Positions 1 through 37,221 of a DNA stretch of 37,221 nt are shown one piece after another. The stretch lies in NCBI GenBank assembly GCA_937129385.1, contig CAKZNC010000022.1:1-37221 (forward strand). Reading direction: 5' to 3'. The stretch's first letter is position 1; each line of letters opens with the position of its first letter. The notes under the pieces were generated by a model, which saw only the letters and a list, made by a program, of their open reading frames with translations, was not told where the DNA came from and made no database searches. This stretch comes from an uncultured Bacteroidota bacterium (GTDB lineage Bacteria; Bacteroidota; Bacteroidia; Bacteroidales; GCA-2748055). Position numbers and translations under genes: made by a program.

Positions 1-16
1 CAGGGGGTGAGGGTTT

Positions 17-72
17 GTCGGTGATCCGGGTTGGGGGGAGAGTCAAGACCAGGAAAACCACAATCCCGTCCT
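17..72. repeat. Direct repeat, left copy (pairs with 1756-1812)
   Basis: Bases 31-72 are identical to 1771-1812 (42 bp). The match extends left to about base 17 with one indel and one mismatch. The two copies bracket an AT-rich 1.7 kb segment with an IS remnant and one secreted-protein gene. The core (bases 44-57) also occurs inverted just downstream of the tRNA-Val gene (1916-1929), so the repeat may derive from a tRNA 3' trailer. It could be a recombination or attachment scar, or a dispersed repeat family. Confidence 0.75.
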
Positions 73-191
73 GGTGTGGAAAAACCAGCCTTACTGACCA
101 CCCCCATTATACCATTAAAAAAAATTACCTTTTTCGCATCATCAGATGTTAAATACAATTTAATTTTTTCGTCAATAATTTTCTTTCTTTT

Positions 192-300
192 TCACCTCAT
201 AGGTTCACCTTCGAATTCAATGCGATGAGATTGATGTATTGATCTATCCAGTATGGCATCCGCGACGGTTTTTTCATCTATTAGCTCAAGAAAAGTTCTC
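192..300 (-). pseudogene. Remnant of IS21-family istB (C-terminal tail only)
   Basis: The minus strand encodes a short run containing DEKTVADAILDR, then HQSHRIEFEGEPMR and a stop. This closely matches the conserved C-terminus of the IS21 helper ATPase IstB (typically ...ADAILDR..H.SHRIEL.GESMRK). The upstream part of the ATPase, with Walker A and B motifs, is absent, and no istA is present. Immediately upstream in this frame the sequence no longer resembles IstB, so this is a decayed insertion sequence end. The exact 5' border of the homology cannot be placed by eye. Confidence 0.6.
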
Positions 301-671
301 TGTTGATTTTTGAAAAACTGGGGGGCAAACGATCCCGGCTTCCAATGGTCAGGTTCAATCGGCGTAAGGTGGTCAGATTGTCCGTTTTTTCCACTTTTTG
401 CCACATCATCTCCTGGAACTCGAATAGGTAATCAATCATTGATTTCTTTTTTGATCTTCCTTCCAGGATTCTCCTTCTAAGGTAAAATCCATATTCTACA
501 GGAATAAACCACTCAGTTATATACTTGGGCAAATTGATAATCAAACTTTTTCAATTCCAGAACGTTCAACTATGGAAGGAATTCAAAAATCATGTGAAGT
601 TTCACAAACCTTTGGAAACGAAAAAGAAAGGCCATATGCCGGTATATTATTCTATCCAATCCTGTCAGGGA
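301..671. other. AT-rich non-coding stretch, no convincing gene
   Basis: About 370 bases with no recognisable gene. A minus-strand open frame of 87 codons crosses 281-544 but overlaps the istB remnant in another frame and resembles nothing known to me. A short inverted repeat (GTGAA..TTCAC) lies near 594-605. The stretch probably holds degraded mobile-element DNA and the leader of the gene at 720. Confidence 0.4.
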
Positions 672-679
672 TATATTTG
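672..679 (+). promoter_or_regulatory. Bacteroidota-type -7 element for the gene at 720
   Basis: TATATTTG matches the Bacteroidota -7 consensus TAnnTTTG. It lies about 40 bases before the ATG at 720. No clear -33 TTTG is seen at the usual spacing. Confidence 0.4.
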
Positions 680-719
680 TAGTAACCACTAAAAATTTTC
701 AAAATTAGAAAGTAACATT

Positions 720-1625
720 ATGAAAAAAATTTACCTCTTCTGCCTGATAGTTATTTCTTTCAATATCTATGCCCAGACACCCAGTAAGATGAATTATCAG
801 GCTGTAATTAGGAAATCTGCCAATGAGCTTATTACAAACTCATCTATTGGCATGAAAATTAGCATCCTACAAGATAGTGCCTCTGGTACTGTGGTCTATT
901 CAGAAAGTCATAATCCAGTTACAAACCAAAATGGATTGATAAGTTTAGAAATTGGTGGAGGCACCGTTTTGTCTGGAGATATTTCTGGTATTGATTGGTC
1001 AGATAATATTTATTTTATTAAGACTGAAACCGATACAGATGGAGGCACGAATTATAATTTAATTAACACGAGTCAGTTGCTGAGTGTTCCATATGCCATG
1101 CACGCTAAAACGGCATCTACTGTAACTAAACCTGTATTATTAGAACCTTATATTTTAGGAAATTCGACTTATGAGGATAATGCCAGTTTCTATTATAATG
1201 ACAAATTGGGGTGGCAAGGGGCTAATGAAGCCTGTAAGGATGCTTATCCTGATGAGAAATATGCAAGAGCTTTTACAATGGAACAGATAACAGAAGCATT
1301 AACTTTAGGCAATTATTCTGATAATCAGAACTATAATGATGTCCCTTTCTGGGTTATAACCTCCTCTGTGACTAATGGGACTGCTTTTGATGGTTCTGGA
1401 TTCAATAATGCGGCTAATCTATCTGATGGCCTTAGTAGTGTATCAACATTTACCATACAAGGAAACATAATATTCAACTATAATTTAGAATCGACCAATG
1501 ATCCAGATCATTATAATTTTGGTCCTTTGGAAAGGTTTTTCAATGTTGAACAGAATATTAGATCTCTGAGCAGCACTAATTTGCCATGTCTTTGTGCTAC
1601 CTATAAACCTGCAGAGGACAATTAA
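720..1625 (+). CDS. Secreted protein of unknown function (Bacteroidota exported family)
   Basis: 301 residues with a signal peptide (MKKIYLFCLIVISFNIYAQ, cleavage near residue 19). Residues ~20-135 (PSKMNYQAVIRKS ... FIKTETD ... TSQLLSVPYAMHAKTA) follow a pattern I recognise as an N-terminal module common in exported Bacteroidota proteins, usually joined to variable C-terminal domains. The C-terminal ~165 residues are rich in Asn, Tyr and Ser and are not recognised; no T9SS C-terminal signal is evident. Codon usage is much more AT-rich than in genes to the right, and the gene lies between two direct repeats beside an IS remnant, so recent acquisition is likely. The function is unknown; cell-surface or extracellular location is inferred from the signal peptide. 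Confidence 0.75.
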   Translation: MKKIYLFCLIVISFNIYAQTPSKMNYQAVIRKSANELITNSSIGMKISILQDSASGTVVYSESHNPVTNQNGLISLEIGGGTVLSGDISGIDWSDNIYFIKTETDTDGGTNYNLINTSQLLSVPYAMHAKTASTVTKPVLLEPYILGNSTYEDNASFYYNDKLGWQGANEACKDAYPDEKYARAFTMEQITEALTLGNYSDNQNYNDVPFWVITSSVTNGTAFDGSGFNNAANLSDGLSSVSTFTIQGNIIFNYNLESTNDPDHYNFGPLERFFNVEQNIRSLSSTNLPCLCATYKPAEDN

Positions 1626-1755
1626 TCCGAATATTGACAAGATTAAAGATCTTCTAATATTAAATCCTGGTACCTGGTAGAAATGTAAAAAGACCATGCA
1701 GGGCAGAGTGAGTGGCAGTGTGAAAGCAAGCTTTTAATTGGATTACCTCCCTGCG

Positions 1756-1812
1756 GTCGGTAGATCCAGGTTGGGGGGAGAGTCAAGACCAGGAAAACCA
1801 CAATCCCGTCCT
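1756..1812. repeat. Direct repeat, right copy (pairs with 17-72)
   Basis: Bases 1771-1812 are identical to 31-72. The right copy runs into a hairpin plus T-run and then the tRNA-Val terminator region. Bases 1784-1797 (CAAGACCAGGAAAA) are the exact inverse complement of 1916-1929, just beyond the tRNA 3' end. Confidence 0.75.
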
Positions 1813-1834
1813 TGCAGGCCGGGATCGGTTTTTT
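1803..1834 (+). terminator. Probable rho-independent terminator
   Basis: ATCCCG (1803-1808) pairs with CGGGAT (1820-1825). The loop can form an extra CCT/AGG stem. A run of six T follows at 1829-1834. It would stop plus-strand transcription from the gene at 720 before the oppositely oriented tRNA. Confidence 0.5.
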
Positions 1835-1885
1835 AATTGCCCCCTGTCCTTACAAAAGCAAGCTTTTGACGTCCGCGGGGCCATT

Positions 1886-1919
1886 AAAAAACCCAATTCG
1901 CTGCCGCGAATTGGGTTTT
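1886..1919 (-). terminator. Terminator of tRNA-Val
   Basis: On the minus strand a near-perfect palindrome (ACCCAATTCG at 1891-1900 pairing with CGAATTGGGT at 1907-1916) is followed by a T-run (complement of 1886-1890). It begins about 10 bases after the tRNA 3' end. Confidence 0.75.
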
Positions 1920-1929
1920 CCTGGTCTTG

Positions 1930-2004
1930 TGGGAACTGCTGGATTCGAACCAGCGACCCCCTGCTTGTAAGGCAGGTGCTCTGAACCAACTGAGCTAAGC
2001 TCCC
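1930..2004 (-). tRNA. tRNA-Val, anticodon UAC
   Basis: The minus strand folds into a full cloverleaf: acceptor GGGAGCT with AGTTCCC (one G-T pair), D-stem GCTC/GAGC, anticodon stem CCTGC/GCAGG with loop CTTACAA (anticodon TAC), T-stem GCTGG/CCAGC with TTCGAAT, discriminator A. That gives 75 bases. CCA is not encoded; the trailer reads CAAG. The gene stands alone, with its own terminator. Confidence 0.95.
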
Positions 2005-2263
2005 AAAATGTGATTTTAACGTTGCCCTGGTGATTGACCTGTTTGAGACATCCTCCCAAAGCGGATGCAAATATAAGTGGTTTTTTTTATATATAAAAGA
2101 AGAAAATCGGGAGTTTTTTTATTGGGCTTGCATATCGTTCCCGATCCCCTGTTTTTGCCGATGAGTTGTAGGGGATGACTGATTTTTATCCCCCATTTTG
2201 TACATCGGCATACATCTGAAACAGATTTTTCTATCTTTAACGCCATCCACTATTACTGAAAAC

Positions 2264-4225
2264 ATGAGGAACCCCGGCAAGACCATCATCCTGTCAGTAT
2301 TGATTCTTCTTTCAAGCGCACTCAAAGGGCAAACCATCCTTGACAATGCATCGTTCAGGAAATTGTCTGACCACGAAAAAGTTGATACTCTCTCTTCATT
2401 GTGCTGGCAATTGAGGGAAAAAGAGACAGACCTCGCCATCTCTTACGCCGAATATGCCATGGACCTTGCGCGTGAAAACGATCTTAAAATGGAACTGGGA
2501 AGATTGTACAATTACCTCGGTGTGATCTACCAGCACTACAAACACCAGGTACGCAAGGCCATTCCATTGTACAACGAAGGTCTTCTTCTGAGCCTGAAGG
2601 TCAAGGACTCCATCGAGATCGCCTACGTTTATAACAACCTTGGTGATGCCTTTTACAATATAGGGAATGTTCCCCTGGCACAGGAATATGCTGAAAAATC
2701 GATGGAGATGTTCCGCCATCTGAACAACAACCGGGGTATTGCATACAGCTTCATTAACCTGGGATCCGTGAACCGGATGAAACAGGAATACCGTGAGGCT
2801 CTCGATTATTTCATGGATGCCATTGACATTAGAAAAACCTTTGGGGATTCTGTGGGCATTGCCTCGGCCTCCCTTGAGATAGCAGAGACATTTTCCCTGA
2901 TGGGGAAAACCGATACGGCCATGGCATGGTATCGCATTTCGCTTGAAAAACACAGGGAGCTGGAAAACAAGAACTACATCGCCTACTCGCTGAATGGTAT
3001 GGGACATCTCTACCTGGAGCAGGGATTGTATGATTCTGCCTACCGCTATTTCCAGCGGGCATTGGATTACAGCTCGCAGAGGACCAACATGAGGGGGATC
3101 ATCAGTAACCGGGAAGGACTGGCACTTGTATACCTTCATACCGGAAAGGAAAAAGAGGGAGAAAAATTGCTGGAGAAGGCACTGCAGACTGCAAAAAGAT
3201 CACAAAACAGTCAGAATATTCTGTCGGTCTACAAAACGCGTGCTGAATTCTACCTTCAGATGGAGAATTTCCGAAAAGCGAGCCTCAACTATCAGAATTT
3301 CATTTTCATCTATGATTCCCTGTATAATGAGATGCAGTTCCGGACCATGGAGGAGATCAAAACGCGTTTCGGGATGACGGAACAGATCAACAGGATCAAT
3401 GAAGACCTGGAAACCAGGCAGCGTGAAGAGGTCTACCTGTTTATCTTCATTGTACTGCTATTATTGGTCACTGTCACCCTGGTGATGCGTTACCGGACCA
3501 GGGTAAGATTATCCCGGAAACTTGAAGAAAGCAACCAGGCCAAGGACAAAATTTTCTCAGTCATCTCCCACGACCTGTTGAACCCTTTCAATGTATTGAT
3601 CGGGTTCAGCAGTATCCTTCAAAAAAATCTAAAGGAGAAGAAATACAGCCAGGCCATCACGTACAGCCAGCACATACACAAGACTGCCACAGATACATAC
3701 AACCTGCTCACAAACCTGCTCAACTGGGCAAGGGCACAACGCGAAAAGATCACAGCCTCGCCTGTTCCATATAACATTACTGACCAGCTGCAGGAGGTAA
3801 AAGAGATGAATGCCAAACAGGCAGAACTAAAAGACATCTCCATCACAATCAGCGTGGAGGAGCAAATTATGGTGCATGCCGACAAGGACATGACCAAAAC
3901 CGTTCTGATCAACCTCACCTCGAATGCAGTCAAATTTTCAGAAAAAGGTGGCAAAGTATTCCTGTCAGCCGTCGTCAGCAACAACATGGCCAGGATTTTG
4001 GTCGAAGATCAGGGAACAGGTATTCCTTCAACGGATCTTGAAGATATATTCTCCAATCTGAGCAACAAGAGTACGGATGGCACGGATGGTGAAAAGGGAA
4101 CCGGTCTCGGTCTGATGGTGTGCAAGGAATTTGTTGAACTCAACAACGGTAAGATCAACGTCGCATCAAAAGAGGGTGAGGGTTCTGTGTTCAGCTTTAC
4201 CCTTCCTCTTCACAGTGGTAACTGA
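2264..4225 (+). CDS. TPR-containing sensor histidine kinase
   Basis: Predicted two-component sensor kinase of 653 residues. The chosen ATG gives a signal peptide (to about ...SSALKGQ); the longer open frame would need a TTG start. Tetratricopeptide repeats fill the periplasmic part to about residue 350 (recurring YNNLGDAFYNIGN, ALDYFMDAI-type units). One membrane helix (~389-410) leads to a HisKA domain with the phospho-acceptor His ~436 in SVISHDLLNPF. An HATPase_c domain follows, with an N-box (LINLTSNAVKFS), a G1-like box (EDQGTGIP) and a G2 box (GTGLGLMVCKEF). No response regulator is fused or adjacent, so its partner must be encoded elsewhere. The TPR region presumably senses a protein or envelope cue; the signal is unknown. 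Confidence 0.9.
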   Translation: MRNPGKTIILSVLILLSSALKGQTILDNASFRKLSDHEKVDTLSSLCWQLREKETDLAISYAEYAMDLARENDLKMELGRLYNYLGVIYQHYKHQVRKAIPLYNEGLLLSLKVKDSIEIAYVYNNLGDAFYNIGNVPLAQEYAEKSMEMFRHLNNNRGIAYSFINLGSVNRMKQEYREALDYFMDAIDIRKTFGDSVGIASASLEIAETFSLMGKTDTAMAWYRISLEKHRELENKNYIAYSLNGMGHLYLEQGLYDSAYRYFQRALDYSSQRTNMRGIISNREGLALVYLHTGKEKEGEKLLEKALQTAKRSQNSQNILSVYKTRAEFYLQMENFRKASLNYQNFIFIYDSLYNEMQFRTMEEIKTRFGMTEQINRINEDLETRQREEVYLFIFIVLLLLVTVTLVMRYRTRVRLSRKLEESNQAKDKIFSVISHDLLNPFNVLIGFSSILQKNLKEKKYSQAITYSQHIHKTATDTYNLLTNLLNWARAQREKITASPVPYNITDQLQEVKEMNAKQAELKDISITISVEEQIMVHADKDMTKTVLINLTSNAVKFSEKGGKVFLSAVVSNNMARILVEDQGTGIPSTDLEDIFSNLSNKSTDGTDGEKGTGLGLMVCKEFVELNNGKINVASKEGEGSVFSFTLPLHSGN

Positions 4226-4280
4226 CTGTATCGGGTATTGGCAGACAAAATCTTACCGACATGCCAATAGCCGGCCATGT

Positions 4281-4857
4281 TTATTCAGTATGCCTGACAA
4301 GTAGATCCTCGATCCGCTCTTCGACGGTGGGAAATGCAGGCAACGGCTCAGCTGGTACAGTTTCATACCAGAATGTCGCACTGCTCCAGTCATCCTGTCT
4401 TTCGTACAAAGGGGACTCGCCTTTGCTCCCAAGGTCCCAGTTGTAACCGATCTGCTAGATCGTTACCCGGCACTCCTCCTGCCAGTAGATCCGGTCGGGC
4501 AGGTACCACCATCGCCCGGAGTGCGATCGGGTTGTCCTTGAATCCGCCTGTCATCCAGATATGCCTGATGGTCCCTGAACCTTCCACCTCACAAAGTGTC
4601 ACCGTCTCCCCCGGTTCAACAAGTTTTGCAGGAAATCCTTTTCTGCCCACACCCAGGTTGCTGGCAGTTTTACCTCCCTCGCCGGGTTCACCAGTCGGAT
4701 TTTCAAATGAGGCAGATCGCGATTCAATGCCGGTACCAAGATCATAAAGCAGGTCTGTTGAGGTCGACTGATCATTCACACAAGAGGAAATGATCACAGA
4801 AAACAGCAGGATCGAAACATACATGATCCCGCGAACCAAAGTCTTTTTTGCTTTCAT
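4281..4857 (-). pseudogene. Broken DUF2961 / GH172-family lipoprotein gene
   Basis: The start is intact: a lipoprotein signal (VIISSC, Cys ~26) and the N-terminal DUF2961 pattern (SRSASFENPTGEPGEGGK, then EPGETVTLCEVEGSGTIRHIWMT). After ...ALRAMVVP the frame is lost. One base over, the C-terminal family signature appears (DRIYWQEECRVTI-stop-QIGYNWDLGS, then DWSSATFWYETVPAEPLP), ending in TAA at 4281-4283. The ATC TAG CAG codons suggest a CAG-to-TAG change in the usual VTIQQIG motif. The central ~200 residues of the domain are missing. So the gene carries a large internal deletion, a frameshift and a nonsense codon. An intact member would be an exported glycoside hydrolase (GH172 enzymes act on fructofuranose or arabinofuranose glycans). 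Confidence 0.8.
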
Positions 4858-4935
4858 ATGCCGGAGATTTTTTTCATAAGTTACTTAAAAAAAAGAAACT
4901 TCGTACCTTACCCGTCACAACCAAACCCGTAAAAA

Positions 4936-6621
4936 ATGAAAAACCTACCTGGGATCAACCGCTGTATCACAGCATGTATCATACTTTTTTTCATGAGTGG
5001 CTGCAGTCAGCCAGAGCAGGAATCGAGGACCGAACTACGCGTTGACTCCACCTATTTTGCCATGAACCCGATGGATATTGATTTCGACACTTATGAGATG
5101 GAGATGATCAACAATGCCCTGGGAGAATATATTGAATCATACCGGCAGTACCGTGAGATCCATATTCCAAACAGCGTCATGCCAGCCCTGCACTTTGACC
5201 CGCTTCCCCGCGGATTCGTGGTCCCACCAGAATCTGGTCCAGTCCAGTGGAAGATTCCAGGCGGGATCGCAAAGCCGACCTCCGGAATCGACCTGGGCTT
5301 CATGTCCATTCCTCAACTTGCAGGTCTCCTGAGGGAGGGTGAGGTCAGTTCCGTGGAACTTACAAAATTTTACCTGGACAGACTAAAAAAGCATGACCCG
5401 CAACTGCACTGCGTCATCAGCCTCACGGAGGAATATGCGCTGGCCTATGCCGCAAAGATGGATGCTGAATTTGCCGCGGGAAAAGACCGCGGGATCCTCC
5501 ATGGCATTCCCTACGGGATCAAGGATCTGTTTGCATTTCCCAAATACAAAACCACCTGGGGTGCCGGTGCATTCAGTGACCAGCAGCTGGATGTGAAGGC
5601 AGGAGTGATCACCAAACTTGAAGATGCAGGTGCCGTCCTCATCGCCAAACTGACCCTGGGTGCCCTCGCAATGGGGGATGTATGGTACGCCGACACAACG
5701 AGGAACCCATGGAACCTAAAGCAAGGCTCCAGCGGGAGCTCTGCAGGATCAGCTGCTGCAACGGCTGCAGGACTCGTTCCGTTTGCCATTGGCACTGAAA
5801 CATACGGGTCCATCGTTTCACCATCAACACGTTGTGGCGTAACAGGATTAAGACCCACATACGGTCGGGTAACCAGGTCGGGCGCCATGGCACTCAGCTG
5901 GAGCATGGACAAGGCAGGACCGATCTGCCGAAGCGCAAAGGATTGTGCCATCGTATTTGATGCCATCCGCGGTGCAGATCCCGATGACCCAACCCTCATT
6001 GAATCAGGTTTTGATTACAAGGAAATTGACCTGTCTGACCTTCGGATTGGCTATTTCAGACGTGCTTTCGAATCAGACTACCTTTTCAGGAAACAGGACA
6101 GGCAGACATTAAGGGAACTCAGGAAACTGGGAGCACAACTGATCCCGGTGGACCTTGAGACAGATCTCCCGGTAGATGCCATGACCCAGTTGCTGATGGC
6201 CGAGGCTGCCGCTGCCTTTGATGAGCTCACACGGAGCAACCGGGACACCCTCCTGGTAAGGCAGGGCGAGTACGCCTGGCCGGCCCTGTTCCGCGCAGCG
6301 CGCTTTATGCCCGCGGTGGAATACATCCAGGCCAACAGGTTGCGGACCATGCTGATCGAAGATTACCACAGGATATTTAAGAACTTCGATGTGATCGTGA
6401 CCCCATCCTTTGGCGGGACACAGTTGCCGGCAACAAATATGACAGGCCATCCGGTGGTGGTCGTCCCCAATGGCGTCATGGAGGAGGGGGCAAGGACCAC
6501 CATCTCCTTCCTCGGCAACCTGTTCGATGAGGCCACCATTCTTGCCGTGGCAGCGAAATACCAGGAAGCAACAGGTTACGATGATGAGCGACCCCCGCTT
6601 TTCAGCACGGAGCAGGAGTAA
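4936..6621 (+). CDS. Amidase-signature family lipoprotein
   Basis: 561 residues; predicted envelope amidase. The N-terminus has a lipoprotein signal with lipobox FMSGC (Cys ~22), then a ~115-residue leader region. The amidase-signature domain starts near residue 125 (SIPQLAGLLREGEVSSVELTKFYLDR). The Ser-cisSer-Lys triad is visible: Lys ~196 in GIPYGIKDLF, the cis-Ser in GSSGSSAGS (~265-266), and the nucleophile Ser ~292 in ETYGSIVSPS. It resembles GatA, but lipidation and the absence of gatB/gatC nearby argue against tRNA amidotransferase; amide or peptide-amide hydrolysis in the periplasm is inferred. The substrate is unknown. It is transcribed away from the broken GH172 gene. Confidence 0.88.
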   Translation: MKNLPGINRCITACIILFFMSGCSQPEQESRTELRVDSTYFAMNPMDIDFDTYEMEMINNALGEYIESYRQYREIHIPNSVMPALHFDPLPRGFVVPPESGPVQWKIPGGIAKPTSGIDLGFMSIPQLAGLLREGEVSSVELTKFYLDRLKKHDPQLHCVISLTEEYALAYAAKMDAEFAAGKDRGILHGIPYGIKDLFAFPKYKTTWGAGAFSDQQLDVKAGVITKLEDAGAVLIAKLTLGALAMGDVWYADTTRNPWNLKQGSSGSSAGSAAATAAGLVPFAIGTETYGSIVSPSTRCGVTGLRPTYGRVTRSGAMALSWSMDKAGPICRSAKDCAIVFDAIRGADPDDPTLIESGFDYKEIDLSDLRIGYFRRAFESDYLFRKQDRQTLRELRKLGAQLIPVDLETDLPVDAMTQLLMAEAAAAFDELTRSNRDTLLVRQGEYAWPALFRAARFMPAVEYIQANRLRTMLIEDYHRIFKNFDVIVTPSFGGTQLPATNMTGHPVVVVPNGVMEEGARTTISFLGNLFDEATILAVAAKYQEATGYDDERPPLFSTEQE

Positions 6622-6713
6622 TCGCAGTCCAGGCAGACTGTCCGACAACAAGCATGGAGCACGAACGAAAAACTGTGGCAGTGTTTTTGCACTTCTGTAT
6701 AAAAAAGAGTGCC

Positions 6714-7058
6714 ATGACAAAAAGATATTTTCTGCTGGTGATCGCAACTGCCTTTACGCTGGCGGTGAACGGACAAAAGGTTTTTGTTGTTGATTACGCT
6801 TCACAGGCCGATGTGAAGGTTTTCACCGTGAAATATGAATCGCAGGCCGACCTGACGGTGTACCTGGTGGATTACGCGTCACAGGTGGATCAGGACGGGA
6901 AATGGTATTTTGTGGAATATGCTTCGCAGGCCGATAAAAAAATCTATTTCGTGGAGTATGAATCGCAGGCCGACCTGAAGATTTATTACGTGGAATATGC
7001 TTCACAGGCCGAATGGAAGAATCCCAATAAAAAGCACCTGATGGCAAGTCAGAATTGA
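6714..7058 (+). CDS. Small secreted repeat protein, DUF6150-like
   Basis: 114 residues. The ATG at 6714 is chosen because it places a signal peptide (MTKRYFLLVIATAFTLAVNGQ) at the N-terminus; an ATG 60 bases upstream would spoil it. The mature part is six near-tandem ~12-residue units (VFVVDYASQADVK, VFTVKYESQADLT, VYLVDYASQVD, WYFVEYASQADKK, IYFVEYESQADLK, IYYVEYASQAEWK). This matches a Bacteroidota family I recall as DUF6150, of unknown function. Alternating hydrophobic and polar residues with conserved YxSQAD turns suggest a stacked beta structure such as a small solenoid. It starts 92 bases after the amidase gene on the same strand. Confidence 0.8.
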   Translation: MTKRYFLLVIATAFTLAVNGQKVFVVDYASQADVKVFTVKYESQADLTVYLVDYASQVDQDGKWYFVEYASQADKKIYFVEYESQADLKIYYVEYASQAEWKNPNKKHLMASQN

Positions 7059-7212
7059 GAGACAACTTGATTCATCAACGACCTCTCGTGAACACCTGTG
7101 ATGGAAGAATCGGGAGACCATCCGTTCATGCTACAATTATTCGCAGGTAATTAAGGGCAATTGCCTGATCTGTCGATTCGAAGGACCAGGAAAAGGTCAC
7201 CGGTGAGATCCG

Positions 7213-7641
7213 TTATTTCCTGGACAGCAGGTGGTCGATGCTGATTCTGCCTGAACCGTAAACCATCAGGGCGAATAGCATCAGGAAATAATACAATGGA
7301 ATCTCTATTCCATTGTCTCCTGCTGCGAATCCATTACCGATATGTACCGTAAAGATGGCCACCAGCATGACGATCATCATCGGCACAGCAATGATCCTTG
7401 TTCCCAGCCCGAGGGCAACCAAAATCACACCAAGCGCTTCCGTAAGCATTGCAAGCAGGGCGAGGATAAATGGCGCTGGATACCCCATACTTCCAAACCA
7501 GTCTGCGGTTCCCTGTAGTCCTTTCAGTTTCATCATTGCCGGTTCCAGGAATCCATAGGCAAGAATGAGCCTGAAAAAGAGCAATGGAACATCCTTCAAA
7601 CCGGTAACACGGCGAATAAAATTATTGTATATTGATCTCAT
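7213..7641 (-). CDS. hvfD: DoxX-family membrane protein (HvfD-like)
   Basis: 142 residues with four hydrophobic helices (about 17-33, 55-78, 81-103 and 114-131), the typical length and layout of DoxX proteins. Near the N-terminus it has the RLILAYGFLEPAMMKLKG segment seen in many DoxX members. It is the last gene of the hvf-like set, 108 bases after hvfC. DoxX proteins (HvfD/GigD) recur at the end of MNIO-DUF2063 precursor operons; their role is unproven, with quinone-linked or transport functions suggested. The symbol reflects position and family. Confidence 0.85.
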   Translation of the reverse strand: MRSIYNNFIRRVTGLKDVPLLFFRLILAYGFLEPAMMKLKGLQGTADWFGSMGYPAPFILALLAMLTEALGVILVALGLGTRIIAVPMMIVMLVAIFTVHIGNGFAAGDNGIEIPLYYFLMLFALMVYGSGRISIDHLLSRK

Positions 7642-7749
7642 TTTTAAATACTTAATGCTGTCAAATCATTGGTTTCAAATTCTCTTTACCGGCGCCCGGC
7701 CGGTTGTCCGGGTGCAGCAAATGTTCCCTGGGTTGCCGGAGACTGAAAT

Positions 7750-8505
7750 TCAACTTACTGCAAAACCGAGGACCATCTTCTTTTCCATGAGGTTGCCCAT
7801 AAAATCCCGCAGGTAATCATCCAGGTATTTCTCACTTTCAATGGAGGCGATACTGGCGATCTCTCCCTTGAATTCATTAAGTGGAATCCCCTCTTCGTTG
7901 ACTTTCATCAGAATAAAAGCATGAAGAACCGAAAGGTCGATGAACCGCACTCGTCCTGTTTCCGGCTCACGATAAAGGAGCACATAATACTCTCCCCGGT
8001 GGGATTCAATATCAACCAGGCTCTGCTTATGCACCGGAAATTCAAGTTGCAGTACTTCGTGCTCGGGATTCAATATCAACGGATCAACCAGGGAATCTCC
8101 CTCTTCGTTATACGGCAATACATCACGGTCCGGCATTGTATGCACTTCGATCTCCGCCCATTCGAACCAGAGCAGATCATTCAGCCATGCTCTCTTAAGC
8201 TTCGTTGCCGTGTTTTTTGAATAATGGTACTCGTAAAACTCATGTGGAAGTTTCCATATCTGCGTCGACCTCGGTGCGTGGTTAGAAAAGAAATCATTCA
8301 CGAGCTCATCCCACAGGACGGTTCCAAGAGCGGATGAGGCGATGGGATATGCCTGATCCATCGAATTCTTCACGACGTTATAAACGAGCCTGCGGTAGTG
8401 TTTTATTCTTCCTTCGGTAACACCTGGGAGACTTACCTCCCTGCCCGTCTTGCAATAGTCACCCAGGCGGTGCTGGATGTCACGCGTTTCCTTGTGCAGC
8501 TTCAT
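7750..8505 (-). CDS. hvfC: DUF2063-family protein, MNIO partner (HvfC-like)
   Basis: 251 residues. The N-terminal ~95 residues match the DUF2063/HvfC-BufC 'putative DNA-binding' domain pattern (RIKHYRRLVYNVVKNSMDQAYPIASSALG..WDELVNDFFSNHAPRS..IWKLPHEFYEY). The rest is a mixed alpha/beta domain typical of the family's C-terminal half. It overlaps hvfB by 26 bases, so translation is probably coupled. In characterised systems (MbnC, HvfC, TglB-like partners) the protein binds the leader of the precursor and presents it to the MNIO enzyme; direct DNA binding is not established. No signal peptide: cytoplasmic. Confidence 0.88.
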   Translation of the reverse strand: MKLHKETRDIQHRLGDYCKTGREVSLPGVTEGRIKHYRRLVYNVVKNSMDQAYPIASSALGTVLWDELVNDFFSNHAPRSTQIWKLPHEFYEYHYSKNTATKLKRAWLNDLLWFEWAEIEVHTMPDRDVLPYNEEGDSLVDPLILNPEHEVLQLEFPVHKQSLVDIESHRGEYYVLLYREPETGRVRFIDLSVLHAFILMKVNEEGIPLNEFKGEIASIASIESEKYLDDYLRDFMGNLMEKKMVLGFAVS

Positions 8506-9325
8506 GTACGACCCCCCATTTTTTTCTGATCAGATCCCTGAGATGATCCAGTTCCGCAGATATCGATTCCAGGTCTTCAAAATTATAGTCTCTTTCAAGC
8601 AGCACCGGAACCGGTTCCATTCTGTCGATGGTATATTCGAAAAGGTCGTATACCGGATCGATGATCGGTCGACCATGTGTGTCAATGATCAGGTCCTTTT
8701 CCACCTTTTCATGCCCGGCCATGTGAATGTACTCCACCCTATCAAGTGGCATGTTGTCAATAAAACTTCGTGCATCATACCCATGATTGAAGGCATTTAC
8801 ATAGACATTATTGACATCCAGCAGCAGGCGGCAGTCAGATTTTTCGACAATAGAACAGATGAAATCTGTTTCAGACATCTCAGCGGCCACCGGTGTATAA
8901 TAAGATACATTCTCAATTGCAATCCGGCGTCCAAGTGCTTCCTGAACGCGCATGATCCTTTCCGAAACGTGGTCAACGGCATCTTTCCTGAACGGAATTG
9001 GAAGCAGATCATACAGATGTGCATTTTTTGACTTCGTATAACTAAGGTGCTCCGAATAGATCTGTACCTGGTTCTCATCCAGAAAAGCTTTCAGTTCACT
9101 GACAAAATCCCAGTCAAGTTCTTCCGGGCTCCCGAGTGACAAAGAGAGTCCATGGCATGTGACAGGGTATTTCGAAACCGCCTTTTCCCTGATCCTGTTC
9201 CAGTAGCCTCCGATCCCCATCCAGTTTTCGGGGGCAAATTCAATGAAATCGGGACGTATCGGCTCAGAATCAATGATTTCATTTGCAATGTCCCTGCGAA
9301 GTCCTATTCCTACCTTTCCTTTCAT
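8480..9325 (-). CDS. hvfB: MNIO (DUF692) multinuclear iron enzyme, HvfB-like
   Basis: 281 residues, the usual length for DUF692 TIM-barrel enzymes. Likely iron ligands and conserved motifs are present: H58 (TCHGLSLSLG), H93 (SEHLSYT), E138-N139 (IENVSYYT), D170 and N173 (LLLDVNN), H181 (NAFNHG), H201/H205 (HMAGHE), D215/H217 (DTHG) and E244 (LLERDYNF). MNIOs use O2 and a multi-iron centre to rewrite Cys residues in ribosomal peptides. HvfB from Haemophilus acts on Cys in EGKCG motifs, giving copper-binding heterocycles. It lies just downstream of an EGKCG precursor and overlaps hvfC, so the same role is inferred here. No signal peptide: cytoplasmic, acting before export. Confidence 0.92.
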   Translation of the reverse strand: MKGKVGIGLRRDIANEIIDSEPIRPDFIEFAPENWMGIGGYWNRIREKAVSKYPVTCHGLSLSLGSPEELDWDFVSELKAFLDENQVQIYSEHLSYTKSKNAHLYDLLPIPFRKDAVDHVSERIMRVQEALGRRIAIENVSYYTPVAAEMSETDFICSIVEKSDCRLLLDVNNVYVNAFNHGYDARSFIDNMPLDRVEYIHMAGHEKVEKDLIIDTHGRPIIDPVYDLFEYTIDRMEPVPVLLERDYNFEDLESISAELDHLRDLIRKKWGVVHEAAQGNA

Positions 9326-9343
9326 GGTGTTATTTTTTGAAGG

Positions 9344-9390
9344 ACCGCGGTTGTGCCGGCAGCAGAACCGCTCCGTTGCACAACCACGGT
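9344..9390 (-). promoter_or_regulatory. Stem-loop between hvfA and hvfB
   Basis: On the transcribed (minus) strand, 9390-9378 pairs with 9356-9344 over 13 bp with one G-U wobble, enclosing a GC-rich 21-base loop that can fold further. There is no following T-run (the next bases are A-rich), so it is not an ordinary terminator. Its place between precursor and enzyme genes suggests partial attenuation, or RNA processing and protection that keeps the precursor mRNA in excess. Confidence 0.6.
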
Positions 9391-9413
9391 AATATTGAAT
9401 TGTGATTCAATGA

Positions 9414-9836
9414 TCAGCCACATTTTCCTTCACCACATTTTCCCTCACCGCACTTATGCTCGGCTGATTTGCTTTCACCTTCCTTCGCTTCGGTTTTTGC
9501 ATCACCTTTTTTGGCAGATTTTTTATCTCCCTTTTTTGACTTGGCGTCTGCTGACTTCTTATCGGATTTCTTATCGGATTTCTTATCAGCTTTTTTGTCA
9601 CCTTCACCACATTTCCCTTCACCACATTTCATATCACTTACCTTGTAGGCATGAATGGTCCGGGCATCTTTTGTTGCTGCGTTCATCTCAACCAGGTTGC
9701 TGCGCAACTCAGCACCTGAACCCAGGTCATTGTATTCAAGCAGCTGCTCTGCTGGTGTTGCTGCCATTGCTCCTGTCGTCATCACAGCACCTGCCAACAG
9801 TGCTGCGGATTTTAAGATCTTTTTCTCTTTTTTCAT
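9414..9836 (-). CDS. hvfA: HvfA-like Cys-rich RiPP precursor (bufferin-type)
   Basis: 140-residue predicted precursor of a modified, probably copper-binding, exported peptide. It has a Sec-type signal (residues ~1-25, ending GAMA-ATPAEQ) and a ~40-residue segment (LEYNDLGSGAELRSNLVE). Two Cys clusters follow: residues 70-78 (KCGEGKCGE; C71, C76) and 128-140 (KCGEGKCGEGKCG; C129, C134, C139). They are separated by ~50 residues made almost only of Lys, Asp, Ser, Ala, Gly and Glu with KKSD repeats. EGKCG occurs three times, with variants DMKCG and EHKCG. EGKCG is the substrate motif of HvfA-type peptides, and the next genes are MNIO, DUF2063 and DoxX. The long linker with two clusters is unusual. 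The modification state is inferred from homology only. Confidence 0.88.
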   Translation of the reverse strand: MKKEKKILKSAALLAGAVMTTGAMAATPAEQLLEYNDLGSGAELRSNLVEMNAATKDARTIHAYKVSDMKCGEGKCGEGDKKADKKSDKKSDKKSADAKSKKGDKKSAKKGDAKTEAKEGESKSAEHKCGEGKCGEGKCG

Positions 9837-9876
9837 GATATTGAATTATTTTGATTAAAAATATGCTGATTAATTG

Positions 9877-9902
9877 GTCGGAAGACGGAGGGAATTCCTT
9901 AC
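9877..9902 (-). promoter_or_regulatory. Candidate ECF-type promoter of hvfA
   Basis: On the minus strand GTAAGG (9902-9897) and CGAC (9880-9877) are separated by exactly 16 bases, about 40 bases before the hvfA ATG. The layout resembles the GTAACC-N16-CGAA type described for the SigF ECF factor that controls bufferin genes in Caulobacter. A second reading uses the nearby CGTCT. No similar element is seen before the sigma gene itself. Suggestive only. Confidence 0.35.
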
Positions 9903-9921
9903 AAAGAAATTTTCTCTTCCT

Positions 9922-10230
9922 TTATTTCCCGGTCATCTCCTTTTCCACGGTCTCTTTCATGGAGGTCCTGGTTTCGTCCGTCAACATATGGACCACGGTT
10001 CCATCGGTGTATTGGTTCTTGTAGCGGTAAACCATGTGCTGCAGGTCATTGATCTGGCTTGCATATTGCCTGCACACAAGACAGGTCACCAGGTGGATCC
10101 TGAGGCCGATCTTTTCCCTGCAGTTCAGTTTTGTTTCCTTGGATTTCGAGACCAGGTAGCCTGCTTTGTCACAACTGATCATTTTTTCGACCATGTACAC
10201 TTTCATCCTTTGTCCCACGTTCATTGACAT
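9922..10230 (-). CDS. Small ZAS-type zinc-finger protein, putative soluble anti-sigma factor
   Basis: 102 residues. It contains the HxxxCxxC motif typical of zinc-binding anti-sigma factors (HLVTCLVC, residues ~48-55), with further Cys upstream at ~20 and ~37 (ISCDKAGYLVSK, LNCREK). There is no membrane helix; the remainder is a polar, Met-rich tail. It starts 3 bases after the sigma stop codon, so the two are co-translated. The first ATG is used; ATGs at codons 3 and 9 are alternatives. A cytoplasmic ZAS protein could sense metal or redox state directly, as RsrA and ChrR do, but that role is inferred from motif and position. Confidence 0.75.
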   Translation of the reverse strand: MSMNVGQRMKVYMVEKMISCDKAGYLVSKSKETKLNCREKIGLRIHLVTCLVCRQYASQINDLQHMVYRYKNQYTDGTVVHMLTDETRTSMKETVEKEMTGK

Positions 10231-10233
10231 GAT

Positions 10234-10821
10234 TTATATCCAGTTTGATTCAATACATCCCCTGAGTTTTAGCCTGGCCCGATGCATCATCACCCACACA
10301 TTTGACGGAGTAATGTCCAGCTCCTTACAGATTTCTTCAGATGTTGCGTCGTCGATCATCTTCATGACAAACACTGCTGCCAGGTTTTCGGGCAATGCGG
10401 CAATACATTTTTCAAGGATCTCCCTCAACTCGTTGTTCTCGACCTCCCCTTCCGGCATCAGCGAATTGGAATGTGGCATCTTCTCCTCTTTCCAGTGTCC
10501 TTTCTTTATGCCATAGTAGTCGAAATAATCATTGTCCTCAAACGAATCGGTGATGTCCTGCAAATTGGATTCCCTGTTGCTGCTGTTCTTCCTGTAAATA
10601 TCGATGATCTTTCGTTTCAGGATGGAGGTCAGCCAGGTCTTTTCCGTACTGTTGCCCCGAAAGGTATGCTGTCCCTTCAGAGCCGACAGGAAAGTTTCCT
10701 GCACTACATCCGCTGCTTTTTCAGGGTCGGACAGGCGCACCACCGCATAATTAAAAAGGTAATCTGCGTATTGATCCACCCATCTCCCGGGATCCAGTTT
10801 ATGTGATTTTCCTTTTGCCAA
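10234..10821 (-). CDS. ECF-type RNA polymerase sigma factor
   Basis: 195 residues. Region 2 lies at ~15-85 (DYLFNYAVVRLSDPEKAADVVQETFLSALKG, then FRGNSTEKTWLTSILKRKIIDIYRK) and region 4 at ~130-190 (ALPENLAAVFVMKMIDDATSEEICKELDITPSNVWVMMHRARLKLRGCIE). The only plausible start is TTG, preceded by AGGAAG; no ATG is available before region 2. The interdomain segment (~95-125) is acidic and relatively long. It sits directly upstream of a ZAS protein and the hvf-like genes on the same strand, so it likely controls that cassette. The signal is unknown; copper or oxidative stress would fit the targets. Confidence 0.9.
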   Translation of the reverse strand: MAKGKSHKLDPGRWVDQYADYLFNYAVVRLSDPEKAADVVQETFLSALKGQHTFRGNSTEKTWLTSILKRKIIDIYRKNSSNRESNLQDITDSFEDNDYFDYYGIKKGHWKEEKMPHSNSLMPEGEVENNELREILEKCIAALPENLAAVFVMKMIDDATSEEICKELDITPSNVWVMMHRARLKLRGCIESNWI

Positions 10822-10867
10822 ACTTCCTGCTTTGCTGCCTAAAGATATGGAAATAAACAGAACAAAA

Positions 10868-10903
10868 TCACCCCCGACATCTCCGACAGGAGCGCGGGGG
10901 TGA
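10868..10903 (-). terminator. Terminator after the Gfo/Idh/MocA gene
   Basis: TCACCCCCG (10868-10876) pairs with CGGGGGTGA (10895-10903), and an inner CTCC/GGAG stem closes a 4-base loop. On the minus strand it is followed by ATTTTGTT. It separates the oxidoreductase gene from the sigma factor gene, so the hvf-like unit must have its own promoter within the ~50 bases before 10821. Confidence 0.75.
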
Positions 10904-10942
10904 AAATTATGGTGCGATTGCTTTGTATTGTATGCTTACCGT

Positions 10943-12295
10943 CTATTCTTCGGCAGCCTCTCCGGGTACCGGAACATCTTTCGGAACATTGTTCACAGGT
11001 CCGAGGTCATATACATCCGGCTGGTAATGAAGTTCTGAGTTCATCATCTCATCCCACGTGGTCTCTTTACCAGTATAGGCTGATATCCGTCCCATGATGG
11101 CAGTCAGCGTAGAGGTCGCTACATTTTCTGCCTCATTGATCGGTTCATTTTTACGAATTGCATTCACCAGGTCAACGTGTTCCTGGTCGTAGGGAGAATT
11201 GTACTTCTCAGCAAGCGCGGCCTTCTCCTCATCTGTTCCCGGCCATGGATTATCGGTCTCGGCAATCAGCGTACCGTCGTTCATATACAGGCTCCTTGAA
11301 CAGTTGGTATACCCCTTGGTACCCCTGACAAATTCAGAAACATTTCCATGGGTCCCGTTGATCTGCCGACACATGGAATGCATATGGGTCTGATCTTCAT
11401 AAATAAAGTCCACGGAGAAATTATCATACTGGTCACCCGTGACCCTACGCTGCCTTGAGCCGTATCCGACAGCCTTGACAGGATGTTCACCACCTTTGAA
11501 CCAGTTGACTACGTCGATATTGTGGACATGCTGTTCAACGATGTGGTCACCGGAGAGCCACATCCAGTTGACCCAGTTTCTGACCATTGCCTCCATCTCC
11601 GACCATGCGGGATCCGGATTGACATGCCATAGTTTGTTCTGGTCCCAGTAAGCATAACCGGCGACGAAATCACCGATGGTTCCTGCCTTGATGTGTTCGT
11701 ACACCTCCAGGTAGTTCCACTGGTGACGACGCTGTGTCCCTGCCACCACGCTGAGGCCCATGGATTCGGCCTGTTTACCGGCGACGATGATCCTGCGAGC
11801 GCCAACGGGGTCAACAGCTACCGGCTTCTCCATGAATACATTTTTACGCGCCTTGATCGCGGCTTCGAACTGCATAGGGCGGAAATGCGGGGGAGTGGCC
11901 AGGATCACGTAATTGATATCTTCAGAAAGAACTTTCTCGAAAGCGTCGAATCCCAGGTAACACTTTTCGTCGGCAATCTCAACGCCCTTCTGATCTTTCA
12001 GCTTTTTCCGGAAATTATCGATCTTGTCCTGGAAGAGATCAGCAATTGCCACGATCTCCAGTCCTTCGCCTGCATTCAGAAAGTTCATTGCAGCTCCTGT
12101 TCCACGTCCACCGCATCCGATCAGACCGGCTTTGATGGGCGCCCCGTTCTCTGCCTTCAGCGGCGGGGGAACGAAAGATACTTTGGGTGTTTTTTCTGAA
12201 CATGAGGCCGCCAGTCCGGCTGCGCCAATCACTCCTGCAGCTCCCAGTGCCGTGGTGCCGAGGAAATTTCTTCTTGAAACTGATTTCTTTTCCAT
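10943..12295 (-). CDS. Gfo/Idh/MocA-family oxidoreductase, Tat-exported
   Basis: 450 residues. The N-terminus carries a twin-arginine signal (SRRNFLG) with a lipobox-like LAASC, so it is probably exported folded with its nicotinamide cofactor and lipid-anchored. The Rossmann fold has GLIGCGGRGTGAAMNFL (~54-70). The family's EKPVAVDPVGARRIIVAGKQA motif follows at ~155-175, with further conserved segments such as WNYLEVYEHIKAGTIGD and GDHIVEQHVHNIDVVNWF (catalytic-type His). Exported members act on sugars or glycosides, for example by oxidoreduction; the substrate here is unknown. It begins 5 bases after the tetrahaem-SUMF1 gene, so the two form an operon, ending at the terminator at 10868-10903. 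Confidence 0.92.
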   Translation of the reverse strand: MEKKSVSRRNFLGTTALGAAGVIGAAGLAASCSEKTPKVSFVPPPLKAENGAPIKAGLIGCGGRGTGAAMNFLNAGEGLEIVAIADLFQDKIDNFRKKLKDQKGVEIADEKCYLGFDAFEKVLSEDINYVILATPPHFRPMQFEAAIKARKNVFMEKPVAVDPVGARRIIVAGKQAESMGLSVVAGTQRRHQWNYLEVYEHIKAGTIGDFVAGYAYWDQNKLWHVNPDPAWSEMEAMVRNWVNWMWLSGDHIVEQHVHNIDVVNWFKGGEHPVKAVGYGSRQRRVTGDQYDNFSVDFIYEDQTHMHSMCRQINGTHGNVSEFVRGTKGYTNCSRSLYMNDGTLIAETDNPWPGTDEEKAALAEKYNSPYDQEHVDLVNAIRKNEPINEAENVATSTLTAIMGRISAYTGKETTWDEMMNSELHYQPDVYDLGPVNNVPKDVPVPGEAAEE

Positions 12296-12300
12296 TGGTA

Positions 12301-13815
12301 TTATTTAGTAGTTAATAATTGGTCTGCTTCGCAAACTACCCTGAATCCCACGTGGTAACAATCTGAGTACCACCAGATACTTTTGGGTATCTGTGGATCT
12401 GTCCGGAGCCAGTTGTCATGGTTCGTCCTGTTCCTGTCTGAGATCCTCAGTTCAGCAGCATTGCTCAGGAATGAACCTCCCCTGATCACGTGCTCTTCAC
12501 CTCCTGCTGTCACAATTGGGTTGCTGACCGGACCCGGGAATTGGTCGTACGCATTTGCAAGATAGATATCCTGACAGAATTCTGCCACGTTTCCAAGCAT
12601 ATTTTTAAGTCCGTATGGATTTTCCTGCACTTTCCCCGGTGTTTGTGACCTCCCCCCCGAATTTTCACTGTAGATGACATAGGAGTTGATCACACTGGTA
12701 TCGATGCCGAACAGCCTGGCACGCAATCCTTCATCTGCATAATCCTTCACATCCCCCTCAAAAAAGTAGGCGCCGGTTGTGCCGCCCCTGGCAGCATATT
12801 CCCATTCAGCTTCCGTTGGGAGCCTGTATTTTTTACCTGTGACGACCGACAGCCATTCACAGTATTTCTCTGCCGCATAATAGGTCATTGTGATCGCCGG
12901 GCGTTTCCCTTTCCCCCATCCCTGGTCGGGATTGCCATAGGGCGGCGTTGCTCCTGAGAGTCCGTCCACTCCTTCCAGCATACCAATATCCGTGGTCCTG
13001 CCCTCCCCTGCGGTCTGCGCATACCAGGTCAGGAATTCATCCCAGGTCACCTCAACCTCCCCGATAAAATAGTTGTCCAGGGTCACTTTGCGGGCGGGAT
13101 GCTCGTCCTGTTCAGCATACTTATCCCCTTCATCAGCTCCCATAGTAAAGGTGCCGCCGGGTATTGCAATCATTTTAAAACTTACAGCTGACAGGGGGAT
13201 GGTTTCGGTGAAGTCGTCGAATGCTGTGACAACTGCAGGTTCTTCGTAGAGGGTATCCGGCAGCTGATCTTTTGTTCCGAACTCCACATTTGCAGCATGG
13301 ATCACATTTTTGTTGTAGTGCCCCGCGTCGATGTGACATTTGATACAGGCCACTGCACCTTCCTGCTGCTCATAATAGAGGTGGGCATCCATCCCTTCGT
13401 GGGTGATCTCCAGCGGGAAGAGATTCTGATGACAGTGCACACATGAGATATCCTTTGTGAAATGTACAGCATTCTCCGGCCTTGACTTCAATTCCCAGTT
13501 GATCTCCGACGAATCCTTGAAGATGGCACCATACACATCCCTCAGTCCGGTTGCGATCTTAGCAGGCAGATACCCTTCGCCCTTCGGCGGAAGGTGACAT
13601 TCCACGCAATGCACGATGGTTCCGGATGCAGTGTTGTAGTGCACCGATTGTTTCCAGGTGGTGGTTGAATGTGGATGGAAATGGCACTTGTTGCAAAATT
13701 CATCTGTGGAGGTGATCTCCACAACCTTATTGAACCCCGAAAGGAGGAGTCCGCCTGCAATAATTCCTGCAAGAAGTGTCAGGATCTGTATTCGCCTGTA
13801 GTTTTTTGCCGACAT
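12301..13815 (-). CDS. NapC/NrfH-like tetrahaem cytochrome fused to a SUMF1-like domain
   Basis: 504 residues. An N-terminal membrane anchor (~10-28) is followed by four CxxCH haem sites at C41 (CNKCH), C70 (CVECH), C125 (CVHCH) and C157 (CIKCH), the layout of NapC/NirT/NrfH quinol-oxidising cytochromes. From ~205 to the end runs a formylglycine-generating-enzyme-like fold (IPGGTFTMGADEGD, EVEVTWDEF, RLPTEAEWEYAARGG, GLKNMLGNVAEFCQD, VIRGGSFLSNAAELR, VGFRVVCE). The catalytic Cys pair of true FGE is not evident, so this domain is probably a binding or scaffold module, as in GldJ/GldK. It likely passes electrons from the quinone pool to a periplasmic partner, perhaps linked to the co-transcribed Gfo/Idh/MocA enzyme. 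That link is inference. Confidence 0.9.
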   Translation of the reverse strand: MSAKNYRRIQILTLLAGIIAGGLLLSGFNKVVEITSTDEFCNKCHFHPHSTTTWKQSVHYNTASGTIVHCVECHLPPKGEGYLPAKIATGLRDVYGAIFKDSSEINWELKSRPENAVHFTKDISCVHCHQNLFPLEITHEGMDAHLYYEQQEGAVACIKCHIDAGHYNKNVIHAANVEFGTKDQLPDTLYEEPAVVTAFDDFTETIPLSAVSFKMIAIPGGTFTMGADEGDKYAEQDEHPARKVTLDNYFIGEVEVTWDEFLTWYAQTAGEGRTTDIGMLEGVDGLSGATPPYGNPDQGWGKGKRPAITMTYYAAEKYCEWLSVVTGKKYRLPTEAEWEYAARGGTTGAYFFEGDVKDYADEGLRARLFGIDTSVINSYVIYSENSGGRSQTPGKVQENPYGLKNMLGNVAEFCQDIYLANAYDQFPGPVSNPIVTAGGEEHVIRGGSFLSNAAELRISDRNRTNHDNWLRTDPQIPKSIWWYSDCYHVGFRVVCEADQLLTTK

Positions 13816-13919
13816 GTGCTGTTGAGCTGTAATAGAGGTGATAAAGCTAACAAAATAATCAAAAACAGATGCTCCATCAAGTGCTCAATGCCCTTATTTA
13901 TTCCAATTATAAAAGAGCG

Positions 13920-14306
13920 CTACCAGTCGGCATCGGTCCATGCATCGATCACCTTTATGTCGGCTTCAAGAAGATCATACCTGTCCAGCTCATCCCGCCT
14001 GATCCATGCAGACTCGCTGTGTTGTTGCAGTTCGATCTCTCCTGACACGATCTCGCATACGAGGGGAATCAGCCTGATCGATCTGCCAGGATAGGAATGC
14101 ACCTGGGATGTAAGCAATCGGATTGCCCTGACAGCCACATTTAATTCTTCCTGTATCTCTCTGGTGATGCACTGTTCGGGAGTCTCCCCCGGCATGAGCT
14201 TTCCTCCTGGAAATTCCCACAGGCCGGGATGCGGCATTGCAGCGCTCCGCCGGGTAATGAGGATCGTGTCATCCCGTTTTATGATCGCACAGGCTACTTC
14301 AATCAT
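13920..14306 (-). CDS. mutT: MutT-type Nudix hydrolase (8-oxo-dGTP diphosphatase-like)
   Basis: 128 residues, standard MutT length. The Nudix box spans ~35-57 (GKLMPGE, then REIQEELNV), with the usual Gly near its end replaced by Asn. N-terminal VACAIIKRDDTILITRR and PGLWEFPGGK are characteristic of MutT/MTH1-like sanitising enzymes that hydrolyse 8-oxo-dGTP to the monophosphate. Other (d)NTPs cannot be excluded. It is followed 18 bases upstream of its start by the sixA stop, so it may be co-transcribed with sixA and the PhoH gene on the minus strand. Confidence 0.85.
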   Translation of the reverse strand: MIEVACAIIKRDDTILITRRSAAMPHPGLWEFPGGKLMPGETPEQCITREIQEELNVAVRAIRLLTSQVHSYPGRSIRLIPLVCEIVSGEIELQQHSESAWIRRDELDRYDLLEADIKVIDAWTDADW

Positions 14307-14324
14307 TGTAGGCAGGCAGGGAAG

Positions 14325-14819
14325 CTACCTGTAATTCTTCGGGAATTCGAAAATCACATCGGTGACAGTTGCATTGACCAGGTCTGTCCATGAATCAAGC
14401 TCCATGGTTACGACCACTGCACCTGCGGTTGGCACATTGTCAACCGGTTCCTTCATGAACCTGTTTGCAAACTGGGTAAAGCCAGGGTTGTGACCGTAGA
14501 TCGCCACAGAGGTGGTCTCATCTGGTATACCGGAGATCACCCGGAGGATGTCTGAGGACTCGGGCAGGTAAAGGTCATTGCTGATATGGATGTTCTGGTC
14601 GGCCAGCTCCCATGCCCTTGACATGATGATGGCCGTATGGAGTGCCCGGTTGGCCGGACTGCTGTATATTGCCTCCGGCAGAAGCTTTTTCTGCTTCAGT
14701 ATCTCCGCGATCTGACCGGCATCTTTCACTCCCTTTTCAGTGAGCGGCCGGTCGATATCCGCTACAATGGATTCCCAGCTGGATTTGCCATGCCGGATAA
14801 TGAATAATTTACGTTGCAT
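14325..14819 (-). CDS. sixA: SixA-type phosphohistidine phosphatase
   Basis: 164 residues from the ATG at 14819, placed so the protein opens MQRKLFIIRHGKSSW; the longer frame adds nine residues of no family likeness. Histidine-phosphatase-fold signatures are visible: the RHG motif (R9-H10-G11, H10 as phosphate acceptor), DRPLTEKG, and a second catalytic His in VAIYGHNPGF. Short length and the lack of an insert fit SixA, which dephosphorylates His-phosphorylated signalling proteins. The physiological target is unknown. Confidence 0.87.
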   Translation of the reverse strand: MQRKLFIIRHGKSSWESIVADIDRPLTEKGVKDAGQIAEILKQKKLLPEAIYSSPANRALHTAIIMSRAWELADQNIHISNDLYLPESSDILRVISGIPDETTSVAIYGHNPGFTQFANRFMKEPVDNVPTAGAVVVTMELDSWTDLVNATVTDVIFEFPKNYR

Positions 14820-14870
14820 AAGGTACGGTTGGAATTTGCAGTGCAAATATAGAAAACCCGGCTGAAAATA

Positions 14871-16211
14871 CTAAAGTAAATTACTTGCGAGATCTGCGAG
14901 GTAGCTCCTTTCCCCTTTGACCAGGTGAACATGGGCGAACAGGTCCTGTCCCTTCATCCGGTCTGCCAGGTAGGTCAGCCCGTTGGACTTCGTATCCAGG
15001 TAGGGCGAGTCAATCTGCTGAATGTCACCGGTAAAGATCAGCTTCGTACCTTCCCCTGCCCGTGTGATGATGGTTTTCACTTCGTGTGGGGTAAGATTCT
15101 GTGCTTCATCGACGATGAAGAATACCCTTGAGAGGCTTCTTCCCCGGATGTAGGCCAGGGGTGTGATTACCAGCTTCTCATTTTTCTGCATCTCCTCGAT
15201 GCGGGTATATTCTTTGCTCTGCTGTTTGTAATTCTGTTTGATCACCGACAGGTTGTCAAAGAGGGGTTGCATGTAGGGCCCGATCTTCTCCTCCACATCC
15301 CCGGGCAGGAATCCGATGTCCCTGTTCGAGAGGGGTACAATGGGGCGTGCCAGGAATATCTGAGTATACATCTTCCGCTGGTGGATTGCAGATGCAAGGG
15401 CCAGGAGGGTTTTCCCCGTCCCCGCCTTGCCTGTCAGCGCAACAAGCTGAACCTCCGGCCGCAGCAATGCATCGAGCGCAAAGGCCTGTTCTGCATTACG
15501 TGGCTCGATCCCGTAGGTCTTCACCTTTTCTACCCTGTTGATCAGCTTGTTAAACGGATCGTAATGTCCGAGTGCGCTTACCGAATCGTTCCTGAATATG
15601 AAATACTGGTGGGCCACCGGCTCCTTTTTGATGCCGAATTTCGACCGGGGCAACCCATCATAATTGTCATACAGTCCGGAGATCACTTCGGGCTTGACAT
15701 TCTCACTGATCTTCACCCCCTCGTAGATGTCCTGCACATTCTGGACCATGTCGTTGTGGTAGTCCTGTGCCATGATCCCGAGCGACTTGGCCTTCATGCG
15801 CAAATTGATGTCCTTGGTGATCAGGATCACGGGGCTGCCGTTCCTGCTGTTGTGCAGGTAGTCGGTTATCGCCAGGATCCTGTGGTCGGGGGTGTTCTCC
15901 GGGAACGAGGTGGCCAGGCGCTCCGATGGAACATGGCCAGTGGCGATGCTCAGCTTTCCTTTGTCCGCACCAAGCTTCAGTCCGCCGTTAAACAGTTTGT
16001 CTCCCGACAGTTTGTCAAGCTCGCGTGTAAATTCGCGGGCATGCAGGTTGATGATGTCATTGCCCTTTTTAAAACGATCAAGCTCTTCGAGCACAGTAAT
16101 GGGAATCACGATGTCGTGCTCCTCAAAATTGTGAATGCATTTATAGTCGTGAAGAAGAACGTTGGTGTCAATTACGAAAGTCTTTTTGACTTTTCCTGCT
16201 GTTTTTGCCAT
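14871..16211 (-). CDS. PIN domain-PhoH family ATPase
   Basis: 446 residues. The ATG at 16211 is preferred: it has AGGGG upstream and lies 34 bases after a good -7 element, whereas the longer frame begins with TTG. The N-terminal PIN domain (~10-140; FVIDTNVLLHDYKCIHNFEEHDIVIPITVLEELDRFK) carries the acidic nuclease pattern. The C-terminal PhoH ATPase has Walker A (TGKAGTGKT), a Walker B-like stretch (FFIVDEAQNLTPHE) and FTGDIQQID. PIN-PhoH fusions (YlaK/PhoH2 type) couple ATP-driven RNA unwinding with RNA cleavage. Cytoplasmic; RNA decay is inferred. Confidence 0.92.
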   Translation of the reverse strand: MAKTAGKVKKTFVIDTNVLLHDYKCIHNFEEHDIVIPITVLEELDRFKKGNDIINLHAREFTRELDKLSGDKLFNGGLKLGADKGKLSIATGHVPSERLATSFPENTPDHRILAITDYLHNSRNGSPVILITKDINLRMKAKSLGIMAQDYHNDMVQNVQDIYEGVKISENVKPEVISGLYDNYDGLPRSKFGIKKEPVAHQYFIFRNDSVSALGHYDPFNKLINRVEKVKTYGIEPRNAEQAFALDALLRPEVQLVALTGKAGTGKTLLALASAIHQRKMYTQIFLARPIVPLSNRDIGFLPGDVEEKIGPYMQPLFDNLSVIKQNYKQQSKEYTRIEEMQKNEKLVITPLAYIRGRSLSRVFFIVDEAQNLTPHEVKTIITRAGEGTKLIFTGDIQQIDSPYLDTKSNGLTYLADRMKGQDLFAHVHLVKGERSYLADLASNLL

Positions 16212-16244
16212 ATTTACCCCTGCCTTTATCGTATCTTTCTGCTT

Positions 16245-16252
16245 CAAAATTA
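16245..16252 (-). promoter_or_regulatory. -7 element for the PIN-PhoH gene
   Basis: TAATTTTG on the minus strand matches TAnnTTTG and lies 34 bases before the chosen ATG at 16211, which supports that start. Confidence 0.45.
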
Positions 16253-16414
16253 GTATTAATATAGAGGCAGCCGGCCAATGAATTATTCACATTGGGCAAA
16301 GTTTTAAACAATCTTATCAACCATGGATCAGGAAGCGCATCTCTCCTGTATCATGGAGCGAAGGAGTACCAGGAGGTATGCACACGAAACCATCCATGAA
16401 GAGGAGATCAGCAA

Positions 16415-17722
16415 ATGAACTACGAAGCCACCATTGAATTCCTGTTCGAGCAACTTCCCATGTATCAGCGGAGCGGGAAGGCGGCCTACAAGGCGAACCT
16501 CGACAACACGCATGCCCTCGACAGCTTCCTGGGTCATCCCCACCGCAACTTCAGGTCGGTCCACGTCGCCGGAACCAACGGGAAGGGCTCGGTAAGTCAT
16601 ATGCTGGCGTCTGTACTTACCGCGGCGGGGTTCAAAACAGGATTGTACACCTCGCCCCACCTGTTGGATTTCAGGGAGCGGATCATGATCGACGGGGAGA
16701 TGATCGGCAAGGAGGAGGTTGTTGATTTTACAGAACGGATCTGCGAAACACTGGAGACCATTCAGCCTTCATTCTTCGAGATGACTGTCGCCATGGCGTT
16801 CGACCATTTTGCACGATCGAAAGTCGATATCGCCGTCATTGAGACAGGCATGGGCGGGCGGCTTGATTCTACGAACATCATTGCCCCCATCCTCTCCATC
16901 ATCACGAACATCTCACTGGACCACACGGAGTTTCTCGGCGGGACCATTGAGCTGATCGCTGCGGAAAAGGGAGGGATCATCAAGGAAGAGGTACCGCTGG
17001 TTGTCGGGGAGAATACCGCATCCGTCATCCGGGTCCTTTCGGACATGGCTGCAAAGAAAAAAGCGCCATTTACCGAAGCTTCAACCCTTCGATCATTCAG
17101 TTTCCAGACACAGACTCCAGACCAGGAGCACACCATTTTTCACTATAAAAATCTGCAGACAGACAGGAGCGAAGATGTAAAAACAGATCTCGGCGGGCAT
17201 TACCAGAAGGAGAACATCAATACGGTCCTGGCGGCGATTGACAATTTGCGTGCATCGGACCTGGACATCCCTCCGAAAGCAATTGAAAGGGGTCTCTCCG
17301 CTGTAAAAACCAACACCTCCCTCCGCGGCAGGTGGGAGATCCTGGGTGCAAATCCACGTATCATCTGTGATACTGCCCACAATACTGCAGGGGTAAGTGC
17401 AGTGTCGGAGCACCTGCGTAACATTCAGCATAGACACCTGCACATCGTTTGGGGCATGGTGGGTGACAAACCTGCGGGAGAACTCCTTGGGCTGATGCCT
17501 GCCGAAGCCACCTGGTACTTCACGCAACCCTCCATCCCACGGGCCATGAACGTCGAGGACCTCCGGAATAGAGCTGAAGCCGCGGGCCTGCATGGCAAGG
17601 CCTTCCCAACGGTACTGCAGGCATTTGAAGCTGCAAAGCGTGAAGCAGGAATGGAGGATACCGTGTTTATCGGCGGCAGCACTTTCGTTGTGGCCGACCT
17701 GCTGGCCTCTCTTGAAATATGA
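16415..17722 (+). CDS. folC: Folylpolyglutamate synthase / dihydrofolate synthase
   Basis: 435 residues, typical FolC length. Mur-ligase-fold ATP site GTNGKGS at 53-59, TSPHLLDFRERI (~88-99), ETGMGGRLDSTN (~142-153) and the C-terminal CDTAHNTAG segment (~316-324) are diagnostic. The enzyme adds glutamate to dihydropteroate and polyglutamylates folates in the cytoplasm. GGAG is placed about 10 bases before the ATG. It is divergent from the PhoH gene. Confidence 0.94.
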   Translation: MNYEATIEFLFEQLPMYQRSGKAAYKANLDNTHALDSFLGHPHRNFRSVHVAGTNGKGSVSHMLASVLTAAGFKTGLYTSPHLLDFRERIMIDGEMIGKEEVVDFTERICETLETIQPSFFEMTVAMAFDHFARSKVDIAVIETGMGGRLDSTNIIAPILSIITNISLDHTEFLGGTIELIAAEKGGIIKEEVPLVVGENTASVIRVLSDMAAKKKAPFTEASTLRSFSFQTQTPDQEHTIFHYKNLQTDRSEDVKTDLGGHYQKENINTVLAAIDNLRASDLDIPPKAIERGLSAVKTNTSLRGRWEILGANPRIICDTAHNTAGVSAVSEHLRNIQHRHLHIVWGMVGDKPAGELLGLMPAEATWYFTQPSIPRAMNVEDLRNRAEAAGLHGKAFPTVLQAFEAAKREAGMEDTVFIGGSTFVVADLLASLEI

Positions 17723-17922
17723 TAGACAGACTCAAATGTCGTTCCTGAAGCGAATCCGGGTCGAATCATCAATTTTCCCGGCCGGTGAAATTCACCCCCG
17801 CCCGGCGCGATTCGCCCCAAATGATGGTCTCTTGTCCCTTCCGTCTGAACCAAACAGAGGAATCGGTGCTTTATATATGAAAATTCATTTTCTTTGTGGC
17901 ACGAAAAGCGTGTTTCGTGATT

Positions 17923-18720
17923 ATGGAGCTGGAAAAAATATGTAATCAAACGATCGGGATCGTCCGCAACGCCGGAGCCTACATTCTTGCGCAGCAGAAC
18001 GAAAACCTCGCGCCGGGGATCGAGGAAAAGGGGCGTCATGATTTCGTGACGGAGGTGGACAAGAAGACCGAGGAGATGCTGGTGGATGCATTGGGCAAGC
18101 TCCTGCCGGGATCTGGTTTCATTGCAGAGGAGGGCACCCAGGCGGATCGTGGTGAGGAGTACCAGTGGATCATTGATCCCATCGACGGGACCACGAATTT
18201 CATCCACGGTGCCTACCCTTTTGCAGTCAGCGTAGCCCTTGCAAAAAACCGCAAACCCATCATGGGGGTGATCCTGGAGCTTGGATTCAACGAGTGCTTT
18301 TACGGGTGGAGCGGCGGCGGCGCCTGGCTCGACGGCAAGCCGATCAGCGTGAGCGGCAATCGCACCCTGGACAGCTCGCTGATCGCCACCGGGTTCCCCT
18401 ATTCCGATTACTCAAAGCTTGATGGTTTCATGCGATCGATGGACTGGTTCATGAAACATTCACGGGGACTGCGCCGGTTGGGTTCCGCGGCGACGGACAT
18501 TGCCTGGGTGGCATGTGGGAGGTACGACGGCTTTTATGAGTACGGGTTGCATCCATGGGATGTGGCCGCCGGGGTAGTTATCCTGGAGGAAGCCGGGGGA
18601 CGATCGGCCGACTTCAAAGGGGGGGATGATTACCTCTTCGGCGAGGAGATCATCTGCTCCAACGGACTGAATCACAATGAATTTATCGATACAATCAAAC
18701 AACTCATGAACGGGTCATGA
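17923..18720 (+). CDS. suhB: Inositol monophosphatase-family protein
   Basis: 265 residues from the ATG at 17923; the longer open frame adds nine unrelated residues. The metal-binding motifs of the family are present: GRHDFVTEVDKKTE, FIAEEG (catalytic Glu pair), WIIDPIDGTTNFIHG and WDVAAGVVILEEAGG. It hydrolyses inositol-1-phosphate or a related sugar/nucleotide phosphate with Mg2+; substrate choice within SuhB/CysQ-like proteins cannot be settled here, though length and motifs fit SuhB. About 200 bases of unexplained DNA separate it from folC. Its stop overlaps the next start (ATGA). Confidence 0.88.
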   Translation: MELEKICNQTIGIVRNAGAYILAQQNENLAPGIEEKGRHDFVTEVDKKTEEMLVDALGKLLPGSGFIAEEGTQADRGEEYQWIIDPIDGTTNFIHGAYPFAVSVALAKNRKPIMGVILELGFNECFYGWSGGGAWLDGKPISVSGNRTLDSSLIATGFPYSDYSKLDGFMRSMDWFMKHSRGLRRLGSAATDIAWVACGRYDGFYEYGLHPWDVAAGVVILEEAGGRSADFKGGDDYLFGEEIICSNGLNHNEFIDTIKQLMNGS

Positions 18721-19784
18721 CAAGGGTCGCGATCGTCATATTGAACTGGAACGGAAGGCACTTCCTCGAAAAGTTCCTCCCCCTGCTGGTCAGGCACACC
18801 ACCAGGCCCGGCGTGGAGATCATCGTGGCCGACAATGCGAGCACCGACGATTCTGTGGAATGGATGGAGAAGCATCATGCCAGCGACACCAGGCTGATCA
18901 GGCTGGAGCGGAATTTCGGATTCGCGGGAGGATATAACCGGGCACTGGAGCAGGTAGAAGCGACCTATTATCTCCTGCTCAACTCCGATATCGAGGTGAC
19001 GGAGAACTGGCTTGATCCGCTCGTTGAATTGTTGGATTTTTATCCTGAACTGGCCGCCTGCTCCCCGGTCCTGGCCGACTATGAAAAGCGGGACATGTAC
19101 GAATACGCAGGGGCCGCCGGAGGGTACATCGACAGGTACGGGTACACCTTCTGTCGTGGCAGGATCTTTGACCATACCGAAAAGATCGACCCGGATTTCC
19201 GGGATCCGGTAGAGGTGTTCTGGACAACCGGTGCATGCATGCTGGTAAGGTCAGAGGTCTTTCAATCAGCCGGGGGGTTCGACGATCATTTCTTTGCACA
19301 CATGGAGGAGGTGGACCTGTGCTGGCGTATGAAGAACATGGGGCACCGGCTCGCAGTCGTTCCCGCCTCCGTTGTCTACCATGTGGGCGGAGGAACACTC
19401 CCGAAAAGCAATCCGTTCAAAACGTACCTGAACTTCAGGAACAACCTGTTCCTCCTTTACAAAAACCTGCCTGAAAACCTGGTCGGACCAACGATTCGAA
19501 GAAGGCTGCTCCTGGACTTCTTATCGGCTGTAAGGTTCATGTTCTCATTCAGTCTAAAAGACATCAGGGCCATATGGAGGGCACACAGGGATTACAGGAA
19601 AAAACGAAAAGATTACAGGAAGGTACGGGAAGCACTGGCTCCCCGAATCACTGATAAAAAGCACCCCGAGATATACCAGGGATCTGTCGTATTTGATTTC
19701 TTCCTGGGAGGAAGAAAGCGATTTGCCGAATTGAAACACAGGTTCGGCGCCACGATGGATCAGCAATTAATTGAATCAAAATGA
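18717..19784 (+). CDS. Family 2 glycosyltransferase
   Basis: 355 residues. A GT-A fold is recognised from VAIVILNWNGRHFLEKFLPLL at the start, IIVADNASTDDS (~39-50), a GFAGGYNRAL acceptor-side motif, LLLNSDIEV (metal/nucleotide-binding acidic site) and HMEEVDLCWRM. It resembles the WbbL-like rhamnosyl/sugar transferases that build surface polysaccharide. The C-terminus has a hydrophobic to amphipathic segment (~260-285) and a basic tail. It overlaps both neighbours by 4 bases, so it is translationally coupled to suhB and the acyl-CoA synthetase. No polysaccharide cluster surrounds it. Confidence 0.9.
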   Translation: MTRVAIVILNWNGRHFLEKFLPLLVRHTTRPGVEIIVADNASTDDSVEWMEKHHASDTRLIRLERNFGFAGGYNRALEQVEATYYLLLNSDIEVTENWLDPLVELLDFYPELAACSPVLADYEKRDMYEYAGAAGGYIDRYGYTFCRGRIFDHTEKIDPDFRDPVEVFWTTGACMLVRSEVFQSAGGFDDHFFAHMEEVDLCWRMKNMGHRLAVVPASVVYHVGGGTLPKSNPFKTYLNFRNNLFLLYKNLPENLVGPTIRRRLLLDFLSAVRFMFSFSLKDIRAIWRAHRDYRKKRKDYRKVREALAPRITDKKHPEIYQGSVVFDFFLGGRKRFAELKHRFGATMDQQLIESK

Positions 19785-21499
19785 AAAAGATGGATAAGAC
19801 AAAGAATGACTGGGTATATTTCGAGAATCTCTCGGAGCTTCTGCGAAACAGTGCAGAAAAATTTGACAGCAAGACCGGTTTTTTCGTCCCGGGCGGGATC
19901 TCTTATACTTACGGGGAGACAGACCAACTCGCATCCAAAGTTGCAACGATGCTGTATGGTGCCGGAGTGGCACAGGGTGACAGGATTGCCATCATCAGCG
20001 AAAACAGTCCGCACTGGGTGGCCTCCTATTTCGGCATCTCCAGGGCGGGAGGTATCGTCACGCCGGTGCTGACCGATTTCAGCGCCCATGAGATGCGGTC
20101 CATCCTCACCCACGCAGAGGTGAGCATCGTGTTTATCTCTTCAAAACAGATGAATAAATTCAATGGTGGATTCCCCGAAACAGTGCGCCAGTTCGTCACC
20201 ATCGAGGACCTTGTGATGCATGACCGCGACGATTTCGAAAGGGTGAGCGAACGCGCTCCCGGTCAGCTCGTCAAAATTGAAACTGAAGAAGCGGAACCAG
20301 GAACAGACCGGTTTCCGTCTGCCGATAAGGATGATACCGCGGTGATCATCTACACTTCAGGAACCACGGGCAGCTCCAAGGGGGTGATGCTGTCGCACGA
20401 CAACCTGATCTTCAACGCAGTGAAAACGGCCAGCATCCATGTAGTCGTGGAATCCGATGTTTTCATCTCGATACTGCCACTGGCACACACCTATGAATGT
20501 ACGATCGGGATGCTGATCCCGGTCCTGAACGGTGCGTCCATCCATTACATTGACCGTGCGCCAACCGCCTCCTACCTGGGACCACTGTTGAAGGAGATCC
20601 GTCCGACCACCATGCTGACCGTTCCACTGATCATTGAGAAGATCTACAGGAACAAGGTAAAACCCAGTCTTACCAAGTCACCCGTGACCAGGGCACTCCT
20701 GAAGTTTGCACCCACAAGGAAGTTGCTTTATCGGGCTGCCGGAAGAAAGCTCATGGCATTCTTTGGTGGCAGGATCAGGTTCTTTGGCGTTGGTGGTGCA
20801 GCACTTGCACCCGATGTGGAGAAGTTCCTGCTTGAAGCCAGGTTCCCCTATGCAGTTGGGTATGGTCTCACTGAAACCTCCCCGATGCTTTCGGGCTTCG
20901 GTCCGTCTGCTGCCCGGTACCGCTCTGTAGGCAAACCCATCCACGGCATCGAAATGAAGGTCGATCATCCTGATCCGGAGACGGGCGAAGGGGAGATCGT
21001 AGCCCGCGGAAGGAACATCATGAAAGGCTATTACAAGAACGAGGCACAGACCGCCGAGGTCTTTACAGAAGAGGGGTTTTTCCGGACCGGTGACCTGGGG
21101 ACCATCGACAGTAAAGGGATTTTTTACATCAAGGGACGGTCGAAAAACATGATCCTGGGGCCCAACGGGGAGAACATCTACCCCGAAGAGATCGAATCGG
21201 TCATCAACGAACAGGAATTTGTCGCCGATTCACTGGTCATGCATGTCAAAGGAAAACTAACCGCCCTGATTCACCTGAACCAGGAAAAGGTGGAGGAGAA
21301 GTTCCAGCACCTGCTTTCCTCTGCCCATGACCGGCAAAAGGATATTCAGCAAAAAGCCGAAGAGCTGATCGAAGAGATGAGGTCAAAGGTGAACCAGCAG
21401 CTGGGCAAGAATTCAAGGCTGCAGCAGACTATTTTCCAGAAGGAGCCTTTTGAGAAAACACCGACGCAGAAGATCAAGCGGTTCAGGTACAAGGATTAA
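19781..21499 (+). CDS. Long-chain acyl-CoA synthetase (AMP-binding)
   Basis: 572 residues. Adenylation motifs: the P-loop YTSGTTGSSKGVMLSHDN (~190-207), GYGLTETSP (~363-371), YYKNEAQTAEVFTEEGFFRTGDLG and the hinge YIKGRSKNMI. The basic C-terminus KTPTQKIKRFRYKD holds the family's catalytic-type Lys. It activates fatty acids with ATP and CoA; membrane association is likely but no helix is obvious. The ATGA overlap with the glycosyltransferase indicates an operon. It ends overlapping the convergent ppa gene by 4 bases. Confidence 0.92.
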   Translation: MKKMDKTKNDWVYFENLSELLRNSAEKFDSKTGFFVPGGISYTYGETDQLASKVATMLYGAGVAQGDRIAIISENSPHWVASYFGISRAGGIVTPVLTDFSAHEMRSILTHAEVSIVFISSKQMNKFNGGFPETVRQFVTIEDLVMHDRDDFERVSERAPGQLVKIETEEAEPGTDRFPSADKDDTAVIIYTSGTTGSSKGVMLSHDNLIFNAVKTASIHVVVESDVFISILPLAHTYECTIGMLIPVLNGASIHYIDRAPTASYLGPLLKEIRPTTMLTVPLIIEKIYRNKVKPSLTKSPVTRALLKFAPTRKLLYRAAGRKLMAFFGGRIRFFGVGGAALAPDVEKFLLEARFPYAVGYGLTETSPMLSGFGPSAARYRSVGKPIHGIEMKVDHPDPETGEGEIVARGRNIMKGYYKNEAQTAEVFTEEGFFRTGDLGTIDSKGIFYIKGRSKNMILGPNGENIYPEEIESVINEQEFVADSLVMHVKGKLTALIHLNQEKVEEKFQHLLSSAHDRQKDIQQKAEELIEEMRSKVNQQLGKNSRLQQTIFQKEPFEKTPTQKIKRFRYKD

Positions 21500-22167
21500 A
21501 CCGCGGAGAGCATGGTGTCCAGGTTTTCGAATTTCATCCTGTAATCCTCGATTGACCGTTCTACCAGGTCCCACGACTCCTCCCTTCCGAAGAGGTGAGT
21601 GATCTCTACATCTGCAGGGTTGCCCGGCAGGTCTTTGTAGGTCAGGAAATAGTGTTTGAGTCGGTCCACAACCAGTTTTGGCACATCATTGATATCGTTG
21701 TACCCCTTGTAAACAGCGTCGTTGTTCAGGACCGCGATGATCTTGTCATCGGCCTGGTTGTTGTCGATCATCCTGAATCCCCCGATCGGCCTGGCTTCCA
21801 CCAGGATATCTCCGTGTGTGATCTCTTTTTCAGTCAGGATACAAATATCAACAGGATCGGAATCCCCGATGATCTTATCATTGCCGGTCTTCTCGCGGCT
21901 CAGTTCCGCCACTTTTTCACCGCTGAAGGTTTGCGGGATGAAGCCGTAGAGCGCCGGCACCGTATTGGAATACTTCTGTGGCCGGTCGATCTTGAGGTAT
22001 CCCGAGATCTTATCCACTTCATACTTCACAGTATCCCGGGGCACCATTTCGATAAAGCAGGTCAGCACCTCCGGTGCATTGTTCCCGATGTCTACTCCAT
22101 GCCACGGGTGAGATTTATAGCGCAGCCCCATCAGTTTTCCTATGGGGTCCATCAGTTTATTTGACAT
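21496..22167 (-). CDS. ppa: Inorganic pyrophosphatase (family I)
   Basis: 223 residues. Family I signatures: the substrate Lys region (KYEVDKISGYLKIDRP), YGFIPQT, and the Asp-rich active site GDSDPVDICIL with conserved Asp metal ligands. It hydrolyses pyrophosphate to phosphate in the cytoplasm. It is a little longer than the minimal bacterial enzyme. It lies 21 bases downstream of murF on the same strand, so the two may be co-transcribed. Confidence 0.94.
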   Translation of the reverse strand: MSNKLMDPIGKLMGLRYKSHPWHGVDIGNNAPEVLTCFIEMVPRDTVKYEVDKISGYLKIDRPQKYSNTVPALYGFIPQTFSGEKVAELSREKTGNDKIIGDSDPVDICILTEKEITHGDILVEARPIGGFRMIDNNQADDKIIAVLNNDAVYKGYNDINDVPKLVVDRLKHYFLTYKDLPGNPADVEITHLFGREESWDLVERSIEDYRMKFENLDTMLSAV

Positions 22168-22188
22168 ATACTTGGGTTTATTGCTGTG

Positions 22189-23502
22189 TTAACAATCCAG
22201 CAGGAAATTAGTTGCCTTCTCAAGTGCATTTTTTCGGCTGCCTTTCAACATGACCAGGCTGTTCCGGGGCGGATCCTCGCGCAGGGATCCGAGGCATTCC
22301 TCCACGTCCCCGAAAAACTGAAAGGGGAATTTCGGATCTCTGCTGAACTGACCGAATCTTTTACCTACGAGCATTACCTTTCCGATATCGCTTCCCGCCA
22401 GGTGTTGCAGCAGTGCCCGGTGTTCATGCTCCTCGTCACTTCCTGTCTCATACATGTCCCCCAGGATCAGCACTTTATCTGGATGGTCCATCTGTTCAAA
22501 TTCCCTGACTGCACCTGCCACGCTGGAGGGATTCGCATTGTAGGCATCCAGGATCAGTGTATTGGTGCGTCCCCTGGCCAGTTGTGACCTGTTGTTATCA
22601 GGGATATACCTGCTCACCGCAGCCACGATCTTGTCTGGAACCACCCCCAGCCATGTTCCTGTCGCTGCCGCAGCCAGGATATTTTTCATGTTGTAGGATC
22701 CAAAAAGGACGGAACTGGTTTTGTAGCTTTTTTGGTGTATGCTGAACGTAACGTCGATCCCCGCTTCGCCCTTGCTTGCTACAGGGGCTCCATCCACATC
22801 GTACCCATCACCTTCACCGTAGGAAAAGACCTCCAGGTTGCGGCTCCCGGCCATCTCAGAGATGATGGGATCTGAAAGATCCACAATGGCGGTCCCGCCG
22901 TTTTTCTCAAGGTGATCGTAAAGCTCCCCCTTTGCCTTTTTCACCCCTTCGAGAGATCCGAATCCCTCCAGGTGGGCTTTACCGATGTTGGTGATGATCC
23001 CTGCATCAGGTTCGGCGATCCTGCACAGTTTTGCGATCTCACCTGCATGGTTGGCTCCCATTTCGATGACTCCGATCTCCTGGTCGGCCAGCTCCAGGAG
23101 GGTAAGCGGGACACCGATGTGGTTGTTCAGGTTACCCTGGGTAGACAGCACCCTGTATTTTTCAGACAATACGGCATTCACCAGTTCCCGGGTTGTGGTT
23201 TTCCCGTTGCTGCCTGTAATGGCCAGCACCTTTCCTCCCCATTGTCTGCGGTGGTGCAGTGCCAGTTCCTGCAAGGCGATCAGCACATCCGCCACCACGG
23301 TCACGTTCTCCCTCTCCTCCATGCCGGGGTGATCCGAAACTGCAAAACGGCATCCTCTCTCCAGGGCCTCATCGATATAACGGTTGCCATCGAAGTTTTC
23401 ACCACGGAGGGCAAAGAATATCTGTTCCTTCCCGGCAGTTCGTGAGTCTGTTGTGACTCCGGAGGAGGTTAAAAACTCTTTGTATAATGCACCAATGGTC
23501 AT
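22189..23502 (-). CDS. murF: UDP-N-acetylmuramoyl-tripeptide--D-alanyl-D-alanine ligase
   Basis: 437 residues. The Mur-ligase P-loop ITGSNGKTTTRELV (~96-109), VIEMGANHAGEI, NIGKAHLEGFGS and DAYNANPSSV are diagnostic of MurF. The N-terminal domain begins TTDSRTAGKEQIFFALRGENFDGN. It attaches D-Ala-D-Ala to UDP-MurNAc-tripeptide, the last cytoplasmic step of peptidoglycan precursor synthesis. It lies directly downstream of gldJ but is separated by a strong terminator, a gene order I recall from other T9SS bacteria. Confidence 0.94.
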   Translation of the reverse strand: MTIGALYKEFLTSSGVTTDSRTAGKEQIFFALRGENFDGNRYIDEALERGCRFAVSDHPGMEERENVTVVADVLIALQELALHHRRQWGGKVLAITGSNGKTTTRELVNAVLSEKYRVLSTQGNLNNHIGVPLTLLELADQEIGVIEMGANHAGEIAKLCRIAEPDAGIITNIGKAHLEGFGSLEGVKKAKGELYDHLEKNGGTAIVDLSDPIISEMAGSRNLEVFSYGEGDGYDVDGAPVASKGEAGIDVTFSIHQKSYKTSSVLFGSYNMKNILAAAATGTWLGVVPDKIVAAVSRYIPDNNRSQLARGRTNTLILDAYNANPSSVAGAVREFEQMDHPDKVLILGDMYETGSDEEHEHRALLQHLAGSDIGKVMLVGKRFGQFSRDPKFPFQFFGDVEECLGSLREDPPRNSLVMLKGSRKNALEKATNFLLDC

Positions 23503-23530
23503 TGCTTCAGGGCATCAGTATGAGATAAAC

Positions 23531-23568
23531 AAAAGGGCTGTCCCTGAGAGAGGACAGCCCTGTATATT
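23531..23568 (-). terminator. Terminator after gldJ
   Basis: AGGGCTGTCC (23534-23543) pairs with GGACAGCCCT (23552-23561) around an 8-base loop. On the minus strand it is followed by TTTTGTTT; on the plus side a T-run also follows, so it may act both ways. It separates gldJ from murF. Confidence 0.8.
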
Positions 23569-23585
23569 TTTTTACCTGCAGATCG

Positions 23586-25070
23586 CTAGAATCCGCCTGG
23601 CGATCCTACACGTGTCATTGCACACCTGAATCCCAGGTCATCACGCGCTTCGGACTGTTTGAGGAACCTTCTTTCACCCGGACTGAGCCAGTAGGCCCTG
23701 TCTTTCCATGAACCTCCCTTGTAAACCCGTACCTCGTCTGAGATCAGTGAGTTTGGCTGGTCGGCTGTATTTACATACATACTTTCGGTACCTTCATAAC
23801 CAACTGTGTCGTTCAATCCACGCTCCATCACGGAGACTGCGTCACCGTCCTGATAGTTCCTGTAGTCGGCTTTCCTGTAATTGAACCTGCCTTCCGCATC
23901 CCTTTCAGAGATGGCTTCCCTTTGCAAGCGTCCAAGGCTGTCGATCACGGGGTTGCCGTTTGCATCAAGTACCTTTTTCTGAAAAACGTTGCCACGGAAC
24001 GGGCGGAACCCGGATACATCATCATAGGACATCGGGCGATAGACATCAAGTACCCATTCGCTCACGTTGCCGGCCATGCAATAGAGACCGTAGTCATTGG
24101 GCCAGTATGCTTTCACCGGTGCGGTGATACTTGCATTGTCGTTCAGGCTACCTGCTACTCCCATGAGGTCGCCTTTTCCTCGTACGAAGTTGGCTCTCAT
24201 TTCTCCCATGTGCCGCGGGTCGTCATTTCTTACGATGTGCCCGTTCCATGGGTATGTTTTTCTTTCCCAAACCAGTTCATCCACTGAGTTTCCGATCAGG
24301 CCAAGGGCTGCAAATTCCCATTCAGCTTCAGTCGGGAGCCTGTATTTCGGAAGCAGGTATCCGTCTTCGATCCTGACACCGCGTGTATCCTGACGTGGGT
24401 GCAGACTTGGAATCTGGTTACCGTCATCTGGCACATAGATTCCATACAGGTAAGCTTCGGTATTGAAATTTCTCTCATCTACCTGGTCAGTTTTGATCCC
24501 ATCAAAAACGCCTTCGTTAACAAGGATCTGCTCATTCACCCTGTCGGTTCTCCACAGTGCGTAGTCATTAGCCTGCAGCCAGTTTACACCAACGACCGGG
24601 TATTCGTTAAAAGAGGGGTGACGGAAATAGTACTCCACGTATGGCTCATTGAAGGCCATCGGGTCTCTCCAAACCAGTGTGTCGGGATAAGCATTTCGCA
24701 ATACCTGCCTGTTGTTCACTCCAAAAACCCTGTCTAGCCAGTAGAGATACTCCCTGTAGTTCACGTTGGTGATCTCCGTCTGGTCCATGTAAAAAGATGC
24801 AACGGTTACCCGGCGGGGCACATTGTTCCATTCATAAAGAACATCATCCTGCACTTTGCCCATGGTAAAAGTACCGCCTTCAATAAAAACCAGCCCGGGG
24901 CCGGTCTCCTGGTCAACTGCAGAAGCCACTTCAAATCCACCGTTCTCTTCTGAATTGTATTCCCAACCGGTAGCTGATGAGGTACTACCGGAATTGGTAA
25001 TATCATCGCTACACCCTGAAAGAATAAAAACAGCGATAACTGCGGGTATCAGTCTCAGTGCTATTTTCAT
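23586..25070 (-). CDS. gldJ: T9SS/gliding lipoprotein GldJ-like (SUMF1 fold)
   Basis: 494 residues. Lipoprotein signal with lipobox LSGC (Cys ~20). The mature N-terminus TGWEYNSEENGGFEV and then GPGLVFIEGGTFTMG..., VPRRVTVASFYMDQTEITNVNYREYLYWL are characteristic of GldJ, a SUMF1/FGE-fold lipoprotein. Later segments RLPTEAEWEFAALG, YCMAGNVSEWVLDVY, YKGGSWKDRAYWL and DLGFRCAM complete the fold. GldJ sits at the outer membrane periplasmic face and is needed for stability of the GldK/GldN ring and T9SS secretion. GldK is the main alternative, but the N-terminal pattern and the murF/porU neighbourhood favour GldJ. Confidence 0.88.
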   Translation of the reverse strand: MKIALRLIPAVIAVFILSGCSDDITNSGSTSSATGWEYNSEENGGFEVASAVDQETGPGLVFIEGGTFTMGKVQDDVLYEWNNVPRRVTVASFYMDQTEITNVNYREYLYWLDRVFGVNNRQVLRNAYPDTLVWRDPMAFNEPYVEYYFRHPSFNEYPVVGVNWLQANDYALWRTDRVNEQILVNEGVFDGIKTDQVDERNFNTEAYLYGIYVPDDGNQIPSLHPRQDTRGVRIEDGYLLPKYRLPTEAEWEFAALGLIGNSVDELVWERKTYPWNGHIVRNDDPRHMGEMRANFVRGKGDLMGVAGSLNDNASITAPVKAYWPNDYGLYCMAGNVSEWVLDVYRPMSYDDVSGFRPFRGNVFQKKVLDANGNPVIDSLGRLQREAISERDAEGRFNYRKADYRNYQDGDAVSVMERGLNDTVGYEGTESMYVNTADQPNSLISDEVRVYKGGSWKDRAYWLSPGERRFLKQSEARDDLGFRCAMTRVGSPGGF

Positions 25071-25120
25071 GATTTGATCGATTTTCTGTTATATCAATTG
25101 CTAATATAAAAACATTCTCA

Positions 25121-25128
25121 CAAATGTA
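25121..25128 (-). promoter_or_regulatory. -7 element for gldJ
   Basis: TACATTTG on the minus strand matches TAnnTTTG, 2 bases after the porP-like stop and about 50 bases before the gldJ ATG. gldJ may therefore be transcribed on its own as well as from the upstream gene. Confidence 0.4.
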
Positions 25129-25129
25129 A

Positions 25130-26122
25130 CTAAATTTTCGGACATTTTATTGCCCGGTGTTTAAATCTTGAACGGTCCTGTTCAAGGATCAGGAGCAATG
25201 AAATTTCGTGTGCTCCCAGGTTCGGTATACGGACAGTTGGACTGGAAAGTTTCACGTCATAGCTGTACCGGAATCTTAAACTACCTGTGGTATAGCCTGT
25301 TGTGAAGATTAAATTTCCGTAATTAAAGCCCGGATCGTGCCGGGTCCAGATGCCTGCCAGGAAGTTTCTGAAGATCACATCCAGACCGTAGTTCAGCTGT
25401 TGTACAGAGAGCTGCTGTATGTAGACCACGTTTGGAGAGAGCCTCATCAGTTCAGTTCCCCGGCGGTTTTCAATGATGGGGAACATGGCCCCCAGGTGAA
25501 CGCTGTACTTTCTTGGTACGGTTCCCGTAGGATCATTGGCGTCGGTCACCACCGGTTGCAACAGGTGATGCACGGCAATTCCCCCGTAGAATTGTTCGTA
25601 GAATACTGATGCACCCACTGCGAAATCGGGATAGAATTCACTGTAAGCCTCCATGGATTCAGACACCATCCCCGTTGAACCGCCTGTGACCGGGTCGATC
25701 ATATCCCCGAACACCAGGTTATAAGGGTTAAATGAGCGTTGTCCGATCCCGGCCTGCAGTGCACCTGAAAATGATAGTTTGCGCGTTGCCCTGATATGAT
25801 AGGCATACATCACATCCAGGTTGTATGCATTGAATATGCCTCCACCCTGTTTGTCATTCAGCACTTTCACGCCGAGGCCACCCCCCAGCTTCTCAACATA
25901 CTTGTCGAAAGAGGCCTGGTAAGTGACGTAGGTCGCTCCTGAATTCGGCCACTGGTTGCGGTACCCGGTATAGATACGTGCCGGTCCTTCCATCCCGGCC
26001 AGGGACGGGTTCAGGTGAAGACTGTTGGCAAAGAAATGTGTGAACACAGGATCCTGTGCCTGCAAGGTATGCACGCATAGCTGCAACAGCAGCAGGTACA
26101 ATATAGAGAGACGAATCCTCAT
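25130..26122 (-). CDS. PorP/SprF-family type IX secretion membrane protein
   Basis: 330 residues from the second ATG (26122); an ATG at 26131 lies only 1-2 bases after the predicted transcription start, so the shorter form is preferred though not certain. Signal peptide to ...LQAQ. The mature start DPVFTHFFANSLHLNPSLAGMEGPARIYTGYRNQWP is the hallmark of PorP/SprF proteins, and alternating beta-strand patterns suggest an outer-membrane barrel. PorP/SprF-like proteins help secrete or anchor particular T9SS substrates; many paralogues exist, so this one need not be the core PorP. It precedes gldJ on the same strand. Confidence 0.9.
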   Translation of the reverse strand: MRIRLSILYLLLLQLCVHTLQAQDPVFTHFFANSLHLNPSLAGMEGPARIYTGYRNQWPNSGATYVTYQASFDKYVEKLGGGLGVKVLNDKQGGGIFNAYNLDVMYAYHIRATRKLSFSGALQAGIGQRSFNPYNLVFGDMIDPVTGGSTGMVSESMEAYSEFYPDFAVGASVFYEQFYGGIAVHHLLQPVVTDANDPTGTVPRKYSVHLGAMFPIIENRRGTELMRLSPNVVYIQQLSVQQLNYGLDVIFRNFLAGIWTRHDPGFNYGNLIFTTGYTTGSLRFRYSYDVKLSSPTVRIPNLGAHEISLLLILEQDRSRFKHRAIKCPKI

Positions 26123-26139
26123 TCTTAACATTCAACTAC

Positions 26140-26147
26140 CAAAGATA
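26140..26147 (-). promoter_or_regulatory. -7 element for the porP-like gene
   Basis: TATCTTTG on the minus strand matches TAnnTTTG, just before the start codons at 26131 and 26122. It belongs to the divergent 130-base promoter region shared with porU. A TTTG at 26165-26162 is closer than the usual -33 spacing. Confidence 0.45.
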
Positions 26148-26231
26148 GTAATATGGATTAACAAATCATTTAACAATAACCTTTTGAAAGGGTCGTTATA
26201 TATTCAACGTCAAATATCCGGGGAGATTATC

Positions 26232-26239
26232 TATTTTTG
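26232..26239 (+). promoter_or_regulatory. -7 element for porU
   Basis: TATTTTTG matches TAnnTTTG and lies 22 bases before the porU ATG, giving a short leader. No clear -33 element is seen. Confidence 0.45.
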
Positions 26240-26261
26240 CAAATCCGGATACCTGTAATCT

Positions 26262-29200
26262 ATGAAGAGTCTGACCACCATCTTACTTATGCTTGTTCCG
26301 TTTTTTGCAACCGGACAGGTTAAAATCGTGGATATCAACTGGAAGCACACCGATTCCACCTGGTATTTCGACAATGCCGGGTACAGGGGACCTTCGGTTG
26401 ATGTACCGGTCTGGTCGGCACTTATCCCCTGGAACCGGACCGGAGAGGTCCCGGTTGCAGAGGTGAAAGTGCAGCGATCAGAGCAGCTCGGCGAACCGTT
26501 CAGCATACATCTTGAGAATAAGGAATTCGGGGCTGTACCCCGACTGGAGTACCAGCTTGTTTTTGAGAACAGGAGACCGCTGCTGCAGGTGAGCGTGGAG
26601 CCCTTTTACAGGGAACCGGTCACCGGGAACCTCATGAAGGTTGAATCCTTTGCACTTGACATCTCCGGGGAAACTCCCATGGCTGCACTGAAGTCTTTGA
26701 AAAGAGGGACTTTCAGCAACTCTTCCCTGCTTGCTTCCAACGACTGGTACAAGATCTCGGTCGGCACATCCGGGATACACAAGCTTACCTACGAGGATCT
26801 GGAGGCGGCCGGTCTCGGGAATCCCTCCCTGGTGAGGATTTATGGTGCAGGTGCGGTGCTGCTCCCGGAGGATTTCAGCAAGGGATCGTATGACGATCTT
26901 ACCGAGGTGCCTTATTATATGAATAAAGGGGCGGACCAGCTGTTCGGACCGGGGGATTATATCCTTTTCTATGCAAACGGCCCGGTGCAGTGGGAGTATG
27001 ATGCAGATGACGATTTTTTCGGACAGGAACTTCACCATTATTCAGAATTCGGGTACTATTTTCTTACCGATGATCTTGGTCCGGCCACACCCATCGAAAC
27101 TGTTACAACCACCAGTGATCCTGCCGGGTATACGGCAACAAGGTATGACATCCTGGCCTGGTTCGAGGAGGAGAACTTTAACCTGTTGAAATCGGGCCGG
27201 GAATGGTATGCCGATCTGTATGACCTGAACCTGGTAGGCGCCTACCCCTTCACGCTGTCCAACCTGACCTCAGAAGAGCCACTCAGGGTGCGGGTTACAG
27301 CAGCCGGCCGGTCCAACGAGACTTCGGAGATCCTTGTCACAATTGGAGGGACCGAGCTTGGAAGGCTCACCTTCAACCCTGTCAACCTGAGCTCCTACAC
27401 CTCCACCCATGCTATTGAGCAGGAGGATATCTTTCCTTATGTGACCAGCCAGGAAACCGTCACCGTGCAGGTGGAGTACGAACAGCCCAACACCAATTCG
27501 GAAGCCTGGCTCAATAAAATTACGCTGAACGGCAGGGCTCGGCTGGAGATGGAGGGAGATGAGCTCACGTTCCGTGACAGGAACAGCGTCGGATTCGGGA
27601 ATGTGACTGAATTCCGACTGGGCAACAGCGCCGCTGGTACCAGTATCTGGGAGATCACCGACCGGAACAACCCCGGCCGCGTCAATTATACTTTGTCGGG
27701 CAATACAGCAGTATTCAAACTCCCCACAGATGAATTACGCACATTTATTGCTTTTGATCCGGCGGGCAGCTTCCCGGTTCCACGGGTAAGCGGACCCGGC
27801 CTGGGAAAGGTGACAAACCAGGACCTCCATGGCACCGTACCGCCCGACCTGGTGATCATCTATGCTGAAGAGTTCCTGGAGCAGGCGCAACGACTGGCAG
27901 AGCACAGGCAGACCCATGACAACCTGGATGTGCTGATGATCACGCAGGAGATGATATTCAACGAGTTCTCCTCGGGAACGCCGGACATTGGCGCCATCAG
28001 GAACTACCTGAAAATGTATTACGACAATTTTCCTCCCGGGGAGATGCCAAAATATTTATTGCTCTTTGGCGATGGCTCCTATGACAACCGCGATACGGTA
28101 TCCGGAAACCCGAACATGATCCTCACGTACCAGTCACCCAACTCACTGGTCCCCACAGGGTCGTATGTGTCGGACGATTTCTTCGGACTGCTGGATACGG
28201 GTGAAAAGCTCTACGACGGCATCCTGGATATCGGGATCGGAAGACTCCCTGTTTCAACTGAAGAGGAGGCCGAACTGCTGGTGGACAAGCTCATCAATTA
28301 TGACCAGGAGACCACGATCGGTGAATGGCGGAATTTCATTTGCCTGGTCGGGGATGATGAGGATGGCAATATCCATATGAAGCAGGCCAACAGCCTGGCT
28401 GAATACATCGAAGAGCATTATCCAGCCTACAATGTGAACAAGATCTTCATGGATGCCTACCCCCAGGAGACCACGCCGACGGGTGACCGGTACCCGGATG
28501 TTACGCGTGCGATCAATGACCAGATAAACCGGGGTGCCCTGATCATAAATTATACGGGGCATGGCGGGGTGACCGGACTTGCACATGAGAAGATCCTTGA
28601 CATTTCAAATATCAAATCCTGGGAGAATTCGGGCAAGTTGCCGTTGTTCATGACTGCCACCTGTGAATTCAGCAGGTACGATGAGTACAATGCATCCACG
28701 AAGTCCGAGGTGTCCTCCGCCGGCGAGGAGGTGCTGCTGAATCCCTCCGGGGGCAGCATTGCACTGTTTACAACCACACGGCTGGTCTATTCCGGGCCCA
28801 ACCATGTATTGAATGAAAAATTTTACGAGCGGGTCTTTGAAAAGGATGAAAACGGCGACTGTTACAGGCTTGGTGACATCATCAAGTACAGCAAGAACAA
28901 TGCTGGTTTTGGGATCAACAAGCGAAATTTCACCCTCCTGGGTGATCCCTCCACCGCACTCGCCTTTCCAAAAAACAGGATCGTGACCGATTCGATCAAT
29001 CAACGGGCAGTAGAGGGATTCAGTGATACGATCTCTGCCCTGGATTTTGTAACAGTCACGGGACACGTGGAAAACGCATCTGGTGAATTGTTCACCAGTT
29101 TCAACGGGTCTGTGATCCCGATCGTTTATGACAAAAAAAGCAACCTGAAGACGCTGGCAAATGATGGCGGAGCAGCCCTGGAATTCAAACTCAGGAACAG

Positions 29201-30050
29201 CATCCTCTACAAGGGAAATGCCACTGTGGAGAATGGGCGGTTTTCGTTCAGCTTTTATGTTCCCCGGGACATCAGCTATGTGATCGGTGACGGGAAGATC
29301 AGTTACTACGGTTATAGTGATGCTACGGACGCACATGGTGCATCCGGAGCTGTGACCATCGGGGGAATCGGTGACTTTGCCGGTACAGACACCACCGGTC
29401 CGGCCATCGACGTATACATGAATGACTCGCTGTTCAGGAATGGCGGGATCGTCAACAGCTCCCCTGAATTGTTCGTGGTGGTCCAGGATCCTTACGGGAT
29501 CAATACCACCGGGAACGGCATCGGTCATGACATCACGGCCACGCTGGATGACGATCGATTCAACGCCATTGTGCTGAATGAATACTACCAGGCCGATCCC
29601 GACAGCTACAGTTCGGGAACTGTCAGGTATCCATACAGTAATCTGAGTGAGGGCAAGCATACCATCAGCGTGAAGGTCTGGGACATCTTCAACAATTCGG
29701 CCAGCAGCTCAGTGGATTTCGTGGTGGTGGAATCGGATCGGATGCTGGTGGAGGAGGTCCACAATTACCCGAATCCGTTCATCAATGAGACACGGTTCAA
29801 CATTGAACACAACAGGCCGGGAGAAGAGCTTGAGGTTTTTATCAGGATCTATGACATCAGCGGCAGCCTTGTAGCGGTGCTCAACGATGTGGTATACTCC
29901 CCGGGATACAGGGTCGATCCGCCTGTCTGGCAGGGAACCTCTTCAGGGGGTGCAACGCTCGGGGGGGGTATCTATGTCTACCAGGTAGTCGTGAAGAGTG
30001 AAGCGGGAGAAGAGGCTGTTGGATCGGGGAAGTTGATTATCAGGAGATAG
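26262..30050 (+). CDS. porU: T9SS C-terminal signal peptidase/sortase PorU
   Basis: 1262 residues, the usual size for PorU. Signal peptide MKSLTTILLMLVPFFATGQ. A long N-terminal region precedes a gingipain-like (C25) peptidase domain: YLLLFGDGSYDNRD, the catalytic His ~767 in INYTGHGG and the catalytic Cys ~801 in FMTATCEFSRYD. From ~1168 (NYPNPFINETRFNIEH ... IYDISGSLV ... GGGIYVYQVVV) there is a type-A T9SS C-terminal domain, which PorU itself keeps. It cleaves the C-terminal signal from exported cargo and attaches an anionic lipopolysaccharide at the cell surface, in complex with PorV. porV follows on the same strand. Confidence 0.95.
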   Translation: MKSLTTILLMLVPFFATGQVKIVDINWKHTDSTWYFDNAGYRGPSVDVPVWSALIPWNRTGEVPVAEVKVQRSEQLGEPFSIHLENKEFGAVPRLEYQLVFENRRPLLQVSVEPFYREPVTGNLMKVESFALDISGETPMAALKSLKRGTFSNSSLLASNDWYKISVGTSGIHKLTYEDLEAAGLGNPSLVRIYGAGAVLLPEDFSKGSYDDLTEVPYYMNKGADQLFGPGDYILFYANGPVQWEYDADDDFFGQELHHYSEFGYYFLTDDLGPATPIETVTTTSDPAGYTATRYDILAWFEEENFNLLKSGREWYADLYDLNLVGAYPFTLSNLTSEEPLRVRVTAAGRSNETSEILVTIGGTELGRLTFNPVNLSSYTSTHAIEQEDIFPYVTSQETVTVQVEYEQPNTNSEAWLNKITLNGRARLEMEGDELTFRDRNSVGFGNVTEFRLGNSAAGTSIWEITDRNNPGRVNYTLSGNTAVFKLPTDELRTFIAFDPAGSFPVPRVSGPGLGKVTNQDLHGTVPPDLVIIYAEEFLEQAQRLAEHRQTHDNLDVLMITQEMIFNEFSSGTPDIGAIRNYLKMYYDNFPPGEMPKYLLLFGDGSYDNRDTVSGNPNMILTYQSPNSLVPTGSYVSDDFFGLLDTGEKLYDGILDIGIGRLPVSTEEEAELLVDKLINYDQETTIGEWRNFICLVGDDEDGNIHMKQANSLAEYIEEHYPAYNVNKIFMDAYPQETTPTGDRYPDVTRAINDQINRGALIINYTGHGGVTGLAHEKILDISNIKSWENSGKLPLFMTATCEFSRYDEYNASTKSEVSSAGEEVLLNPSGGSIALFTTTRLVYSGPNHVLNEKFYERVFEKDENGDCYRLGDIIKYSKNNAGFGINKRNFTLLGDPSTALAFPKNRIVTDSINQRAVEGFSDTISALDFVTVTGHVENASGELFTSFNGSVIPIVYDKKSNLKTLANDGGAALEFKLRNSILYKGNATVENGRFSFSFYVPRDISYVIGDGKISYYGYSDATDAHGASGAVTIGGIGDFAGTDTTGPAIDVYMNDSLFRNGGIVNSSPELFVVVQDPYGINTTGNGIGHDITATLDDDRFNAIVLNEYYQADPDSYSSGTVRYPYSNLSEGKHTISVKVWDIFNNSASSSVDFVVVESDRMLVEEVHNYPNPFINETRFNIEHNRPGEELEVFIRIYDISGSLVAVLNDVVYSPGYRVDPPVWQGTSSGGATLGGGIYVYQVVVKSEAGEEAVGSGKLIIRR

Positions 30051-30062
30051 TTAAGAGAGGAG

Positions 30063-30101
30063 AGAGGAGAGAGGAGAGTTAAGAGGAGGCGTATCGGGAT
30101 G
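30063..30101. repeat. 39 bp dispersed repeat, copy 1
   Basis: This purine-rich sequence, ending GGCGTATCGGGATG, is identical to 34821-34859 after hutU. It starts 13 bases after the porU stop, within the porU-porV gap. Confidence 0.85.
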
Positions 30102-30201
30102 GAGAGTCGAGAGTGAAAATATATTATTACAAGAGAATAATATTCAGGGATTAAGAGCGTATATATATTATCGGTTGACTTCGGGGAAAAGAGAAAACTG
30201 C

Positions 30202-30209
30202 TATATTTG
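30202..30209 (+). promoter_or_regulatory. -7 element for porV
   Basis: TATATTTG matches TAnnTTTG, 28 bases before the ATG at 30237. A TTGAC lies upstream at a slightly long spacing (~24 bases). It implies that porV has its own promoter after the repeat-bearing porU-porV gap. Confidence 0.5.
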
Positions 30210-30236
30210 TGCTCGGAAAAAATTAAAGAGGAATCA

Positions 30237-31448
30237 ATGTCGAAATCGTCGTTCAAAGAGCTGTTCCGTTCAGGGGTAATCGCCGCACTGTTATTGGTGT
30301 CGGCAAGCGTGGTGTCGGGACAAATTAATCTGAAAAAGATCAATGGTGGTGAACTCAGTGCCATCAGCACTGCGGTGCCTTTCATTACCATCACACCTGA
30401 CTCCAGGGCGGGAGCACTCGGTGATGCCGGGGTGGCCACCAAACCTGATATGAGTTCACAACACTGGAACGTGGCAAAATATGCCTTTATCGAAAGGGAT
30501 GGCGGCTTGTCCGTATCCTATACGCCATGGCTGAAGGAGCTGGGGATCGACGACATCAACCTGGCCTACCTTTCTACCTTTTACAAACCCACAAGGGACC
30601 AGGTGATCAGCGGATCTTTGCGGTACTTCTCGCTGGGTCAGATCGTATTCACAAACGACCAGGGCGACATCATCAAGCCGGTACGACCATTTGAAATGGC
30701 AGTGGATGCAGGATATTCCAGGCTTTTTTCCGATAATTTCTCAGGCGGGATCACCTTCAGGTATATCCATTCCAACCTGACCATGAACTATGATACCGAT
30801 TCAAGACCGGGGATCGCTGTTGCATCGGACCTGGGGTTCTATTACCAGGATGAACTAAGGCTCAGCGGAGGAAATGACGGTGGATATGCCGTTGGATTTG
30901 CCCTCACCAACCTGGGAACACCCATCTCCTACTCTGATGATTCCGAAAAAGTTCCGCTCCCTTCCACAATGCGGCTTGGAGGTCGGTTTGATTATGAGAT
31001 CGATGATTATAACTCCATGAGTTTCATGCTGGAATTCAACAAATTACTGGTACCGAGTCCGCCCGAACGTGAAAACGACTCTGTGGTCCGCGGATACCCT
31101 GAGCCAGAGTCGGTGGTGCTGGGTATGATCCAGTCGTTCTACGATGCCCCGGGTATTAACTACCCCGATGGATCCTACAGTTCAACTTTCCGGGAGGAGC
31201 TTTCCGAGATCATGGTGAGCGCCGGGATCGAATACTGGTACAGCAACCAGTTTGCCATCCGTACAGGATATTTTCATGAAAGTTCCGTCAAGGGAAACAG
31301 GAAATATTTCACCCTTGGTGTCGGACTGAAACTCAATGTCTTTGCACTTGATTTCGCCTACCTCGTTCCTATTAATGGTCAGGCCAGCCCGTTGTATAAC
31401 ACATTAAGATTCACACTTGGATTTGATTTTGAGAGTCTGAAGCTGTAA
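30237..31448 (+). CDS. porV: T9SS outer membrane protein PorV (LptO)
   Basis: 403 residues from the ATG at 30237, which has AAAGAGGA upstream and opens a signal peptide ending VVSGQ; the longer frame would start 30 bases earlier without one. The mature start AISTAVPFITITPDSRAGALGDAGVATKPDMSSQHWNVAKYAF is the PorV signature. The rest shows beta-barrel strand patterning (FadL-like 14-strand barrel in known PorV) ending in FTLGFDF. It collects folded cargo from the translocon and delivers it to PorU. It sits next to porU, as in other T9SS bacteria. Confidence 0.95.
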   Translation: MSKSSFKELFRSGVIAALLLVSASVVSGQINLKKINGGELSAISTAVPFITITPDSRAGALGDAGVATKPDMSSQHWNVAKYAFIERDGGLSVSYTPWLKELGIDDINLAYLSTFYKPTRDQVISGSLRYFSLGQIVFTNDQGDIIKPVRPFEMAVDAGYSRLFSDNFSGGITFRYIHSNLTMNYDTDSRPGIAVASDLGFYYQDELRLSGGNDGGYAVGFALTNLGTPISYSDDSEKVPLPSTMRLGGRFDYEIDDYNSMSFMLEFNKLLVPSPPERENDSVVRGYPEPESVVLGMIQSFYDAPGINYPDGSYSSTFREELSEIMVSAGIEYWYSNQFAIRTGYFHESSVKGNRKYFTLGVGLKLNVFALDFAYLVPINGQASPLYNTLRFTLGFDFESLKL

Positions 31449-31457
31449 ACTTGTCCT

Positions 31458-31940
31458 ATGGAAAACCGGGTCGGTTTAGGATATGATGTACACAGACTTG
31501 AGAAAGGGCTTCCCTTCAGGCTTGGTGGTATCAATATTGAACATACAAAAGGGGCTGTCGGCCACTCCGATGCAGATGTATTGATTCACGCCATCTGTGA
31601 TGCGCTGCTCGGCGCAGCAGCTTTCGGAGACATCGGCAGCCATTTCCCTGATACCAGCAGCGAATTCAAGGGGATCAACAGCCTGATATTGCTCGAAAAA
31701 ACCATCCACCTCCTGGCGGATGCCGGCTATTCCATTGTCAATATTGATTCCACGGTATGCCTGCAGGAACCAAAGATCAGGCCGTATATTGAAGACATGC
31801 GCTCTGCCCTGTCAATGGCCATGGGGATTGACAGGGACCGGGTTTCGGTCAAGGCCACAACTGAAGAGAAGCTGGGATTCACCGGTGCGGAAGAGGGTGT
31901 TTCTGCCCATGCCGTGGCGATGATCAGGAAATATAAATGA
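31458..31940 (+). CDS. ispF: 2-C-methyl-D-erythritol 2,4-cyclodiphosphate synthase
   Basis: 160 residues, standard IspF length. The metal-binding GYDVHRL (D and H of DxH at ~9-11), GHSDADVLIHAICDALLGAAAFGDIGSHFPD and KATTEEKLGFTGAEEGVSAHAV are diagnostic. It makes the cyclodiphosphate in the MEP isoprenoid pathway in the cytoplasm. It starts 9 bases after porV, so it is probably co-transcribed; a porV-ispF neighbourhood also occurs, as I recall, in Porphyromonas. Confidence 0.95.
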   Translation: MENRVGLGYDVHRLEKGLPFRLGGINIEHTKGAVGHSDADVLIHAICDALLGAAAFGDIGSHFPDTSSEFKGINSLILLEKTIHLLADAGYSIVNIDSTVCLQEPKIRPYIEDMRSALSMAMGIDRDRVSVKATTEEKLGFTGAEEGVSAHAVAMIRKYK

Positions 31941-31956
31941 CCAACAGCAAGCGAGC

Positions 31957-32328
31957 TTGGAACAGGAAAGTAAAAAAACGGTTGTACTGGGAGCGAGTCC
32001 GAACCCTGCTCGATACTCCTTCAAAGCGATGAAAAGTTTGCTCATGCACGGGCATGATGCCATTGCTGTGGGTTTCCGACCGGGGGTCATTTACGATAAA
32101 TTCATCCAGCGCGGACAGCCGGAGATCGAAAAGGTGCATACCATCACGCTGTACATCGGGGTCCAACGGCAGGAGGAGTACCACGACTACATCCTTTCCC
32201 TGGAGCCGCAACGGGTGATCTTCAATCCGGGCACCATCAATGAACCCTTTATGGAAGAGCTTGCTGAGAAAGGAATCGAAACTGTGGATGGCTGTACACT
32301 TGTCATGCTTGATTCAGGAGAATACTAA
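31957..32328 (+). CDS. CoA-binding domain protein (YccU-like)
   Basis: 123 residues. A Rossmann-type CoA-binding domain opens with KKTVVLGASPNPARYSFKAM, continues AIAVGFRPGVIYD, and ends with FNPGTINEPFMEELAEKGIETVDGCTLVML, which carries the conserved Cys. The only start that keeps the first beta strand is TTG at 31957; the ATG overlapping the ispF stop is in another frame. Function in vivo is poorly known; CoA or nucleotide binding is inferred. It lies between ispF and a thioredoxin-like gene in one run of genes. Confidence 0.85.
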   Translation: MEQESKKTVVLGASPNPARYSFKAMKSLLMHGHDAIAVGFRPGVIYDKFIQRGQPEIEKVHTITLYIGVQRQEEYHDYILSLEPQRVIFNPGTINEPFMEELAEKGIETVDGCTLVMLDSGEY

Positions 32329-32329
32329 C

Positions 32330-32662
32330 ATGGAGACGATCTATTCAATCGAGGGACTCAGGGCTGCTCTATCCGACAACAAGGTTGCGGTGATCTATTA
32401 TTCAAATGAGACCTGCAATGTATGCAAGGTTTTAAAGCCCAGGATCCGGGAAATGCTCGACATGCAGTTCCCCAATGCAAAGATGCATTATGTCGATATA
32501 GAGAAGAGTCCGGTGGTATCCGGACAATACCGGGTTTTTTCGATCCCGACGATCGATATCTATATCGACGGAAAGGAGCACGCCAGGTTCAGCCGGAATG
32601 TCACCATGCATGATTTCGAAGCTGCCATGCGCCGGCCCTATGACCTGATCTATTCAGAATAG
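32330..32662 (+). CDS. Thioredoxin-family protein
   Basis: 110 residues from the ATG one base after the previous stop. A thioredoxin fold is seen with VAVIYYSNETCNVCKVLKPRIREML; the active site CNVC differs from the classical CGPC. The cis-Pro follows in VFSIPTIDIYIDGKE. No signal peptide: cytoplasmic. CxxC chemistry suggests thiol-disulfide exchange or a bacilliredoxin-like role; the partner is unknown. Its last 9 bases overlap the end of the convergent hutU. Confidence 0.87.
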   Translation: METIYSIEGLRAALSDNKVAVIYYSNETCNVCKVLKPRIREMLDMQFPNAKMHYVDIEKSPVVSGQYRVFSIPTIDIYIDGKEHARFSRNVTMHDFEAAMRRPYDLIYSE

Positions 32663-34663
32663 ACCCTCCAGGAGATCATCACCGGGCTCCTCCGGCAGCG
32701 TCACTTTGAGTCCGGGTGTCCGTTCCATCTCACGCCTGATCGCACTGATCGCCTCTGGGTTCCTTGCCCAGCTGCGCCTGGAAATGCCGTTATTCACATC
32801 CCAATGCAACATCTGCCTGATCCTCCGGTCCGCCGCTTCGCTTCCGTCCAGCACCATGCCGAAACCCCCGTTGATCACCTCGCCCCATCCAACGCCTCCA
32901 CCGTTGTGCAGCGATACCCAGGTCGCTCCCCTGAAGGCATCTCCGATTACATTCTGAACGGCCATGTCGGCTGTAAACGAGGAACCGTCATAAATATTGG
33001 AGGTCTCCCTGTAAGGTGAATCCGTTCCGGAAACATCATGGTGGTCGCGTCCCAGGACCACGGGTGCACGGAGTTTCCCTTTCCTGATGGCATCATTGAA
33101 GGCCAGGGCAATATTGATCCGCCCCAGGCTGTCGGCATACAGGATCCTGGCCTGTGACCCCACCACCAGTTTGTTTTTCCCTGCTTCCCGGATCCAGTGA
33201 ATATTGTCCTCCATCTGCTGCCGGATCTCCGCAGGTGCATCCGCTGCAAGTTTTTCCAGCTCTTTCAGTGCAATGGCATCCGTCACTTCGAGTTCAGCCG
33301 GATCCGAGGAGGTGCAGACCCACCGGAACGGTCCGAAACCGTAATCGAAAAATTTCGGTCCCATGATGGCCTGGATATAGGAACGATAACGGAAATCCCC
33401 GTCCTCGCTGAATACATCGGCCCCTGCCCTTCCTGCCTCCAGGAGGAATGCATTCCCGTAATCCCAGAAAAACATCCCCTGCTGTGTCATCCTGTTGATG
33501 GCAGTTACCTGTCGGCGCAACGATGCCTGTACCGCCTCCCTGAACTTTTCCGGCTGGTCGGCCATCATCCGGTTGGCCTCTTCGAAACGTATTCCTGCCG
33601 GGTAATACCCCCCGGCGTATGGGTTGTGCAACGAGGTCTGGTCAGACCCCAGCTCAACCTTCACGCCCTTTTCGGCGAATGCTTCCCAGAGTTCGACTAT
33701 ATTTCCGAGGTAAGCGATGGATACCGCCTCCCCCTTTTCCCGTGCCTCCGCGATGCGGTTGATGATCGCATCGATCTCTTCACAGACCTCATCCACCCAG
33801 CCCTGCTCCTTCCGCTTTTTCACTGCAAGCGGATTCACCTCGGCCACGACACAGATTCCGCCTGCGATGACAGTCGCTTTGGGCTGTGCACCCGACATCC
33901 CGCCGAGTCCGGATGTCACGAACACCTTGCCTTTCAGTCCGCTCCCTGCACCCTTTTCCAGCATCCGCCCAGCATTGAGTACGGTGATGGTGGTGCCGTG
34001 GACGATGCCCTGCGGACCGATGTACATGAATGAGCCCGCGGTCATCTGGCCATACTGCGTCACACCCAGCGCATTCATCTTTTCATAATCCTCCGCACCC
34101 GAATAGTTGGGCACCACCATGCCGTTGGTCACCACCACCCTCGGGGCCTCCGTGTGTGAAGGGAACAGTCCCAGCGGGTGGCCCGAGTAAAGGACCAGGG
34201 TCTGCTCATCGGTCATGGTAGCCAGGTATTGCATGGCAAGCCGGTACTGGGCCCAGTTCTGGAAGACAGCGCCATTGCCGCCGTATGTGATCAGCTCCTC
34301 GGGATGCTGGGCTACTGCTTCATCCAGGTTGTTGGAAAGCATCAGCATGATGGCTGCTGCCTGACTGGATTTGTGGGGGAAGGCATCGATGGTCCTCGCA
34401 TGGATCCGGTAGTCGGGCCGGAACCGGTACATATAGATTCTCCCATAGGCCTCAAGCTCACCAGCAAACTCCCCTGCCAGCTCTTCGTGCTGGTTCGCAG
34501 GAAAGTAACGCAATGCATTTTTCACCGCCAGACGCTTCTCCTCACTACTCAGTATCTGTCGGCGTACCGGGGCATGACTCACATCCCGGTTGCGTTCCCG
34601 TTTTGGCGGGATCTTCGATGGGATCCCTTCGAGGATGGCATCCCTGAATTCCTGGTCATTCAT
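32654..34663 (-). CDS. hutU: Urocanate hydratase
   Basis: 669 residues, a long Bacteroidota-type urocanase. Family motifs: YGGNGAVFQNWAQYRLAMQYLATM near residues ~148-171, LYSGHPLGLFPSH, TAGSFMYIGPQGIVHGTT, VTSGLGGMSGAQPKA (NAD+-binding), DQTSLHNPYAGGYYP and SLHNGGGVGWGE. It converts urocanate to imidazolone propionate in histidine breakdown using tightly bound NAD+. No other hut gene is nearby in the window, so the pathway is dispersed or continues elsewhere. Confidence 0.95.
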   Translation of the reverse strand: MNDQEFRDAILEGIPSKIPPKRERNRDVSHAPVRRQILSSEEKRLAVKNALRYFPANQHEELAGEFAGELEAYGRIYMYRFRPDYRIHARTIDAFPHKSSQAAAIMLMLSNNLDEAVAQHPEELITYGGNGAVFQNWAQYRLAMQYLATMTDEQTLVLYSGHPLGLFPSHTEAPRVVVTNGMVVPNYSGAEDYEKMNALGVTQYGQMTAGSFMYIGPQGIVHGTTITVLNAGRMLEKGAGSGLKGKVFVTSGLGGMSGAQPKATVIAGGICVVAEVNPLAVKKRKEQGWVDEVCEEIDAIINRIAEAREKGEAVSIAYLGNIVELWEAFAEKGVKVELGSDQTSLHNPYAGGYYPAGIRFEEANRMMADQPEKFREAVQASLRRQVTAINRMTQQGMFFWDYGNAFLLEAGRAGADVFSEDGDFRYRSYIQAIMGPKFFDYGFGPFRWVCTSSDPAELEVTDAIALKELEKLAADAPAEIRQQMEDNIHWIREAGKNKLVVGSQARILYADSLGRINIALAFNDAIRKGKLRAPVVLGRDHHDVSGTDSPYRETSNIYDGSSFTADMAVQNVIGDAFRGATWVSLHNGGGVGWGEVINGGFGMVLDGSEAADRRIRQMLHWDVNNGISRRSWARNPEAISAIRREMERTPGLKVTLPEEPGDDLLEGLF

Positions 34664-34727
34664 TACTGCTCGATTTTGGTTGTAAAATTAGCAAAAAGGA
34701 GGCTGGTTTGGGGTATTGTTTAACATA

Positions 34728-34820
34728 GAGTTAAGAGTTAAGAGTTAAGAGTTAAGGGGTAAGAGTTAAGAGTTAAGAGTTAAGAGTTAAGAGTTAAGGG
34801 CTAAGGTTAAGGGTTAAGGG
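34728..34820. repeat. Heptanucleotide tandem array (GAGTTAA)n
   Basis: About 13 units of GAGTTAA, mostly perfect, with variants GGGGTAA, GGGCTAA, a 6-base GGTTAA and GGGTTAA toward the right. It lies 65 bases upstream of the hutU start and is non-coding. Slippage of such an array could change length between strains. Confidence 0.9.
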
Positions 34821-34859
34821 AGAGGAGAGAGGAGAGTTAAGAGGAGGCGTATCGGGATG
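34821..34859. repeat. 39 bp dispersed repeat, copy 2
   Basis: Identical to 30063-30101. It follows the heptanucleotide array directly and precedes three palindromic units. Confidence 0.85.
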
Positions 34860-34887
34860 AAGAGTGCTGCAGAGCGGAAATGATATA

Positions 34888-35037
34888 TGGCTGCGGACTT
34901 CATTTCGCAGATAAATGGAGTGGAGAGGGCCGGGCACAGCGCTAAAGCTTTATGGCTGCGGAATTCATTCCAAGATAAATGATAAGTCTGTAGTCTGAAC
35001 AAAGCAGTCTATCCTGGCTGCGGAATTCATTCCACAG
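34888..35037. repeat. Three palindromic REP-like units
   Basis: Units start at 34888, 34953 and 35015 (spacing 65 and 62 bases). Each begins TGGCTGCGGA(A/C)TTCATT and tends to complete a CTGCGGAAT...ATTCCGCAG palindrome; two are followed by GATAAATG. They resemble dispersed intergenic palindromes and have no coding potential. Confidence 0.7.
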
Positions 35038-35065
35038 AAGTAAAATTTTCTCAATGCATAGCACG

Positions 35066-35184
35066 AAGCGATGTGCGGGGCGCGGCGTGGGGTGTGCGAT
35101 GTGCGGGGCGCAGAGAGCTGAGAACGGCGTGCGGAGAGCGGTGTTCGGTGAGCGGCGTGGGGCGTAGGGCGTGGGGTGTGCGGT
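35066..35184. repeat. G-rich low-complexity minisatellite
   Basis: Irregular units built from GTGCGGGGCGC, GGCGTGGGG and GAGCGGTGT-like blocks. An open frame passes through it in line with lemA, but the composition shows it is repeat DNA. With the array at 34728 and the palindromes it fills the hutU-lemA gap, which otherwise shows only a promoter. Confidence 0.7.
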
Positions 35185-35262
35185 TCCATTCCCCGAACCT
35201 ACAGTTCACCGATTTTTCACCGGAACTGCCAGCGGGATGCTGCTTATGGTTCAAACTTTTCG

Positions 35263-35270
35263 TATTTTTG
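35263..35270 (+). promoter_or_regulatory. -7 element for the lemA operon
   Basis: TATTTTTG matches TAnnTTTG, 37 bases before the lemA ATG and downstream of the repeat-rich stretch. Confidence 0.5.
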
Positions 35271-35306
35271 GAGTTCAGGAAGAATAAAACACTAAACAAT
35301 ATTAGA

Positions 35307-35894
35307 ATGAAAAACAGAACCACGCTGATCGTTATAATTGCCCTGGTCGCACTGATCGTCCTCTGGGGTGTGAACATACATAACAGTCTTGTGAAGAAAG
35401 AGGAGCGCGTCGACTCCCAGTGGGCCAATGTGGAGACCTCCTACCAGCGGCGGGCCGACCTGATCCCGAACCTGGTGTCAACGGTGAAGGGATATGCCGA
35501 TTTCGAGCAGGAGACCCTCACCCAGGTGATCGAGGCCAGGGCCAATGCCACGAGCATGAACATCAATGCCGACAACCTGACACCCGAAAACCTGCAGCAG
35601 TTCCAGGCCGCGCAGGATCAGCTGAGTTCCGCTTTGTCCCGACTGCTGGTTACCGTGGAGAGGTATCCTGAGCTGAAAGCCAACCAGAATTTCCTTGAGC
35701 TGCAGTCACAGCTCGAAGGGACAGAGAACAGGATCTCTGTCGAGAGACGGAAGTTCAATGAATTTGCCCAGGATTTTAACTCAACCATCCGGCAGATCCC
35801 GAGAAACATCATTGCCGGCATCTCCGGTTTTGAGAAAAAGGCCTATTTCGCATCTGCAGCCGGCGCAGAAACTGTCCCGGAAGTCACCTTCTAA
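35307..35894 (+). CDS. lemA: LemA family protein
   Basis: 195 residues from the ATG at 35307; the frame is open further left only through repeat DNA. An N-terminal membrane anchor (~5-25) is followed by the LemA core: HNSLVKKEERVDSQWANVETSYQRRADLIPNLVSTVKGYA, and later SALSRLLVTVERYPELKANQNFLELQSQLEGTENRISVERRKFNE. It forms a long helical bundle, probably on the periplasmic side. Function is unknown; it is often next to TPM-domain genes, as here, where two follow directly. Confidence 0.93.
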   Translation: MKNRTTLIVIIALVALIVLWGVNIHNSLVKKEERVDSQWANVETSYQRRADLIPNLVSTVKGYADFEQETLTQVIEARANATSMNINADNLTPENLQQFQAAQDQLSSALSRLLVTVERYPELKANQNFLELQSQLEGTENRISVERRKFNEFAQDFNSTIRQIPRNIIAGISGFEKKAYFASAAGAETVPEVTF

Positions 35895-35903
35895 AAAATA
35901 CCT

Positions 35904-36341
35904 ATGAGTGCAGCCAATTTTTTTACAATCGAAGAGAAGAAAATGATCCGCTCAGCCATTGCCAATGCCGAGCTGAATACCTCCGGGGAGATCCGGGTCC
36001 ATGTGGAGAACAGATGCAAAAACGATGTGCTGGACTGTGCAGCCGGCTGGTTTGAAAAGTTGAAAATGCACAAAACAGAACAGCGAAACGGCGTCCTCTT
36101 CTACCTGGCGGTGAAAGACCGGAAATTTGCCATCCTGGGCGACGGTGGGATCAATGCGGTCACACCGGAAAATTTCTGGGAATCCATCAAAAGCAGGATG
36201 GAACCCCTCTTCGCTGAGGAAAAATTTGCAGAAGGCCTCGCCATGGGCATCGAACTGGCCGGTGAAAAGTTACGGGAACATTTTCCCTACCAGGCCGACG
36301 ACACCAATGAATTATCAGACGACATCTCATTCGGAAAATAA
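35904..36341 (+). CDS. TPM-domain protein, soluble
   Basis: 145 residues with a TPM (TLP18.3/Psb32/MOLO-1) fold: TIEEKKMIRSAIANAELNTSGEIRVHVE near the start, then RNGVLFYLAVKDRKFAILGDGGINAVTPENFWESI. There is no signal peptide or clear membrane helix, unlike its neighbour. It starts 9 bases after lemA, and its stop shares a base with the next start (TAATG), so translation is coupled. Molecular role unknown; membrane-protein or phosphatase-related roles have been proposed for TPM domains. Confidence 0.88.
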   Translation: MSAANFFTIEEKKMIRSAIANAELNTSGEIRVHVENRCKNDVLDCAAGWFEKLKMHKTEQRNGVLFYLAVKDRKFAILGDGGINAVTPENFWESIKSRMEPLFAEEKFAEGLAMGIELAGEKLREHFPYQADDTNELSDDISFGK

Positions 36342-37150
36342 TGAAGAAAACAACCCTGTATATCACCACGATCCTGATCCTCCTTTTCACCGCATTCCCA
36401 ACCCTGCAGGGGCAGGATGATCTCCCGGTACCGGACCAGCCAAAGGGCTGGGTGAATGACTACGCAGGTTTATTCAGCCGGCAGGAACAACAACAACTCA
36501 GTCAGAAACTGAACATGTTCCAGTACAACAATTCTACCCAGATCATCATTGTCACCATCAATGAGAATGACGGCTACCCTGCCTCGATGCTCGCCCCGAT
36601 GATCGGTGAACAATGGAAGATCGGTCAGTCCGACAATGACAACGGCCTGATCTTCCTGCTGGACATGAAGGAACGCGAGCTGTTCATCACAACAGGCTAT
36701 GGCCTTGAAGAATATGTAACCGATGCCCTTACGAAGCGGATCATTGAGAACGAAGTGATCCCGGCATTCAAACAGGGCGATTATTATGGCGGTGTAAACG
36801 CCGGCACCGATGTGCTTATCTCCCTGCTGGAAGGAAAATTCACCCCCGATGAATACAGGCAGCAAACTTCATCGGGCGGAGGATCTGCCATCGGTGGCAT
36901 CCTCTTCCTGATCATCATGTTCATGCTCGTTTTCCGGGGCAGCAGGCGCAGCTACTCCGCCGGCGGAAGACGAAGCAATCTCCCCTTATGGATCGCATTG
37001 GGTATGATGTCCGGCTCCAGGGGCAGCAGCGGCAGTTTCGGTAACTTCTCATCCGGCAGCGGCGGATTCGGTGGCGGAGGTGGTTTCGGAGGATTCACCG
37101 GCGGTGGAGGCGGCTCTTTTGGTGGCGGTGGCGCAGGCGGAAGCTGGTAG
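36341..37150 (+). CDS. TPM-domain protein with signal peptide and Gly-rich tail (YgcG-like)
   Basis: 269 residues. Signal peptide to ...TLQGQ, then the TPM domain (~30-165): GWVNDYAGLFSRQEQQQLSQKL, QIIIVTINENDGYP, QWKIGQSDNDNGLIFLLDMKERELFITTGYGLEEYVTDA. A membrane helix follows (~184-200), then a tail from ~225 composed almost wholly of Gly, Ser and Phe. This YgcG layout puts the TPM domain in the periplasm and the Gly-rich tail in the cytoplasm or at the membrane. It is the last gene of the lemA operon; function unknown. Confidence 0.9.
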   Translation: MKKTTLYITTILILLFTAFPTLQGQDDLPVPDQPKGWVNDYAGLFSRQEQQQLSQKLNMFQYNNSTQIIIVTINENDGYPASMLAPMIGEQWKIGQSDNDNGLIFLLDMKERELFITTGYGLEEYVTDALTKRIIENEVIPAFKQGDYYGGVNAGTDVLISLLEGKFTPDEYRQQTSSGGGSAIGGILFLIIMFMLVFRGSRRSYSAGGRRSNLPLWIALGMMSGSRGSSGSFGNFSSGSGGFGGGGGFGGFTGGGGGSFGGGGAGGSW

Positions 37151-37153
37151 GGA

Positions 37154-37221
37154 CAGTCGGCAGTTCGCAGTTGGCAGTCGGCAGTTGGCAGTTGGCAGTT
37201 GGCAGTCGGCAGTCGGCAGTT
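37154..37221. repeat. Heptanucleotide tandem array (CAGTYGG)n, runs off the window
   Basis: Nine units of CAGTTGG or CAGTCGG (one CAGTTCG) in perfect 7-base register, plus a partial unit at the window edge. It begins 3 bases after the last stop codon. It is a different heptamer from the one at 34728. Confidence 0.9.

Follow-up and report, generated by a model that had tools for sequence, protein, structure and literature searches.

The window, i.e., the whole stretch of 37,221 nucleotides analyzed here (contig CAKZNC010000022.1 of the uncultured Bacteroidales assembly GCA_937129385.1), contains six intact open reading frames (ORFs) on the minus strand, running from position 10821 to 7213. By profile matches and sequence motifs, they encode in 5' to 3' order an ECF sigma factor, a ZAS-type anti-sigma factor, a RiPP precursor, an MNIO maturase, a DUF2063 protein, and an HvfX/DoxX membrane protein (Table 1). 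These ORFs and profile matches bear out both the coordinates and the gene families given by a first-pass annotation made from the sequence alone. Its assignment to a T9SS bacterium likewise holds, with PorU, PorV, and a PorP/SprF-family protein encoded in the window, each above its own cut-off. No PF05114 match other than this MNIO occurs in the assembly, which spans 4.28 Mb and is 99.7% complete.

Table 1. Features of the operon in transcriptional order (positions are those of the window)
Feature	Position	Strand	Characteristics
ECF sigma factor, TIGR02943 family, TTG start	10234..10821	-	TIGR02943 174.1 bits vs cut-off 162.2
Soluble ZAS-type zinc anti-sigma factor	9922..10230	-	C20-X25-H46-X3-C50-X2-C53
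Candidate ECF promoter	9877..9903	-	-35 TGTAAGG 9903-9897, -10 CGAC 9880-9877; between ZAS and precursor genes
RiPP precursor (HvfA-like), 140 aa	9414..9836	-	five KCG, three EGKCG; leader LGSGAELR at residue 38
Strong stem-loop in the precursor-MNIO intergenic region	9344..9390	-	no U-run after
MNIO (DUF692), HvfB-type maturase	8480..9325	-	PF05114 E 2.6e-98; HvfB NF003818 373.5 vs cut-off 360
DUF2063 partner (PME1/HvfC-like), putative peptide recognition	7750..8505	-	PF09836 50.1 vs 27.2; PF22106 27.6 vs 27
HvfX/DoxX membrane protein	7213..7641	-	NF050144 123 bits vs cut-off 80; PF07681 above cut-off

The sigma factor matches the Pfam families Sigma70_r2 and r4_2 above cut-off (ECF group 13 is the group name given in PMC7907618; for this and most other cited articles, our statements refer to the available parts of their text). 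The adjoining ZAS protein comprises 102 aa and reached 49.7 bits against the antisigmaE profile NF052368, just below its cut-off of 50. An ORF with the H-X3-C-X2-C signature follows the sigma gene in 40 of the 41 loci encoding a sigma homologue in cis, L084 being the one at which no ORF with the ZAS motif was found; the preceding Cys/His spacing is X25 in 37 of these loci and X26-27 in three. Since the C-X25-H-X3-C-X2-C spacing of the window is the one printed for RsrA and NMB2145 (PMC2893595), its signal is likelier to be of the thiol/redox type (or a thiophilic metal) than specific to copper.

A synteny survey across Bacteroidota, which the first-pass annotation had proposed, revealed that the order sigma-ZAS-A-B-C(-X) recurs in this phylum and also in Ignavibacteria. 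In 41 of the 73 loci examined (window counted) a sigma homologue is encoded on the strand of the MNIO, and thus its association with the cassette is not due to chance. On genome level, TIGR02943 matches (E 1e-30 or better) occur in 14 of 16 relatives with an MNIO vs 6 of 45 relatives without one.

De novo motif discovery yielded TGTAAGG-N15-CG[T/A]C, located at most 120 nt upstream of the precursor gene in 32 of 40 cis-sigma loci vs 2 of 27 loci without a cis sigma; among 20,047 random control windows of 120 nt, 140 contained it. One of the two exceptions (L030) carries a TIGR02943 sigma factor elsewhere in its genome, and the contig of the other (L031) starts 75 nt before the precursor. The strict motif is absent in eight of the 40 cis-sigma loci, including L017, the nearest relative of the window in the MNIO tree; it is also missing at L041 and L043, although their genomes encode a TIGR02943 sigma factor elsewhere. 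The precursor is also preceded by a TTAAAAT box, which we dropped as -35 candidate since its distance to GTAAGG varies.

This motif was derived before it was compared with the Neisseria sigma-E consensus GTMAGBWTT / CGTCTAAH (12-13 nt spacer; PMC2893595), and the match between the two suggests that this type of sigma factor is tied to this type of peptide across phyla. The window promoter, of the GTAAGGTT / CGTCTAA type and placed before its putative target, the precursor gene, deviates from the consensus at 3 of 17 positions and has a 13-nt spacer (one extra base). At most 4 of 17 mismatches were counted in 33 of 40 cis-sigma loci, in 6 of 25 loci without cis sigma, and in 8.3% of mononucleotide shuffles. 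Ahead of the sigma gene itself, a loose form of the promoter pattern was found in one of 41 loci (L075), which is not the window. In 11 of 13 near loci, the sigma gene is preceded by a TATCTTG element, which reads TATCTTT in the window. First considered as a possible ECF promoter, this element resembles the Bacteroidota housekeeping -7 element.

The promoter evidence goes beyond mere co-linearity in supporting the control by the adjacent sigma/ZAS pair that had been proposed at first pass. It is also what makes it very unlikely, in our view, that the pair is just a neighbor with other targets and that the RiPP genes are transcribed independently: the Neisseria-like promoter precedes the precursor mainly where the sigma factor is encoded in cis. 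We further inspected eight TIGR02943 loci without adjoining MNIO, six from MNIO-less genomes and two being second copies from MNIO genomes. Seven of them encode a sigma factor of 36-39% identity and the eighth (L128) one of 53% without RiPP genes, while a ZAS-like ORF or match follows the sigma gene in seven of the eight (the contig of L133 ends at sigma). None of the seven paralogous-sigma loci, L133 with its sigma gene at the contig end among them, carries the motif; the only match in the whole group lies within the sigma coding region of L128. In favor of independent transcription, these same-family sigma/ZAS pairs do adjoin other genes, no cis sigma was found in 27 of 67 loci (contig ends truncate some of these), and the test that accounts for phylogeny has too little power. 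Once relatedness is taken into account, the link between sigma factor and promoter remains consistent yet falls short of significance: a first MNIO tree gave three independent pairs (p 0.25) and a fuller one of 106 rows two (p 0.5), so few that significance was out of reach, with the motif never opposing sigma in any pair of either tree. The first tree omitted 11 MNIO rows with a stop near the end and seven of 14 comparison loci; the fuller tree includes both, such sequences being cut at the stop. A genome-wide scan of seven genomes with the CGTC form of the motif, a pattern which misses the RiPP promoters of three of them (window, L023, and L017 types, with other endings), showed no excess, with 23 matches vs 49 for the reversed pattern. 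By coordinates, four of the 23 are RiPP promoters and six lie inside sigma genes.

Between precursor and MNIO genes, the predicted stem-loop region has a minimum free energy of -34.7 kcal/mol (z -6.4), and of the 63 homologous intergenic regions that were tested, 51 have a z below -2. In the MNIO, N172/N173, D215, and H217 align via 3bww with N175, D242, and H244 of HvfB, which are essential there (PMC13419390); the numbering derived from 3bww may be one off, with Asn found at N172/N173 under either reading. The DUF2063 protein matches NGO1945_C above the Pfam cut-off and reaches 112.1 against the HvfC profile NF050145 (cut-off 142), and we therefore assign it to the PME1 class rather than to the HvfC equivalog. 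Its predicted structure (pLDDT 91.8) is closest to NGO1945 (3dee, Foldseek E 4.9e-8), followed by TglHI chains. By its gene content, the cassette is of the captophorin/oxazolin class, i.e., an HvfABC-type MNIO-PME1 RiPP system. What had been annotated as a full HvfABCD/bufferin set thus stands as an HvfABC(X)-type cassette: its fourth gene is properly named HvfX (profile match NF050144; naming as in PMC13419390), and a bufferin (Buf1) in the strict sense is ruled out, as no DUF2282 match was found in the cassette by Pfam search. A methanobactin type is likewise ruled out by partner type and HMM scores. Although the enzyme superfamily is shared (MbnB TIGR04159, E 1.5e-16, far below cut-off), a methanobactin-like chalkophore for copper acquisition appears quite improbable given the PME1/DUF2063-type partner, the several modifiable Cys per chain, and the lack of a transporter among the six genes.

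The precursor carries Cys at 71, 76, 129, 134, and 139, its KCG motifs forming two clusters separated by a Lys-rich linker. Judged by eye, the N-terminus resembles a signal peptide (KKEKK, a hydrophobic stretch, and AMA-A). No Pfam family matches the precursor above cut-off, and its score against the HvfA profile NF050137 is 12.8 (cut-off 19.5). A leader motif [LM]G[STN]Gxx[VLI]R is present in 60 of 67 precursors of this set and in 0 of 29 from Pseudomonadota (counted as the KCG-bearing ORF), of which 28 show [LM]xxGY instead; in these sequences the leader motifs divide by lineage. The Cys-derived heterocycles that the annotation cited for HvfA/B have since been reassigned to 5-thiooxazole (PMC12668002, PMC13419390), and by analogy the KCG Cys of the window peptide may carry this modification and bind copper. 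We give little credence to the view that the cassette is decaying and that this strain has lost the modification of its peptide. The presence of only five Cys, the imperfect promoter, and three same-genus genomes in which no MNIO was found (one only 68% complete) would fit such decay, but all six ORFs are intact and the catalytic residues are retained.

Taken together, this Bacteroidales operon very probably directs the synthesis of a metal-binding peptide that is chemically modified and exported, under control of its own redox-sensitive sigma/anti-sigma pair, and we consider it likely to be a captophorin operon of the oxazolin type from Bacteroidota, equipped with its own sigma/ZAS switch. 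The cytoplasmic zinc-thiol ZAS protein would keep the ECF sigma factor inactive until its Cys are oxidized, or its zinc is displaced by a thiophilic metal. The released sigma factor would then read the GTAAGG/CGTC-type promoter, leading to expression of precursor, MNIO, DUF2063, and DoxX, presumably from one transcript, with the stem-loop favoring the precursor over the enzymes. Upon binding of the LGSGxxVR leader by the DUF2063 protein, the MNIO would convert KCG Cys to 5-thiooxazoles, and the peptide, exported by Sec, would bind a thiophilic metal in the envelope, Cu(I) first. Observations at odds with this reading include the NCBIfam scores of precursor, HvfC, and ZAS protein below their cut-offs (the latter just short), the imperfect window promoter, the loci with a sigma factor in cis or elsewhere that lack the motif, the small number of independent pairs in the trees, the genome-wide scan without excess, the msrA locus with no such promoter facing the gene, the same-genus genomes without MNIO, and the Microbulbifer EGKCG cluster, whose proteins escaped detection when copper was added (PMC12538549).

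A serious contender, though with a less than even chance, is that the same enzymology and switch serve oxidant defense (HOCl, peroxide, or electrophiles), metal binding being incidental. The ZAS protein is of the RsrA/NMB2145 thiol class, the DoxX/COG3220/DUF2063 operon of Haemophilus influenzae responds to HOCl via RpoE2/HrsE (PMC7907618), and the Microbulbifer finding points the same way. Conversely, Cu is bound by those EGKCG products that have been characterized (PMC12668002), Cr and Cd induce the sigF DUF692 operon of Caulobacter, and meningococcal sigma-E expression was unchanged by oxidants (PMC3511200, PMC2893595). The label of a copper-buffering system, as used in the first-pass annotation, was not upheld in view of the H. 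influenzae and Microbulbifer results.

The preferred reading, a captophorin operon with its own switch, concerns a kind of operon that is already known: all six gene kinds occur together in Neisseria. The earlier view of a little characterized set thus applies to lineage and layout, which alone are new, and not to the set. The literature found does not describe the spread and promoter layout of such operons in Bacteroidota, and new here are the recurrent order, the promoter before the precursor with none at the sigma gene, the lineage-split leaders, and the precursor-MNIO stem-loop. A more far-reaching reading, which we rate as less likely than not, is that the sigma/ZAS pair of Bacteroidota and Ignavibacteria acts as a private redox switch that does not regulate itself and targets the adjoining captophorin promoter only, and that the DUF2063 protein reads LGSGxxVR and not the LxxGY of Pseudomonadota. 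If true, the module would be self-contained from sensor to metallophore and would have a recognition code of its own. With regulator, promoter, and cargo within 3.6 kb, a single reporter (27-bp promoter plus sigma/ZAS) can help to address the inducer and the job of these abundant peptides, and the two lineage-specific leader motifs provide concrete residue sets for substrate-recognition work.

Among known systems, the Caulobacter sigF-NrsF bufferin operon CC3254-3257 also places an ECF sigma factor and a cysteine-dependent anti-sigma factor over DUF692-DUF2063-DoxX, but differs from the window by a DUF2282 precursor, NrsF in place of ZAS, and a GTAACC-N16-CGAA promoter (PMC3511200). The Buf_EGKCG/oxazolin class (Microb Genom 2025, PMC12452194) shares EGKCG precursors, MNIO, DUF2063, and DoxX with the window and is described as mostly Pseudomonadota, whereas the window is from Bacteroidota; the available text gives sigma factors and NrsF for Buf1 clusters and mentions none for the EGKCG class, and no word in the main text starts with 'bacteroid'. 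H. influenzae hvfABCX (oxazolin) likewise combines precursor, MNIO, DUF2063, and DoxX under ECF sigma and ZAS control; its RpoE2/HrsE sigma/ZAS pair acts in trans from the msrAB region, in contrast to the cis arrangement of the window, and its ZAS protein has 67 aa vs 102 aa (PMC7907618). The msr link of Neisseria and Haemophilus was not seen at the genome's sole msrA (PF01625, 3.5-kb locus), where no such promoter faces msrA and the opposite strand holds a single loose match. The closest counterpart is the cotranscribed sigma-E (rpoE) operon of Neisseria, NMB2140-2145 / NGO1948-1943, which encodes DoxX, sigma-E, ZAS, and three proteins regarded as hypothetical at the time (PMC2893595). Its peptide gonophorin (ngo BGC) is a Cu-binding 5-thiooxazole RiPP (PMC12668002). 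Sigma-E, ZAS, DoxX, and DUF2063 (NGO1945) are shared with the window, the remaining two genes would, judging by the ngo BGC, be precursor and MNIO, and the promoter (-35 GTAAGGTT / -10 CGTCTAA) is alike (PMC2893595, PMC12668002). The layout is different: in Neisseria, DoxX comes first and sigma/ZAS last behind a single autoregulated promoter ahead of the whole operon (PMC2893595), whereas in the window sigma/ZAS comes first and, with none at the sigma gene, the promoter lies internally before the precursor.

The six minus-strand ORFs of the operon encode a TIGR02943 sigma factor, a zinc anti-sigma (ZAS) protein, a Cys-motif precursor, an HvfB-type MNIO, a DUF2063 protein and an HvfX/DoxX protein. 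The curated NCBIfam cut-offs are exceeded by the MNIO, the sigma factor and HvfX; the ZAS falls 0.3 bits short of its cut-off, and the DUF2063 protein and the precursor score below those of the HvfC and HvfA models, respectively. The DUF2063 protein exceeds both Pfam cut-offs, and a structure search with its AlphaFold2 model (pLDDT 91.8) returned NGO1945 of Neisseria as the top PDB match (E 4.9e-8), followed by TglHI chains and, weakly, by chains of MbnABC complexes, all five best matches originating from MNIO systems. The MNIO is the only one found in the assembly and keeps the HvfB-essential residues in the alignment.

Positions of the operon, its regulatory candidates and neighboring or paralogous features (window coordinates unless a comparison locus is named)
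Feature	Position	Strand	Remarks
Six-gene operon	10821-7213	-	sigma, ZAS, precursor, MNIO, DUF2063 protein, DoxX
Candidate promoter	9903-9877	-	between ZAS and precursor genes
Intragenic match	10304-10329	-	TGTAAGG-N15-CGTC, inside sigma coding sequence
Stem-loop	9390-9344	-	between precursor and MNIO genes
DUF6150 protein	6654-7058	+	mostly ~13-residue repeats resembling one another (VxYxSQAD); convergent with operon
ORF fusing NapC/NirT-type multihaem cytochrome N-terminus to FGE-sulfatase domain	12301-13815	-	domain matches
Paralogous sigma with ZAS-like ORF or hit, locus L127	1725-2602		
Paralogous sigma with ZAS-like ORF or hit, locus L132	2122-2958		

An MNIO scan yielded 70 named loci which, together with two further loci and the window, gave a set of 73. 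A same-strand (cis) sigma homologue is present in 41 of them, and in 40 of these 41 (the exception being L084) the ORF after sigma carries H-X3-C-X2-C, with an upstream Cys or His at a spacing of X25 in 37 loci and X26-27 in three. One locus (L074) has sigma and ZAS placed after DoxX instead. Of the 72 loci outside the window, several on contigs that end early, 70 have a detected DUF2063 homologue and 42 a detected DoxX, that of L083 on the opposite strand. The loci are distributed over Bacteroidales, Chitinophaga, Flavobacteriales and Ignavibacteria, with sigma-less forms in Chlamydiota and others. When 247 genomes were sampled evenly across the phylum, 12 of them, including that of the window, matched the HvfB model at E 1e-60 or better, six exceeding its cut-off; five of the six below it (L141-L145) have Cys-rich precursors built differently, and a search for HvfC and DoxX in these five gave no match. 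Among 348 Pseudomonadota genomes, counting the centre genome, a match of E 1e-90 or lower occurs in 40.

The upstream regions of 13 near loci, once aligned, revealed TGTAAGG followed by 15 bases and CG[T/A]C in the gap that separates the ZAS gene from the precursor gene. The pattern TGTAAG-N16/17-CG[TA] was searched at most 120 nt from the precursor start in 67 loci, six of the 73 having no precursor call, and was found in 32 of 40 cis-sigma loci versus 2 of 27 loci without cis sigma; random control windows from the same loci contained it in 140 of 20,047 cases. Its spacing is near-constant, with one length in 32 of 34 instances and one additional base in L084 and the window. The motif had been derived in Bacteroidota before its comparison with the Neisseria sigma-E consensus, published as GTMAGBWTT, 12-13 nt, CGTCTAAH (PMC2893595). 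Among the 40 cis-sigma loci, the best site deviates from this consensus by one or two of its 17 letters in 24; in the window the deviation is three. Upstream of the sigma gene itself, the motif is absent in 40 of 41 cis-sigma loci, a loose pattern matching in the remaining one. A TGTAAGG-N15-CGTC match also lies inside the sigma coding sequence of the window, and likewise in the sigma genes of five relatives; as the window's copy encodes CKELDITPS, it is probably coding rather than regulatory.

Without a cis sigma, both Labilibacter loci have a TIGR02943 sigma elsewhere in the genome, L030 with the strict motif and L029 with a near copy. Neither sigma (E 1e-30) nor motif was found for L034 and L028, and L052 has a decayed motif copy, with no sigma among the 146 of 203 candidates scored. 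Counter-cases are L041 and L043, with a sigma elsewhere but no motif, and L017, the locus closest to the window, which has a cis sigma and an incomplete motif, TGTAAGG lacking CG[TA]. The relatedness of the loci limits the force of the association: phylogeny-controlled tests gave three starred independent pairs (p 0.25) on a first tree and two (p 0.5) on a fuller tree, with no opposing pair in either.

In the MNIO tree (106 rows, short search), L017 is the nearest row to the window (77% identical), both falling in a Bacteroidales-type group of 14 rows (SH-aLRT 98). The same short search split a Bacteroidota/Ignavibacteriota/Chlamydiota side of 70 rows from the sampled Pseudomonadota (support 92, not starred). 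Within the 1.5-kb flanks of 30 Pseudomonadota loci, sigma and ZAS homologues adjoin the cluster in one (L162), a weaker sigma match without ZAS occurs in two (L156, L176) and a loose promoter match in one (L161).

Four comparison loci (L127, L129, L131, L132) contain a TIGR02943 sigma that is paralogous (36-39% identity) and accompanied by a ZAS-like ORF or hit. Genes named by eye lie close by: a rhodanese/thioredoxin-like gene, joined in L129 and L132 by YceI-like genes. The pair may constitute a second redox switch for this order.

The leader motif [LM]G[STN]Gxx[VLI]R follows the signal-like segment and precedes the core in 60 of 67 precursors; a relaxed form occurs in 64, the three misses being two Pseudomonadota and one truncated locus. 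None of the 29 KCG-bearing ORFs from the 30 Pseudomonadota loci contains the leader motif; 28 of these 29 carry [LM]xxGY, found in two of the 67 precursors, a count equal to the Pseudomonadota members of that set (L081, L083). We propose that the leader motif serves as the DUF2063 recognition sequence. Five Chitinophaga precursors upstream of MNIO (L034, L047, L061, L063, L064), in loci where cis sigma and promoter are both absent, lack any KCG, the residue after KC being Ala, Ser, Thr or Val. In seven further loci (L020-L023, L025-L027), EGKCG-codon-like sequence, recognized by eye and clearest in L020, lies past the precursor stop and before the MNIO start, as if an earlier stop had cut repeats off. 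The RNA between precursor and MNIO folds far better than dinucleotide shuffles, with z < -2 in 51 of 63 loci and z -6.4 in the window; since the window's stem lacks a U-run, it is as likely to act on stability or processing as to terminate transcription.

Zinc-thiol anti-sigma precedents are described for RsrA, NMB2145 and HrsE in two reports (PMC2893595, PMC7907618). By analogy, reaction of the zinc-thiol cysteines of the anti-sigma protein would release sigma, and the freed sigma would transcribe the peptide operon. According to PMC12668002 and PMC13419390, the 5-thiooxazoles made by HvfBC-type enzymes bind Cu; for the strain of the window, we infer inducer, peptide modification and metal from sequence.

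The literature searched, main texts seen in part and with few subscription journals among them, yielded no treatment of sigma/ZAS-linked EGKCG clusters in Bacteroidota and no report of a TGTAAGG-type promoter in this phylum or of the precursor leader motif; such clusters may be tabulated in papers' supplements. In Neisseria, genes of the same kinds form a single operon autoregulated by sigma-E (PMC2893595); Haemophilus has a version with sigma/ZAS in trans (PMC7907618) and Caulobacter an analogue with a DUF2282 precursor and NrsF (PMC3511200).
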